Below the pieces are notes generated by a model. It searched no databases and had not been told where the DNA came from. It saw nothing but the letters and a program-made list of their open reading frames with translations. From an uncultured Oscillospiraceae bacterium (GTDB taxonomy: Bacteria; Bacillota; Clostridia; Oscillospirales; Oscillospiraceae): a stretch of 64,000 nt of DNA. The stretch spans positions 1-64,000 of the forward strand of contig CAMVMU010000004.1 of the NCBI GenBank assembly GCA_947168655.1, written 5' to 3'. Below, piece after piece: positions 1-64,000 of the stretch (the stretch's first letter is position 1; every line of letters begins with the position of its first letter). The translations under genes were made by a program, and so were the position numbers.

Positions 1-447
1 GAGGTCATCGGCAAGGGCGGCAGCGTGATCCAGAAGATCGTGGCCGAGTCCGGCGCCAAGGTGGACATCGACGACGACGGCACCATCCACATCGCCTCCC
101 CCAACGCCGAGAGCTGCGAGATGGCCAAGAAGTTCATCGACGAGATCGTGTTCGTGCCCGAGGTGGGTCAGCTGTACTACGGCCGCGTCGTCAGCTATCT
201 GACCAGCAAGCGGGACGGCGCGCAGATGGGCGCCTTCATCGAGCTGGCCCCCGGCAAGGACGGCCTGTGCCACATCTCCAAGGTGGCTGACCGCCGGGTG
301 GACAAGGTGGAAGACGTGCTGAAGATCGGCGACATGACCTGGGTCAAGGTCGTGGAGATCGATGAGAAGGGCCGCGTCAACCTGAGCCGCAAGGACGCCC
401 TCAAGGAGATCGCCGAGAAGGAAGCCAACGGCGAGATCATCAAATAA
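1..447 (+). CDS. pnp: Polyribonucleotide nucleotidyltransferase, C-terminal part (KH + S1 domains), truncated by window start
   Basis: Frame open from base 1: EVIGKGGSVIQKIVAESGAKVDIDDDGTI (KH GxxG) then S1 domain GQLYYGRVVSYL...GLCHISKVADRRVDKVEDVLKIGD. Confidence 0.93.
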   Translation, partial: EVIGKGGSVIQKIVAESGAKVDIDDDGTIHIASPNAESCEMAKKFIDEIVFVPEVGQLYYGRVVSYLTSKRDGAQMGAFIELAPGKDGLCHISKVADRRVDKVEDVLKIGDMTWVKVVEIDEKGRVNLSRKDALKEIAEKEANGEIIK

Positions 448-463
448 GGTATTGAAAATAATT

Positions 464-500
464 ACACCCGGAGGATGCGTTATCCTCCGGGTGTGTCTTT
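464..500 (+). terminator. Intrinsic terminator after pnp
   Basis: 13-bp perfect hairpin ACACCCGGAGGAT-gcgtt-ATCCTCCGGGTGT followed by T-rich tract. Confidence 0.85.
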
Positions 501-513
501 TTGCCTCGTCGAT

Positions 514-1473
514 TTATTCCGCCCCGAATCTCACGTAAGTGGCCAGATTGCCGTTCTCATCCACCATGGCGTGGGTGTAGTACGTCGTTCCGTCGATCTT
601 CTCCTGATCCACAGCCGCGGGCTCGCCTCCCGTCACAGTCACACCGCTGCGCCAGTACACGCCCTGATCCATGGCGGTATCCAGCACCACAACAGACGCA
701 CGGCCGGACCGAGCCTCCACGGTGACGCCGTTTTCCACCATCAGACAACTCTGGCTTCCCTCCGCGTTCAGCAGGATCGCCGGCTCACTGCCGCCGTTTA
801 TTACCAGACTGCCTTCACCGGCGAAAGTCACGCTGCCGCCGTAGCCGGCACCCCAAACCGTCAGCCTCTGCAGACGGTTCTCGCCGATGAGACGGATAGT
901 AAAGCCGTTGCCCATGAGGTTTACATCCAGCACGGCACCGTTAAAGTTCTCAAGAGTCAGCGTGTTGGTCTCGCTGTCATAACTTGCTCCGGACAGGATC
1001 CCTTCGCCCCGTCCCTCGATCTGTTTCCACGCTTCGCCCATGTGCAGATAGACGAACTCCTGGGATCCCTCGGGCACGATGCGTACGTATTCCTCCGGTC
1101 CCTCATTGCCCCAGGCGTAATCTCCGGCAAAATCGGGGTCCAAATTGGGCAGGACAGGAAAAGCGTCGTTATGGTCGGATATTCCTTCCTCCGTCTGCTC
1201 TCCCTGCTGGTCGGTTTTGGTGTCGCCACCCGGTGCGTCCGTGCCCAAGGGGTCGTAACCAAAGGACGCCATCCACAGCGATGCCGACGCCACCGCTGCC
1301 GCCAGCGGCACCAGCATCAGCCGTTTGAGCCGGCTGTGCCGGCTGTTCCCGGACGGGCGGGATGCGCAAGGGCGCGGGGAAAACTCCTCGTCAGGCCGGT
1401 CCGCCGGCTCGACGGGTACGCGGTATTCCTCCGGGGGCGGGGTAAATTCTTCCGGTGCAGGATAAAACTCCAT
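514..1473 (-). CDS. Hypothetical protein with single N-terminal-proximal TM segment and beta-rich extracytoplasmic region
   Basis: ORF with MLVPLAAAVASASLWMASFG hydrophobic stretch; repeated GSLVINGGSEPAILLNAEGS-type strands; start set at MEFYPAPEEF. Confidence 0.6.
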   Translation of the reverse strand: MEFYPAPEEFTPPPEEYRVPVEPADRPDEEFSPRPCASRPSGNSRHSRLKRLMLVPLAAAVASASLWMASFGYDPLGTDAPGGDTKTDQQGEQTEEGISDHNDAFPVLPNLDPDFAGDYAWGNEGPEEYVRIVPEGSQEFVYLHMGEAWKQIEGRGEGILSGASYDSETNTLTLENFNGAVLDVNLMGNGFTIRLIGENRLQRLTVWGAGYGGSVTFAGEGSLVINGGSEPAILLNAEGSQSCLMVENGVTVEARSGRASVVVLDTAMDQGVYWRSGVTVTGGEPAAVDQEKIDGTTYYTHAMVDENGNLATYVRFGAE

Positions 1474-1503
1474 GAACCGCTCCCCTCCTTTCGCCACGCG
1501 TTC

Positions 1504-2391
1504 TTATTTGTCCGTATGCACGTCCACCTGGGGGAAGGGGCACTCCACGCCAAGGGCGCGGAAGCCCAGCAGCAGGTCATGGTTGAGTGCGCGCATGCCG
1601 GCGTAGATATCCTGTTCCTCCACGTTCACCAGAAACCGCAGCACCACGGCGCTGTCCGCCAGCGCCTGCACGCCCAGATAGACAGGCGGCTCCTTCATCA
1701 TGTCCGGGTGCGCCGCATAGATGCGCTGCATCAGGTCGGGAATGGCCGCCTCCAGCTTCTCCAGATCCGTGCCATAGGGAATGCTGATGTCGCTGATGCT
1801 GCGGGACACGCGGTCCGAGCGGTTCAGAATGTTCCGCATCTCGGAATTATTGACGATCTTTACGTTGTCGCCGGGATCGGTGATGCTGGTGGTGCGGATG
1901 CCGATATTGGTAACCGTGCCGCGGAAACCGTCCACCTCAACAATGTCGCCCACGTTGTACTGGTTCTCAAAGATCATGAAGGCGCCTGTCACCACGTCGG
2001 TGATGAGACTCTCCGCGCTGAAGCCCACGATCAGCGCCAGAACGCCGACACTGGCCACGATGGTGGACACGTTGACGCCCAGGATGGACAGTCCCCAGCA
2101 GAGGATCACGATGACTGCCACGTATTTGAGCAGGCTGGACACGATGGACAGCACCGAGCGCGCCCGGTGGCTCTGGGGCTTCGGCAGGCTCAGCAGCATC
2201 ATCAGCAGCGACTCCACCGCCAGCACGAAGAAGATCATCAGCAGCACCTTCCAAATGCCGGTGATATCCACCTTGATGCTCTTGAGCTGCTCCCAATTCA
2301 CCGCCTTGGTGAGGATGCCCGCCGCCAGCAGCACACCCAGCACGGCGACGCAGGCAATCAGGCGTATTACCGCTGATTTGCTTTTTTTCAT
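1504..2391 (-). CDS. Mechanosensitive ion channel family protein (MscS)
   Basis: MscS core VNVSTIVASVGVLALIVGFSAESLITDVVTGAFMIFENQYNVGDIVEVDGFRGTVTNIGIRTTSITDPGDNVKIVNNSEM. Confidence 0.95.
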   Translation of the reverse strand: MKKSKSAVIRLIACVAVLGVLLAAGILTKAVNWEQLKSIKVDITGIWKVLLMIFFVLAVESLLMMLLSLPKPQSHRARSVLSIVSSLLKYVAVIVILCWGLSILGVNVSTIVASVGVLALIVGFSAESLITDVVTGAFMIFENQYNVGDIVEVDGFRGTVTNIGIRTTSITDPGDNVKIVNNSEMRNILNRSDRVSRSISDISIPYGTDLEKLEAAIPDLMQRIYAAHPDMMKEPPVYLGVQALADSAVVLRFLVNVEEQDIYAGMRALNHDLLLGFRALGVECPFPQVDVHTDK

Positions 2392-2613
2392 GGTCGTTCC
2401 TCCTTTTTCTCCCCCGCCGGGTCATACACAAGCAGACCGGTGATGGGAATATTATCCATCTCCGCTGCTTCAATATTATGGGATTCCCTCAGGCTTGTCA
2501 ATACGCAGCCGGATCAACGCAAGCAAAAGTTTTCCTTCCGGACAACCCCTGCGCGCTTTCCGTGGCAGGTTCTTTTTGCAAACTTCTTCCTTTCCCCTCA
2601 AAAAAACAGTTGA

Positions 2614-2652
2614 CACCCCCATATCTAATATAATATATTAGATATGGGGGTG
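2614..2652. promoter_or_regulatory. 39-bp perfect palindrome (19-bp arms, 1-nt centre) overlapping a promoter-like TTGACA upstream of mnmE
   Basis: CACCCCCATATCTAATATA-A-TATATTAGATATGGGGGTG; TTGACA at 2610-2615. Confidence 0.75.
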
Positions 2653-2753
2653 GCCTGTATTATAACGGATTCGTGAACCTTTTTCTTTCCAAAAAGGGAT
2701 CATTGTGGTATAATAATTTGTCAATGATGATTCTATTGTCCGGAGGTCACCCC

Positions 2754-4121
2754 ATGTTTGACACCATCGCCGCCATTGCCACAGCGCAGCAGCCCAGCGC
2801 CATCGGGATCCTGCGCCTCTCCGGACCCGAGACCTGTGCCGTGCTGGAGCGGGTGTTCCGCGCCGGAAACGGACGGCCTGTATCCGATCAGATTCCACGC
2901 ACCATGGTGCTTGGCGACCTGCTGGACAGTGAGGGGCGGCTGCTTGACAATTGCCTGTGCGTCTTTTTTCCCGGTCCGGACAGCTACACCGGCGAGGATT
3001 GCGCAGAGCTCCACTGCCACGGCTCACCCGTGGTGCTGAACGAGGGGCTCCGGGCCCTGTTTGCCGCCGGAGCGCGGCAGGCCCGCGGCGGCGAATTTAC
3101 CCAGCGAGCCTTTTTGAACGGACGCATGGACCTCATCCAGGCGGAGGCCGTCATCGATCTGATCGACGCAGAGAGCGCCGAGGCCGCCCGCAACGCCGTG
3201 GGCCAGATCTCCGGCAGCCTCAGCCGCCTGGTGAACGGGATTTATGACGACATCATGGGCCTTGTCAGTCGGTTTTACGCCGTGGTGGACTACCCTGACG
3301 AGGATATTGTGGATTCCTCCCGGGAGGACATGCTGGACACGCTGCACCGGGCGGAAAGCGATTTAACCGACCTGCGCGCCACCTTTTCCCGGGGGCAGCT
3401 GCTGAAAAACGGTGTTCCCACCGTAATCCTGGGCAAGCCCAACGCCGGCAAGTCCTCCCTGCTCAACGCCCTGCTGGGGTATGACCGGGCCATTGTCACC
3501 GATGTGGCCGGCACCACCCGGGACACGGTGGAGGAGACGGTGCGGATCCGGCACGTCCTGCTGCGGCTGATCGACACAGCCGGCATCCATGACACCGATG
3601 ACGCCATTGAGCAGCAGGGCGTGGCACGCAGCCGCGCGGCTGCGCAGCGAGCCTCTCTGGCTCTGCTGGTGCTGGATGGCTCTGCCTCGCTGGACGAGGC
3701 AGACGAGGCGGCCATTGCCGTGGCAGAAGCCACAGCCAATCTGCTGGTGGTTGTGAACAAGGCCGATCTGCCCCGTCAGATTGACCCGGGACAATTGGCC
3801 GAGCGCTTTGACAGCGTAATCTCTCTCAGTGCAAAAACCGGCCAGGGGATCGATGTCCTCACCGACGCTATCGCCGCCCTCTACCCCGCCGGAGCCGAGG
3901 CGCAGGGACGCCTTCTCACCAACGCCCGGCAGGCGGACGCCGTCAGCCGCGCGCTGGAGGCCGTACAGAGCGCCAGCTCCGCCCTGCGCATCGGTATGAC
4001 GCCGGACGTGGTGCTCACCGATGTGGAGGCGGCTCTGTCCGCTCTGGGCGAACTGAACGGGAAATCCGTCCGGGAGGATCTGGTTTCCACCATTTTTTCA
4101 CGCTTCTGCGTGGGCAAATAA
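2754..4121 (+). CDS. mnmE: tRNA uridine-5-carboxymethylaminomethyl(34) synthesis GTPase MnmE
   Basis: MFDTIAAIATAQQPSAIGILRLSG; G1 GKPNAGKSSLLNALLG, TDVAGTTRDTVEE, DTAGIHDT, NKADL; C-terminal FCVGK; RBS ggagg before ATG 2754. Confidence 0.97.
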   Translation: MFDTIAAIATAQQPSAIGILRLSGPETCAVLERVFRAGNGRPVSDQIPRTMVLGDLLDSEGRLLDNCLCVFFPGPDSYTGEDCAELHCHGSPVVLNEGLRALFAAGARQARGGEFTQRAFLNGRMDLIQAEAVIDLIDAESAEAARNAVGQISGSLSRLVNGIYDDIMGLVSRFYAVVDYPDEDIVDSSREDMLDTLHRAESDLTDLRATFSRGQLLKNGVPTVILGKPNAGKSSLLNALLGYDRAIVTDVAGTTRDTVEETVRIRHVLLRLIDTAGIHDTDDAIEQQGVARSRAAAQRASLALLVLDGSASLDEADEAAIAVAEATANLLVVVNKADLPRQIDPGQLAERFDSVISLSAKTGQGIDVLTDAIAALYPAGAEAQGRLLTNARQADAVSRALEAVQSASSALRIGMTPDVVLTDVEAALSALGELNGKSVREDLVSTIFSRFCVGK

Positions 4122-4149
4122 AGAGAAAAAACCATAGGAGGAGAAATAT

Positions 4150-5022
4150 ATGAGAGACTATATCATTATGACTGACAGCTGCTGCGATCTGACCGATGAG
4201 ATGGCCCGGGAGCTGGAGCTGGAGGTGCTGCCCCTGACCATGCATATGGACGGGCAGGATTACCCCAACTATCTGGATGGCCGCGCCATCACCAACGAGG
4301 AGTTCTATCGCCGTCTCCGCGCCGGAAAGATGTCCACTACCTCCGCTGCCAACCCCGAACAGTTTGTGGAGGCCATGCGCCCCATTCTGGCCCGGGGAAA
4401 GGACATCGTGTGCATCTGCTTCTCCTCCGCTCTTTCCACCACCTATCAGTCCGCCGTTATTGCCGCCCAGGATGTGGGGCCGGAGTTCCCCGACAGCCAC
4501 ATCTACGTGGTGGATTCCCTCAGCGCCAGCCGGGGCCAGGGTCTGCTGATCTATCTGGCCGCCCAGAAGAAGAAAGAGGGCCTCTCCGCCGAGGAGCTGG
4601 CCCGGTGGGTGGAGGACAACAAGCTGTCCCTCTGCCACTGGTTCACCGTGGACGATCTGAATTTCCTCAAGCGCGGCGGCCGTCTCTCCGCCGGAGCGGC
4701 GCTGTTCGGCACTATGCTGTCCATCAAGCCGGTGATGCACACCTCCAACGAGGGCAAGCTGGTACCCATGGACAAGGTCCGGGGCCGCAAAGCCAGCCTC
4801 AAGGCCCTCATCGACAAGGTGGGCGAGCTGGGCGTGGATCTGGACAAGCAGATCATGTTCATCTGCCACGCCGACTGCCTGAAGGAGTCTGAGGAGGTGG
4901 CCGCCGAGCTGAAACGCCGCTACGGCGTCCGCGAGGTCTATATCCACTATATCGGGCCCGTCATCGGCAGCCATACCGGCCCCGGCACCATGGGCCTGTT
5001 CTTTGTGGGGCGCGAGCGCTGA
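4150..5022 (+). CDS. DegV family (fatty-acid-binding) protein
   Basis: MTDSCCDLTDEMARELELEVLPL...TTSAANPEQF...SSALSTTYQSA...LNFLKRGGRLS. Confidence 0.93.
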   Translation: MRDYIIMTDSCCDLTDEMARELELEVLPLTMHMDGQDYPNYLDGRAITNEEFYRRLRAGKMSTTSAANPEQFVEAMRPILARGKDIVCICFSSALSTTYQSAVIAAQDVGPEFPDSHIYVVDSLSASRGQGLLIYLAAQKKKEGLSAEELARWVEDNKLSLCHWFTVDDLNFLKRGGRLSAGAALFGTMLSIKPVMHTSNEGKLVPMDKVRGRKASLKALIDKVGELGVDLDKQIMFICHADCLKESEEVAAELKRRYGVREVYIHYIGPVIGSHTGPGTMGLFFVGRER

Positions 5023-5975
5023 TGAACTGGCTGGAACTGAAGATCGACACCGCTCCTTCCGGTTTGGACGCGGTGACAGCGCTTTTGGAAAACCACGGCG
5101 TCACAGGTCTTGTCATCGATGACGAGGGGGATTTCCACGATTTTCTGGAGCATAACCGCCAGTATTGGGACTATGTGGACGACGACCTGCTGGCACAGAA
5201 GCGCGGGGTTTGCCGGGTGACGTTTTACGCCCCGGACGATGACGAAGGCTACGGCCTGGTGGCACAGGTCCGGATTGCGCTGGCCGCGCTGAAGGCAGAG
5301 CACCCTGACTACGCCCCCCTGCTGATGACCATGGATCGTGTGGCCGACGCCGACTGGGAGAACAACTGGAAGCAGTTCTACAAGCCCATGGAGATCGGCG
5401 ATCGTCTCATTGTGGTGCCGGAGTGGGAGAAGGCCAATACCCACGGCCGCATCCCTCTGATCCTCAATCCGGGTCTCACCTTCGGCACCGGCAGCCACGC
5501 CACCACGCGGCTTTGTCTCACCGCCCTGGAAAAGCACATCCGCGGCGGCGAAAAAGTGCTGGATCTGGGCTGCGGAAGCGGCATACTGTCTATTGCCGCT
5601 CTGTTGTTGGGCGCCAATCGCGCCTTTGCCTGCGACATTGACGAGAAGTGCGTGGATGTCGCCTACGAAAACGCGGCCCTAAACGGCATCGGAAAAGACC
5701 GTTACACCGTCCGCTGGGGCGACGTGCTGTCCGACCGGCAGCTCCGGTCGGAGTTTGGCGGTGATTACGACGTGGTAGTAGCCAACATAGTCTCCGACGT
5801 CATCATCGGTCTGGCCGGGCAGGTGCGGCCATTTTTGAAGCCGGGCGGCACCTTCCTCTGCTCCGGCATTATCGATGACCGCTCTGATGAGGTGGCCGAT
5901 GCTTTGCGCAGCAGCGGCTGGGACATCGCCGAAACACGCAGCAGCGAGGGCTGGTTCAGCTATCTCTGCCGGTGA
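5022..5975 (+). CDS. prmA: Ribosomal protein L11 methyltransferase
   Basis: NPGLTFGTGSHATTRLCLTALEKHIRGGEKVLDLGCGSGILSIAALLLGA; VANIVSDVI. Confidence 0.96.
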   Translation: MNWLELKIDTAPSGLDAVTALLENHGVTGLVIDDEGDFHDFLEHNRQYWDYVDDDLLAQKRGVCRVTFYAPDDDEGYGLVAQVRIALAALKAEHPDYAPLLMTMDRVADADWENNWKQFYKPMEIGDRLIVVPEWEKANTHGRIPLILNPGLTFGTGSHATTRLCLTALEKHIRGGEKVLDLGCGSGILSIAALLLGANRAFACDIDEKCVDVAYENAALNGIGKDRYTVRWGDVLSDRQLRSEFGGDYDVVVANIVSDVIIGLAGQVRPFLKPGGTFLCSGIIDDRSDEVADALRSSGWDIAETRSSEGWFSYLCR

Positions 5976-6000
5976 ACGGGTTTGCCTCCCCAAAACAGAT

Positions 6001-6036
6001 AAAAAGAGTCTGCGGCATACGCCGCAGACTCTTTTT
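6001..6036. terminator. Bidirectional intrinsic terminator between prmA and the VanW-domain gene
   Basis: AAAAAGAGTCTGCGGC-atac-GCCGCAGACTCTTTTT, 16-bp perfect arms. Confidence 0.93.
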
Positions 6037-6046
6037 CTTGTTTAAT

Positions 6047-7981
6047 TTACGGTGCAGGGGTCTCGCCGCCTTCGTCGCCGCCGGGCTCCGGCGTGGGTTC
6101 CGGTTCAGGTTCCGGCGTGGGTTCCGGCGTAGGCTCCGGTTCAGGTTCCGGCGTGGGTTCCGGCGTGGGCTCCGGCGTCGGTTCCGGCGTGGGTGTCGGT
6201 GTGGGTTCCGGCGTAGGCTCCGGCGTGGGGGTCGGCGTGGGTTCCGGCGTAGGCTCCGGCGTGGGGGTCGGCGCAGGCGTGGGTCCCACGCGATAAATGA
6301 CGGGCCGCATCTGATAGTAGCTGTTGGCCTCAAAGGTCTCGGAGATCAGCGTACCGTTGCCGGAATACACCTGGCGCCATGTTTTGACCTGATAGCCGGT
6401 ATAGCCGCTCTGCTCCAGCACCCGCTGGCCCGGCTTGAGGGTGTTGTCAACCACCGTCTCCTCCGTATACGGAGTGGTTGACAGAGTCTTACTGACCATT
6501 TTCACATAATTGTTGTTGGTCTTGGTGCCGTAGATTTTGATGGTGACGGTATTGTTGTTGGTGTAGGTTGCCTCAATGCGAATGGGATAATCGGTGTTGT
6601 TGCGGAACTTGAAATCCGTATAGGGGTAGAACGTGGTGGCGTCACAGCCGAAGGGAATGTAGCTGGGGGCGTACTGGTGGGCAGAGCGATCCACGATCTC
6701 CAGATTGCTCAGCAGGGAAGCGTAATATGTAGTGGATGCAACCTGACACACACCGCCGCCGAACACATCCACCGTCTTGCCGCCCACGTAGGCGGGAGCA
6801 GGAAAGTAGCCGTTGGCCTCGGAGGGATTGCCCACCACGCCGTTATAGGAAAACACCTCGCCGCTGTTGAGAATGGTGCCGTTGACGGACATGGCAGCCT
6901 TGCGCACGTTCTTCTGGCGGTTTTCGCTGCCGGAGGCCACGGTGCTGTAACTGCCCAGCAGATCCCGGAACAGCACGCCGCCCTCCAGATCCTTTTTATA
7001 GACAGCGGGATACGTCACGGTGCTGGGGATCAGGATCTCCTGGCCGGGTTCTGCGGCGGCCAGAAGCTGTTCCGCCTCCTCCAGATCGAAGTCCACGCCC
7101 ACCTGGGCCTCGTATATCTCGCCGGTCCTCTTGTCGATGCCGGCGTTCTTCATCTCGCCGAAGAGCTCCTCGTGGATCGCAGCCAGATCCACAGGCTGGC
7201 CCGCGGCGGAAACGTACTTGCAGGAAATGGGGCTCATATTCCCGGTTGCCACGGCCCGGCCGATATCGGCCCGGAGAGACGCCCGGTCAATGGTCAGCCC
7301 GTCACAGGGCTTGGTGACAAACAGGCCCTTTTCCTCGTCCAGCCGGTAGGAGCCGTCCACCGCTGAGCCGCACAGGCGGTCGCACAGCTCGTCCACCGCC
7401 CTGTCCATGGCCTGCTCGTCCACCACCAGTCCGATATCGGTGGCTGCCCTCTTGGCGCCGCCCCGGAGCATGGTCCAGCCGCCGCTCAGGAAGCTCCCGC
7501 TCCCACCTGCGCCCATGGCTTTCTCTGCCGCGTCCTCAGGGGAGAGCGTCACTGCCAGGTCGGCGTAGGACAGCTTGGTCAGCTCCTTTCCCCCCAGCAT
7601 CAGGGAGAGCCGCTTTTCGTTGCAGATCCGAGGGCCTTCCTTTTCCCACAGCTCCACCACCTGCTGGCGGGTCATGCCGCTGACGTCAATGCCCATGATG
7701 CTTGTGCCCTGGCTGGCGGTGGTGCTGCGGTTGGCAGCCAGCGCGCACAGCACCACATAGGCCGCGGCCAGTACAGCGACAACGGCCACTCCGGCCAGCA
7801 AGACCACCTTCCCCGCACCGTTTCGGCGGGGGTATTCCTCAAGATCAGGCTCGGAGTAAGTCTCCTCCTCGCCCTCCTCGGGCATCTCCTTGCAGCCGCT
7901 GTCATACTCGGCATACGCCGCTTCCAGATCATATTTTTCGCTCCCGCGCTCCGGTGTGGTGGGGGTGCGTTCCTCGTCCAT
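6047..7981 (-). CDS. VanW-domain membrane-anchored cell-wall protein with PT/PEPT-repeat C-terminus
   Basis: N-terminal TM; VanW block [71 protein letters not shown]-terminal (PTPEPTPEP)n. Confidence 0.9.
6065..6285. repeat. Short tandem repeats encoding the Pro-Thr/Glu tail of the VanW-domain protein
   Basis: Reiterated ggttccggcgtgggctccggcgt units. Confidence 0.85.
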
Positions 7982-8083
7982 GTCGGTCCCTCCTTATTCT
8001 TTCCCGGGATCGTCCCTTTTTACTCAATTGTATTATAGCGTGTTCTTTCCCAAAAAGCATTACATTTTCGTAACAACGCACAT

Positions 8084-8899
8084 TTAAGGCTTTTTACCGG
8101 TATGGGGAATGCGGATTGTCAGCAGAATACATCCATCGGCATCCTCACGCCCCCACTCCGCTCCAACGCCGGCCTGACGCATCATGCGCACGCCGCGATC
8201 CACACTGTTGAGAAACAGGCGCACATCCTTAATGATATACGTGGTCCGGCGGCGGGGCGGCGTGGTCTGCGCGGCCTTGAGCCTGTCCTCTATGTATGCC
8301 TCAGTCTGTGCCACATTCCAGCCGTTTTTGGCTATGACGGCCACTGCTTGGCGCTGGGCCTCCTCATCGCCCAGGCGAAGCAGCGCCCGGGCGTGGCGTT
8401 CGGTGAGCCCGTTATCCCGGATCAGCTGCCGCACGCCCTCGCTTAACCGGAGCAGACGCAGTTTGTTGGCGACTCCGGATTGGGATTTGCCGATCTTCTC
8501 CGCCGCCGCCTCCTGGCTCAAGCCATAAAGGCGGATCAGGCGAGCGATTGCCTCCGCCTCCTCCCAGCAGTCCAGATCCCTTCGCTGAAGATTCTCGATC
8601 AGCGCCAGCAGAGCGCTGTCCTCCTCCCCCACCCGGGCAATGAGGCAGGGAACCTCCCGCAGCCCCGCCATCTGAGCGGCGCGGAGCCGCCGCTCTCCGG
8701 CCACCAGCTCATACTCCCTGCCCAGGCGGCGCACGGTCAGGGGCTGGAGAATGCCGTAAGTGCGAATGCTGTCCGCCAGCTCCCGCAGGCCCTCCGGATC
8801 AAAGTGGCGGCGGGGCTGGCGGGGATTGGGCCGGATCTGTGAAACGGATATGTACTGCACTCTGGCGGACAAAAAATCTCCTCGATGGGGCTCTCTCAT
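8084..8899 (-). CDS. noc: Noc-like nucleoid occlusion protein (ParB/Spo0J family paralogue)
   Basis: ParB N-domain NPRQPRRHFDPEGLRELADSIRTYGILQPLTVRR, GERRLRAA; HTH GKSQSGVANKLRLLRLSEGVRQLIRDNGLTERHARALL resembles B. subtilis Noc (QSTIANKLRLLK...ITERHARAL) more than Spo0J. Confidence 0.8.
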   Translation of the reverse strand: MREPHRGDFLSARVQYISVSQIRPNPRQPRRHFDPEGLRELADSIRTYGILQPLTVRRLGREYELVAGERRLRAAQMAGLREVPCLIARVGEEDSALLALIENLQRRDLDCWEEAEAIARLIRLYGLSQEAAAEKIGKSQSGVANKLRLLRLSEGVRQLIRDNGLTERHARALLRLGDEEAQRQAVAVIAKNGWNVAQTEAYIEDRLKAAQTTPPRRRTTYIIKDVRLFLNSVDRGVRMMRQAGVGAEWGREDADGCILLTIRIPHTGKKP

Positions 8900-9019
8900 A
8901 ATGATCCCTCCTTTTCTGCCCCTATTCTACCTGCGCCGGGTCAAGAAAAAAGTCGAGATCCGTCGGGAAATCAAAAAAGCCCGACAGGCCATGGTCTGTC
9001 GGGCAATGAAAACTCTGCA

Positions 9020-10015
9020 TTACTGCTGCCGGCGTTTCTGGCGGCGAATGTCCTCCCCAAAGAAGGGAAGTACCTCAAACTCGCCCTCCAGCCGCGAGCG
9101 GATCTGCGGCGAATAGCGCTGGCCGATCTCCTCCGTGGTGAGGTTGGTGTTGATGATGGTGGGGCGTTTTGCCATCAGCCGGTCATTGAGCAGCTGATAG
9201 AGGGCGCTCTGGACAAAGGCAGTGGTCATCTCCGTGCCCAAATCGTCCACGATCAGCAGGTCGCAGGCCATGCAGCGCCTCAGATGCTCCTCCGCTTCCG
9301 CGTCTTCCTCCCGCCGGAATTTGACCTTCTCCAGCTGGGAAAAGATGTGACCGGCCGTATCGTAAACCACGGAATAGCCGCGCTCGCTGACCACCCGGGC
9401 GATGCAGGCGGACAGGAACGTCTTGCCGAGGCCGGAATCGCCGGACAACAGCAGATTCCCGCTGTTGGGCGCAAACTGCCTGGCATAGTCCCGGCAGGTG
9501 TCATACACCATCTCCATGTTCTGATAGGGGGAGATGCCGTAATCCTTCCATGGTGCGCGGCTATACCAATTGAAACTGAAATTCTCAAAACTGGCCGTAC
9601 CCATATCCAGCATGCTGGAGAGCTCCTCGATCTGGGCGCGGGTATAGTATTTTCTCAAACAGCGGCACATGGCGCCGTTGACAAATCCTTTGTCCTGGCA
9701 CAGGACGCACAGGGGCTTTTCCTCCAGCTCGTCCGCCTCGTAGCCCCGCTGCATCAGCAGCGAAGCGCGCTCCCGCTGCAGCTCCAGATTCCGGTCCCGG
9801 ATCACCCGCAGCGCCGGCAGCGGGTCAGTGCCCCGGCGCAGCGCCGAGGTCACGATCTGCGCCATGGTGCTGCGCAGTTCACGGTCGATCTCCTCCAGCC
9901 GGGGTATCTCCTGAAAAATCCTCCGCTGCCGGGCGGCAAAGGCCTCGGCGCGCTTCTCCCGGTCTGCGCGGAACCGCTCCAGGCTGATCTGCAGGACCTT
10001 TTCATCGTATGCCAT
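9020..10015 (-). CDS. DnaI/DnaC-like replicative helicase loader ATPase
   Basis: Walker A GNLLLSGDSGLGKTFLSACIA, Walker B LLIVDDLGTE, Zn-type CVLCQDKGFVNGAMCRC. Confidence 0.9.
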   Translation of the reverse strand: MAYDEKVLQISLERFRADREKRAEAFAARQRRIFQEIPRLEEIDRELRSTMAQIVTSALRRGTDPLPALRVIRDRNLELQRERASLLMQRGYEADELEEKPLCVLCQDKGFVNGAMCRCLRKYYTRAQIEELSSMLDMGTASFENFSFNWYSRAPWKDYGISPYQNMEMVYDTCRDYARQFAPNSGNLLLSGDSGLGKTFLSACIARVVSERGYSVVYDTAGHIFSQLEKVKFRREEDAEAEEHLRRCMACDLLIVDDLGTEMTTAFVQSALYQLLNDRLMAKRPTIINTNLTTEEIGQRYSPQIRSRLEGEFEVLPFFGEDIRRQKRRQQ

Positions 10016-10026
10016 CTCTTTGCCCC

Positions 10027-10947
10027 CTACCGCTTGATGTACTGCTTCAGCCACTCATCCCGGCGGCTGCTCCCGTTGCCTTTTCCGCTGCCTGCTGCGC
10101 CGTCTGACTGTGGCTGCCGGTTGCCCTGCTCCACGTCCTCCGGCGTGCGCCAGCCCCGCTCCTGCCAGCGGCGCAATATGGCGTTCAAGTAGCGCCAGTT
10201 CAGCTCTTTTTTGTATAGGATCGTCTGGTCATAGGCAAGCGCCACCAGCTCCGGCGAGCAGCCCGACTCGATCCACCGGGCGATATAGCGCTCCTCGCTC
10301 TCCACCGGTTTGCGTCCCGCGATCTGCAGCGCGCGGAGATAGGCTCCCATCTGCCCCTGTCTCTCCGCGTACTGCCGCAGGTATTCGGCGGCAGACGCCT
10401 GGTCAAACAGGCCCAGTTTGGCCCAATAGTAGCCCTCTTTCTCGATCTGGCGCAGCGTGGGGCGGCGTCCCTCGCCGAAGCGGGCCTCAACACGGCTGAC
10501 GCAGTGGTTTACCAGCAGATAGATCACGTCCGGCGGCATGCCCAGGTCGTCGTAGAGTCCCGCCAGGATCTGGAGATCCGCCGGTTTCATTTTTTTACCC
10601 AGTTTGCTGTCTACCTGCGCCACCAGGGCGGCAAATGCGCTGTCTCCCTCCAGCATGGTGGTCACATCCTCGGTACTGTAGGTGGGACGCTCCTCCGCCG
10701 GTTCGGGCGGTGTGACGGCGCCATCCAGCAAACCCAGCTGCTGCAGCGTGTTTTCGGCGCCGGCCATGCGCAGCTCGCTCCAGCGCAGGCGGCTCTGGAT
10801 CTCCTGCGGCGTCACGCCGCCGGAGGCGCGCATCAGAAACAGGTAAAGCAGCGCCGCGTCACTGTCGGCCCGGGCGATCAGCTTGTCCAGCCGCGCTGCG
10901 CTCAGCGACACGGACTGATCCTCTCCGTGCAGGATATATCCGCTCAT
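10027..10947 (-). CDS. DnaD domain (primosome-like) protein
   Basis: DnaD-like region LYDDLGMPPDVIYLLVNHCVSR...YWAKLGLFDQASAAEYLRQ; winged-helix-like N-terminus; adjacent to helicase loader. Confidence 0.8.
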   Translation of the reverse strand: MSGYILHGEDQSVSLSAARLDKLIARADSDAALLYLFLMRASGGVTPQEIQSRLRWSELRMAGAENTLQQLGLLDGAVTPPEPAEERPTYSTEDVTTMLEGDSAFAALVAQVDSKLGKKMKPADLQILAGLYDDLGMPPDVIYLLVNHCVSRVEARFGEGRRPTLRQIEKEGYYWAKLGLFDQASAAEYLRQYAERQGQMGAYLRALQIAGRKPVESEERYIARWIESGCSPELVALAYDQTILYKKELNWRYLNAILRRWQERGWRTPEDVEQGNRQPQSDGAAGSGKGNGSSRRDEWLKQYIKR

Positions 10948-11146
10948 GATGGCACCTCCCCTCCGAAATATGTTCTTTCATTTTACAATAAAAGTCCGTT
11001 TTCGTAAAGACATGCCTTCCCGATTTTAAAAATTTCCTGTCGATGCTTTACGGATATGGTGGATTGTGGTATAATTCATTCTGTATAAGTGTTATTATGC
11101 CCGGAAATATAAAAGAGGGCAATCTGAGAAAGGATGGGATATCACC

Positions 11147-11461
11147 ATGGCAAATCGCGTAACGATGAACATCTGCGGGGAGAGTTACACCCTGATCGCA
11201 GAGGAGAGCCCCTCCTACATGGAGCGGGTAGGCAACCTGGTCAACGAGCAGCTCACCCGTGTCATGGAGGGCACCAAGGCCAGCCGCACCGACGCCGCCA
11301 TTCTGGCCGCCATCAATATCGCCGATGAGCTGCTGAAGTCCCAGGAGAGCGCCGAGAACCTGCGCCGCCAGCTCAAGACCTATCTGGACGAGGCCGCCCA
11401 GGCCAAGAACGAGGTCTCCGAACTGAAGCGTCAGCTGTTCAAGGCGCAGAACCGCAAATAA
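11147..11461 (+). CDS. zapA: Cell division protein ZapA
   Basis: MANRVTMNICGESYTLIAEESPSYMERVGNLVNEQL...AAINIADELLKSQE. Confidence 0.88.
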   Translation: MANRVTMNICGESYTLIAEESPSYMERVGNLVNEQLTRVMEGTKASRTDAAILAAINIADELLKSQESAENLRRQLKTYLDEAAQAKNEVSELKRQLFKAQNRK

Positions 11462-13539
11462 TGATCGAGCTGCTCTCCCCCGCGGGATCGTGGGACGCGC
11501 TCATCGCCGCCGTACAGAGCGGCGCTGACGCCGTGTATATGGGTTTCGGCAGTTTCAACGCCCGCCGCAACGCCCAGAATTTTTCCGATGAGGAGTTTGC
11601 CCGGGCGGTTGCATACTGCCACCTGCGGGGTGTGAAGGTCTATCTGACGCTGAACACTCTGCTGAACGACCGGGAGCTGCCAGCCGCAGCGGATGCTTTG
11701 CGCCGCGCCAGCGACATGGGCGTGGACGCCGTGCTGATACAGGACTGGGGCGTACTGTCCCTTGCCCGCCAGGTTGCGCCGGATCTGCCCGTCCACGCCA
11801 GTACCCAGATGAGCCTGTTTACCGCGGGTGGCGCGAGGCTGGCAGAAAAGCTGGGCATCGAGCGGGTGGTGCTGGCCCGTGAACTGAGCCGGAAGGACAT
11901 TGCCGCCATCTGCGCCGGTTGTGACGCCGAGGTGGAGGTGTTCGTCCACGGTGCGCTGTGCATGTGCTATTCCGGCCAGTGCGCCATGAGTGCCCTGATC
12001 GGTCAGCGCAGCGGCAACCGGGGCACCTGTGCCCAGCCCTGCCGCCTGCCCTACGGGGTCAACGGTCCCTGCGCGGTCGATCACCCGCTGAGCCTGAAGG
12101 ACGCCAACCTCTCCGCCTACCTGCGTGAGCTGGAGGAGCTGGGCGTGGCCTGCCTGAAGATCGAGGGGCGTATGAAGCGGCCGGAATACGTGGCGGTGGT
12201 CACCGCCATCTACCGCCGGCTGCTGGATGAAAAGCGTGCGCCCACGCCCCGGGAGGCCAAGGAGCTGGAGGCGGCGTTCAGCCGCGACGGCTTCACCGAC
12301 GGGTACTATCGGGGTGAAAAGGGCGCCCATATGCTGGGCACCCGCCCGGAGAACGCCCGTTGGCCCGAGGATCTGTTTGCCAGAGCGCGTCAGGAGTATG
12401 AAAACGGCGAGCACCGCCCGGTTCCTGTTGTCATGAACTGCACGGTCCGCGCCGGAGAACCGGCTGCGCTGACCGCGGAGGCCCGGTCCGCACACGTCCA
12501 GGTCACCGGTCCCGTGCCGGAGACCGCCCGCACCCGACCGGTCTCGGCGGAGGATCTGTGCCAGCGGCTGTCCAAGACCGGCGGCACGGCGTTTGTGCCC
12601 GCATCTGTCAATGCAGACGTGGAGGATGGGCTCTCCCTGTCCGCCGGCGCCATCAACGGTCTCCGCCGCCAGGCGCTGGAGGAGCTGACCGAACAGCTCT
12701 CCCGCCGCCCCATTTGCGGCACATGGCCCCGGCGCACCGCAGAAGAAGTCCCTCTGCCCCCCTGCCCGGACCTGCCGAAGAAGCCACAGCTCACCTGCTC
12801 CATCGCCAGAGCCGATCAACTGACGGCGGAACTGGCCGAAAACGCCGAGGCCGTGTATATTCCCCTGGAGCTTCTGGATACAATGGAATTGGCCCCCTTC
12901 GCCCAACAGACGAAGCTGTTTGCCGTCCTTCCCCGTGTCTACCGCACCGAGGACGAGGCCGCCTTCCGCGCCAGGCTAAAAGGCGCAGCCGAACTCACCG
13001 GCGCGGTGGTGGGCAATCTGGGCCACCTTTCCATTGTGGAGGGGCTGGGCCTGGAGCTCCGGGGCGATTTCGGGCTGAACGTGTTCAACTCCCGTTCCCT
13101 GCTGTTTCTCCGGGAACAGGGACTCCAGAGCGCCACCGTGTCCTTTGAGCTGCGGCACCAGCAGGTGCGGGATCTGCAGAAGTATCTGCCCTGCGAGGCC
13201 ATCGTCTACGGCCGTCTGCCTCTGATGATCACGGAGAACTGCGCCGCCGCCAACCGCACCGGCTGTACCCACGGCAAGGGCTGCACCCTTACCGACCGCA
13301 CCGGTGCCGACTTCCCTGTTCTGTGCGCCTACGGCTGCCGCAACGAGATTCAGAACAGCCGCGTCCTGTTTCTGGCGGACAAGCCCGAATATCAGCGCTG
13401 CGGCCTGACCTATGCCCGCCTGCGGTTCACCACCGAGTCCCCGGAGGAGTGCCTGTCCGTTCTGCGCCGCTATCAGGGACACAGTGACTGGACCCCCGCC
13501 GACTACACACGGGGTCTTTTCTACCGCGGCGTGGACTGA
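11461..13539 (+). CDS. U32 family peptidase (with C-terminal DUF3656-like region)
   Basis: MIELLSPAGSWDALIAAVQSGADAVYMGFGSFNARRNAQNF; ELEVFVHGALCMCYSGQCAMSALIGQRSGNRGTCAQPCRLPY; KIEGRMKRPEYVA; 1-nt overlap with zapA stop. Confidence 0.95.
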   Translation: MIELLSPAGSWDALIAAVQSGADAVYMGFGSFNARRNAQNFSDEEFARAVAYCHLRGVKVYLTLNTLLNDRELPAAADALRRASDMGVDAVLIQDWGVLSLARQVAPDLPVHASTQMSLFTAGGARLAEKLGIERVVLARELSRKDIAAICAGCDAEVEVFVHGALCMCYSGQCAMSALIGQRSGNRGTCAQPCRLPYGVNGPCAVDHPLSLKDANLSAYLRELEELGVACLKIEGRMKRPEYVAVVTAIYRRLLDEKRAPTPREAKELEAAFSRDGFTDGYYRGEKGAHMLGTRPENARWPEDLFARARQEYENGEHRPVPVVMNCTVRAGEPAALTAEARSAHVQVTGPVPETARTRPVSAEDLCQRLSKTGGTAFVPASVNADVEDGLSLSAGAINGLRRQALEELTEQLSRRPICGTWPRRTAEEVPLPPCPDLPKKPQLTCSIARADQLTAELAENAEAVYIPLELLDTMELAPFAQQTKLFAVLPRVYRTEDEAAFRARLKGAAELTGAVVGNLGHLSIVEGLGLELRGDFGLNVFNSRSLLFLREQGLQSATVSFELRHQQVRDLQKYLPCEAIVYGRLPLMITENCAAANRTGCTHGKGCTLTDRTGADFPVLCAYGCRNEIQNSRVLFLADKPEYQRCGLTYARLRFTTESPEECLSVLRRYQGHSDWTPADYTRGLFYRGVD

Positions 13540-13613
13540 TTTGGTTCAAAAAAAGATTATTATCTGTAATATATTATACAGATTATACGTATAGTTTTCG
13601 TAACAGGAGTCAA

Positions 13614-14072
13614 ATGACCGATATGGAACTAAAGATCAAGGCTCTTTCCCCCCACATCGGGCGGGATATCCCCGTGCCCCATTTTGCCACGCCCGGCGCC
13701 GCCGCCATGGACCTGTGTGCCTGCGTGGACGGGCCGGTGACGCTGGCCGCCGGAGAGCGTACGCTGATCCCCACGGGGATCGCCATTGCCCTCCCGGACC
13801 CCGGCTATGTGGCGCTGGTGTTCGCCCGCAGCGGTCTGGGCATCAAAAAGGGCATCTGTCTTTCCAACGGCGTTGGCGTCATCGACAGCGACTACCGGGG
13901 CGAGATCGGCGTGGGGCTGGTGAATCTGTCCGGCGTGAGTTACACCATTCAGCCCGGCGACCGCATCGCCCAGCTGATGGTGGTGCCGGTGGTGCAGCCC
14001 ACTGTCTCCCTTGTGGACGAATTGGACGAGACAGAGCGGGGCCGGGGCGGCTTTGGCTCCACGGGGCGGTGA
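13614..14072 (+). CDS. dut: dUTP diphosphatase
   Basis: PGAAAMDLCA, ARSGLGIKKGI, GVIDSDYRGEIGVGLVN, RIAQLMVVP, GRGGFGSTG. Confidence 0.96.
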   Translation: MTDMELKIKALSPHIGRDIPVPHFATPGAAAMDLCACVDGPVTLAAGERTLIPTGIAIALPDPGYVALVFARSGLGIKKGICLSNGVGVIDSDYRGEIGVGLVNLSGVSYTIQPGDRIAQLMVVPVVQPTVSLVDELDETERGRGGFGSTGR

Positions 14073-14077
14073 GCGCC

Positions 14078-14662
14078 ATGACGAAAATCGTGCTGGCCTC
14101 CGGCTCTCCCCGGCGGCAGGAACTGCTGCGCCGCATTGGCATTGAGAATTTTACCGTTCGCGTACCCCACGTGGAGGAGTATTATCCCGACGGCCTGACG
14201 CCCCGGGAGATCGTCACGTACATCTCAAGAGAAAAGTCCTTTGCCGTACCCTCTGAACCTGATGAGATCGTCATCACCGCCGACACCATGGTGTTTCTGG
14301 ATGACGCGAGGCTGGGCAAGCCCCGGGATGAGGCCCATGCCCTGGAGATGCTGACCGCCCTGCAGGGGCGGTGCCATACCGTCTGCACCGGCGTCACCGT
14401 GCGCCAGGGGGATCGTGCCGTCAGTGACGTTCAGTCTACTCAGGTTTTTTTCCGCTCCGCCAGCCGGGATGAGCTTTTGGCTTATATTGCCGGCGGCGAG
14501 CCCATGGACAAGGCCGGGGCCTACGGCGTGCAGGGCCAGGGCGCGCTGCTGGTGGAGCGCATCGACGGCGACTTTTTTAATGTTATGGGTCTGCCTGTTG
14601 TCCTGTTGCAGCGGATGCTGGCCCAGTTCGGCATCCATCTGCTACCCCCTGTTCAGGAGTGA
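14078..14662 (+). CDS. maf: Maf family nucleotide pyrophosphatase
   Basis: MTKIVLASGSPRRQELLRRIG; ITADTMVFLDD; GEPMDKAGAYGVQGQGALLVERIDGDFFNVMGLPV. Confidence 0.95.
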   Translation: MTKIVLASGSPRRQELLRRIGIENFTVRVPHVEEYYPDGLTPREIVTYISREKSFAVPSEPDEIVITADTMVFLDDARLGKPRDEAHALEMLTALQGRCHTVCTGVTVRQGDRAVSDVQSTQVFFRSASRDELLAYIAGGEPMDKAGAYGVQGQGALLVERIDGDFFNVMGLPVVLLQRMLAQFGIHLLPPVQE

Positions 14663-15498
14663 ATATGAAGCGATTTTTTACCAAAAATGGAATCTTGCTG
14701 CTTACCGCCGTCACCATTGTGGCGGTGGCGCTGTGCATTGCGTCCGCTGTCAGCAGCGGAACAGGGTTCTTGTATAATGCAGCCGGCGTCATCGCCTCTC
14801 CGTTCCGCAGCCTGGGTGCCACGGTGTCCGGCTGGGTACAGAGCGTCGGGGATCATTTTCAGAGCATCGAAGCGCTGCAGCAGGAAAACGAGGAGCTGCG
14901 CCGCGAGAATGCCCGCCTTCAGGCGGATATCCGTCAGGCAGAGACCGACAGCGCAGAAAACAAAAAGCTCCGCAACATTCTGGAGCTGCGCAAGCAGCGG
15001 CGGGATTTTGCCCTGGAGTCCGCCCACATCACTCAACAGAGCTTCTCCAACTGGTCCTCTGCATTGACGCTGAGCAAGGGGACCGCCTCTGGCATTGCCA
15101 TTGGCAACTGCGTGGTGGATGAATATGGCTATCTGGTGGGCATTGTCACCGATGCCGGGCTCAACTGGAGCACCGTCACCACCATTGTGGACCCGGAGTC
15201 CAAGCTGGGGGCTGCCGTGTTTCGCACCAAGGAACCGGCCATCGTCACAGGCGAGCTGCGCCTGCTGAGTGCGGGCAAGCTGCGACTGAGCTACATCCAG
15301 GGGGAGCTGATCAACGGCGACCTGATCGTCACGTCCGGTCTGGGCGGTTACTATCCCTCTGACCTGGTGATCGGCACGGTAGAGGACGTTCTGGCCGACG
15401 ACAGCGGCATGGGGCAATACGCCATCCTGTCCCCTATGACCGATCTGGACAGTCTGTCCGAGGTCTTTGTCATCACCGCTTTTGAAGTGGTGGAGTGA
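14659..15498 (+). CDS. mreC: Rod shape-determining protein MreC
   Basis: N-terminal TM + coiled coil EALQQENEELRRENARLQADI; NCVVDEYGYLVGIVTDAGLNWSTVTTI; LIVTSGLGGYYPSDLVIGTV. Confidence 0.93.
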   Translation: MNMKRFFTKNGILLLTAVTIVAVALCIASAVSSGTGFLYNAAGVIASPFRSLGATVSGWVQSVGDHFQSIEALQQENEELRRENARLQADIRQAETDSAENKKLRNILELRKQRRDFALESAHITQQSFSNWSSALTLSKGTASGIAIGNCVVDEYGYLVGIVTDAGLNWSTVTTIVDPESKLGAAVFRTKEPAIVTGELRLLSAGKLRLSYIQGELINGDLIVTSGLGGYYPSDLVIGTVEDVLADDSGMGQYAILSPMTDLDSLSEVFVITAFEVVE

Positions 15499-15507
15499 GG
15501 CGCGGTT

Positions 15508-16014
15508 ATGAGTCAGAGAAACGCATTGTACCGCTGGATCTTCTACGGTCTGGCCGCCGGATTGTTCCTCCTTTTCCAGAATATGCTGCTGACTCGGCTG
15601 CAATTGTGGGGTATCCATCCCTTTCTGCCGCCCATATTGGCGGTGATGCCAGCCGTATGGGAGGACCGGCAGGAAAGTCTGTGCGCCGGGGCTGTTTTTG
15701 GACTTCTTTGTGATTTGACCATCCGGCCGCCGATCCCCTGTTTTTACGTTCTCGTATTTGCCGCGGCTGCCTTTCTGGCCGGTCTGATCTCCACCCGGTG
15801 GATCCAGCCCGGGTTCTTCTGCGCTTTGACCGCCTCTCTGGCGGCGCTGCTGCTCAACGGGGCGTTTTACGCCCTGGTTTTCTCCGTCCGCGGCATCAAC
15901 GATATGGCGGCGTCCGCTTCCATTACGGGGCGGGAGCTTCTGCTGACACTGCCGCTGACTCCCTTCGTCTACCTGCTCTTCCGACACATCCGCCGCCGAT
16001 TCCCGGCGGATTAA
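15508..16014 (+). CDS. mreD: Rod shape-determining protein MreD
   Basis: Multi-TM ~168 aa protein between mreC and PBP2; EDRQESLCAGAVFGLLCDLTI. Confidence 0.85.
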   Translation: MSQRNALYRWIFYGLAAGLFLLFQNMLLTRLQLWGIHPFLPPILAVMPAVWEDRQESLCAGAVFGLLCDLTIRPPIPCFYVLVFAAAAFLAGLISTRWIQPGFFCALTASLAALLLNGAFYALVFSVRGINDMAASASITGRELLLTLPLTPFVYLLFRHIRRRFPAD

Positions 16015-16098
16015 TTCGGTCTCCCAAGGAACCCCTATCCCTCGGAAATCCGCGCGCTTTGCGCTTTTACGGGGATTGTTTTATAAAAGGAGCTGACC

Positions 16099-18117
16099 AT
16101 GAATCAGAATCCACTAAAACCGAAGCTGGCTGCTGTGGCCGTGTTTTTTTCCCTGTTTCTGCTTCTGTTTTTTATCACCTTGTATAACGCTCAGATCGTC
16201 CACGGCAGTGAGTATCAGGCCCAGTCCCGGATCAGCAACGCCACGACCCAGGAAGTCGCTGCCGCCCGCGGCGTGATCACCGACCGTAACGGCAAGCTTC
16301 TGGTGGGCAACCGCCTGACCTATACGCTCACATTGTCCGGCAATGCGTTCTCCGACGATGCGCAGGCCAATGATACCATCATCCGCCTGCTTCAGCTGTG
16401 CCGGGAGAACGACATCACCTGGCAGGATTCGCTGCCCGTCAGTCAGACGGTTCCCTTTTCCTATTTGTCCAACGCCCTGGACAACGATACCTTCTCCGAT
16501 TTTCTGAAGGCGAAAAAATACTCTCCGTCCGGCAAGCTCACCCTTACCGCCGCCCGGCTGATGGAGCGGCTGCGCACCGATTGGGGAATTCCCTCCACTC
16601 TCTCCGACGAGGAAGCCCGCCAGATCATCGGCATTCGCTATGAACTGGCGGCACATTCGACCTATCTCCTGGCCGGGGACGTGCCCGTTGCCCTGATCAG
16701 TCAGATCGTGGATGCCCAGTTTACCGGCGTCACCGTGGGAACCTCCACCGTCCGGACCTATTATACTCCCTATGCAGCCCACGTCCTTGGCCGCATTTCC
16801 CGCATCTACGCCGAGAATTGGGACAAGTACAAAGAGCTGGGCTATTCCATGAACGCTCTGGTGGGATCCAGCGGAGTGGAGGCCGCCTTTGAGTCCTATC
16901 TCCACGGCACCGACGGTACCCGTCTCATTACCACCGATGAAAACGGCCGCATTACCGGCGAGCTTTACACCAAGCCGCCCCAGCCAGGCCATACTGTGTC
17001 TCTGTCTCTGGATATCGACTTTCAGCAGGATGTGGAGGAGACGCTTGGCCGCACCATTGAGAGCATGATCGACGAGGACGGCATCCAGCGCGGCGGCGCC
17101 GCCGCTGTGGTCAAGGTGGGCACCGGGGAGGTGCTGGCACTGGCCTCCTACCCCACCTATGATCTGGCAAATTTTGACCGGATCTACAACGATCTGCTGG
17201 AAGATCCCCGGCTGCCCATGTTCAACCGGGCCACCGACGGCACCTACGCCCCCGGCTCCACCTTTAAGCCCTGCACGGCAGTGGCTGCACTGGAGAGCGG
17301 CATCATCACCCCCTCCTCTACCATTCGCACCAAGGGCATCTATACCTATTATCCCTATCCCCAGCCCACCTGCTGGATTTATGGCCAGAGCGGCAGAAAC
17401 CACGGCAGCATCAACGTCAGCCAGGCTCTCACCGTGTCCTGCAATTACTTTTTCTTTGAGGTGGGCCGTCTGATGGGCATCGACACGCTGGACGATTACG
17501 CCACGCAGTTCGGTCTGGGCCAGCACACCGGCATCGAGATCGGTGATTCCTCCGGTGCTCTGGCCTCCCCCGCCTATGCCGAATCCCATGAGCTGGATTG
17601 GACCGATGGCCAGACCCTTACAGCCGCCATCGGTCAGAGTTACAATTTGTTTACCCCCCTGCAGCTGGCCAACTATACCGCCACCCTTGCTTCCGGCGGC
17701 GAACACTATCAGGCGCATCTGCTCAAGGACGTGAAGACATACGACAACGCTGAGATGGTCTATGTTTGGGATGAGGAACCCCTGAATGTGGTGGAGATGA
17801 GCGCCAGCACCCAGCAGGCCGTGCGTGTGGGCATGCGCAACCTGGTGCTCCACGGCAACATCTCCTCTCTGTTTACCCGCTGCATTGTCCCGGCCGCCGC
17901 AAAAACCGGCACGGCTCAGGTGGGCACCGAGATCAACAACGGCATCCTGGTGGCCTACGCCCCCTACGACAACCCGGAGATCGCCGTAGCGGTGGTCATT
18001 GAAAAGGGCGGCGGCGGCTACTATCTGGGCAACACCGTGGTGGATATCATCAATGCCTACTTCTCCCGGGATGACAGCACCGCGGAGATTGTCGGTGAAA
18101 ATGCTTTGTTGAAGTGA
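16099..18117 (+). CDS. Penicillin-binding protein 2-type transpeptidase
   Basis: GVITDRNGKLL; YAPGSTFKPCTAVAAL (SxxK); SCNYFF (SxN); KTGTAQ (KTG). Confidence 0.94.
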   Translation: MNQNPLKPKLAAVAVFFSLFLLLFFITLYNAQIVHGSEYQAQSRISNATTQEVAAARGVITDRNGKLLVGNRLTYTLTLSGNAFSDDAQANDTIIRLLQLCRENDITWQDSLPVSQTVPFSYLSNALDNDTFSDFLKAKKYSPSGKLTLTAARLMERLRTDWGIPSTLSDEEARQIIGIRYELAAHSTYLLAGDVPVALISQIVDAQFTGVTVGTSTVRTYYTPYAAHVLGRISRIYAENWDKYKELGYSMNALVGSSGVEAAFESYLHGTDGTRLITTDENGRITGELYTKPPQPGHTVSLSLDIDFQQDVEETLGRTIESMIDEDGIQRGGAAAVVKVGTGEVLALASYPTYDLANFDRIYNDLLEDPRLPMFNRATDGTYAPGSTFKPCTAVAALESGIITPSSTIRTKGIYTYYPYPQPTCWIYGQSGRNHGSINVSQALTVSCNYFFFEVGRLMGIDTLDDYATQFGLGQHTGIEIGDSSGALASPAYAESHELDWTDGQTLTAAIGQSYNLFTPLQLANYTATLASGGEHYQAHLLKDVKTYDNAEMVYVWDEEPLNVVEMSASTQQAVRVGMRNLVLHGNISSLFTRCIVPAAAKTGTAQVGTEINNGILVAYAPYDNPEIAVAVVIEKGGGGYYLGNTVVDIINAYFSRDDSTAEIVGENALLK

Positions 18118-18126
18118 GATTTCAGT

Positions 18127-19998
18127 ATGTCCGATCATTTTATCTTTGACCCCCGCGACGAACGTTATAAATCCCCCTTTGGGGCTGTTGTATGCGGCCA
18201 AAGCGTGCGCTTTACGCTGCGCCCTCTGTCCGGTGAGGGCTTCGTTGCCTGCTGCCTTGTGGCCAACTGCGAGTTTGCCGAAGAAACACGGACCTGTGAC
18301 CTGCACGATGAGGGCGGCCACGGCGACCTGTTTTCCGGCGTCTTTGCTGCCCCAGACCAACCCGAGCTGGTGTGGTACGCCTTCCGCTTTACCCGTGCCG
18401 ACGGCTCAACCGTCTATTTCGGCCGGGGAGGCTACTGCGACTTTGAACGCCTGCAGCGCTGGCAGCTGACGGTTTATGACGGCAAATTTGAGACGCCCCA
18501 ATGGTTTGGCCGCGGCGTGACTTACCAGATTTTCCCAGATCGGTTTTGCCGCCTCTCCGTGCCTGATCCCACCGGCATGGTGGGGGATCGCATCGTGCAC
18601 CAGGATTGGAACGAGCAGCCTGTCTATCGTCCCGATGAAAACGGACAGATCACCAATCGGGATTTCTTTGGCGGAAGCCTGCAGGGAATCATTTCCAAGT
18701 TGGACTATCTGGCAAATTTGTCTGTTACCACGCTATATCTTTGCCCTATCTTTGAGGCCGACTCCAACCACCGCTACAATACGGCGGATTATATGGCCAT
18801 TGACCCCATGCTTGGAACAGAAGAGGATTTTATCACACTGTGCCGGGAGGCTCACAATCGCGGCATGCGGGTGATGCTGGACGGCGTATTCAATCATACC
18901 GGCTCCAACAGCCGCTACTTCAACGCGCAGGGTTACTATCCTCAACTGGGAGCGGCTCAGAGCACGGCGTCCATCTACTATCCCTGGTACACCTTTCACC
19001 AGTGGCCCCATGAGTACGACGCCTGGTGGGGGGTACAGACGCTGCCCGCCGTAAATGAGAGCAACCCAGATTATCGTCAATTTATCATTTCCGGCGAGGA
19101 TAGTGTGATCCGCCATTGGATGCGTCGGGGTGCCGACGCCTGGCGGCTGGACGTGGCCGATGAACTGCCCGATGACTTTATTGCCGAGATCCGCCAAACC
19201 ATGTCGGAGGAAAACCCTGACAGCTTCCTGTTGGGCGAGGTCTGGGAGGACGGCAGCAACAAGGTGGCCTATTCCCGCCGGCGCCGCTATCTGCTGGGCG
19301 GTGAAACCAACGGCCTCATGAACTACCCTTTCCGCAGCGCGGCGCTGAATTGGGTCACCGGCGGCGATGCCGCCGATTTCCGGGACGCCATGGAAACGCT
19401 GCGTGAAAACTATCCTCCCGCCGCCTTCTATTCTGCGCTGAATATCCTGGGGACCCACGACACGGTGCGTGTCCTGACGCTGTTGGGCGTCGCGCAGGGC
19501 GCCGAGACGGATACCAAAGGCCAGCGGGCATCCTACCGTCTCGGCCCAGCCGAGCGCATCCGCGGTACTATGCGCCTGCGTCTGGCGGTCTTGTTGCTCT
19601 ATGCCTTTCCCGGCTCGCCTACGATATATTACGGAGATGAAGCCGGCATGGAGGGTTTTGAGGACCCGCTGAACCGGGGGACTTACCCCTGGGGCAGTGA
19701 GGATAGCACCATTCTGAAGTATTACCGCAGGCTGGGTGTTCTTCGAAAGGAGCGGATCTCCCTGCAGCGCGGCGCAATTTCCTACCTCTACGCAAAGGGC
19801 GGCGGCCTGGTCTTTCGCCGGGAGATCGACGATGAGCAGACGCTGATTGTCCTCAACGCAGGAGAGGATCCCCTGGAGCTGATGCTGCCGTGGCCCGGGA
19901 CTATGGCTGCCGATGCGCTGACCGGACAACAGTTCTTTGTCCGGGACGAGATGCTGCACCTGTCCGTGCCGCCTATTTCCGGATTGCTGCTTGTCTGA
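18127..19998 (+). CDS. GH13 alpha-glycosidase (neopullulanase/maltogenic amylase-like)
   Basis: QIFPDRF; VMLDGVFNHTG; DAWRLDVADEL; LLGEVWED; NILGTHDTVR; PTIYYGDEAGMEG. Confidence 0.95.
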   Translation: MSDHFIFDPRDERYKSPFGAVVCGQSVRFTLRPLSGEGFVACCLVANCEFAEETRTCDLHDEGGHGDLFSGVFAAPDQPELVWYAFRFTRADGSTVYFGRGGYCDFERLQRWQLTVYDGKFETPQWFGRGVTYQIFPDRFCRLSVPDPTGMVGDRIVHQDWNEQPVYRPDENGQITNRDFFGGSLQGIISKLDYLANLSVTTLYLCPIFEADSNHRYNTADYMAIDPMLGTEEDFITLCREAHNRGMRVMLDGVFNHTGSNSRYFNAQGYYPQLGAAQSTASIYYPWYTFHQWPHEYDAWWGVQTLPAVNESNPDYRQFIISGEDSVIRHWMRRGADAWRLDVADELPDDFIAEIRQTMSEENPDSFLLGEVWEDGSNKVAYSRRRRYLLGGETNGLMNYPFRSAALNWVTGGDAADFRDAMETLRENYPPAAFYSALNILGTHDTVRVLTLLGVAQGAETDTKGQRASYRLGPAERIRGTMRLRLAVLLLYAFPGSPTIYYGDEAGMEGFEDPLNRGTYPWGSEDSTILKYYRRLGVLRKERISLQRGAISYLYAKGGGLVFRREIDDEQTLIVLNAGEDPLELMLPWPGTMAADALTGQQFFVRDEMLHLSVPPISGLLLV

Positions 19999-20004
19999 TA
20001 TTTT

Positions 20005-20038
20005 CCCCTGTGTTTCACGTGAAACACAGGGGTTTTTT
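20005..20038. promoter_or_regulatory. parS site (exact TGTTTCACGTGAAACA, 20011-20026) embedded in 28-bp perfect palindrome plus T6 (possible intrinsic terminator)
   Basis: CCCCTGTGTTTCACGTGAAACACAGGGGTTTTTT. Confidence 0.93.
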
Positions 20039-20137
20039 CGTCTTCGCCCAAATTTTCTATTGATTGATCCCCAGTTTGTGATATACTGTATTTAACATGA
20101 GAGATTATACCAATTTGCGGGACAGGAGGAACTCGGC

Positions 20138-20893
20138 GTGGCCAAAATCGTAGCGATTGTCAATCAGAAAGGCGGCGTGGGAAAAACCACCACCTGCGTC
20201 AACCTGACCGCCGCGTTGAAGCAGGCCGGCAAGCGGGTACTGCTGTGCGATTTTGATCCCCAGGCCAACGCCACCTCCGGCATGGGGGTGGACAAGTCCG
20301 TGTCCAATGGCGTTTACGATGTGCTGATCAACGGAAAAGACGTACATACCGCCATTGTTTCCACCCGCTACGGCGACGTTCTGCCCTCCAGCAAAGCACT
20401 GGCCGGAGCCGGTATCGAGATGATTGAGATGGAGAACCGCCAATTCTTGTTGAAAAACGCGCTGGATCAGGTGCGCGGCGATTATGATTTCATTTTTATC
20501 GACTGCCCGCCTTCCCTGGAACTGCTGACCCTCAACGCGTTGTGCGCCGCAGACTCGCTGCTGGTGCCGGTACAGGGCGAATACTACGCTCTGGAGGGCC
20601 TCAGTGACCTGATGAACACCGTGCGCATCGTTCGCAGAGGCATGAATCCCAATTTGGGCATGGAAGGCGTGCTGCTGACCATGTTCGACGGGCGCACCAA
20701 TCTGGCCATCCAGGTAGCACAGGAGGTCAAGCGGTTTTTCCCGGGCAAGGTCTATTCTACCGTGGTACCCCGGAACGTCCGCCTCAGCGAGGCCCCCAGC
20801 CACGGTAAGCCCATCACGGCATACGACCGAACCTGCCGCGGCGCCGAGGCCTATACGGCGCTGGCAGCGGAGTTTTTAAAGAAGAATTCCTGA
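20138..20893 (+). CDS. soj: ParA family chromosome partitioning ATPase (Soj)
   Basis: MAKIVAIVNQKGGVGKTTTCVNLTAAL; DFDPQANATSG; FIDCPPSLELLTLNAL. Confidence 0.97.
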   Translation: MAKIVAIVNQKGGVGKTTTCVNLTAALKQAGKRVLLCDFDPQANATSGMGVDKSVSNGVYDVLINGKDVHTAIVSTRYGDVLPSSKALAGAGIEMIEMENRQFLLKNALDQVRGDYDFIFIDCPPSLELLTLNALCAADSLLVPVQGEYYALEGLSDLMNTVRIVRRGMNPNLGMEGVLLTMFDGRTNLAIQVAQEVKRFFPGKVYSTVVPRNVRLSEAPSHGKPITAYDRTCRGAEAYTALAAEFLKKNS

Positions 20894-20908
20894 GAGGAGT
20901 GATTTTTC

Positions 20909-21778
20909 GTGGCGAACAACTCCAAGGGACTCGGCAAGGGCCTTGGTGCCCTGCTGGGCGACAATTATATGGACGCACCCGAGGAAAAGGAACGTCTATA
21001 CCTCCCCATTTCCCAGGTGGAGAGCTGCTCGGCCCAGCCCCGAAAACAATTTGATCCGGATTCCCTGGCCGACCTGGCGGATTCCATCCGCCAGCACGGC
21101 ATTATTCAGCCACTGACGGTGCGAAAGCTGCAGTCCGGCTATTATCAGATCATCGCCGGCGAGCGTCGCTGGCGCGCCGCCCGTATGGCAGGGCTGAGCG
21201 AGGTCCCCGCCATCGTCATCGAAGCGGACGACCGAAAGGCTATGGAGCTGGCCATGATTGAAAACCTTCAGCGGGAGGATTTGAATCCCATGGAGGAAGC
21301 CGAGGGTTACCACACGCTGGTAAGCCAGTATGGCTTGACTCAGGAGCAGGCAGCCTCGCAGGTGGGCAAGTCCCGCAGTGCCGTGGCAAATGCTCTGCGC
21401 CTTCTGAATCTGACGCCGACTGTGCGCGCCATGGTGGAGGATGGCCGTCTCTCCGGCGGACATGCCCGGACGCTGCTTCCTCTACCCCCCGCCATGCAGG
21501 AAAGTGCAGCAGCCATTGTGCTGAAAAACAATCTGTCCGTCCGCCAGACCGAGCTATTGGTGAAGAAGCTCACCGCTCAGCAGCGGCCAAAAAGGTCCCC
21601 TGCCACCTCTATCACCGTCAACTACGCCGAAGAAGCCGCCCGGGAGCTCAGCAACCGCCTGGGCCGGGGCTGTAAGATCGTCGGAGGGCGAAAAAAAGGC
21701 CGCATCGAGCTGGAATACTACGATCTGGATGATCTGAACGGACTGATTGACGCCCTGTACACCATGAAGAAAAAATAA
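20909..21778 (+). CDS. parB: ParB/Spo0J chromosome partitioning protein
   Basis: GKGLGALLGDN; QPRKQFDPDSLADLADSIRQHGIIQPLTVRKL; GERRWRAARMAGL; GKSRSAVANALRLLNL. Confidence 0.97.
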   Translation: MANNSKGLGKGLGALLGDNYMDAPEEKERLYLPISQVESCSAQPRKQFDPDSLADLADSIRQHGIIQPLTVRKLQSGYYQIIAGERRWRAARMAGLSEVPAIVIEADDRKAMELAMIENLQREDLNPMEEAEGYHTLVSQYGLTQEQAASQVGKSRSAVANALRLLNLTPTVRAMVEDGRLSGGHARTLLPLPPAMQESAAAIVLKNNLSVRQTELLVKKLTAQQRPKRSPATSITVNYAEEAARELSNRLGRGCKIVGGRKKGRIELEYYDLDDLNGLIDALYTMKKK

Positions 21779-21792
21779 TCGCTGCATTGCGG

Positions 21793-21808
21793 CGTTTCAC
21801 GTGAAACA
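21793..21808. promoter_or_regulatory. Second parS-like site, 15/16 match, between parB and serS
   Basis: CGTTTCACGTGAAACA (consensus TGTTTCACGTGAAACA). Confidence 0.9.
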
Positions 21809-21827
21809 TCAAAGGAGAGAAAACCCT

Positions 21828-23150
21828 ATGCTTGACATCCGTTTTCTGCGGGAGAACCCCGAGCTGGTCAAAGAAAACATCCGTAAAAAATTCCAGAACA
21901 GCAAACTGCCCCTGGTGGACGAAGCCATCGCCCTGGACGCGGAGAAACGGTCCGCCATGGCCGAGACGGAAGCCTTGAAGGCTGAGCGCAACAGGCTCAG
22001 CAAGGCCAACGGTCCTCTGTACGGGCAGCTCAAAAAGTGCGCAGATGAGGCCAAAAAGGCCGAGATTCAGGCACAAATCGATGCAAATAATGCCGCCGTC
22101 AAGGCCAACGCTGATCGGATGGCACTGCTGGACGCCCGGATCGAGCAGGCCGGCGAGCAGCTGAACAAGATCATGATGGTCATCCCCCAGATGATCGACC
22201 CCAGCGTGCCCATCGGCCCGGACGACAGCTGCAACGTGGAGGTCCAGCGCTTCGGCGAGCCCAAGGTTCCCAACTTCGAGATCCCCTACCACACCGACAT
22301 CATGGAGCGCTTTGACGGCGTGGATATGGACGCCGCCGGCCGCGTCTCCGGCAACGGTTTTTACTACCTCATGGGCGACATCGCCCGGCTCCACAGCGCC
22401 GTAACCGCCTATGCCCGTGATTTCATGATCAACAAGGGCTTCACCTACTGCATTCCCCCCTTTATGATCCGCGGCAGCGTGGTCACCGGCGTCATGAGCT
22501 TTGCCGAGATGGACGCCATGATGTATAAAATCGAGGGCGAGGACCTCTACCTGATCGGCACCAGCGAGCACTCCATGATCGGCAAGTTCATCGACCAGAT
22601 TATTCCGGAGGACAAGCTGCCCCAGACCCTCACCTCCTACTCTCCCTGCTTCCGCAAGGAGAAGGGTGCCCACGGCATTGAGGAGCGCGGCGTATACCGT
22701 ATCCATCAGTTTGAGAAGCAGGAGATGGTGGTTGTGTGCCGGCCCGAGGACAGCATGAAGTGGTACGAGCAGATGTGGCGCTACAGCGTAGAGCTGTTCC
22801 GCTCCCTGGACATCCCCGTGCGCCAGCTGGAGTGCTGCTCCGGCGACCTGGCGGACCTGAAGGTCAAGTCCTGCGACATCGAGGCCTGGTCCCCCCGCCA
22901 GCAGAAGTACTTTGAGGTCTGCTCCTGCTCCAATCTGGGCGACGCCCAGGCCCGCCGTCTGAAGATCCGCGTCAAGGGCGCAGACGGCAAGATGTATCTG
23001 CCCCACACCCTCAACAACACCGTGGTGGCGCCGCCCCGCATGCTTATTGCCTTCCTGGAGAACAACCTCCAGGCCGACGGCTCCGTGCTGATCCCCGCCG
23101 CTCTGCGGCCTTATATGGGCGGATGCGAGCGTCTGATCCCCAAGCATTAA
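21828..23150 (+). CDS. serS: Seryl-tRNA synthetase
   Basis: [64 protein letters not shown]. Confidence 0.97.
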
Positions 23151-23208
23151 CTACTTTGGGTATTATTCTTGTAATAATATACATTTTGTAATTAACAGGA
23201 GGTACATT

Positions 23209-23631
23209 ATGAAGAAGCTCGGAAAGGAACTCAAGGAATTCATCATGCGCGGCAACGTGGTGGACCTGGCCGTCGGCGTTGTGATCGGCGGCGCGTTCGG
23301 CGCCATCACCACCTCTCTGGTCAACGATATCATCATGCCTTTCGTCTCCCTCATCACCGGCGGCGTGGACTTCACCCAGTGGAAGTGGATCCTGAAGGCC
23401 GGCGAACTGAACGAAGCGGGCGAGCTGGTAGGCCAGGTGTCTGTGAACTACGGCAACCTGATCTCCGTGATCTTGAACTTCCTCATCATCGCGGTGGTGC
23501 TGTTCTGCGTGGTCAAAGGCATCAACAAGCTGAAGAAGCCCGAGGAACCCGCCCCCGAACCCGCCCCCGCCGGCCCCACCACTGAGGAGCTGCTGGGCGA
23601 GATCCGCGACCTGCTGAAGGAAGGCAAGTAA
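23209..23631 (+). CDS. mscL: Large-conductance mechanosensitive channel
   Basis: [50 protein letters not shown]. Confidence 0.97.
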
Positions 23632-24329
23632 TGCTCCACATCCTCACCGAGGGGCTGGCGCAGATGGGTCTGCCCGCCGGCGCCGCCCCCCGGCTGGCGG
23701 AATTTGCCGGGGCGGTGCTGGAAAAAAACAAGGTCATGAACCTGACGGCCATCACCGACCCCGCCGATTTTGCCGCACTGCACCTGCTGGACTCCGCCGT
23801 TTTGCTGACCATCGCCGATTTTCGGGGCAAAACCGTGGTGGACGTGGGCACCGGCGCCGGCTTTCCCGGTATGCCCCTGCGGATCCTGGAGCCGGACTTT
23901 GACCTGACACTGCTGGACAGTCTGGGCAAACGGATCGCCTTTTTGCAGGACACCTGCGCCCAAATGGGACTGCAGCGTGTGGAGGCCATCCACGCCCGTG
24001 CGGAGGAATTCGCCGCAGATCACCGGGAACAGTACGATATCGCCACGTCCCGCGCCGTGGCGGCGCTGAACGTGCTGTGCGAGCTGGCCTTGCCCCTCGT
24101 CCGTGTGGGCGGCTGCTTCCTGGCCATGAAATCCGTGGACTCCGACGAGGAGATCGCCGCCGCCCGGGGTGCCATCGGTCAGTTGGGTGGGCGGATCCGG
24201 GAGATCCGGGACTACGCCATCCCCGGCACCGGCGTGCGCCACCGGGTCGTCATCATCCACAAGCTGCGGCCCACGCCGCAGGCGTATCCCCGCGCTTTCG
24301 CAAAGATCAAGAAAAATCCGCTGATGTAA
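23631..24329 (+). CDS. rsmG: 16S rRNA (guanine(527)-N7)-methyltransferase
   Basis: KNKVMNLTAITDP; LLDSAVLL; VVDVGTGAGFPGMPLRILEPDFDLTLLDSLGKRIAFL; ATSRAVAALNVL. Confidence 0.95.
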   Translation: MLHILTEGLAQMGLPAGAAPRLAEFAGAVLEKNKVMNLTAITDPADFAALHLLDSAVLLTIADFRGKTVVDVGTGAGFPGMPLRILEPDFDLTLLDSLGKRIAFLQDTCAQMGLQRVEAIHARAEEFAADHREQYDIATSRAVAALNVLCELALPLVRVGGCFLAMKSVDSDEEIAAARGAIGQLGGRIREIRDYAIPGTGVRHRVVIIHKLRPTPQAYPRAFAKIKKNPLM

Positions 24330-24343
24330 AAACGAGGTACATT

Positions 24344-25081
24344 ATGGGTAAAATTATCGCAGTCGTATCCGGCAAGGGAGGCACCGGCAAGACCTCCTTT
24401 ACCGCCAACACCGGTCTGGCGCTGGCGGCGTTGGGCTATCGCGTGCTGTGCCTGGACTGCGACGTTACCCTGCGGAACCTGGATCTGGTGCTGGGCCTCA
24501 GCGACAGCGCTGTGATGGATTTCTCCGATGTGCTGGAGGGCCGCTGCACTCTTTCCGAGGCAGTGGTCAGCCATCGGAAATATCCCAGGCTGGACCTGCT
24601 GGCCGCACCGGTCACCGACGGACGTCCGCCATATACCCCCCGTCAGATGGGGGAGCTGTTCCGCAAGATCCGCGCCGCCTATGATTACTGTCTGGTGGAT
24701 GCCCCGGCCGGACTAGGACTTGGCTTCCATCTGGCCACTGACTATGCTGACAGCGCCGTGGTGGTGACTACCACGGACCAGTCCGCCCTGCGGGACGCCC
24801 AGCGCACCGTTATGGAGTTGAGCCGATTCCCTGCCGGCGCCGTCCATCTGGTGGTAGGACGTGTGCAGCGCCGTATGCTTCGCGCGCTTCACACCACCAT
24901 TGACGACGCCATTGACTCCGCCGGATTGCCTCTTTTGGGGGTCATTCCGGAGGATCGCGATCTTGCCCTTGCCATGAACAAGGGCATTCCCCTGCGGGAG
25001 ATCAGCGATTATGCCGCCCGCGCCTACGATAACATCGCCAAACGCATCGCGGGACGCCGTGTCCCGCTGATGAGGATATAA
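24344..25081 (+). CDS. MinD-like P-loop ATPase (ParA/MinD superfamily)
   Basis: MGKIIAVVSGKGGTGKTSFTANTGLALAALGYRVLCLDCDVTLRNLDLVLG; LVDAPAGLG; C-terminal basic/hydrophobic tail. Confidence 0.9.
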   Translation: MGKIIAVVSGKGGTGKTSFTANTGLALAALGYRVLCLDCDVTLRNLDLVLGLSDSAVMDFSDVLEGRCTLSEAVVSHRKYPRLDLLAAPVTDGRPPYTPRQMGELFRKIRAAYDYCLVDAPAGLGLGFHLATDYADSAVVVTTTDQSALRDAQRTVMELSRFPAGAVHLVVGRVQRRMLRALHTTIDDAIDSAGLPLLGVIPEDRDLALAMNKGIPLREISDYAARAYDNIAKRIAGRRVPLMRI

Positions 25082-25111
25082 CGTGAATACTTTGAAAGGA
25101 GGCGTTCTTCT

Positions 25112-25528
25112 GTGAATATCGCCATCATTGCCCACGACAACAAAAAAGAGCTGATGGTCCAGTTCTGCACGGCTTACTGCGGCATTCTGGCCCATCACAC
25201 CATCTGCGCCACGGCCACCACCGGCCAGCAGATCGCCGAGGCCACCGGTCTCACCATCCACCGCTTCCTGTCCTTCCGCCACGGCGGCGGCCAGCAGATC
25301 GCCGCCCGCATCGCCTATAACGAAATCGACATGGTGCTGTGCTTCAACGACCCCAATACCAAGGGAATACACGAGGACGTGCTGTATATCGCCCGCCTCT
25401 GCGACCAGAACAATGTGCCCTTTGCCAGCAACGTGGCCACTGCCGAGATGCTGGTTTTGGGTCTTGCCCGGGGCGATCTGGATTGGCGCGACATTGTCAA
25501 TCCCAAGACCAAGCCCTTTACTGCTTGA
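25112..25528 (+). CDS. mgsA: Methylglyoxal synthase
   Basis: MNIAIIAHDNKKELMVQFCTAYCGIL; ATATTGQQIAEATGL; SFRHGGGQQIAARI; FNDPNTKGIHEDV; GTG start. Confidence 0.92.
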   Translation: MNIAIIAHDNKKELMVQFCTAYCGILAHHTICATATTGQQIAEATGLTIHRFLSFRHGGGQQIAARIAYNEIDMVLCFNDPNTKGIHEDVLYIARLCDQNNVPFASNVATAEMLVLGLARGDLDWRDIVNPKTKPFTA

Positions 25529-25553
25529 CTTTTTGGGAAAATCTGCATACAAT
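25525..25553 (+). promoter_or_regulatory. Sigma-A-type promoter for hisS-aspS leader
   Basis: TTGACT-N17-TACAAT; -35 overlaps mgsA stop codon. Confidence 0.75.
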
Positions 25554-25564
25554 AAACATTCAGA

Positions 25565-25809
25565 AACGATCCGCGAGGACGGGACAGGAGTAGCTCCGCA
25601 CCACCGCACACAGAGAGGCGCGCCCTTGGCTGCAAGCGCGCTGCGGAAACGGAGGGAAGACAGTCCCCGAGCGGGGGTGGCAACACCCACGGCACGCTCC
25701 CCGTACCCATGGAGCGCGAAAGGGTCCGCCCCGGCGGACTGAATTTGGGTGGCACCACGAAGCGTAAGTCCTGCGCTCTCGTCCCAAACGGGGGACGGGA
25801 GCGTTTTTT
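25565..25809 (+). ncRNA. T-box riboswitch leader upstream of hisS-aspS
   Basis: Stem I with AGTA motif (aggagtag) opposite GGAAGACA; T-box motif TTTGGGTGGCACCACGA pairing with TCCCAAA; terminator CGCTCTCGTCCC-loop-GGGACGGGAGCG-T6. Confidence 0.93.
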
Positions 25810-25867
25810 CTATATTCCCCGGGAAATCGGCCTCATTTGCGGTCAATAACAAGAAGGAGATAAACCC

Positions 25868-27226
25868 ATGGAGAAATTAAAACCCCGCACCCTGTCCGGC
25901 TTCATGGAACTGCTGCCTCAACCGCAGCAGCAGATGGAGCGGATGATGGATGTCCTGCGCAGCACCTATTCCCTCTACGGATTCACGCCGCTGGACACCC
26001 CCATCATTGAGTCCAGCGAGGTACTGCTGGCCAAGGGCGGCGGTGACACGGAAAAGCAGATCTACCGCTTCACCAAGGGCGACAGCGACCTGAGCCTGCG
26101 CTTCGATCTGACGGTACCTCTGGCCAAGTACGTAGCTCTGCACTACAACGAGCTGGCCTTCCCCTTCCGCCGCTATCAGATCGGCAAGGTGTACCGCGGC
26201 GAGCGGGCCCAGCGGGGCCGCTTCCGGGAGTTCTACCAGGCCGACATCGACGTCATCGGCGACGGCAAGCTGGACATTACCAACGAGGCGGAGATCCCCG
26301 CCATCATCTACCGGACCTTTACCACCCTGGGCCTCAAACGCTTCCAGATCCGGGTCAACAACCGGAAGATCCTCAACGGTTTTTACGCCATGCAGGGTCT
26401 GACGGAGCGCAGCGGCGACATCATGCGCACGGTGGACAAGCTGGACAAGATCGGCGCTGAGAAAGTCCGCCTCTGCCTCATGGATGACTGCGGCCTCACC
26501 GCCGATCAGGCCGATGAGATCCTGCGGTTTATCGCCATCACCGGCTCCAACAGCGAGGTGTTGGCGGCGCTCCGGGGCTATGCCGGCAAGAACGAGGTGT
26601 TTGACGCCGGTCTGGAGGAGCTGAACACGGTGGTGAAGTACCTGTCCGCCTTCGGCGTGCCGGAGGAAAACTTCGCTGTGGACCTCACCATCGCCCGCGG
26701 TCTGGACTATTACACCGGCACGGTGTACGAGACCACTCTGCTGGATCACCCGGAGATCGGCTCCGTCTGCTCCGGCGGGCGGTACGACAACCTGGCGGAA
26801 TACTATACCGACAAACAGCTGCCCGGCGTGGGCATCTCCATCGGCCTGACCCGTCTGTTCTACGTGCTGGGCGAGCAGGGCATGCTGAACGGCGACCTGC
26901 CCACCGCCCCCGCCGACGTGCTGGTCCTGCCCATGACGGAGGATCTGGCCCCCGCCATCGCCCTGTCCACTTCTCTGCGCGGCGCGGGCATCCGCACCCA
27001 GCTCTACACCGAGGCCAAGAAGTTCAAGGCCAAGATGAACTACGCCGACAAGCTGGGCATCCCCTACGTGGTGTTTCTGGGCGACGATGAGATCGCAAAG
27101 GGCGTGGTGACCTGCAAGGATATGGCCACCGGTGAGCAGACCACCCTGCCGCTGGACGAAACGCTCCAGCGTGTGCGGGATGGCCTTGCGGCCAAGAACG
27201 CCGGCGCTGTAATCCTGGAAAAATAA
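25868..27226 (+). CDS. hisS: Histidyl-tRNA synthetase
   Basis: LRFDLTVPLAKYVA; RYQIGKVYRGERAQRGRFREFYQADIDVIG; ARGLDYYTGTVYE. Confidence 0.96.
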   Translation: MEKLKPRTLSGFMELLPQPQQQMERMMDVLRSTYSLYGFTPLDTPIIESSEVLLAKGGGDTEKQIYRFTKGDSDLSLRFDLTVPLAKYVALHYNELAFPFRRYQIGKVYRGERAQRGRFREFYQADIDVIGDGKLDITNEAEIPAIIYRTFTTLGLKRFQIRVNNRKILNGFYAMQGLTERSGDIMRTVDKLDKIGAEKVRLCLMDDCGLTADQADEILRFIAITGSNSEVLAALRGYAGKNEVFDAGLEELNTVVKYLSAFGVPEENFAVDLTIARGLDYYTGTVYETTLLDHPEIGSVCSGGRYDNLAEYYTDKQLPGVGISIGLTRLFYVLGEQGMLNGDLPTAPADVLVLPMTEDLAPAIALSTSLRGAGIRTQLYTEAKKFKAKMNYADKLGIPYVVFLGDDEIAKGVVTCKDMATGEQTTLPLDETLQRVRDGLAAKNAGAVILEK

Positions 27227-27295
27227 CTACTGTCTGTATATCTTATCATTATTAATACAATACAAAATCACTTTTGGATAAGGAGAGATTGCGTT

Positions 27296-29074
27296 ATGAT
27301 GCAAATGCGTACACATACCTGCAACGAGCTGCGTCTGGGGGACGTGGGCAAGCAGGTGAAGCTGGTTGGCTGGATGGAGAACGTCCGCACCGTGGGCAGC
27401 AACTTCGCCTTCGTGGTGCTGCGTGACTTCTACGGCACCACTCAGATCGTCATCGAGACCGAGGACATGATGGCCGCCATCCGGGACGTGAACAAGGAGT
27501 CCACCATCTCCGTGGAGGGCGTGGTGCGGGAGCGCTCCAGCAAGAACCCCAAGCAGCCCACCGGCGAGATCGAGGTGGTTCCCAGCAAGATCGAGGTGCT
27601 GGGCCGCTGCCGCTACAACAGCCTGCCCTTTGAGATCAACCGCAGCCGGGAGGCCGATGAAACGGCTCGTCTGAAGTACCGGTATCTGGACCTGCGCAAC
27701 CCCGCCGTGAAGAACAACATCATCCTGCGCTGCCAGGTCATCGCCGCCATCCGCGCCGCCATGATGGAGCGTGGTTTCCTGGAAATCACCACCCCCATCC
27801 TTACCGCCAGCTCCCCCGAGGGCGCCCGGGACTATCTGGTGCCCGCCCGGAAGCACCCCGGCAAGTTTTACGCTCTGCCCCAGGCGCCCCAGCAGTTCAA
27901 GCAGCTGCTGATGACCTCCGGCTTCGACCGCTATTTCCAGATCGCCCCCTGCTTCCGGGATGAGGACGCCCGGGGCGACCGCTCCCCCGGCGAGTTCTAC
28001 CAGCTGGATATGGAGATGGCCTTCGCCACCCAGGACGACGTGTTCGCCGTGCTGGAGGACGTGCTGCCACCCATCTTCGCCAAGTATGGCACCTATGATA
28101 TTGCCTCCTCCGCCCCCTTCCGCCGCATCGCCTACAACGACGCCATGGAGACCTACGGCTCCGACAAGCCGGACCTGCGCATCGACCTCGTGTGCCAGGA
28201 CATCAGCGAGACGGTGAAGGGCTGCGGCTTTGAGCCCATCGACGGTCAGGTGGTCAAGGCCGTGGTGGTGAAGGACTGCAAGCTGGCCCGCAAGGCCATT
28301 GACAAGCTGTGCGCCGACGTGGAGGTCCAGACCGCCAACAAGCCTTTCTGGTTCAAGCTGGATGACAGCGGCGAGCTCTCGGGCGGCATCGCCAAGTTCC
28401 TTGGCGGCTGCAAGGGCGCGCTGGTGGAGCAGCTGGGTCTGGTGCCCGGCGCCTTCGTGGGCGTGGCCGCCGGCAAAAAGGAGCTGGCACAGAAGACCGC
28501 CGGCGTCCTCCGCAACAAGCTGGGCGCCGCCTGCGAGGGCCACATGGACGCCGAGCGCTACGAGTTCTGCTGGATCGTGGATTTCCCCATGTATGAGATC
28601 GGCGAGGAGTCCGGTGAACTGGAATTCTGCCACAACCCCTTCTCCATGCCCAGCGGCGGCCTGGAGACGCTGCTGAAGGCCGAGCGGGGCGAGATCGACC
28701 CCCTGAGCATCTACGCCGACCAGTACGACCTGGTCTGCAACGGCGTGGAGCTGAGCTCCGGCGCCGTCCGGAACCACGACCCCGAGATCATGATCAAGGC
28801 CTTCGAGATGGTGGGCCTGGGCGAGGAGGACGTGAAAAAGAAGTTCCCCGCCATGTACAACGCCTTCTGCTACGGCGCGCCTCCCCACGCCGGCATCGCC
28901 CCGGGTGTAGACCGCATCGTCATGCTGCTGGCGGGTGAGAGCTCCATCCGCGAGATCATCCCCTTCCCCATGAACAAGAACGCCCAGGACCTGATGATGG
29001 GCGCCCCCTCTACTGTGGAGCAAAAGCAGCTGGACGAGCTGCATATCGCCTTCGTGGGCGAGTTGGAGGAATAA
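27296..29074 (+). CDS. aspS: Aspartyl-tRNA synthetase
   Basis: GDVGKQVKLVGWMENVRTVG; EGARDYLVPARKHPGKFYALPQAPQQFKQLLM; RDEDARGDRSPGEFYQLDMEM; GAPPHAGIAPGVDRIVMLL. Confidence 0.97.
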   Translation: MMQMRTHTCNELRLGDVGKQVKLVGWMENVRTVGSNFAFVVLRDFYGTTQIVIETEDMMAAIRDVNKESTISVEGVVRERSSKNPKQPTGEIEVVPSKIEVLGRCRYNSLPFEINRSREADETARLKYRYLDLRNPAVKNNIILRCQVIAAIRAAMMERGFLEITTPILTASSPEGARDYLVPARKHPGKFYALPQAPQQFKQLLMTSGFDRYFQIAPCFRDEDARGDRSPGEFYQLDMEMAFATQDDVFAVLEDVLPPIFAKYGTYDIASSAPFRRIAYNDAMETYGSDKPDLRIDLVCQDISETVKGCGFEPIDGQVVKAVVVKDCKLARKAIDKLCADVEVQTANKPFWFKLDDSGELSGGIAKFLGGCKGALVEQLGLVPGAFVGVAAGKKELAQKTAGVLRNKLGAACEGHMDAERYEFCWIVDFPMYEIGEESGELEFCHNPFSMPSGGLETLLKAERGEIDPLSIYADQYDLVCNGVELSSGAVRNHDPEIMIKAFEMVGLGEEDVKKKFPAMYNAFCYGAPPHAGIAPGVDRIVMLLAGESSIREIIPFPMNKNAQDLMMGAPSTVEQKQLDELHIAFVGELEE

Positions 29075-29101
29075 ACCGCGATTTTGGAAAGGAGAAGCAT
29101 C

Positions 29102-29413
29102 ATGAAGCTGTACAACATCGACTATATCCCCGGCGCAGAGATCGAGGCCCTGGACATGGTGCGTGGCGCCGTTGTCCAGAGCAAGCACATCGGCAAGGAC
29201 ATTATGGCCGGCTTCAAGACCCTGGTGGGCGGCGAGATCAAGGGCTACACCGAGATGCTCAACGAGGCCCGCGTCACCGCCACGCAGCGCATGATCGCCC
29301 AGGCGGAGGCTCTTGGCGCCGACGCCGTGGTAAACGTGCGCTACGCCAGCAGCGCTGTCATGGACGGCGCCGCAGAGGTGCTGGCCTACGGCACCGCCGT
29401 GCGCATCAAGTAA
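29102..29413 (+). CDS. YbjQ family (UPF0145) protein
   Basis: EALDMVRGAVVQSKHIGKDIMAGFKTLVGGEIKGYTEMLNEARVTATQRMIAQAEALGADAVVNVRYASS. Confidence 0.9.
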   Translation: MKLYNIDYIPGAEIEALDMVRGAVVQSKHIGKDIMAGFKTLVGGEIKGYTEMLNEARVTATQRMIAQAEALGADAVVNVRYASSAVMDGAAEVLAYGTAVRIK

Positions 29414-29427
29414 ACTCCGAACCGTAA

Positions 29428-29455
29428 AAAATGGGCGGCAGCAGCCGCCCATTTT
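29428..29455 (+). terminator. Intrinsic terminator after ybjQ-like gene
   Basis: AAAATGGGCGGC-agca-GCCGCCCATTTT. Confidence 0.85.
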
Positions 29456-29476
29456 CCCCATAAAGGAGAAATCAAT

Positions 29477-30622
29477 ATGGAAACCATCAAGCTATATTAC
29501 CAGGATGCTTTCATGCGCCAGTTCGACGCCGCGGTTCTGTCCTGTGAGCCGGTCAAGGGCGGCTTCGCCGTGGTGCTGGACCGCACCGCTTTCTACCCCG
29601 AGGGCGGCGGTCAGCCGGCTGACCGCGGCATCCTGGGCGGCGTCAGCGTGCTGGACGTCCACGAGCGCGACGGCGTCATCACCCACACCTGTGACGGTCC
29701 CCTGAACGTGGGCGAGGCCGTTCAGGGCGAGATCGACTGGGCGCGCCGCTTCGACCATATGCAGCAGCACTCCGGTGAGCACATCGTCAGCGGCATGCTC
29801 TGCGCCGCCTACCATTGCGACAACACCGGCTTCCACCTGGGCGCCGACACCGTTATCATCGACTACAACGCCGACATCCCATGGGAAGGCGCGCTGGAGA
29901 TCGAACGCAAGGCCAATGAGTATATCTGGGAAAATCACCCCTTCGAGGTGCTGTGGCCCACACCGGAGGAGCTGAAGGCCCTGCCCTACCGCAGCAAAAA
30001 GGAACTAACCGGGGCGGTGCGGATCGCTGCCTTTCCCGGCGCTGACATGTGCGCCTGCTGCGGCACCCACGTGGCGCGCAGCGGCCAGGTGGGACTGGTG
30101 AAGTTCCTCTCCTGCCAGAAGTTTCGGGACGGCGTGCGCCTGGAGCTGCTGTGCGGCCAGCGGGCGCTGAACTATCTGTCCCGCTGCTGGGAGCAGAGCC
30201 TGCAGATCGGGCAGTCCCTGTCCGTGAAGCCCCAGGATTCCTTTGCCGCCGTGGAGCGGCTGCAGCGGGAGCTGAACGAGACCCGCACCCGCTGTGTTTC
30301 CCTGGAGGAGGATATTTTTGCCCGCATTGCTGAGGAGAACCGGGATAAGGGCGACGTACTGCTGATCCGCCCGCCCATGACCTCTGACGCCGCCCGGAAG
30401 CTGTGTGACACGGTAAGTGCCATGTGCGGCGGCCGCTGCGCCGTCTTTGCCGGGGAGGGCGCCGCCTATAAGTACGCCATCATCCACCCCGGACATGACA
30501 TTCGGGACTTTATCAAATCCCTCAACACCGCCCTGAACGGACGGGGCGGCGGCCGGGACGGCTTCGCCCAGGGAAGCGCCCAGGCCACCGAGGCCGAGAT
30601 CCGGGCCTTTTTCGGGGCGTGA
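29477..30622 (+). CDS. Alanyl-tRNA editing protein, AlaX-L type (HxxxH editing domain + DHHA1)
   Basis: DRTAFYPEGGGQPADRGIL; MQQHSGEHIVSGML; CACCGTHVARSGQVGLVKFLS; C-terminal DHHA1-like region. Confidence 0.9.
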   Translation: METIKLYYQDAFMRQFDAAVLSCEPVKGGFAVVLDRTAFYPEGGGQPADRGILGGVSVLDVHERDGVITHTCDGPLNVGEAVQGEIDWARRFDHMQQHSGEHIVSGMLCAAYHCDNTGFHLGADTVIIDYNADIPWEGALEIERKANEYIWENHPFEVLWPTPEELKALPYRSKKELTGAVRIAAFPGADMCACCGTHVARSGQVGLVKFLSCQKFRDGVRLELLCGQRALNYLSRCWEQSLQIGQSLSVKPQDSFAAVERLQRELNETRTRCVSLEEDIFARIAEENRDKGDVLLIRPPMTSDAARKLCDTVSAMCGGRCAVFAGEGAAYKYAIIHPGHDIRDFIKSLNTALNGRGGGRDGFAQGSAQATEAEIRAFFGA

Positions 30623-30634
30623 CGAGGTACGACA

Positions 30635-30762
30635 CCTCATCCGTCACGGCTCCACCGTGCCACCTTCCCCTCAAGGGGAAGGCTTTGGATTGCCGTGTTA
30701 AAAAGTTTCCCCCTTTGGGGGAAGCTGTCAGCGGCGGCGTCAGCCGACGCTGACTGATGAGG
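30635..30762. repeat. 128-bp palindromic intergenic element with near-identical terminal inverted repeats (MITE/REP-like)
   Basis: Ends CCTCATCCGTCA / TGACTGATGAGG (11/12 inverted match); internal CTTCCCCTCAAGGGGAAG and TTTCCCCCTTTGGGGGAA hairpins. Confidence 0.78.
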
Positions 30763-30795
30763 GCCCCGGATTTTGCACAATTATCAAAAGAAACA

Positions 30796-30838
30796 CGCCG
30801 AAACGGGTGATTTTCCCCTTTTCGGCGCTTTTCTTTTT
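30796..30838 (+). terminator. Candidate intrinsic terminator between repeat element and MATE gene
   Basis: CGCCGAAAcgggtgattttccccTTTTCGGCG followed by cttttcttttt. Confidence 0.55.
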
Positions 30839-30898
30839 CCCCATTTCATGTTATACTGTTTATTTGTACAGCAAACTAAGAAAAGGATAAAGTCCCCC

Positions 30899-32269
30899 AT
30901 GAAAGAGAACAAGCTGGGCGTTATGCCCGTCTCCAAATTGATTTGGAACATGTCCCTTCCCATTATCGCGTCCATGCTGGTGCAGGCGCTCTACAATATT
31001 GTGGACAGCGTCTTCGTGTCCATGGTCAGCGAGCAGTCTCTCACCGCTGTGTCCCTGGCCTTTCCGGCCCAGCAGCTGATGATCGGTCTGGCCTCCGGCA
31101 CCGCCGTGGGCGTTAACGCCCTGATGGGCCGCGCCCTTGGCGCCAAGCAGCAGGATCGCGCCGACCGGGTGGCCATCAACGGTGTGTTTCTGGCCTTCCT
31201 GGGCTTTGTCCTCTGTGCCGCGCTGGGCATCAGCCTGAGCAATCTCTTCTTTCACGCCCAGACCGACGTGGAGGAGATCATCTCCCTGGGCAACAGCTAT
31301 CTGCGCATCGTCACCGGCTGCTCCTTTGCCGTGTTTGGCCAAGTGATGTTCGAGCGGCTGCTCCAGGGTACCGGCCGCTCCCTCTACTCCATGTACACCC
31401 AGGGTCTGGGCGCCATCATCAACCTGATCCTGGATCCGGTGTTCATCTTCGTGTTCAAGCTGGGCGTGGCCGGCGCGGCTATCGCCACCGTCATCGGCCA
31501 GTGCTGCGCCTGCGCGTTGGCGATCTACTTCAACCTCACCAAAAACCACGACATCCATCTGCGCTTCCGGGGCTTCCGGCCCGACTGGCGCATCATCGGC
31601 AGCATCTACGCCATCGGCCTGCCCTCCGTCATCATGATGGCCATCGGCTCGGTGATGACCTTCCTGATGAACAAGATCCTCATCGTCTACCACGCCGCCC
31701 ACGAGACCGCCGCCACTGCCTTCGGCATCTACTTTAAGCTCAACAGCTTTATCTTCATGCCCGTGTTTGGCCTGAACAACGGTGTGGTGCCCATCGTGGC
31801 CTACAACTACGGTGCCCAGAACCGCAGCCGCCTCACCGAGGCCATCCGCCGCAGCGTCATCTACGCCTCCTGCATCATGTTCATTGGCATGATTATTTTC
31901 CTGACGGTGCCCCACCTGCTGCTGAAGATTTTCAGCGCCACGGACACCATGCTGGCAGTGGGCACCCCCTGTCTGCGGATCATCTGCCTGAGCTTTTCCT
32001 TCGCCGGCGCCTGCATCGCTCTTGGCAGCTCCTTCCAGGCGCTGGGCAAATCCATTTACTCCATGATCAACTCCATCGTCCGCCAGCTGGTCTTTCTGAT
32101 CCCCGCCGCCTACGTGCTGGCCCGCTACGGCGCCACCGTCGGCAACAGCGACCTGGTGTGGTGGTCCTATCCCATCGCCGAGGTGGCCTCTTTGATTATG
32201 ACCCTCATCTTTTTCCGCCGCATTTACCGCACGCTCATCGCACCGCTGCCTCTCCACGGAGCGGAATGA
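30899..32269 (+). CDS. MATE family efflux transporter
   Basis: 12-TM protein MPVSKLIWNMSLPIIASMLVQALYNIVDSVFVSMVSEQSLTAVSLAFP; GVNALMGRALGAKQ. Confidence 0.93.
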   Translation: MKENKLGVMPVSKLIWNMSLPIIASMLVQALYNIVDSVFVSMVSEQSLTAVSLAFPAQQLMIGLASGTAVGVNALMGRALGAKQQDRADRVAINGVFLAFLGFVLCAALGISLSNLFFHAQTDVEEIISLGNSYLRIVTGCSFAVFGQVMFERLLQGTGRSLYSMYTQGLGAIINLILDPVFIFVFKLGVAGAAIATVIGQCCACALAIYFNLTKNHDIHLRFRGFRPDWRIIGSIYAIGLPSVIMMAIGSVMTFLMNKILIVYHAAHETAATAFGIYFKLNSFIFMPVFGLNNGVVPIVAYNYGAQNRSRLTEAIRRSVIYASCIMFIGMIIFLTVPHLLLKIFSATDTMLAVGTPCLRIICLSFSFAGACIALGSSFQALGKSIYSMINSIVRQLVFLIPAAYVLARYGATVGNSDLVWWSYPIAEVASLIMTLIFFRRIYRTLIAPLPLHGAE

Positions 32270-32331
32270 GCGGCAGCATCAGTCACATCATCCATTAACC
32301 ATATCCATAACAATCAACGGGAGGTACGACC

Positions 32332-33114
32332 ATGGAATTTAACGCGAGATTACAGCTGGCCGGTCTGCTGGAGTGGATGGACCGGCAGATGAAAAACTGC
32401 GGCGGCAAAACCGCTGTCATCGGCATCTCCGGCGGCAAGGACAGCTCCGTGGTAGCGGCGCTGGCTGTGGCCGCCTACGGCCGGGAAAACGTGTACGGCG
32501 TGCTGATGCCCGACGGCGTCCAACCGGACATCGACTACAGCAACGGTCTGGTGGACGTGCTGCAGATCCCCCACTGCACCATCAATATCCACAGTGCCGT
32601 CCGCGGCGTGCTGGACGAGATGGAGGCCGTGGGCATGGAGCCAAGCCGTCAGACCGTGGTGAACCTGCCGCCCCGCATCCGCATGTCCACCCTGTACGCC
32701 ATCGCCCAAACCCTGCCCGGCGGCATTGTCATCAACACCTCCAACCTCAGTGAGGACTGGGTGGGCTACTGCACCGTCTATGGCGACAGCGCCGGCGCCT
32801 TCTCCCCCCTGGGCATGTATACCACCGAGGAGGTCATCGCCCTGGGCCGCGAGCTGGGCCTGCCGGAGAAGTTCCTGGTGAAGGCGCCGTCCGACGGCCT
32901 CACCGGCCTAACCGACGAGGACAACCTGGGTTTCACCTATCACGCCGTCAACGAGTATATCCGCCGCGGTGTGGTGGACCCGGCCGTCAAGGAGCAGATC
33001 GACCGCAAGCACCGCTTCAGCCGCTTCAAGTTCCAGACGCTGCCGGTCTATCAGAACGGCCTGCCCATGGCGCTGGAGGATGAAACCGACTTCTATAACC
33101 CCAACAAAAAATAG
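32332..33114 (+). CDS. nadE: NH3-dependent NAD+ synthetase
   Basis: VIGISGGKDSSVVAALAV; GGIVINTSNLSEDWVGYCTVYGDSAGAFSPLG; KAPSDGLTGLTDEDNLGFTYHAVNEYI. Confidence 0.94.
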   Translation: MEFNARLQLAGLLEWMDRQMKNCGGKTAVIGISGGKDSSVVAALAVAAYGRENVYGVLMPDGVQPDIDYSNGLVDVLQIPHCTINIHSAVRGVLDEMEAVGMEPSRQTVVNLPPRIRMSTLYAIAQTLPGGIVINTSNLSEDWVGYCTVYGDSAGAFSPLGMYTTEEVIALGRELGLPEKFLVKAPSDGLTGLTDEDNLGFTYHAVNEYIRRGVVDPAVKEQIDRKHRFSRFKFQTLPVYQNGLPMALEDETDFYNPNKK

Positions 33115-33202
33115 TTTTCCCACAAAATATTGTGTCTTGCTTTTCAGCTACCGCAAGTTCTTGGAATGATGCGAAAAGTTAAGGAAAATGCGAAAAAAAT
33201 GC

Positions 33203-33231
33203 TTGCAATTTCCTTTGGAAGATGCTAAAAT
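33203..33231 (+). promoter_or_regulatory. Sigma-A-type promoter for rpsT
   Basis: TTGCAA-N17-TAAAAT. Confidence 0.65.
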
Positions 33232-33295
33232 ATCATCCTGCGTGGAAGTCTTTCCGACTGACACGGACTATTTTGATATCGGGGAGGTGTTTGGT

Positions 33296-33559
33296 TTGCC
33301 GAATATCAAGTCTGCGAAGAAGCGCGTTCTGGTGGCAGAGGCTCGCAACGCCCGCAACAAGGCCGATAAGTCCGCGCTGAAGACTGCTATCAAGAAGTTC
33401 GAGGCTGCTGCCGTTGAAGGCAATCGCACCGAGGCCGAGGGCACTTACAAGGTTGCAGTGAAGGCGATCGACAAGGCCGCTGCCAAGGGTCTGCTGCACA
33501 AGAACAACGCTGCTCACAAGAAGAGCGCTCTGACTCTGAAGCTGAACAACATTGGCTGA
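33296..33559 (+). CDS. rpsT: 30S ribosomal protein S20, TTG start codon
   Basis: (M)PNIKSAKKRVLVAEARNARNKADKSALKTAIKKFEAA...KAIDKAAAKGLLHKNNAAHKKSALT; TTG at 33296 preceded by ggggaggtg RBS. Confidence 0.93.
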   Translation: MPNIKSAKKRVLVAEARNARNKADKSALKTAIKKFEAAAVEGNRTEAEGTYKVAVKAIDKAAAKGLLHKNNAAHKKSALTLKLNNIG

Positions 33560-33572
33560 TTGAACCAAACAG

Positions 33573-33600
33573 AAGGACGTCCGAAAGGACGTCCTTTTTC
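33573..33600 (+). terminator. Intrinsic terminator of rpsT
   Basis: AAGGACGTCC-gaaa-GGACGTCCTTTTT. Confidence 0.93.
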
Positions 33601-33604
33601 CATT

Positions 33605-33790
33605 ATTGCAAAGGAAATGGCCTCGTCATTTCCTTTGATGGGGCTTGCAGCCTGCTGGGCGCACTCGCTTTGCTCGCACACTTGCAGGCTGAGCGTTGTA
33701 TTTTGCCACGTACGCCAGCCTTTGTCTGCGACGAAAGAGCGGCAACAATGGCAAGTGCCCTTGGGGTACACGCCGCGGCAAAATACGATT
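33605..33790. repeat. Highly structured non-coding intergenic element (nested inverted repeats) between rpsT and glyS leader
   Basis: CAAAGGAAATG-7nt-CATTTCCTTTG (33609-33637); CAGCCTGC...GCAGGCTG (33648-33691); GTATTTTGCC...GGCAAAATAC (33698-33786). Confidence 0.55.
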
Positions 33791-33876
33791 CGATATCTTT
33801 GTGCCGTGCGCGGCGCGAAATCTGCGAGGCTTTTGCGCTCTTGATGCCTTTTCTCTCCACTTGTTTCTCTTTTTTC

Positions 33877-33905
33877 TTGACGGGCGGAGAAAATCGTGAT
33901 ATTCT
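33877..33905 (+). promoter_or_regulatory. Promoter for glyS T-box leader
   Basis: TTGACG-N17-TATTCT. Confidence 0.65.
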
Positions 33906-33911
33906 TGCGAG

Positions 33912-34076
33912 GTATAAAAGGCGTGGATGGGAGTGGCGTCCCGGAGCCGCGGGGAGGAAATGCCCCGCCGGATCAGCCCCGTTACAGGCAAAGAGTGTGG
34001 ATGATCTATCCAAATTCAGGTGGAACCACGGATCCTTCGATTCGCCCTGAGCTGACTGCAGCTCGGGGTGTTTTTT
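33912..34076 (+). ncRNA. T-box leader upstream of glyS, apparently with atypically short Stem I
   Basis: CCGTTACAGGCAAAGAGTG stem-III-type motif, TTCAGGTGGAACCACGG T-box, CCCTGA antiterminator partner, terminator CCCTGAGCTG-actg-CAGCTCGGGG-T6. Confidence 0.82.
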
Positions 34077-34163
34077 ATTTCGCCGCATGATTGAATACGT
34101 TTCGCAATTTTATGACATTTTAATACATTTATTAATCAACTTAATTCTGGAGGAGAGGAAATC

Positions 34164-35567
34164 ATGATGAAAAACACGGAAAAGGCCATGGAGAAGATCG
34201 TAGCTTTGTGCAAGAACAGGGGCTTCATTTTCGCCGGCAGCGAGATTTACGGCGGCCTGGCCAACACATGGGACTACGGTCCTTTGGGAACCCGGCTGAA
34301 GAACAACGTAAAGGACGCCTGGCGCAAGCGCTTCATCCAGGAGCGCCGCAACAGCTATGAGGTGGACGCCGATATCCTGATGAACCCCCGGGTCTGGGAG
34401 GCCAGCGGCCACGTGGCCAGCTTCTCCGACCCTCTGCTGGACTGCAAGGAGTGCAAGATGCGCTTCCGGGCTGACAATCTTATCGACGAGTTCGATCCCG
34501 AGGCCCATGCCGACGGCATGACCAAGACGGAGATGTTCGATTATATCAAGGCCCACTCCATCCCCTGCCCCCACTGCGGCAAGCACAATTTCACCGACAT
34601 CCGGGAGTTCAACCTGATGTTCCAGACCTACCGCGGCGTCACCAACGACGCCAAGAGCGTCATCTACCTGCGGCCGGAGAACGCCCAGGGCGAATACGTG
34701 AACTACCCCAACGTGCTGCGCTCCATGCGCACCAAGCTGCCCTTCTCCATCGGCCAGATCGGCAAGGCCTTCCGCAACGAGATCACCCCGGGCAACTTCA
34801 CCTTCCGCACCATTGAGTTTGAGCAGATGGAGTTCCAGACCTTCTGCAAGCCCGGCGACGATCTGGAGATGTACGAGTACTTCAAGGCCTACGGCCGGAA
34901 GTTCTATGAGGATCTGGGTCTGCCCGAGGAAAATCTCCGCTACCACGACCACGAGAAGCTGGCCCACTACGCCAAGGCCGCCTGCGACATCGAGTTTCTG
35001 TTCCCCACCCTGGGCTGGGGCGAGATCAACGGCACCCACGACCGCACCGACTTCGACCTGAAGCGCCACCAGGAGTACAGCGGCCAGAAGCTGGAGTACC
35101 TCGATCCCTATACCAATGAGCGCTACGTGCCCTATATCGTGGAGAGCACCTACGGTCTGGACCGCACGGTGCTGGCCCTGCTGTGCCAGGCCTACGACGA
35201 GGAGGTGGTGGACGCCGCCAAGAATGACGTCCGCGTGGTGCTGCATCTGAATCCCGCCATCGCCCCCATCAAGGCCGCCGTGCTGCCTCTGAGCAAGAAG
35301 CTGGGCGACAAGGCCCTGGAGATCCGGGACATGCTGGCCAAGGACTTCATGGTGGACTATGACGAGACCGGCTCCATCGGCAAGCGCTACCGCCGCCAGG
35401 ACGAGGTTGGTACACCCTACTGCATCACCGTGGACTTCGAAACCGTGGGCGATGAGAACACCCCCGCCGACAACTGCGTCACTGTCCGTGAGCGTGATTC
35501 CATGGAGCAGGTGCGCATCCCCATCTCCCAGCTGAAGGAATATCTGAGCGAAAAGTTTGTCTTCTGA
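34164..35567 (+). CDS. glyS: Glycyl-tRNA synthetase (alpha2 type)
   Basis: FIFAGSEIYGGLANTWDYGPLG; LMFQTYRGVTNDAKSVIYLRPENAQGEYVNYPNVLRSMRTKLPFSIGQIGKAFRNEITPGNFTFRTIEFEQME. Confidence 0.97.
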   Translation: MMKNTEKAMEKIVALCKNRGFIFAGSEIYGGLANTWDYGPLGTRLKNNVKDAWRKRFIQERRNSYEVDADILMNPRVWEASGHVASFSDPLLDCKECKMRFRADNLIDEFDPEAHADGMTKTEMFDYIKAHSIPCPHCGKHNFTDIREFNLMFQTYRGVTNDAKSVIYLRPENAQGEYVNYPNVLRSMRTKLPFSIGQIGKAFRNEITPGNFTFRTIEFEQMEFQTFCKPGDDLEMYEYFKAYGRKFYEDLGLPEENLRYHDHEKLAHYAKAACDIEFLFPTLGWGEINGTHDRTDFDLKRHQEYSGQKLEYLDPYTNERYVPYIVESTYGLDRTVLALLCQAYDEEVVDAAKNDVRVVLHLNPAIAPIKAAVLPLSKKLGDKALEIRDMLAKDFMVDYDETGSIGKRYRRQDEVGTPYCITVDFETVGDENTPADNCVTVRERDSMEQVRIPISQLKEYLSEKFVF

Positions 35568-35568
35568 C

Positions 35569-36507
35569 ATGGAGAGCTTTCTGGTCTGTTTCCGTGCGGT
35601 GGCGCCCATCTTCCTCATTATGGCGCTGGGTTATCTGGTTCAGCGCACCGGTGCCATCTCCCGGGAGGACGTACCACGGCTGAACAAGGTAGCCTTCCGA
35701 TATTTTCTGTCGGTGACCATGTTCTATAACCTCTACCAATCTGACATTTCCCACGCCATCCAGCCCCGACTGCTGCTCTTTGCCGTGATCGCCGTGCTGG
35801 CGGAGTTTGCCGTGGCTACGGTTTTCGTGGTTGCCACCGAGCGCGAACGCCCCAAGCGCGGTGTGAAGATTCAGGGCATCTTCCGCAGCAACTCCATTCT
35901 CATCGGCATCCCCCTTACCGCCGCTCTGGTAGAGGGCGCCGATCTGGGCTCCATCGTGCTGCTGCTGGCGGTGGTGGTGCCCACATACAACATCCTTGCG
36001 GTGGTCATTCTGGAGATCTTCCGGGGCAACCGACCGAATATGGGCCACGTACTGCTGGGCATCGCCAAGAACCCCCTGATCATCGCTGTGGCGCTGGGCC
36101 TGCTGTTTCTTCTCACGCCCCTGCGACTGCCCGTTGTCATCGAGTCCACCATCAGCCAGATCGCACCCGTCTCCAACGCCTTCATGCTGTTCCTGCTGGG
36201 GGCCTTCTTCCGGTTTGACGGTCTCCGGCGATACCGGTGGGACCTGGTGGTTGTCACGCTGGGCCGCCTTGTGGTCATGCCGGGTATCATACTGACCATC
36301 GCCTACTTTCTGGGCTTCCGGGGCGTGGAGTTTGCCGGGCTCATCGCCGTGTTCGGCTCCGCCACGGCGGTGTCCTCTTTCACCATGGCCCAGCAGCTGG
36401 GCGGTGACGACGAGCTGGCCGGGGACATCGTGGTGGTCACCAGCGTCTTCTGCATTGCTACGCTGTTCGGCTGGTCGTTCCTCTTCAAGAGCCTCGGAGC
36501 GTTCTGA
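35569..36507 (+). CDS. AEC family (auxin-efflux-carrier-like) transporter
   Basis: ~10 TM; PIFLIMALGYLVQRTGAISREDVPRLNKVAFRYFLSVTMF. Confidence 0.88.
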   Translation: MESFLVCFRAVAPIFLIMALGYLVQRTGAISREDVPRLNKVAFRYFLSVTMFYNLYQSDISHAIQPRLLLFAVIAVLAEFAVATVFVVATERERPKRGVKIQGIFRSNSILIGIPLTAALVEGADLGSIVLLLAVVVPTYNILAVVILEIFRGNRPNMGHVLLGIAKNPLIIAVALGLLFLLTPLRLPVVIESTISQIAPVSNAFMLFLLGAFFRFDGLRRYRWDLVVVTLGRLVVMPGIILTIAYFLGFRGVEFAGLIAVFGSATAVSSFTMAQQLGGDDELAGDIVVVTSVFCIATLFGWSFLFKSLGAF

Positions 36508-36524
36508 TTATAATAGAAAGCACA

Positions 36525-36558
36525 GAAAACCGCCCTGCCAATTCGGCAGGGCGGTTTT
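36525..36558. terminator. Bidirectional terminator between AEC transporter and rnhA
   Basis: AAAACCGCCCTGCC-aattc-GGCAGGGCGGTTTT. Confidence 0.9.
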
Positions 36559-36573
36559 CCGTGTGTTTGTTGG

Positions 36574-36607
36574 AGAGAGAGAAAAATCACAGAGAGAGAA
36601 AAATCAC
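36574..36607. repeat. Perfect 17-bp tandem duplication
   Basis: AGAGAGAGAAAAATCAC x2. Confidence 0.9.
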
Positions 36608-36692
36608 ATCGGTTATTTATCCTTGGTACGCTGATATCATACCCGGAAAAAATGTCCGTTTCATGAAAATCGAGTAAACAAATTGTGAACAA

Positions 36693-37127
36693 TCAAAACT
36701 TTTTGCTCTCCGCTACGGCCATCTGGTCGCAGCGGTTGTTTTTTTCATTTTCAGCATGGCCCTTGACCCAGTGATACCGAAGCCGGTGGCTCTCCACCAA
36801 CGGCAGCAGCTTTTCCCACAGATCCACGTTGAGGGCCGGCTTTTTGTCGGACTTGATCCAGCCCTTTTTCCTCCAACCGTATACCCAACCCTTCTCCAGG
36901 GCGTCGATGACGTATTTGGAGTCTGAGTACAGCTCCACCTGACATGGCTCCTTCAGCAGGGTCAGCGCTTCAATGACCGCGGTAAGCTCCATGCGGTTAT
37001 TGGTGGTTTCCGCCGCTCCGCCGGAAATCTCCTTCTCCTGCCCCTTGTAGGACAGGATCGCGCCCCATCCACCGGGTCCGGGATTGCCGCTGCAGGCGCC
37101 GTCGGTATAAATGGTTACTGTTTTCAT
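36693..37127 (-). CDS. rnhA: Ribonuclease HI
   Basis: [63 protein letters not shown]. Confidence 0.96.
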
Positions 37128-37798
37128 TCAACCTCCAAAACGGTGAGCTTTCCGCCGTCCACGGTGAACTTGACATTCCGCCCTGCAAAAGTCAACCCAT
37201 ACACCCGCGCCGGATCATCCTGATACCGGGGTCGGGGATCGCTTGCCAACACGCCCAGCAGGCCGGGACGCTGCTCCGGCGCCACGCGCTCCAGCAGCTC
37301 ATGGGGAAAGTCCACTGTCAGCTGCTCCATGTCGGTGCCGTCTGTAAATCCTCCGGTTGCCTCGGGGTGGCTGTCCGTATAGGGCAGGTAGGGTTTGATG
37401 TCAAAAATAGGGGTGCCATCCATGAGATCGGCGCCGGACACGTGGAGCACCGGCCCCAGCTCCCGGTCGATCTCGACCCGCTCCAGACGCACGCTGCTCA
37501 GGCCGATGGCATTGGGCCGAAAGGGGGACCGAGTGGCGAACACGCCCATGCGCTGGTTGCCGCCCAGCCGCGGCGGCCGCACCGTGGGCGACCACGTCTG
37601 GCGCACCGTCTCCGAAAACTGCCAGATCAGCCAGATATGACTGAAACCCTCCAATCCCCGCACCGCCTCCGGATTTCGATATTCCGGCTCAAAAACCACG
37701 GTGGCACGCACGTCCTCCACCACACCGCTCTGGCGTGGAATGCCGAATTTTTCAGCAAAGGGGGAGCGAATCCGGGCGATGATCTGCATGTCCGCCAT
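37124..37798 (-). CDS. trmO: tRNA (N6-threonylcarbamoyladenosine(37)-N6)-methyltransferase TrmO
   Basis: [76 protein letters not shown]. Confidence 0.93.
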
Positions 37799-37799
37799 G

Positions 37800-38147
37800 T
37801 CAGCGGACTCTGGCGCGGCGGCCCGTGTCGGTGAGGTGAGCCTTGATATCCTTGGGCAGCATGCAGTAGCGGACGATTTCGCCGACGGTCACCAGAACCA
37901 TGTAGGCGATCACGATCCAGATATTGTGAATGCGGGACACCAGGACGAACATGGCCATCAGCAGCACCAGCAGCAGCACGTGGATCTTCTGGCTGCGGCT
38001 CTCGATCTCCTGCAGTTCCTCGCTCTTGCGGTAAATGACCTGGTTGTAGGTAAATTCCGTGGTCTCCGCGGCGTTATGGTACAGCACCTTGAAGAAATAC
38101 TGCCAGCGGGTCAGCGGCAGGAGCTGTTCCTTTTTCTTCTTACTCAT
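37800..38147 (-). CDS. Small conserved-looking membrane protein overlapping gyrA stop
   Basis: Two hydrophobic segments ([32 protein letters not shown]); ATG inside gyrA GATGAGTAA. Confidence 0.7.
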
Positions 38148-40638
38148 CGGTACTCACATCCTCTCCATCCTCCCGGTCGGTGAGAGCCAGAGAGATGACC
38201 CTGTCACCTTCCTCCCGGAAGCGCATCACGATGACGCCCTGGGTGGCGCGGCCGGCCACGCGGATCTTGTCCACACCGGTTCGGATCAGGATGCCCCGCT
38301 CCGTCACCAGCAGCAGATCCTCCTGACCGCTGACCACCTTCATGCCCACCACGGGGCCGGTTTTATCGGTGACTTCATAGTTTTTCACGCCCAGGCCGCC
38401 GCGGCTGATGAGGCGATACTCCTCCACCGGAGTGCGCTTGCCGAAGCCGCGCTCGGTGATGGACAGCACCGTCTTGCCCGCATCGGCCCGTGCCGCGCCG
38501 ATGACATAGTCGCCCTCCCGGAGCCGGATGCCCCTCACGCCCACAGCCACGCGGCCCATGGTGCGCACGTCGTTCTCGTCGAAGCAGCAGGCCATACCGT
38601 CGTGGGTGGCGATAATGATATTGGCGCTGCCATCGGTCTCGATGACGCTCACCAGCTCATCGCCCTCGTTGAGGTTCAGGGCACGCAGGCCGCTCTGGCG
38701 GATGTTCCGCAGGGCGGACACGGCCACGCGCTTGCAGGTGCCCTGCTTGGTGACCATGGTGAGCTGATACCTGTCGATATCCTCGCCTTCCCGCTCCCGG
38801 AAGTGAAGCATGGCCTGGACCCGCTCATCGGTGGCGATCTGCAGCACGTTCACCAGCGCGATGCCCTTGGCGGCCTTGCCGGACTCGGGGATCTGATAGC
38901 CCTTCTTGCGGTACACCTTGCCGGTGTTGGTGAAGAACAGAATGTTGTCGTGGGTGGAAGCGGTGAACACGTCCACCACGCAGTCCTCATCCCGGGTGGT
39001 GATGCCCTTCTTTCCCATGCCGCCCTTGCCCTGGGCGGCGTATTCGCTGACGGGCGTCCGCTTGATGTAGCCGTTGCGGGTCAGGGTGTAGACGCACTGC
39101 TCCTCCTCGATGAGATCCTCGATGTCGATATCGTCCTCCACGTCCTGGATCTCGGTGACGCGGTCGTCGCCGTACTTGTCGGCGATGGCGGTCAGTTCCT
39201 CCTTGAGGATCTGCTTGACCAGCTCATCGTCGCTGAGAACACGGCGATAGTAAGCGATGCGCTCCTCCAGCTCGTCGTACTCTGCTTTTAGCTTCTCCCG
39301 GTCTAAACCCTGGAGCCGTTTGAGCTGCATGTCCAGAATGGCCTGGGCCTGAACCTCGTCCAGCCCAAAGCGGGCCATCAGATTCTCCCTGGCGTTGTCG
39401 TAGCTGGTGCGGATGATGCGGATGACCTCGTCGATGTTGTCCTGGGCGATCAGCAGACCCTCCAGCAGGTGGGCGCGCTCCAGCGCCTTGTTCAGGTCAA
39501 AACGAGTACGCCGGACGATGATCTCCTCCTGGAACTTCAGGTACTCGTCAATGATGTGCCGCAGGGACAGGATCCTGGGCTGGGACTGGTTGTCCACCAG
39601 CGCCAGCATGTTGATGGCAAAGGTGGTCTGTAGCTGGGTCTGGGCAAACAGGCGGTTGAGCACCACCTGGGGGTTGGCGTCCCGCTTGAGCTCGATAACG
39701 ATGCGCATACCGTTGCGGTCGGTCTCGTCCCGCAGATCGCTGATGCCCTCCAGCCGCTTGTCCTCCACCTGATCGGCCATGTTTTTGATGAGCATGCGCT
39801 TGTTGACCTGATAGGGCAGCTCCGTGATGATAATGCGGGTCCGCCCGTTGCCGAACTCCTCAAACTCGTGGCGCGCCCGGACTACCAGACGGCCCCGTCC
39901 GGTGGCGTAAGCGGCGCGGATGCCGCTGCGGCCCATGATGATGCCTCTGGTGGGGAAATCAGGGCCCTTCACGTGCTCCATCAGGTCGCTGAGGGTGGCG
40001 TCCGGGTCGTCCAGCACGCAGATGCAGGCGCCGATGACCTCCCGCAGGTTGTGGGGCGGAATGTTGGTGGCCATACCCACGGCAATGCCGCTGGAGCCGT
40101 TCACCAGCAGATTGGGGAACCGGGACGGCAGGACACGGGGCTCCTTCAGTCTCTCGTCGAAGTTGGGATCCCAGTCTACCGTGTCCTTCTCGATATCCCG
40201 CAGCATCTCATTGGAAATCTTGCTCAGACGGGCTTCTGTGTAACGGTAGGCGGCAGGGGGATCGCCATCCACGGAGCCGAAGTTTCCCTTTCCATCGATA
40301 AGAGGGTAGCGCATGGAGAAATTCTGTGCAAGACGCACCAGGGCGTCGTACACGGAGGCGTCGCCGTGGGGGTGATACCGGCCCAGCACGTCGCCCACGG
40401 CGGTGGCGCACTTGCGGGTGGGCTTATCGTAGGTGATGCCGTCCTCATACATGGCGTAGAGGATACGGCGGTGGACCGGCTTCAAGCCGTCCCGCACGTC
40501 AGGCAGGGCACGGCCCACGATGACGGACATGGCGTACTCAATGTAGGATTTCTCCATCTCCGGTACCAGCGGGGATTCCACGATATGCTGGTTGGGATAG
40601 CGGATCTCCTCGGGATCGTATTGGGGTTTCTTGGACAT
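38140..40638 (-). CDS. gyrA: DNA gyrase subunit A
   Basis: [74 protein letters not shown]. Confidence 0.98.
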
Positions 40639-40651
40639 TCTCTATCCCTCC

Positions 40652-42589
40652 TTAATAATCCAGATTGACGGCGTACCGGGCGTTCTTCTCGATGAACTCC
40701 TTGCGGGGCTCCACCTTTTCGCCCATGAGTACGGTGAAGGTGGCGTCCGCCGCCACAGCGTCGTCCAGGGTGATGCGGCGCAGGGTGCGTGTGGTGGGAT
40801 CCATGGTGGTCTCCCACAGCTCCTCCGGGTCCATCTCGCCCAGACCTTTGAAGCGGTTGATCACGATCTTGGCGTCGGGATTGTCGCCCCGCATCTCAGC
40901 GGACACCCGGTCCCGCTCCTCATCGGAGTAGGCCACCCGCTGCTGCTTGCCCCTTGTCAGTTTATAGAGAGGCGGCACGGCGGAGTAGACGTAGCCCTGC
41001 TCAATGAGGGGCCGCATGAAGCGGAAGAAGAAGGTCAGCAGCAGGGTGCGGATATGGGCGCCGTCTACGTCGGCATCGGCCATAATGATGATCTTGTGAT
41101 AGCGCAGCTTCTGCTCGTCGAACTCGTCGCCGATACCGGCGCCCAGAGCGGTAATGACGGGCTGGAGCTTGTCGTTGCCGTAGACCTTGTCGGCCCGGGC
41201 CTTCTCCACGTTCAGCATCTTGCCCCACAGGGGGAGAATAGCCTGGAACCGGCTGTCCCGTCCCTGGGTGGCGGAGCCGCCTGCGGAGTCGCCCTCCACA
41301 ATGTAGATCTCGGTGAGCTCCGGGTTGTTCTCATTGCAGTCCCGCAGCTTGTCGGGCATGGCGGCGCCGCCCAGCGCTGTCTTGCGGCGGATGGACTCCC
41401 GGGCTTTCCGGGCGGCTTCCCGGGCGCGGTTGGCGGTGAGGGCCTTGTCCAGAATGGTGCGGGCCACCACCGGGTGCTCCTCCAGATATACCGCCAGCTG
41501 GTCGCTGACGATCTGATCCACCAACGTACGGATATGGGCGTTGCCCAGCTTGGCCTTGGTCTGGCCCTCGAACTGGGCCTCCGTCAGCTTCACGGAGATC
41601 ACGGCGGTGAGACCCTCCCGGCAGTCCTCGCCGGAGACCTTGTCGTCGCCCTTGATCATGCCGTATTTGATGCCGTAGGCGTTCAGAGCGCGGGTCAGGG
41701 CCGTCTTGAAGCCCGTCTCGTGCATGCCGCCCTCGGGGGTGTGGATATCGTTGGCAAAGCTGACGAGAGCCTCGTTGTAGCCGTCGTTGTACTGCATGGC
41801 AATTTCGGCGGTGCTGTCATTTTTGGCGCCGGCCATGTAGATGACCTCCTCGTGGAGAGGGGTCTTATTGCGGTTGATATAGGTGACGAACTCCCGGATG
41901 CCGCCCTCATAGCGCATGGTTTCGGACTTCTCCTGTCCGGATCGTGCGTCGGTGATGGTGATGCGCAGTCCCGCGTTGAGGAAGGCCTGCTCCCGCATGC
42001 GGGTGTGCAGCGTCTCATAGTCGTACTCCAGGGTGTCGAACATCTCCGGATCCGGCTTGAAGGTGACAGTGGTGCCGGTGCGGTCCGTCTCTCCCACGAT
42101 AGTCATTTCCCGGGTGATGCTGCCGCGAGAAAAGTGCATCTCGTGGATTCTCCCGTCCTTATGGACCTGGACCACCAGCCACTCACTGAGGGCGTTGACC
42201 ACGCTGGCGCCCACTCCGTGGAGGCCGCCGGAGACCTTGTAACCGCCGCCGCCGAACTTGCCGCCGGCGTGCAGCACGGTGAACACCACCTCCAGCGCAG
42301 GCCGGCCCGTCTGCTGCTGGATGTCCACGGGGATGCCGCGTCCGTTGTCGGTGACAGTGATGGTATTGCCCTCATTGATGGTCACCGTGATGTCGGTGCA
42401 GTATCCGGCCAGCGCCTCATCGATGGAGTTGTCCACGATCTCATAGACCAGGTGGTGCAAACCGCTGGCGCTGGTGGAGCCGATATACATACCGGGCCGC
42501 TTTCGCACGGCCTCCAGCCCCTCCAGCACCTGGATCTCCGAGGCGTCGTATTCCGTTTCCACCTTGTTGACTTTTTCCAGTTCAGACAT
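40652..42589 (-). CDS. gyrB: DNA gyrase subunit B
   Basis: [99 protein letters not shown]. Confidence 0.98.
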
Positions 42590-42875
42590 GGTCGTTTTCT
42601 CCTTCTACTTGGGATGAGACAGACCCCTCCGAGCGCTTGGCGAGGGTCTGGGAATTGAGCTGTGACAAATAAATAATCTGCTTATGGTAGGGGTGGTCGC
42701 ACACCAGAAACGAGCGGGGGATATCATCGCAGGCGTCCACCACCACGCTCTCGTCCTCCGCCGCCTTCAAAAAGGCCCGGGTGTGTTTGGAGGTGGAGGT
42801 GTTGTCCAGATCAAAAATGCCGATGATCCGGCGATCCGGGATCATCACGTTCTGGCCGATGTGAAGATAACTCAT
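42582..42875 (-). CDS. remB: RemA/RemB-family extracellular matrix regulator (YaaB, DUF370-type)
   Basis: [40 protein letters not shown] between recF and gyrB. Confidence 0.85.
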
Positions 42876-43978
42876 CAGACCACCTCCCCGCCGTGGATAT
42901 GAAAGACTTTTCCGCCCACCAGGTCATCCAGTCTGTCGTTTTCACAACAGGTAATGAATATCTGCCCGCCGGAGATGCGGTTGAGCACATACTCCTGCCG
43001 CCGTGGATCCAGCTCGCTGAGCACGTCGTCCAGCAGCATAACAGGGTATTCTCCAAAGGTGTTTTTGTGGATTTCCCGCTCCGCCAATTTGATGGCCAGC
43101 GCAGCCGTACGCACCTGCCCCTGGGAGCAGTACTGCCGGGCGCTGCGGCCGTTGACCTCCACTTCGATATCATCCTTGTGGGGTCCGCTGAGGCACAGGC
43201 GGCTGGCAACCTCGGCGGCGTAGTGGTCCTTTTGATGATCCTCCAGCGCCGCTACCAGAGCGGCATGGTCGGCGAATGGGTCATTTACCGTCTTCACGGT
43301 CTGATAGCTGAGAGACAGCTCTTCTCTCCCGCCGGAACACTCCGCATGAGCCTGACGGGCATATTCCGCCAGAGCCCGGCAAAACCTGGCCCGATAATGT
43401 ATCAGCACGGCGCCCACCTGACAGAGTCTGGCATTAAAATCCGGCAGGGTATCCAGCAGGGACGGATGCTCCTCGCTGTCCCGCAGAATGCGGGTCTTGT
43501 GTTCGTACAGCCGCTCATATTCCGTCAATGCCTCGGCATATCGTGGCCTCAGCTGGCAGAGGGACAGGTCCATGAACCGGCGCCTTGCCGCTGCACCCTC
43601 CCGGATGAGAAACAGATCCTCCGGGGCGAAAAACACGGTGTGCAGCACGTCGGAGAGGGCGGCGCCGTTTTTGGCGGTGACGCCGTTGACGGTCATCTTC
43701 CGTCTCCTTCCCTGCTGCAGGGTGATCTCCGTCTTAAAATCCCGCTCCCGGCTGTGGATCAGTCCGGTGAGTCTGGCATAGTTCCGGTCGAAGCCGATCA
43801 GCTCTCTGTCCTTATGGGTACGGGGGGACTTGCCGCAGCTGAGGTAGACGATGGCCTCCAGCAGATTGGTTTTGCCCTGGGCGTTTTCACCGTAGATCAC
43901 GTTGCAGTCGCCGTCAAAGGAAAGGTGCGCTGCTTCGTAGTTGCGAAAACCCTCCAGGGTCAGTTCATTGATCCGCAT
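42875..43978 (-). CDS. recF: DNA replication/repair protein RecF
   Basis: MRINELTLEGFRNYEAAHLSFDGDCNVIYGENAQGKTNLLEAIVYLSCGKSPRT; CSQGQVRTAALAIKLAE; LLDDVLSELD. Confidence 0.97.
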   Translation of the reverse strand: MRINELTLEGFRNYEAAHLSFDGDCNVIYGENAQGKTNLLEAIVYLSCGKSPRTHKDRELIGFDRNYARLTGLIHSRERDFKTEITLQQGRRRKMTVNGVTAKNGAALSDVLHTVFFAPEDLFLIREGAAARRRFMDLSLCQLRPRYAEALTEYERLYEHKTRILRDSEEHPSLLDTLPDFNARLCQVGAVLIHYRARFCRALAEYARQAHAECSGGREELSLSYQTVKTVNDPFADHAALVAALEDHQKDHYAAEVASRLCLSGPHKDDIEVEVNGRSARQYCSQGQVRTAALAIKLAEREIHKNTFGEYPVMLLDDVLSELDPRRQEYVLNRISGGQIFITCCENDRLDDLVGGKVFHIHGGEVV

Positions 43979-44183
43979 ACTTGACCGTGTAATGCTGTCC
44001 GTCCGCCAGCACGTCGTCGCCGGGACGGATCTTCCTGCCCCGCTGGGTACAGATCTCGCCGTTGACTTGAACTTGGCCGTCCTGGACCATGAGCTTGGCC
44101 ACACCGCCGGTGGAGGCGATGGCGGCGAATTTCAGCAGATCCTGCAGCTTGATATATTCGGTTGTGATCTCGATCACATTCAT
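43965..44183 (-). CDS. yaaA: S4-domain protein YaaA
   Basis: IKLQDLLKFAAIASTGGVAKLMVQDGQVQVNGEICTQRGRKIRPGD between dnaN and recF. Confidence 0.92.
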   Translation of the reverse strand: MNVIEITTEYIKLQDLLKFAAIASTGGVAKLMVQDGQVQVNGEICTQRGRKIRPGDDVLADGQHYTVKYADQ

Positions 44184-44199
44184 GGGGTTTCCTCTCTTA

Positions 44200-45318
44200 T
44201 CAGGCCTTCAGACGCACCGGCAGCACCATATACAAAAAGCTGTCGCTGCCGTCCACGGGAGTAATGATGCAGGGGGAGATGCCCGTGTTCATCTCCATAT
44301 TGACCTTATCTGCCGGCGCGTAGCGCAGAGCATCCATCAGATACCGGTTGTTGAAGCCGATCTCCAAACCTGTGCCGTCTCCCTTGAGAACGCAGATATC
44401 CTTGGCCTCGCCGTTGCCGGTTTTAGCGGAGAGATATACCTTATCCATGTCAAAGAGGCAGCGCACAGGGCTCTTCAGCTTTTCACTGATCACCACGCTG
44501 ACACGGTCCAGGCTCTCCATAAGGGCTTTTGTCTCCACCTCCACATGGATGGGATTGGTACGAGGAATGGCGTTCTTATAGTCCAGGAACTCACCCTCCA
44601 GGCGGCGGCAGATCAGCTGTGTGCTGCCGGTTTCAAACAGCAGATGGCGCTTGCCCTGGATAATGGTGATGAGATCGTCGCTATCGGCGCAGATATTTTC
44701 CACTTCCTTCAGTGCCGAGCCGGGCGCCACAAATCGGAAGGCGCCGCCGTCGATCTTCTCCAGCGGTTCCCGGCGCAGTGCCAGGCGGAACCCGTCCACG
44801 GACACCACCGTCAGGCCGTTCTCCCCGATCTCAAACAGGGAGCCGGTGTGAACAGGGCGGCTCTCGTTGGTGGACACAGCAAAGCTGGTCTGGTTGATCA
44901 TGGCCTTCAGCGTCTTCTGCTGGATGGCAACGGAGTATTCATCGTCCACCTCCGGCAACTCGGGAAAATCATCGGCGCTCAGACCCTGAATATCAAAGCT
45001 GGCGTCGCCGCAGGTGAGATGGACGTTCATGCGCTCATCGGCAGAGAACACCACCACGTCATCCGGCAGCTTGCGGATGATCTCGTTGAACAGCCGTGCC
45101 GTCAGCACGATGCGGCCGGCCTCGTGGATCTCGGCGGCAAAGGCGGTACGGATGCCGGTCTGCATATTGTAGCCGGACAGCGTCAGATGCTGGTCGCCCT
45201 CCAGCAGAATGCCCTCCAGGGCGGGAATGGAGCTTTTTGCGGATACGGCGCGGGAGGCCGTGGATGCGGCGGCTTGCAGCAGGGCTTTTTCACAGGAAAA
45301 TCGCAGCATGATGATCAC
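44200..45318 (-). CDS. dnaN: DNA polymerase III subunit beta
   Basis: MLRFSCEKALLQAAASTASRAVSAKSSIPALEGILLEG; DDFPELPEV; GVLF-type ESRPVHTGSLFEI; YMVLPVRL. Confidence 0.95.
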   Translation of the reverse strand: MIIMLRFSCEKALLQAAASTASRAVSAKSSIPALEGILLEGDQHLTLSGYNMQTGIRTAFAAEIHEAGRIVLTARLFNEIIRKLPDDVVVFSADERMNVHLTCGDASFDIQGLSADDFPELPEVDDEYSVAIQQKTLKAMINQTSFAVSTNESRPVHTGSLFEIGENGLTVVSVDGFRLALRREPLEKIDGGAFRFVAPGSALKEVENICADSDDLITIIQGKRHLLFETGSTQLICRRLEGEFLDYKNAIPRTNPIHVEVETKALMESLDRVSVVISEKLKSPVRCLFDMDKVYLSAKTGNGEAKDICVLKGDGTGLEIGFNNRYLMDALRYAPADKVNMEMNTGISPCIITPVDGSDSFLYMVLPVRLKA

Positions 45319-45385
45319 GATCCTTTCTTAACGGAAAAATATCAGGCATATTTCTCAGATAAAGAACATAAGTAATTATATTTTT

Positions 45386-45560
45386 TAGTAATAAAAGTAG
45401 TAGGGAAAACGGTTGTGGAAAGCAAAAGAAAAACGTTGGAAATACAGGAAAATCGACCCACAGGGAAAGGTGGATGTTTTTAGGGGTTTTCCACGAAACA
45501 TCCGGATTATGCAACGATCCACATCAGTTCCACGTGGAATCCACAGAACCTTGTGGAACG
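45386..45560. other. oriC: Putative oriC unwinding element (DnaA-trios plus degenerate DnaA boxes) between dnaN and dnaA
   Basis: Plus strand TAG TAA TAA AAG TAG TAG (45386-45403) = 3'-GAT GAT GAA AAT AAT GAT-5'; 7/9 DnaA boxes at 45414-45422, 45487-45495, 45515-45523, 45537-45545. Confidence 0.72.
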
Positions 45561-45563
45561 GTG

Positions 45564-46877
45564 TCAGTGTCTGGCGTTGATGTTGGAGATGATAGCGTTG
45601 ATGGTCTCCTTGAAAGCCGGATCGGTGCGCAGCTGCTGCTGCACTTTATTCAGGGAATGGAGCACGGTAGAGTGGTCTTTTCCGCCGAACTCCCGTCCGA
45701 TCTCGGCCAGGGGGATCTTCACCATGTCCCGGATGAGGTACATGGCAACCTGGCGGGCGTTGGCCACGCCGTGGCTCTGGTTCTTGCCACGCAGCGTCTC
45801 CTCATCGATGTTGTAGTACTTGCAGATATGGCTGATGATGACGGCGGGAGAGGGCACGCTGTCCTTCTCCAGCATGTCCTGAATGGCGCGGCTGACGGAC
45901 TCCTCATCCAGCTGCCGTCCCTCCAGATCCCAGAAGGCGGAGATCTTGTTGAGGGTGCCCTCAATCTGCCGCACGTTGGAGGTGATGTTCTCGGCGATGT
46001 AGTTGGTTACGCTGTCCGGCAGATCCAGATTCATGAAGGCGGCGCGGTTTTTGATGATGGCCAGCCGTGTTTCGTAGTCCGGCGGGGTGATGTCCGCCAT
46101 CAGGCCCCACTCAAAACGGGTGCGCAGCCGGTCATCCAGCAGTGTCATCTCCCGGGGAGGCCGGTCGGAGGTCATGACGATTTGATGGCCCGCCTCGTGG
46201 AGGGAGTTGAAGGTGTGGAAAAACTCGTTCTGCACCTGCTCCTTGCCCGCCACGAACTGGATATCGTCCACCAGCAGCAGATCGGCGTCCCGGTACTTGG
46301 CCCGGAACTCGCTGCCCCGTCCGGCCCGGACCAGCTCCACGAACTCGTTGATGAAGTCCTCGCCCTTGATGTAAACGATCTTCTGGTTGGGGAACAGCTT
46401 GCGCCGCAGATGGGAAATGGCGTAGAGCAGATGGGTCTTGCCCAGGCCGCTGTCACCGTAGATAAACAGGGGGTTGTAGGTCCGCCCGGAGGTGGCCTCC
46501 GCCACGGAGCGGGCGGCGGAGTAGGCCAAAATGTTCTGGGGTCCGGTGACGAAGGTCTCAAAGGTGAAGCCCTCGCTGCCGTCCGGCCCGCCGGGATAAT
46601 CCGGGCGGACGCCGTGGTAAGCCGCCAGCATGTCGTCGTCCAGCAGCTTCACCTCCAGATCGGTGGAAAAGATGTCTTTCAGTTCCGTCTTGATGTGCTG
46701 CAGATAGCTTTTTTCGATGACGCTTTTCTTAAATGCGTTGCCGCAGTGGAGAACAAAGGCGGAATCCTCCATGGTGACGACCTCGATCTCGTCAAACCAG
46801 GTGTTGACGGTGGTGTCGGACAGTTTTGTCCGCAGCCGCGTCATCACAGCCGCCCATACGTCCGCGTAGGAATTCAA
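45564..46877 (-). CDS. dnaA: Chromosomal replication initiator protein DnaA, likely TTG start
   Basis: NPLFIYGDSGLGKTHLLYAI; LLLVDDIQFVAGKEQVQNEFFHTFN; GREFGGKDHSTVLHSLNKV; AAAGGGGAGGAACACT-TTG-AATTCC RBS/start. Confidence 0.96.
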   Translation of the reverse strand: MNSYADVWAAVMTRLRTKLSDTTVNTWFDEIEVVTMEDSAFVLHCGNAFKKSVIEKSYLQHIKTELKDIFSTDLEVKLLDDDMLAAYHGVRPDYPGGPDGSEGFTFETFVTGPQNILAYSAARSVAEATSGRTYNPLFIYGDSGLGKTHLLYAISHLRRKLFPNQKIVYIKGEDFINEFVELVRAGRGSEFRAKYRDADLLLVDDIQFVAGKEQVQNEFFHTFNSLHEAGHQIVMTSDRPPREMTLLDDRLRTRFEWGLMADITPPDYETRLAIIKNRAAFMNLDLPDSVTNYIAENITSNVRQIEGTLNKISAFWDLEGRQLDEESVSRAIQDMLEKDSVPSPAVIISHICKYYNIDEETLRGKNQSHGVANARQVAMYLIRDMVKIPLAEIGREFGGKDHSTVLHSLNKVQQQLRTDPAFKETINAIISNINARH

Positions 46878-47069
46878 AGTGTTCCTCCCCTTTCCCGGTG
46901 CTCTCGTTTTCTCTCTCCATTCTGTGGCGGCGGAGAAAAAGTCATGTTCCACCACCATAAAACATTACGCTTTATTATAGCAAAAACGGCAAAAAAAGTC
47001 TATAGTTATATATTAAATATAAGTATCTTTTTTTCACACCATGTGGAATACAAGGTTTTGAGAAATCAG

Positions 47070-47105
47070 ATCACTATTCATACAAAATATTGTATGAATA
47101 GTGAT
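47070..47105. promoter_or_regulatory. 36-bp inverted repeat (perfect 16-bp arms) in dnaA-rpmH intergenic origin region
   Basis: ATCACTATTCATACAA-aata-TTGTATGAATAGTGAT. Confidence 0.8.
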
Positions 47106-47159
47106 GAAAACAGACTGCTATTGCCCAAAAAACGGCAGTCAGGGCAAAAAAAATGACAG

Positions 47160-47188
47160 TTGACACAGGCACAGGGTTTCTGTATAAT
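47160..47188 (+). promoter_or_regulatory. Perfect-consensus sigma-A promoter for rpmH-rnpA
   Basis: TTGACA-N17-TATAAT. Confidence 0.9.
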
Positions 47189-47323
47189 ATCGATTACGCT
47201 GTTTTGATAATGGCGTAATGTGTCGTCGACTGCGGCGGACGGAGCGGGAGCATCGTTCGCTGTCGAGTATAGGCAGCTACTGCTGCCGGACGAATATCTA
47301 ATAAAGATGGAGGTGTCACGCAA

Positions 47324-47458
47324 ATGTTCCGTACCTATCAGCCCAAGAAGCGCCAGCGCTCCAAGGAGCACGGCTTCCGCAAGAGAATGGCTACCAGCAA
47401 CGGCCGCAAGGTTCTGGCCCGCCGCCGCGCAAAGGGCCGCGCCGTCCTGACCCACTAA
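47324..47458 (+). CDS. rpmH: 50S ribosomal protein L34
   Basis: [44 protein letters not shown] (44 aa); absent from supplied ORF list because short. Confidence 0.98.
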
Positions 47459-47567
47459 GGGAGAAGGAAAGTGCAGCGCACGACCATCATCTGATCATAA
47501 ACAGGGACGGTGGAAGGGGAAACTGCCGTCCCTTGTCGTCTATCCTGCGAAGAAAAAGGAGCACACC

Positions 47568-47915
47568 ATGCGCGCAGAGGTCACGGTAAAAGAGAACTAT
47601 GAGTTCCGCCGGATCTACCGGAAAGGCAGATCCGCCGTATCACCCTGCATGGTGGTGTACTGTCAGCGCAACCGCGCCGGGCGCAGCCGCCTGGGTGTCA
47701 CGGTGAGCACCAAGCTGGGCAAGGCCGTGGTGCGCAACAGGGTGCGCCGGCGACTGCGGGAGATCTACCGGCTGAACCGGGATCGGATGCTTCCGGGGTA
47801 CGATGTCATTGTGGTGGCCCGTGTCCGCGCTGCCCACACAACCTATCAGAAGCTGGAGGAGTCCTATCTTAGGGCGCTGAACCAGCTGGAGCTTTTGAAG
47901 GAGACACAGCGGTGA
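47568..47915 (+). CDS. rnpA: Ribonuclease P protein component
   Basis: [56 protein letters not shown]. Confidence 0.96.
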
Positions 47916-48121
47916 AAAAGCCCATCATTGCGGCCATCCGCTTTTACCAGACCAGGATCTCTCCTGGTCTGCCGCCGCGCTGCCGCTATATCCCCACCTG
48001 CTCGGAGTACGCTCTGGAAGCGGTGGAGAAATACGGCGCGGTGAAGGGCGGCTGGATGGCAGCCAAACGCATCGCCCGCTGCCACCCCTTTCACAAGGGC
48101 GGGTATGACCCGGTCCCGTAA
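47912..48121 (+). CDS. yidD: Membrane protein insertion efficiency factor YidD
   Basis: [64 protein letters not shown] start overlapping rnpA stop. Confidence 0.96.
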
Positions 48122-48177
48122 CAGCTCCTTTCCCCAAAACCTCGTTTTAACGGAATTATAACGGAGGGTAATCGTAC

Positions 48178-49281
48178 ATGTCACAACTGGGATATTATAT
48201 CTGCGTCCCGTTTGCGTGGCTGATGCGTCTTTTTTACAGTGTGACGCACTCCTACGGTCTGGCCATTATCCTTTTCACCCTGGTGGTGAAGCTGGTTCTG
48301 CTGCCCTTCCAGCTCAAGAGCAAGAAGAGCATGCTGCGCATGAACCGCATGCAGGGCAAAATCAAGGATATCCAGACCCGCTACGCCAACAACAAGCAGC
48401 GCCAGCAGGAGGAGATGGCGGAGCTGTATGCCAAAGAGGGCATCAACCCCATGTCCGGCTGTCTGTGGTCCCTGATCCCGTTCCCCATTCTGATCGCGCT
48501 GTATAACATCATCCGTCAGCCTCTGCGCTACTTCATGATGCTGTCCACGGAGATGGTGGACAAGATCCGCGAGTTGGCAACGGGCATGGGATGGGAGCTG
48601 ACCGGCAATCAGGCCTACGAGCAGATCGGCCTGGCCAAGTTTATCCATGAACATTGGACCGATTTTGACGGACAGTTCAAGGGCCTTATCAATCTGGATT
48701 ACAGCTTCCTGGGTCTGGATCTTTCCGAAATCGCCAACACCAAGTTCAACGTGTTCCCCGGCGGCGGATGGGCCGTGTGGGGTCTGCTGCTGCTGCCGCT
48801 GATCGCGGCCGGCACGCAGATGGTGTTGTCCGTCATCAGCATGAAGAACAGTCCCAACGCCGACGGCGCCGCCGGCGGCAAGGGAATGATGTACCTCATG
48901 CCGATCATGACCGTGGTCTGGGGCATGATGTTCCCCGCCGCTCTGTGTGTCTACTGGATTGCCAACGCCGGCTTCCAGGTCATCCAGGAGCTGATCCTCA
49001 ACAAGCGGATCAACGCCGTTCTGGATCGCGAGGAGACCGACAAGGAGCGGGAAAAGAGAGAAAAGCGCTACGCCAAGTATCAGAAGCAGAAGGAAATGAT
49101 GGCGCAGCAGCAGGAGCGCTACGGCAGCCGGAGCCAGCCTCAGGGCAGCAAAAAGAAGCCGCAGCCCCAGCATAAGGACTCCGGCCGCAGCGGCCAGAGC
49201 ACCAATGAGAACGGCCGGGTGGGGCAGCGCCCCTATGCCCGCGGCCGCTCCTTCAGCGAGGACCATTACAAAGAGTCATAA
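48178..49281 (+). CDS. yidC: YidC/Oxa1 family membrane protein insertase
   Basis: HSYGLAIILFTLVVKLVLLPFQLKSKKSMLRMNRMQ; MPIMTVVWGMMFPAALCVYWIANAGFQVIQEL. Confidence 0.95.
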   Translation: MSQLGYYICVPFAWLMRLFYSVTHSYGLAIILFTLVVKLVLLPFQLKSKKSMLRMNRMQGKIKDIQTRYANNKQRQQEEMAELYAKEGINPMSGCLWSLIPFPILIALYNIIRQPLRYFMMLSTEMVDKIRELATGMGWELTGNQAYEQIGLAKFIHEHWTDFDGQFKGLINLDYSFLGLDLSEIANTKFNVFPGGGWAVWGLLLLPLIAAGTQMVLSVISMKNSPNADGAAGGKGMMYLMPIMTVVWGMMFPAALCVYWIANAGFQVIQELILNKRINAVLDREETDKEREKREKRYAKYQKQKEMMAQQQERYGSRSQPQGSKKKPQPQHKDSGRSGQSTNENGRVGQRPYARGRSFSEDHYKES

Positions 49282-49293
49282 GGAGTTTTGTCT

Positions 49294-50190
49294 ATGAGTT
49301 ATATTGACGTAACGGGCAAGACCGAGGACGAGGCTATCCGCAAGGCGCTGGAACAGCTGGGCATGGACCGGGACGACGTGTCTGTGGAGATCCTGGAGCG
49401 GGCCAAGAGCGGCTTTCTGGGCATCGGCAGCAGCCCCGCCCGTGTCCGCGTGACCTACGGGCCGGAGGAGTCCGAGGTGATCCCGGAGCCCATCAAGCCC
49501 GTGATCCCGGAGCCGGTGAAGGCGGAGAAGAAGGAGCCTTCCAAAAAGGCCCCGGAAAAGAAACCCGAGCGCCCGGAGAAGAAGGAACAGCCCCGTCAGC
49601 CCAAGCCGGAGAGGAAGCCTGAGCCGGAGCGCAAGCCTCAGGAAAAGAAGGTCCAGGAAAAGAAACCCGAGGAAAAGAAGCCCGAGCCCGTGGTGGAGCA
49701 GTCTGTGGAAGAGCTGCCCCTGTGCCAGGATGAGAATGCCGGGCGCATCGCCGCATTCCTCACGGGCCTGCTGAGCCAGCTGGAGAGCGAGGCCGAGATC
49801 AAGGTCTATGAGACGGAGAAGGGCCGCTACCGCGTCATTCTGGAGGGCGACAAGCTGGGCCAGCTCATCGGCCGCCGGGGCGAGACCCTGGACGCCATCC
49901 AGCAGCTGACCAACTACGCCGTCAACAGCGGCGCCGACAAGCGCATCCGCGTCCAGGTGGACGCCGAGAACTACCGCCGCAAGCGGGAGCAGAGCCTGGA
50001 GAGCCTGGCCAGAAAGACGGCCGAGAAGGCCCGCAAATACCGCCGCAGCGTGACGCTGGAGCCCATGAACGCCTACGAGCGCCACGTGATCCACGCCGCT
50101 CTGCAGGACGCCCCCGGCGTCAACACCTACTCCGTGGGTACCGAGCCCAACCGCCGCGTGGTGGTGGCCTACGACCGGGAGAAGAAGTAA
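49294..50190 (+). CDS. jag: RNA-binding protein Jag/KhpB (Jag-N, KH, R3H)
   Basis: Jag-N KTEDEAIRKALEQLGMDRDDVSVEILERAKSGFLGIGSSPARVRV; GQLIGRRGETLDAIQQLTNYAVN; R3H RSVTLEPMNAYERHVIHAALQ. Confidence 0.95.
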   Translation: MSYIDVTGKTEDEAIRKALEQLGMDRDDVSVEILERAKSGFLGIGSSPARVRVTYGPEESEVIPEPIKPVIPEPVKAEKKEPSKKAPEKKPERPEKKEQPRQPKPERKPEPERKPQEKKVQEKKPEEKKPEPVVEQSVEELPLCQDENAGRIAAFLTGLLSQLESEAEIKVYETEKGRYRVILEGDKLGQLIGRRGETLDAIQQLTNYAVNSGADKRIRVQVDAENYRRKREQSLESLARKTAEKARKYRRSVTLEPMNAYERHVIHAALQDAPGVNTYSVGTEPNRRVVVAYDREKK

Positions 50191-50196
50191 AGAAAC

Positions 50197-50230
50197 AAAC
50201 AGCCCCGACACACCGTCGGGGCTGTTTTTT
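50197..50230. terminator. Bidirectional terminator between jag and ackA
   Basis: AAACAGCCCCGAC-acacc-GTCGGGGCTGTTTTTT. Confidence 0.93.
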
Positions 50231-50250
50231 CTATGCAGTTGAGCTGTAAC

Positions 50251-51453
50251 TTACAGGGCCTCCACGATGTCGCGGGTGTCGCGGGCGATGACCAGCTCCT
50301 CGTTGGTGGGGATGACCATGACCTTGACCTTGCTGTCGGGAGTGGAGATGAAGATATCCTCGCCGCGCTTCTTGTTGCACTCGGGGCAGATCTCCACGCC
50401 CAGGTAGGTGAGATACTTGCAGATTTCGGCACGGGTGGCGGGGCTGTTCTCGCCGATGCCGGCGGTGAAGATGATGCCGTCCACACCGTTCATGGCTGCC
50501 ACATAGCCGCCCACGGTCTTGGCAACGGCGTAGTGGAACATATCCAGAGCCAGACGGGCACGCTCATTGCCCTGAGCGGCGGCGGTGTCCAGATCGCGGA
50601 AGTCGGAGCTGACGCCGGAAACGCCCAGCACGCCGGACATCTTGTTGAGCACGTTGGTCAGCTCCTTGATGTCCTTGCCGGTGTTGGCGGACAGGTACTC
50701 CAGGATAGACACGTCGATATCGCCGCAGCGGGTGCCCATGGGCAGACCGGCGATGGGGGTGAAGCCCATGGAGGTGTCCACGCTCTTGCCGCCGTCGATG
50801 GCGCAGATGGAGCTGCCGTTGCCCATGTGGCAGGAGATGAGCTTCAGCTCCTCGATGGGCTTGCCCATCATCTCGGCGGCCCGCTTGGAGACGTAGCGGT
50901 GGCTGGTGCCGTGGAAGCCGTAGCGGCGGACCTTCAGGTCGGTGTAATAGGCGTAGGGGATGGGATACATGAAGGCCTTGCCGGGCATGGTCTGGTGGAA
51001 GGCGGTGTCAAACACGCCCACCTGAGGCACGTTCTCACCCATGACGGCCTTGCAGGCGTTGATGCCGGTGATGTTGGCGGGGTTGTGGAGGGGGGCCAGG
51101 GGGATGCACTCGGCCAGAGCGTCCATGACGGCGTCATCGATCAGCACCGAGCAGGCGAACTTCTCGCCGCCGTGCACCACGCGGTGGCCCACGGCGCCGA
51201 TCTCGCTCATGCTCTCCACCACGCCGTACTCCGGAGAGGTCAGCTTGTCCAGCACGGCGGCAATGGCCTCGGTGTGGGTGGGCATGGGCACGTCCTCGTT
51301 GAACACGGGGCGGCCGTTCTGAGGCTTGTGGGTCAGATGACCGTCGATGCCGATGCGTTCGCACAGGCCCTTGGCCAGGAGCTTCTCACCCTCCATGTCC
51401 AGCAGCTGATACTTCAGGGAGGAGGAACCGCAGTTGATAACCAGGATCTTCAT
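50251..51453 (-). CDS. ackA: Acetate kinase
   Basis: [80 protein letters not shown]. Confidence 0.97.
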
Positions 51454-51528
51454 AAAATGTACCCTTTCTTCATTAAAATTTCGGTAAGACCAGTATAAAT
51501 ACCCCGCAGCGTTTTTGCAAGGGGGAAG

Positions 51529-52287
51529 TTACGCTTCTTTCAGCTCCAGCACCACCGGGCAGTGGTCGCTGCCGGTGACGCCGGTGCGGATCTCCGCCGC
51601 GGCGATGCGGTCGCGGAGCCGGTCGGAGACGATGAAGTAGTCGATGCGCCAGCCCGCGTTGTTCTCCCGGGCGTGGAAGCGGTAGCTCCACCAGGAGTAG
51701 ATGCCGGTGGCGTCGGGGTAGAGCCAGCGGAAGGTGTCGGTGAACCCGGCGGAGAGCAGCGCTGTCATCTTTGCTCGTTCCTCATCGGAGAAGCCGGCAT
51801 TGCCCCGGTTGGACTTGGGATTTTTCAGGTCGATTTCCTCGTGTGCCACGTTGAGGTCGCCACAGTACACCACCGGCTTCACCGCGTCCAGCTGCTGAAG
51901 ATACGCCCGCAGGTCGTCCTCCCACTGCATGCGGTAATCCAGACGCTTGAGGCCGTCCTGGGCGTTAGGGGTGTAGCAGCAGACCAGGTAGAAGTCCGGG
52001 TACTCCGCCGTGATGATCCGTCCCTCATGGCGGTGGATATCGTCACCAAAGTCGTATGTAACCGACAGCGGCTCCGTTTTGGTGAGAATAGCGGTGCCGG
52101 AGTAGCCCTTCTTGTCGGCGGAGTTAAAGTAGCGATGGTAGCCCGGCAGGTCGAACACCGCCTGCTCCGGCTGCAGCTTCGTCTCCTGCAGGCAGATCAC
52201 GTCCGGATCCTCGCTCCGGACATAGTCCAGAAAGCCCTTGGTGAGACACGAGCGCAGGCCGTTGACGTTCCAGGACGCCAGTTTCAT
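51529..52287 (-). CDS. xth: Exodeoxyribonuclease III
   Basis: MKLASWNVNGLRSCL; DVICLQETKLQ; YSGTAILTK; CGDLNVAHEEIDLKNPKSNRGNAGFSDEER; GSDHCPVVLEL. Confidence 0.96.
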   Translation of the reverse strand: MKLASWNVNGLRSCLTKGFLDYVRSEDPDVICLQETKLQPEQAVFDLPGYHRYFNSADKKGYSGTAILTKTEPLSVTYDFGDDIHRHEGRIITAEYPDFYLVCCYTPNAQDGLKRLDYRMQWEDDLRAYLQQLDAVKPVVYCGDLNVAHEEIDLKNPKSNRGNAGFSDEERAKMTALLSAGFTDTFRWLYPDATGIYSWWSYRFHARENNAGWRIDYFIVSDRLRDRIAAAEIRTGVTGSDHCPVVLELKEA

Positions 52288-52359
52288 GGACGTTCCCCCT
52301 TTCTCAGTTGCACAACATAAAAATGATAGCACACTTTGACCAAAAAACCAAGGCAGAAG

Positions 52360-52388
52360 TTGACAAAATCAAAATAGTGTGATACATT
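52360..52388 (+). promoter_or_regulatory. Sigma-A-type promoter for metG leader
   Basis: TTGACA-N17-TACATT. Confidence 0.75.
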
Positions 52389-52394
52389 CACTCT

Positions 52395-52655
52395 CACCAA
52401 AGGCAATGATGGGAAGAGTAACCGGTGAAAACCGCCAAAGAGAGTCCGGAGAGGTGAGAGCGGACGCGGAGGAAGCCGGAGAACATGGCCCCGGAGCCGT
52501 CCGGCCGAGCGCGTATGCGTTAGGTTGGATCGGGCGCGCCCGTTACAGCGCGGGGGTGTGATGGCACCCCGTGAGGCCCTTTTTCGCGAGGAGAGGGCGA
52601 AGCAAGGTGGTAACGCGGCTTTTGTCGCCCTTGACGAACTGTCAAGGGCGTTTTT
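52395..52655 (+). ncRNA. T-box riboswitch leader upstream of metG (ATG specifier at 52484-52486)
   Basis: AAGAGTAA loop opposite AGAACATGG; T-box AAGGTGGTAACGCGG; terminator CGCCCTTGAC-gaact-GTCAAGGGCG-T5. Confidence 0.93.
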
Positions 52656-52747
52656 GTTTTGGCAAACGCCGCATATATCCCCCCGGAAAAGAGAAAAATC
52701 AATTTGTGCCGCCCTTCCATCCGGGGCGGCGGAAAAGGAGATCCCAT

Positions 52748-54712
52748 ATGGAGCGCGAGAAATTCTATATCACCACACCCATCTACTATCCCTCCGACAA
52801 GCTGCACATCGGCCACACCTACTGCACCGTGGCCACCGACGCCATGGCCCGTTACAAGCGGCTCAAGGGCTGCGACGTCATGTTCCTCACCGGCACTGAC
52901 GAGCACGGCCAGAAGATCGAGACCAAGGCCAAGGAGGCAGGCGTCACCCCCCAGCAGTTTGTGGACAACATTGTGGAGGGCGAAAAGGGCGTCAAGGACC
53001 TGTGGAAGCTGATGAACATCTCCAACGACCGCTTCATCCGCACCACGGACAAGTATCACGAGGCAGCCGTGCAGCGCATCTTCAGGAAGATGTACGAAAA
53101 CGGCGACATCTACAAGGGTTCCTATCGGGGCAAATATTGCACCCCCTGCGAGAGCTTCTGGACCGAGAGCCAACTGGTGGACGGCAAATGCCCCGACTGC
53201 GGACGCCCCGTGCAGGACGCCGAGGAGGAGGCATATTTCTTCCGCCTGTCCAAATACGCCGACCGGGTCCGCCACCTGCTGGAGGACACAGACTTCCTGC
53301 AGCCCAGATCCCGCGTCAACGAAATGGTGAACAACTTCATCAAGCCGGGTCTGGAGGACCTGTGCGTCAGCCGTACCAGCTTCACCTGGGGCGTGCCGGT
53401 GGACTTTGACCCCGGCCACGTGGTCTACGTGTGGGTGGACGCCCTGTTCAACTATATGACCGCCCTGGGCTATGAGAATGACGCCCACGACGATCTTGCC
53501 AAATACTGGCCTGCCGACGTCCACATTGTGGGCAAGGAGATCGTGCGGTTCCACTCCATCATCTGGCCCGCCATGCTGATGAGCGTGGGCGAGCCCCTGC
53601 CCAAGCACGTCTACGGCCACGGCTGGCTGGTATTCAACGGCGGCAAGATGAGCAAGAGCCTGGGCAACGTAGTGGATCCCTACCTGCTGGCGGAGCGCTA
53701 CGGCGTAGACACCCTGCGCTTCTTCCTGCTGCGCACCTTCCCCTTCGGCTCCGACGGCAACTTCTCCAATGAGCTGCTGATCAACACCATCAACGTGGAT
53801 CTGGCCAACTGCCTGGGCAACCTGGTGAGCCGCACCACCGCCATGGTGGAGAAGTACTTTGGCGGCACCCTGCCCGCTGAGCGGGAGAACAGCGACTCCG
53901 ACTGCGAGCTGAAGACCGTGGCCGCCACTCTCCGGGACCGCTATGAATCGGAGATGGAAAAGCTGCAGTTCCAGAACGCGCTGGCGGAGATCTTCAAGGT
54001 GCTGGACCGCGCCAACAAGTATATCGACGAGACCGCCCCCTGGGTCCTTGCCAAGGACGAGGAAAAAAAGATCCGCCTGGCAACGGTGATGTATAACCTG
54101 CTGGAGACGGTGCGCATCTGCACCACGCTGCTCCAGCCCTTCATGCCCGAGAGCTGTGAGAAGCTCTTCGCAGCCATCGGCGCCTGCGACTGCTGCCGTA
54201 CCTGGGAAAAGGCCAACGTGTGGGGCAGCCTCCGCGCCGATGCCACCGTCACCCGCGGCGAGGCCCTGTTCCCCCGCATCGACGCGGAGAAGGAGCTCCA
54301 AGAGCTAGCCGCCATCCAGGAGGCCCAGAAGAAGGCCGCCCTGCCCGCCATGGAGGTGGAACCTCTGGCAGAGGAGAACGTGGATTTTGACACCTTCTGC
54401 AAGAGCGACATGCGTGCCGTGAAGATCAAGGCCTGCGAGGCGGTGAAGAAGAGCGACAAGCTGCTGAAGTTCACCCTGGACGACGGCACCGGCACCGACC
54501 GGATCATCCTCTCCGGCATCCACAAGTTTTATGAGCCGGAGCAGCTCATCGGCAAGACGGCGGTTGCCATCGTCAACCTGCCGCCCCGGAAGATGATGGG
54601 CATTCCCTCCTGCGGCATGCTGCTCTCCGCCGTCCACAAGGAGAAGGGCGAGGAGAAGCTGCACCTGCTGCTGGTGGACGATGCCATCCCCGCCGGTGCA
54701 AAGCTTGGGTGA
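52748..54712 (+). CDS. metG: Methionyl-tRNA synthetase with C-terminal tRNA-binding (EMAP/Trbp111-like) domain
   Basis: ITTPIYYPSDKLHIGHTYCTV; CTPCESFWTESQLVDGKCPDCGRP; NGGKMSKSLGNVV; C-terminal KIKACEAVKKSDKLLKFTLDDG. Confidence 0.97.
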   Translation: MEREKFYITTPIYYPSDKLHIGHTYCTVATDAMARYKRLKGCDVMFLTGTDEHGQKIETKAKEAGVTPQQFVDNIVEGEKGVKDLWKLMNISNDRFIRTTDKYHEAAVQRIFRKMYENGDIYKGSYRGKYCTPCESFWTESQLVDGKCPDCGRPVQDAEEEAYFFRLSKYADRVRHLLEDTDFLQPRSRVNEMVNNFIKPGLEDLCVSRTSFTWGVPVDFDPGHVVYVWVDALFNYMTALGYENDAHDDLAKYWPADVHIVGKEIVRFHSIIWPAMLMSVGEPLPKHVYGHGWLVFNGGKMSKSLGNVVDPYLLAERYGVDTLRFFLLRTFPFGSDGNFSNELLINTINVDLANCLGNLVSRTTAMVEKYFGGTLPAERENSDSDCELKTVAATLRDRYESEMEKLQFQNALAEIFKVLDRANKYIDETAPWVLAKDEEKKIRLATVMYNLLETVRICTTLLQPFMPESCEKLFAAIGACDCCRTWEKANVWGSLRADATVTRGEALFPRIDAEKELQELAAIQEAQKKAALPAMEVEPLAEENVDFDTFCKSDMRAVKIKACEAVKKSDKLLKFTLDDGTGTDRIILSGIHKFYEPEQLIGKTAVAIVNLPPRKMMGIPSCGMLLSAVHKEKGEEKLHLLLVDDAIPAGAKLG

Positions 54713-54716
54713 GACT

Positions 54717-55013
54717 ATGACAGAACTGACATTTCTGGTGACCTATACCGCCAAGCCTGGCCAGCGGGAGACCTTTCTCCGGGCCCTGGCCGCCCGCGGT
54801 CTGCCTGATACCATCCGGGCGGAGACAGGTTGTCTTCAATATGACTACTTTCTGTCCATCGAAAACGCCGATGAGATCCTGCTCATGGAGCGGTGGAGCA
54901 GCGCCGAGGCCCAGCAGACGCACCTCAGGCAGCCCCACATGGCCCAGGTGCGGGAGCTGAAGGAGCAGTACGTGGAAAACACCGCAGTGCGGAAGCTGGC
55001 GGAGGTGGAGTGA
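54717..55013 (+). CDS. Antibiotic biosynthesis monooxygenase (ABM) domain protein
   Basis: TFLVTYTAKPGQRETFLRALAARGLPDTIRAETGCLQYDYFLSIENADEILLMERWSS. Confidence 0.85.
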   Translation: MTELTFLVTYTAKPGQRETFLRALAARGLPDTIRAETGCLQYDYFLSIENADEILLMERWSSAEAQQTHLRQPHMAQVRELKEQYVENTAVRKLAEVE

Positions 55014-55777
55014 TGCTCTTTGACACCCACGCCCACTACGACGACGAGGCCTTTGACGCCGACCGCCGGGAGCTGCTGGCATCCATGCCGTCTGAAAATG
55101 TGGGGCTGATCGTCAACCCCGGCTGTACGGTGGAGTCCTCCCGGACAGCGGTGGCGCTGGCGGCGGCATTTCCCCATGTCTACGCCGCCGTGGGCATCCA
55201 CCCGGAGAACTGCGGCGACTTTGTGCCTGAGCAGATGGACGAGATCCGCGCCCTGGCAAAGGAAAACAAGGTGGTAGCCATCGGGGAGATCGGACTGGAC
55301 TACTACTGGCCGGAGAACCCGCCCCGGGAGCTGCAGCAGCAGGTGCTGCGCGCCCACATGGCCCTGGCGCAGGAGCTGGGCCTGCCCGTCATCATCCATG
55401 ACCGGGAGGCCCACGCCGACACGTTGTCCATCGTGAAGGAGTTTCCGGCGGTGACAGGAGTGTTCCACTGCTTTTCCGGCAGCGTGGAGATGGCCCGGGA
55501 GCTGCTGAAAATGGGGTGGATGCTGTCCTTCAACGGCGCCATTACCTTCAAGAACGCCCGGAAAGCTCCTGAGGTTATTGGGGAGATCCCCATGGATCGC
55601 ATCATGATCGAGACGGACGCCCCCTACCTCACTCCGGTGCCTTTCCGCGGAAAGCGGAACGACAGCACCTACGTCAGCCTGGTGGCGGAGAAGATCGCCC
55701 AGATCAAGGGCCTCTCCCCGGACGAGGTGGAGCGGATCACCTGGGAAAACGGAAAACGATTCTTTGGCATTGCGTAA
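55013..55777 (+). CDS. tatD: TatD family deoxyribonuclease
   Basis: MLFDTHAHYDDEAFD; VGIHPEN; AIGEIGLDYYWPENP; VIIHDREAH; FHCFSGS; IETDAPYLTPVPFRGKRNDSTYV. Confidence 0.96.
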   Translation: MLFDTHAHYDDEAFDADRRELLASMPSENVGLIVNPGCTVESSRTAVALAAAFPHVYAAVGIHPENCGDFVPEQMDEIRALAKENKVVAIGEIGLDYYWPENPPRELQQQVLRAHMALAQELGLPVIIHDREAHADTLSIVKEFPAVTGVFHCFSGSVEMARELLKMGWMLSFNGAITFKNARKAPEVIGEIPMDRIMIETDAPYLTPVPFRGKRNDSTYVSLVAEKIAQIKGLSPDEVERITWENGKRFFGIA

Positions 55778-55779
55778 AA

Positions 55780-55827
55780 TAACCGCCGGAGGGGGCGCTT
55801 CAAAGAGAAGCGCTTCCTCCGGCGGTC
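55780..55827. terminator. Candidate terminator/hairpin between convergent tatD and lipoprotein gene
   Basis: ACCGCCGGAGGgggCGCTTC...GAAGCGcttCCTCCGGCGGT; weak T tract. Confidence 0.55.
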
Positions 55828-55881
55828 AATTATTCATGTGAGAGCTGTCTGAGAAAAAGGCACCTGTTTCCGGTCAGCAGT

Positions 55882-56478
55882 TTATGGATTATGCGCCTGT
55901 TTCGAGTATGGGTTATCCATGCTTGCGTCAAACCCATCCAGCAGATAGTCTTTCGGTATGTAGCGCGAGTAATCCAGGTCCATAAAATAATTGCAGAAGA
56001 TTTGCTCGGCATAGACGATCCGGCCGGATCCGTCGGTCAGGGCATATACAAATCCGTAATACGCATCCGCGTTTATCGCAAGCAGCTCATAGGTGGTTTC
56101 TTCGCGGACGCTGTAATATCCAATATACTCCGTTGACGGATAACTTTTCAGCCGTTCCACTTCCGCGGCATATTCCTCGGCAGGGTAATCGACGACGAGA
56201 TACCCCAAATACTGGGCGTCCCACGGGTCATAGTAAACCATTTTATAGTCCGAAACCGCCATGGAGTCGGTGATCTTCTCCGGCCAAATGGTTTCGTCCA
56301 TGTCCCACTTGTGCCATTTGGGATCGGCCATCCGATCCGAAAAAGACATGCGTTCCGCGTAGCTTGAAATATCCTCATAAACCTCGACCCGGCCGACGCA
56401 TCCGGCCAGCAATACGCAGCATCCCATGGCAAGCAGAATAATAAAGAGAGCCGAGAACAACGAAAACCGATTCCTCAT
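55882..56478 (-). CDS. Hypothetical lipoprotein
   Basis: Signal peptide with lipobox LLAGC (FIILLAMGCCVLLAGCVG); no recognised domain. Confidence 0.65.
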   Translation of the reverse strand: MRNRFSLFSALFIILLAMGCCVLLAGCVGRVEVYEDISSYAERMSFSDRMADPKWHKWDMDETIWPEKITDSMAVSDYKMVYYDPWDAQYLGYLVVDYPAEEYAAEVERLKSYPSTEYIGYYSVREETTYELLAINADAYYGFVYALTDGSGRIVYAEQIFCNYFMDLDYSRYIPKDYLLDGFDASMDNPYSKQAHNP

Positions 56479-56508
56479 CGTGTGTCCCTCCTTATCAGCG
56501 AATGACAG

Positions 56509-57309
56509 TTACTGCAGATTCAGCCGCTTTTTCAGCAGGAGCCGGGTGACGATGTAGAAGACCACGGCAAAGACCAGATTGAGGCCGATGCCGAGGAGCT
56601 GGGTCCCCAGGAGGTAGGAAGAGGGGATGACATCTGTGACGTCACCGAAGAACAGATCCTCGGAGAAGACGGCAATAAAGATGCTGAAGATAGACGAGAT
56701 GGTCCGCACGCCGGCGTTAAAGGCGAAGAAAAACACCACGGACAAGAGGATCTTGCGGTTTGCAAAGCCGTGGCCCAGGGAAATGGCGGCGTAAACCAGC
56801 AGGAAAAAGGACACGGAGGACACGAACATGTTGACGGCCATCAGGGGGAGATAGCTGGCGGGGAGCTCGCCCAGGATCTGAGAATAAAACATGGAGAGGT
56901 CGGACAGGACCTCGTTCCAGTCAAACAGACCCAGGCAGCCCAGGAACACGCCCAGCGCGGCGGCCAGAACGGTGACCACCGTCCATGTCATAGCAACGAT
57001 CAGCTTGGACCAGATCAGCTGGGGCACGGAGACCGGCAGGGTGAACATGAGGTAGCCCTCATCGGTCATGTAGTTCTTGTAGAAGCGGAACACCATCAGG
57101 CCGGCCGTCACCACAAAAGAGCCGATCAGGGTGATGGCAAAAATGGAGATGGACGTGACACGGAAGATCTCCAGCGCCACGTTTTCGTAGCGGTCGGCCA
57201 GGCGCATGAACACGTTGAACAGCAGCGCGGCGCCCACAACCAGCACGTAGATGGGCAGCATGATCCGCGCCGTGGCGCGGTACTCGTGCTTCAGCAGTTT
57301 AGACAGCAT
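56509..57309 (-). CDS. ABC transporter permease
   Basis: 6-TM MLSKLLKHEYRATARIMLPIYVLVVGAALLFNV; adjacent to ABC ATPase. Confidence 0.82.
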   Translation of the reverse strand: MLSKLLKHEYRATARIMLPIYVLVVGAALLFNVFMRLADRYENVALEIFRVTSISIFAITLIGSFVVTAGLMVFRFYKNYMTDEGYLMFTLPVSVPQLIWSKLIVAMTWTVVTVLAAALGVFLGCLGLFDWNEVLSDLSMFYSQILGELPASYLPLMAVNMFVSSVSFFLLVYAAISLGHGFANRKILLSVVFFFAFNAGVRTISSIFSIFIAVFSEDLFFGDVTDVIPSSYLLGTQLLGIGLNLVFAVVFYIVTRLLLKKRLNLQ

Positions 57310-58000
57310 AGCGGAACACCTCCCGGAACAGTTCGTCCACACTGCAGTTCTTCTCGGCGCGGATCTCGTCCACCGAGGACTGCAGCACCACGTGGCCCTT
57401 GTTGATGAAGATCACATCGTCCAGCACGTTCTCCACGTCGGCGATGAGATGAGTGGAGATCAGCACGGAGGCCTGCTCGTTGTAGTTGGAAATGATGGTG
57501 CGGATGATATAGTCCCGGGTGGCGGGATCCACACCGCCGATGGGCTCATCCAGCAGATACAGCCGTGCCTTGCGGCTCATCACCAGGATGAGCTGCACCT
57601 TTTCCCGGGTGCCCTTGCTCATCTGCTTGATGCGCAGATTGGGGCTGATCTCCAGCGCCGTCAGCATGTGCTCGGCGGCGGCGCGGTCAAAGTCGGGATA
57701 GAAGTCGCAGAAGAAGTCCAGCAGCTGCACTACGTTCATCCAGGTGGAGAGATACGTGCGCTCGGGCAGATAGGATACCAGCTTCTTTGTCTCCTGACCC
57801 GGCGCCATGCCGTCGATGGTCAGCGTGCCGGAGGTGGGCACCAGCAGCCCGTTGGCGATCTTGATGAGAGTCGTCTTTCCACTGCCGTTGGGGCCCAGCA
57901 GGCCCACGATGCGGCCGGGTTCAATCGTCAGATCCACGTGATCCAAAGCGGGGTTATTGCCGTAGTTTTTTGTCAACTGTTTGCATTCCAGAAGTGCCAT
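57299..58000 (-). CDS. ABC transporter ATP-binding protein
   Basis: GLLGPNGSGKTTLIKIANGLL; MSKGTREKVQLILVMSRKARLYLLDEPIGGVDP. Confidence 0.95.
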   Translation of the reverse strand: MALLECKQLTKNYGNNPALDHVDLTIEPGRIVGLLGPNGSGKTTLIKIANGLLVPTSGTLTIDGMAPGQETKKLVSYLPERTYLSTWMNVVQLLDFFCDFYPDFDRAAAEHMLTALEISPNLRIKQMSKGTREKVQLILVMSRKARLYLLDEPIGGVDPATRDYIIRTIISNYNEQASVLISTHLIADVENVLDDVIFINKGHVVLQSSVDEIRAEKNCSVDELFREVFRYAV

Positions 58001-58371
58001 TAAGCATCCTCCTCCTTTTCGTCTTGTGTCAGAAGCTGCAGTGTCCGCTCCCGGTCATAGCCCAGGCGGGCCATGGAGGTCCAAAAAGCGTCCACCTGTC
58101 GCCGGGCCAGACGGCGTCTGGCGTCGTCGATGACTGCCTCGTCGTCCGTGACGAAGCGGCCGCTGGTGCGCTGGGAAAAGATCAGGCCGCCCTGCTCCAG
58201 CTCCGCCATGGCCCGCTGCATGGTGTTGGGATTGACTCCCGCCTCGGCTGCCAGTTCGCGTACCCCCGGCAGCCGCGCCCCCGGTGCAATCGTACCGGAC
58301 AAAATGGCCTGGGTCATCTGGGCTACCAGCTGGGTATAGATGGGCAGATCGGGCTGAAACGTCCATTCCAC
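58000..58371 (-). CDS. GntR family regulator (YtrA-type)
   Basis: LPIYTQLVAQMTQAILSGTIAPGARLPGVRELAAEAGVNPNTMQRAMAELEQGGLI; ~123 aa. Confidence 0.93.
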   Translation of the reverse strand: MEWTFQPDLPIYTQLVAQMTQAILSGTIAPGARLPGVRELAAEAGVNPNTMQRAMAELEQGGLIFSQRTSGRFVTDDEAVIDDARRRLARRQVDAFWTSMARLGYDRERTLQLLTQDEKEEDA

Positions 58372-58395
58372 AACCGCTCACTCCTTTCTGTGTGA

Positions 58396-58425
58396 TTGTA
58401 TTAGGCAATTAGAACAATAATACAA
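58396..58425. promoter_or_regulatory. Candidate operator of GntR/ABC operon
   Basis: TTGTATTA-N14-TAATACAA perfect 8-bp inverted repeat upstream of gntR. Confidence 0.55.
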
Positions 58426-58587
58426 CTGGCGGAAATTGTCAAGAGTTTTTTGATAATACTTGGAATCAACTGCAAGCTATCAACCGGTGGTTGATATTTT
58501 TCCGATTATTCTCATGTGGTTTTTTCTGTGTAGGGGAATTATAATGCAATCGAACCGGTTCAAAGAACGCAAACAAGGAGAAAGACT

Positions 58588-59382
58588 ATGAATATCGGAG
58601 CAAAAATCAGATTTCTGCGTAAAGAGAAGAAAGTAACCCAGGAGGAACTGGCGGAATATCTGCACATCTCTTCCCAGGCAGTCAGCAAGTGGGAGACGGG
58701 GGCGTCCAGCCCCGACATCGACCTGCTGCCCAAGCTGGCCATCTTTTTCGGCACCTCTCTGGACCGCCTGCTGGATTTTGACCAGAGCCAGGTGGACGCG
58801 GCGGTGGAAGCGCTGGTGGCTGAAAGCGGAAGAGGCGGAAACGACCCCGCCGCATCCGAGGCGTTTCTGCGCAAGTCGCTGGAGAAGTACCCCAACAACG
58901 ACCTGCTGCTCACCTGCATTCTGGAGGATATGCAGGAACAGAACGCCGACAGGAGCCGCAGCGCTGAGATCATCGAGGTCGGCGAGCGCATCCTGGCCTG
59001 CACGAAGGACGATGAACTGAAAATTGACGTGCTGCGCATCATGGCGGAAACGTACCACGGCATGAGCGAACAGGCCATGGCCGAGTACTACCTGGCAAAG
59101 ATCCCCGGCCTGCACTTTTAGTACTACGAGATCGCCGCAGCCATCAAAGCCGGCAAAGACCGGCTGGAGAACGTGGAGAAAATGGAGGACCTGTGCATCG
59201 ACAAGCTGATCTGCGCCCTTTGGATGCGGCGGGAGGAGGCGGACACAGACGGACGCGCCGCCATCGATGCGCAGGCGCGGGAAATGTTCGCATTCTTCAA
59301 GTGCTATCCGGCGTATCAGAAAATCACGGAGATCATGGAGCGGTACTGGAACGACGGGACAATCATGACCATTTACCAATGA
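58588..59382 (+). pseudogene. XRE-family HTH regulator interrupted by one in-frame TAG (59119-59121)
   Basis: HTH IGAKIRFLRKEKKVTQEELAEYLHISSQAVSKWETGASSPDIDLLPKLA; frame continues past TAG as YYEIAAAIKAGKDRLENVEKMEDLCIDKLICALWMRREEAD...TIMTIYQ. Confidence 0.75.
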
Positions 59383-59460
59383 CGGTCTTCGCCATAATCC
59401 CGCGTGAAACAGAAGATGAAACGAACAGCAAAATACAAAGACCGGGAGCGTAGGCAGACG

Positions 59461-59512
59461 AAAACCCCGGGACGATTTTCCTGTCCATGCAGGGAAATCG
59501 CCCCGGGGTTTT
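59461..59512. terminator. Long bidirectional hairpin terminator
   Basis: AAAACCCCGGG-a-CGATTT-t-CCTG-tccatg-CAGG-g-AAATCG-c-CCCGGGGTTTT. Confidence 0.85.
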
Positions 59513-59558
59513 GCTTAAGTGAATATAAAAAACGAACAGGGAAAAGGTGCGGCGCATC

Positions 59559-60677
59559 TCACCGGGACAGATCCATCAGCCGGATGATCTCCTCACAGCA
59601 GGAGTTCTCCGGCATGACCACGTTGCGGTTCACAAAGTCCATAAACGCCTGATCCACAACGGGTCCGGCTTCGATTGCCCGGAGGATCGGTTCGGGGGTC
59701 CGGGCCTTCATCAGGGGGATCCCGGTCTCATAATCCAGATTCAGCGCCCGTTTTTCCGAGTAGTGATCCCAGTCGTACATATAGAGAAAGACCGGGAGGC
59801 GGCACAGGCCGGCCTCGTAGATGATGCTGGAGTAATCGCTGATGACGTAATCGGCCACGGCCATGGCGTCGATCTGGTTCATATCGGCGGAAATGATCCG
59901 CGGGTCGCTGATCTGCATTTGGCTGACGCTGTGGGGCTTGTAGATTAGATTGAAGCGCTGGAAGTCCACCTGATCGATCAGAGAACGCACCGCGTCGCTG
60001 TCCTCCTGCGAAAAGCTCTTGCGGAAGGTGGGGCAGTAGAGGATGTTCTTCTTCGTCCCCAGAGCGGGGATCTTTTCGATCCATCTGCTGCGGATCCGTG
60101 CCATCTCCTCCTTGTCCAGCAGGATATCGGCGCGGGGCTGGGGAATCTGCAGGACCTTGTCCGGCGTTGTGCGGAAGCCCTCGATGTAGTCCTGCAGGTA
60201 GGAAAAGGAGGAGATCAGGATATAGGTGTAGTTGTAGTGCATCCGCATCAGCCTGGCAATGACCGGGTCGCTGCCCTCCTCCATGTCCAGCATGGCGTAT
60301 CCGAACTTTTTCATGCAGCCCATGGAGTGCCACATCTGAATGACGATCAGGGACTTTTTGTGGTTCAGTACGCTGATGGGGATGCAGTAGGAGTCCAGAA
60401 CGACCGCCTTTGCCGTGGCAATATGCACCATCTGCCGGAGAATATGGAAAAGATACGGGATGGGGTTGCCCAGCTTCTTTGCCAGGATCAGCACCCTGCA
60501 GTCCGGATACTCCCGCAGGATCCGGTCCTTCAGCAGGCGCATGTCAACCGACGGATGGTCGGACTGGCGGCTGATCATGACCACCTTTTTCTGCGTTGGC
60601 AGGAGCTTCATTGGCAGATACAGCAGCCGCATCCCCGCAATCGCCAGGCGAATGGCGAGATATTTCAATTTCTTCAT
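59559..60677 (-). CDS. CDP-glycerol glycerophosphotransferase family protein (TagB/TagF-like)
   Basis: SLIVIQMWHSMGCMKKFGYAM; ILYCPTFRKSF; LIYKPHSV; VISDYSSIIYEAGLCRLPVFLYMYDWDHY. Confidence 0.9.
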   Translation of the reverse strand: MKKLKYLAIRLAIAGMRLLYLPMKLLPTQKKVVMISRQSDHPSVDMRLLKDRILREYPDCRVLILAKKLGNPIPYLFHILRQMVHIATAKAVVLDSYCIPISVLNHKKSLIVIQMWHSMGCMKKFGYAMLDMEEGSDPVIARLMRMHYNYTYILISSFSYLQDYIEGFRTTPDKVLQIPQPRADILLDKEEMARIRSRWIEKIPALGTKKNILYCPTFRKSFSQEDSDAVRSLIDQVDFQRFNLIYKPHSVSQMQISDPRIISADMNQIDAMAVADYVISDYSSIIYEAGLCRLPVFLYMYDWDHYSEKRALNLDYETGIPLMKARTPEPILRAIEAGPVVDQAFMDFVNRNVVMPENSCCEEIIRLMDLSR

Positions 60678-60687
60678 GGCGTCCTTC

Positions 60688-62187
60688 TCATTCCGCGCCG
60701 AATACCGCGTCCAGGATCCGGTCGCTGGCCGTATATGAGCCGTTGGTCAGGCACATATCGATCATATGCTTCTGAGGGGGGATACGGGGCACGTCCCGCT
60801 GCTCCAGGGTCCGGATCAGCTCCTCCGACGTCCTGCAGATGATGCCCGGCGCGGTCTTGTGGACCGGCTCATGGACGCCTCTGGCAAGGGTGTATTCCTC
60901 CTCGTCATAGATGTAGAACAGAATGGGTTTTTCCAGCAGCAGATAGTCATAAAAGCAGGAGGAATAATCCGTGATCAGAATATCGCTGACATACATCAGG
61001 GCGTTCAGATCATCCTCCGAATAGTCCTTGAGCCGGCCGGCGTATTCCGGCGCGATGGGCATGCGCTGGCGGATAAAGTGGTGCCACTTAAAGATAAAAA
61101 TGCTGTCGGTCTCCTGGCACATCTGCCAGATGGCCGCCTGATCGATGTGGGAGAAGTCGTAGAAGGCCTCCTTCTGCCCCTGTCCGCGAAAGGTGGGGGC
61201 GAAGAGGATGACCCGCTTCTCCGCAAGCTCCGGATGCCGCCCGTATACGTCGTTCCGCGCCGCCTGCTGCACGTCCGGATCCAGAAAATGCTCCAGACGG
61301 GGCATCCCTGTGGGGAGCAGCACCCTGGGGTTCACACCGAAAACCTCCGCGTAGATATCCCGCAGGCTCTCGTTTCCGATCACCGCGTGGGTGTACTGCC
61401 GGTGGCAGGATTGGTAGGGGTGGGGGGAGCCTTTCAAGCCGAAGCGGGCATATCCCACCAGCTTATAACCGATCCCGGCGTGCCAGAGCTGCACCAGCTT
61501 CACGTTCCGATCCAGCTTCACATAGGACAGGCAGGGCATGTAGTCGTCAATAAACAGGGTATCCGCCGACGCGATTCTGCGCAGCATTTTCAGCTGCGCG
61601 GAAATACCGCGCTTGGTGCTGTCGCAAAAGTACGCCGTCATGGGATGGGTCCGGTCCAGGCCTCGCTCTTCCATCCGGCGCATGACGGCCTGCATGTTCT
61701 CGGAGGCCCCGTCACGGGTCTGGGACAGGAAGGCGGTTCGCCGTTTCCGCCCGGCGGTCATGATCCGCCAAAAGCGGTAAATCACCTGCATTCCCAGGCG
61801 AATGATCTCCTGCCGGATTGTTCTTCTTTCGGGACGGCGGTTATCCTTCACGAACTGGGGCGTCATCCGCAGCCGGTTTTGCTGATAGTCGTAGTTAAAG
61901 GAGACGATATAGTGGGATCCGCTTCCGTAGGAGAACACCCGGGAGAGCTCCGGCAGCTTCTTCCGGACCTCTGCCGACACGGCGATGCCCTCCGGCCCGA
62001 TTGCCCACGTACCGGATTCCACAAAATGTCCGTCGCCCACGTTGCTCAGGCAAATCTGCGCCGTACCGTCACCCGCTGCGCGGAAGGGATACGTGCGATC
62101 GCCGCAGGTAATGAACAGGGAGGTCTCCTCCCCGGCGTCACATTCGATCCGGAGTATGGTGCGCGTCCAGACGATATCACGTATCAA
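60688..62187 (-). CDS. CDP-glycerol glycerophosphotransferase family protein (TagF-like)
   Basis: VKLVQLWHAGIGYKLVGYARFGLKGSPHPYQSCHRQYTHAVIGNES; VILFAPTFRGQGQ; FKWHHFIRQ; DILITDYSSCFYDYLLLEKPILFYIYDEEEYT. Confidence 0.92.
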   Translation of the reverse strand: MIRDIVWTRTILRIECDAGEETSLFITCGDRTYPFRAAGDGTAQICLSNVGDGHFVESGTWAIGPEGIAVSAEVRKKLPELSRVFSYGSGSHYIVSFNYDYQQNRLRMTPQFVKDNRRPERRTIRQEIIRLGMQVIYRFWRIMTAGRKRRTAFLSQTRDGASENMQAVMRRMEERGLDRTHPMTAYFCDSTKRGISAQLKMLRRIASADTLFIDDYMPCLSYVKLDRNVKLVQLWHAGIGYKLVGYARFGLKGSPHPYQSCHRQYTHAVIGNESLRDIYAEVFGVNPRVLLPTGMPRLEHFLDPDVQQAARNDVYGRHPELAEKRVILFAPTFRGQGQKEAFYDFSHIDQAAIWQMCQETDSIFIFKWHHFIRQRMPIAPEYAGRLKDYSEDDLNALMYVSDILITDYSSCFYDYLLLEKPILFYIYDEEEYTLARGVHEPVHKTAPGIICRTSEELIRTLEQRDVPRIPPQKHMIDMCLTNGSYTASDRILDAVFGAE

Positions 62188-62230
62188 GCTTGGTCCCTCC
62201 CTGCTCCTGTTATCTTCGCGCTCCGCGCGA

Positions 62231-63325
62231 TTATTCGGCCTGCTGCCAGGTCATGCTGGCGATCATGCGGCGATACGCCTCCACGAGCCCCACTTCGGGC
62301 TCCCAGCCCAGGGCACGCAGCTTGGCGGATGACAGCTTCAGCTTCGTATCCGGCGCGTATCCAAAGGTGTTGCTCTCTGGTATGTCGAACACGACCCGGA
62401 TGGGTGATGCGGCAACCTGTCCGGCAACAAGCTGCGCCATGGCGGCTATGGTGGTGTGGCAGACCTCATTGGCCACGTTATAGGCCTCGGCGTCCGCCCC
62501 GTGGAGCAGGATCGTCAGCAGGCCGCGAATGGTGTCTCTGGTGTAACAGTAGTTGCCCTCCGAGCGTCCGGCGGTGTGCAGCACGATGTCCTGAGCGCTG
62601 ATAGCGCTCCTGGCGAACTGGGCAAAAACGCGGTTTTCACCCCGCAGGATCCCGGCGCCGAAGGTTTGTGAAAGTCGGGCAATCCGCACAGGTACGCCGT
62701 ACTCGGCGTGATACGCCACGCACATGTTTTCGCACATGCGCTTGGATTCGGGATAATTGCTGCGTATCCGGAGAGGGTCAATGTATCCCAGATCGTCTTC
62801 TGTCACCGGCCGGTCAAAGTCCACGGTACCGTACATCTCCATGGAGGAGATGTAGATCATGCTGCGCACGCCGTGCTGCTTTGCCAGCTCCAGCATCTGC
62901 CGGGTCCCCTCCAGGGAAATGCGGATGGTCTCCGCCGGCTTCTCCACCATCAGCTTTGACGCGGTGACGCTGGCGGCGTGGATGATATAATCCAGAGTCA
63001 GGTCATCCGGGAAGTAGTCCCGGAAGGGGTCGGTCACGTCCCCGGTGAGAATGACGACGTCTCCGCGCGCCAGCAGCTCACCGAAAATCTCCTCTGCCTT
63101 TGCCCTGCTGCGGACCAGCAGATAGATGGTCATGCCGGCGTGATGAACGCGGTTATAGCAGGCCAGAGCTCTTGCCAGCTGGCTTCCCACCAGACCGGTC
63201 GCTCCCGTGATCAGCAGGGAGCTGCCGGCAAGGGCGCTGAACCGCCCGTTGTCCCCGGCGATGATCTCCAGATCCTCCTGGAGGACAGGATCGCCGTTTG
63301 CCTCGATCCGGTATGCGTTAGTCAT
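62231..63325 (-). CDS. NAD-dependent epimerase/dehydratase (extended SDR)
   Basis: SSLLITGATGLVGSQLARAL; IIHAASVT; YISSMEMYG; YPESKRMCEN (YxxxK). Confidence 0.92.
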   Translation of the reverse strand: MTNAYRIEANGDPVLQEDLEIIAGDNGRFSALAGSSLLITGATGLVGSQLARALACYNRVHHAGMTIYLLVRSRAKAEEIFGELLARGDVVILTGDVTDPFRDYFPDDLTLDYIIHAASVTASKLMVEKPAETIRISLEGTRQMLELAKQHGVRSMIYISSMEMYGTVDFDRPVTEDDLGYIDPLRIRSNYPESKRMCENMCVAYHAEYGVPVRIARLSQTFGAGILRGENRVFAQFARSAISAQDIVLHTAGRSEGNYCYTRDTIRGLLTILLHGADAEAYNVANEVCHTTIAAMAQLVAGQVAASPIRVVFDIPESNTFGYAPDTKLKLSSAKLRALGWEPEVGLVEAYRRMIASMTWQQAE

Positions 63326-64000
63326 CGTGCCGCCCCTTGTTCATGCGGATGTTGGTCCGGTCGGTGAGGCCGAAGCCGAAGGCCTGCTCGTTCTCACGGT
63401 ACTGCAGGAGGGCCCGGAACAGGTACACGTCCTCGGGCGTGGTGACCTTGATGTTGCCGCGATTGCCCTCCACGATATGGGCGGTGATCCCCTGGGAACG
63501 GACAATGGTGCAGGCGTCCACCATGTTTTCGTAGCGCTCCGGGCGGGCGCGCACCACGTCGTGGGCGTCGATGATCTGGCCCAGATAGAAGCTCTGGGGC
63601 GCCTGGGCGGAATAGCAGTTCTTGCGCGGGGGAACGTCGGCAATCTCCACGTTGTCGCTGCTCAGGACAATGGTCTCAAAGCAGGGGGTGCAGGTGATGG
63701 CGTTGCCGTACTGCTTGACGCACTCGATGTTTTTGGAGATCACCTCATAGGTGATGAACGGCCGGACGCCATCGTGGATCAGCACGATAGAATCCCGCGG
63801 GTTTTCCTCCTCCGCCTTCTTCAGGGCGTTGTAGATGGTATCCTGAGCGGTTTCGCCGCCCTCCACCACGCCGGCCACCTTTTTGATGTGGTACTCCTCC
63901 AGAAGTTCCTTCACGTAGGGGATGTAGTCCTTCAACACCGCCAGATAGATCCTGTCGATCTCCCTGTGGTATTCAAACTGCTGGATGGTATGGATCAGAA
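63318..64000 (-). CDS. IspD/TarI-type cytidylyltransferase, N-terminus beyond window
   Basis: VEGGETAQDTIYNALKKA; VLIHDGVRPFIT; AQAPQSFYLGQIIDAHD; GNRGNIKVTTPEDVYLFRALLQ. Confidence 0.9.
   Translation of the reverse strand, partial: LIHTIQQFEYHREIDRIYLAVLKDYIPYVKELLEEYHIKKVAGVVEGGETAQDTIYNALKKAEEENPRDSIVLIHDGVRPFITYEVISKNIECVKQYGNAITCTPCFETIVLSSDNVEIADVPPRKNCYSAQAPQSFYLGQIIDAHDVVRARPERYENMVDACTIVRSQGITAHIVEGNRGNIKVTTPEDVYLFRALLQYRENEQAFGFGLTDRTNIRMNKGRHDD

Follow-up and report, generated by a model that had tools for sequence, protein, structure and literature searches.

A parS site within a predicted intrinsic terminator hairpin upstream of soj-spo0J in Oscillospiraceae

Results

The parS palindrome between GH13 and soj

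The window, a stretch of 64,000 nucleotides from an uncultured Oscillospiraceae bacterium, carries a gene of the GH13 alpha-amylase family followed on the same strand by soj and spo0J. The features of this locus are as follows.

18127..19998, + strand: GH13 alpha-amylase-family gene (Alpha-amylase PF00128, Malt_amylase_C PF16657)
20005-20032, + strand: 28-bp perfect palindrome CCCCTGTGTTTCACGTGAAACACAGGGG, a 12-bp stem with ACGT loop, the arms of which covary in relatives
20011-20026, no strand: exact parS TGTTTCACGTGAAACA, by motif match, kept in relatives while the arms vary
20033-20038, + strand: T6 run, U-tract of the predicted terminator, read from the sequence; relatives have a T-rich tail on the same side
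20060..20087, + strand: predicted soj promoter TTGATT-16-TATACT with a TG before the -10 (motif prediction)
20138..20893, + strand: soj (parA), AAA_31 PF13614
20909..21778, + strand: spo0J (parB), with ParB_N, HTH_ParB and ParB_C domains
21793-21808, no strand: second parS CGTTTCACGTGAAACA with 1 mismatch, between parB and serS, without arms and without T-run

The palindrome begins after a gap of 6 nt behind the GH13 stop codon TGA (19996-19998), and the GTG start codon of soj at 20138 is located 105 nt past its end, which puts parS at approximately 110 bp upstream of soj. An earlier, sequence-only reading of this DNA had reported an exact parS core, its extension into a 28-bp perfect palindrome and a TTTTTT tail at 20005-20038, all of which were found as described. 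Its placement of the element behind the GH13 stop codon and about 100 nt upstream of soj holds as well.

For the parS 16-mer with up to three mismatches, 0.12 occurrences are expected in the window and two are found. The exact match to the core, the adjoining parAB genes and the canonical ParB domains that are encoded there are all features of a chromosomal parS. Elsewhere in this genome (1.7 Mb, 76% complete), the other parS sites are the near-perfect copy at 21793-21808 and one doubtful site with two mismatches, and no further GTTTC-N4-GAAAC occurs in these 1.7 Mb. Having neither arms nor T-run, the copy between parB and serS serves as a built-in control. Throughout the window genome and its relatives there are mostly about 2-4 parS-like sites per genome, nearly all at the soj-spo0J locus. 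Several relatives have an additional, armless parS between the terminator and the promoter, closer to a point from which ParB could influence the promoter.

The textbook terminator fold that had been proposed for the RNA is borne out by folding: the + strand transcript of the palindrome reaches -21.4 kcal/mol (z -6.4), which none of 200 shuffles equals, and the stable, GC-containing stem-loop is directly followed by U6. This T-run follows the stem on the + strand only, the strand that also carries the gene immediately upstream, GH13. Within 14 kb, the parS hairpin is one of the two terminator-like sites with the longest stems. Searching Rfam with the hairpin returned no family at gathering score; the best match, NsiR1, scored 23.7 bits where 39 are needed and looks like generic hairpin similarity. 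A further strong terminator-like hairpin with a T-run, unrelated to parS, is present at 25773-25804 of the window. Downstream of the T-run, the TTGA and TATACT of the predicted soj promoter are invariant across an alignment of 10 relatives.

Arms and T-run in relatives

We fetched 80 Oscillospiraceae parB loci; with the window, 77 have a parS in the gap that separates soj from the gene upstream, and a locus was called fused when at least one of its sites had an arm score of 5 or more. By this measure the parS upstream of soj carries arms in 47 of the 77 loci. The fused element also occurs in a relative that has been cultured, Oscillibacter valericigenes (L048). Counted per site, 50 of 118 are armed, where re-dealing the right arms (permutation) gives a mean of 1.9 and a maximum of 9. 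The inner arms of the 47 fused loci comprise 40 distinct 6-nt sequences. At least five T within 10 nt after the arm are present on the soj side in 40 of the 47, against a mirror-image A-run on the opposite side in four. Among 66 parS copies between parB and serS, only four reach an arm score of at least 5, and none scores as high as 6. As such, the conservation of arms and T-run that the sequence-only reading had named as a check is found in relatives, with compensatory changes, and the second parS in these genomes has neither, leaving the proposed dual identity as parS and intrinsic terminator well supported by sequence comparison. A clear T-run is absent in 7 of the 47 hairpins (e.g. L040, L050 and L051), so that the arms may act otherwise in one side clade. 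In that clade (L040:1979, L050:1798, L051:69 and L044:954), perfect arms of 9-13 bp surround parS with a T-run on neither side.

Covariation was scored in a gap-free alignment of the 47 hairpins. Changes on both sides occur at all seven arm pairs; 99.1% of the cells are paired, a percentage that is biased upward since the rows were picked for having arms. Cells with double changes number 153 versus 49.5 in shuffled alignments, and the covariation score is 0.648 versus 0.129 shuffled, dropping to 0.10-0.17 on sliding by 1-3 columns. The variety of pair types, together with the unselected arm permutation, is stronger evidence than the percentage paired. Wobble pairs in the arms are too few to tell selection on RNA from selection on DNA. 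As a control, 37 parB-serS copies are 67.8% paired versus 65.7% shuffled, with a score of 0.119 versus 0.103, and these 37 show no arm covariation clearly above shuffles. Judged across these loci, the arms are evidently selected for pairing.

The parS core and loop

In the alignment of the relatives' hairpins the parS core is near-invariant, whereas the arms are variable. The loop of a terminator can drift freely; here, 102 of the 115 GTTTC-N4-GAAAC sites upstream of soj have a central ACGT, and the remainder have ACAT or ATGT, each one change away, apart from a single TTTT in L059. By this comparison the loop is under selection for parS identity. Furthermore, four loci (L008, L009, L064 and L080) have an ACAT or ATGT centre at all of the sites found, which takes in the terminator copy of those that possess one; so concerted a change across a genome's parS copies arose in 2 of 20000 permutations. 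Such a pattern would be expected of terminator copies that function as parS and track their ParB, and the shift suggests a ParB of changed specificity or tolerance. A change of CACGTG to CACATG or CATGTG at every site found was also seen in L010, G313 and G336. In the gap between GH13 and soj, L059 has the terminator GGGCGGGCCTGTTTCttttGAAACAGGCCCGCCC, in which a parS-like stem is kept around the TTTT loop; it is apparently a former parS-terminator that lost its parS and retained the termination hairpin.

Fused and separate terminators

Upstream genes were placed by tblastn with the GH13 protein, because long antisense ORFs make longest-ORF calling of the upstream gene's orientation unreliable. 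Among loci in which GH13 is the immediate upstream gene, 3 of the 37 fused ones also have a separate terminator-like hairpin, compared with 15 of the 23 non-fused ones (Fisher 4e-6, with kinship left uncorrected; the loci are related, and simple tests thus overstate significance). The 3 of 37 is the raw figure and includes L013, which together with L035, L036, L041 and L079 was scored as 'separate' or 'none' although it has arms; on reading, these five were counted as fused since an A-T extension of the arms had absorbed the T-run. L046 and L049 have the separate hairpin flanked on either side by a plain parS. That fused and separate terminators are nearly exclusive implies that a terminator is needed at this position, and that a parS hairpin meets the need where present.

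In relatives the hairpin usually starts a few nt past the upstream stop codon, also when that gene is not GH13. Fused sites are found behind PBP2 (L020, L073) and an Indigoidine_A-like gene (L083), and the methyltransferase upstream in L050 is followed by arms with no clear T-run; across these loci, fusion is not tied to GH13. Extra parS-terminators occur past the next upstream gene, behind a nickel-insertion-like gene (L034:980) and an AAA-domain gene (L050:708). Half-sites are used as well: the right half of parS in L076 (identical in G055) pairs with a downstream copy as terminator arm, and G015, G268 and G310 have a half-parS as terminator arms, where the G015-type GGAGTGTTTCAC pairs with GTGAAACACTCC across an extra half-site.

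Distribution

Fusion with a T-rich tail is present in at least 24 of the 29 listed genomes of the window's genus; the exceptions include G313, the arms of which have wobble pairs (it would be the 25th), and G332, which shows only the parB-serS copy. On a quick tree of ParA and ParB for the 77 loci, the fused state changes at least 15 times. Fusion is, on that tree, gained or lost repeatedly, which means that it is not essential. Within the family it was seen in a minority of the genera read by eye (e.g. G020, G049, G051, G059 and G060). A survey of the class found 9 of 49 sites extended versus 1.7 expected, three of them with at least three GC pairs (G096, G101 and G125), and a survey of the order found a few other cases (G286, G206). 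Over the genomes surveyed, fusion is a lineage feature with scattered parallels, and rare outside the Oscillospiraceae.

Discussion

So how would one stretch of DNA serve both as a centromere site and as a terminator? In the double-stranded DNA, the 16 bp at the centre would be parS, the loading site of ParB. Transcribed by RNA polymerase leaving GH13, the palindrome would fold into a hairpin with a 12-bp stem and U6 behind it, and the transcript would end there; about 20 nt downstream, soj-spo0J would be transcribed anew from a promoter of its own. Termination combined with a separate soj promoter would keep upstream transcription out of the segregation operon. We consider it very probable that this is one DNA element used by two machineries, a ParB-loading parS as DNA and, as RNA, a terminator that ends the upstream transcript and thereby insulates soj-spo0J. 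That the same bases are under two constraints, ParB nucleation and intrinsic termination, appears well supported; the actual termination, the actual loading of ParB and the benefit of insulation are what we infer from sequence.

Why the two should share their bases is a separate matter. The parS palindrome already amounts to a stem of 6 bp and a loop of 4 nt, due to which terminators would readily evolve on it in a crowded intergenic region, and both functions could coexist without any benefit from their overlap. This account leaves the mechanism as described above and disputes only the reason for it. The repeated switches between fused and separate states on the tree are consistent with it, as are the use of half-parS as stem arms (L076; G015, G268, G310) and the terminator of L059, where a parS-like stem outlived the parS loop. 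We hold it to be somewhat likelier true than false.

Alternatively, the overlap may itself be functional, the sequence-only reading having already suggested that ParB loading could interact with termination into soj-spo0J, with ParB at parS forming a roadblock or altering the hairpin, such that read-through into soj-spo0J or the 3' end of GH13 responds to the level of ParB or CTP. The conservation of a shared binding site and terminator stem within the genus, and the recurrence of fusion on the tree, are in line with such coupling. There is a precedent for repression of neighbours as well, since ParB at parS3 and parS4 of P. aeruginosa represses the adjacent genes (PMC7022226). However, many relatives keep a terminator and a parS apart at the same place, which means that the overlap is not required, and we regard coupling as rather unlikely. 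It is equally doubtful that parS is a ParB-responsive terminator through which assembly of the segregation complex feeds back on the expression of soj-spo0J, or of PBP2 or GH13 upstream, and vice versa; if it were, the nucleation site itself would limit transcription through the nucleation site.

Could the arms instead be a feature of the DNA, such as a cruciform or an enlarged recognition site for ParB, rather than part of a terminator? Their perfect symmetry and the few hairpin parS without a T-run would fit. Yet the arm sequences differ between genomes, which speaks against sequence recognition, and the other parS sites of the same genomes are armless. Moreover, the T-runs are one-sided (40 versus 4), and the hairpins stand beside the upstream stop codon, where they replace a separate terminator. 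A pure DNA role of the arms is for these reasons very improbable. Chance extension of the parS palindrome is refuted, given that random arms of the flanks' composition reach a core extension score of 6 or more with a probability of about 0.001 per site, that 47 of 77 relatives have arms of differing sequence, and that these arms covary.

Both parS and intrinsic terminators are well known individually. Like the chromosomal parS of Bacillota (TGTTTCACGTGAAACA), the present site has the exact core, lies beside soj-spo0J and adjoins a gene for a ParB with ParB_N, HTH and C-terminal domains; unlike those, which are described as ParB-binding DNA, it has a T-run and arms of which the pairing, though not the sequence, is conserved. 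In common with intrinsic terminators it has a GC-rich 12-bp stem, a 4-nt loop and U6, situated 6 nt past a stop codon, but here parS dictates the sequence of its loop and of the inner half of its stem. We found no report of a parS inside a terminator in the open-access literature, the main survey of parS (Livny et al. 2007) being outside that coverage, and priority for describing the overlap is therefore uncertain.

A centromere site and a predicted terminator that share their bases are a genus-wide, recurrent arrangement in the lineage described here. Since these genomes mostly have about 2-4 parS-like sites, almost all of them beside soj-spo0J, much of the centromere would lie inside a terminator, which offers a natural test of the mutual effects between transcription and ParB loading. 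In practical terms, prediction of parS and prediction of terminators usually ignore each other.

The closest parallel is found in the inverted repeats of DNA uptake sequences (DUS/USS), proposed as terminators in Neisseria and Pasteurellaceae by Ambur et al. 2007, as cited in PMC2346458. According to that citing account, there too a DNA-recognition motif forms the stem of a terminator, but two inverted copies are needed and these serve DNA uptake. In the parS-terminator, by contrast, a single palindromic centromere site would suffice, and it belongs to chromosome segregation and to one locus per genome.
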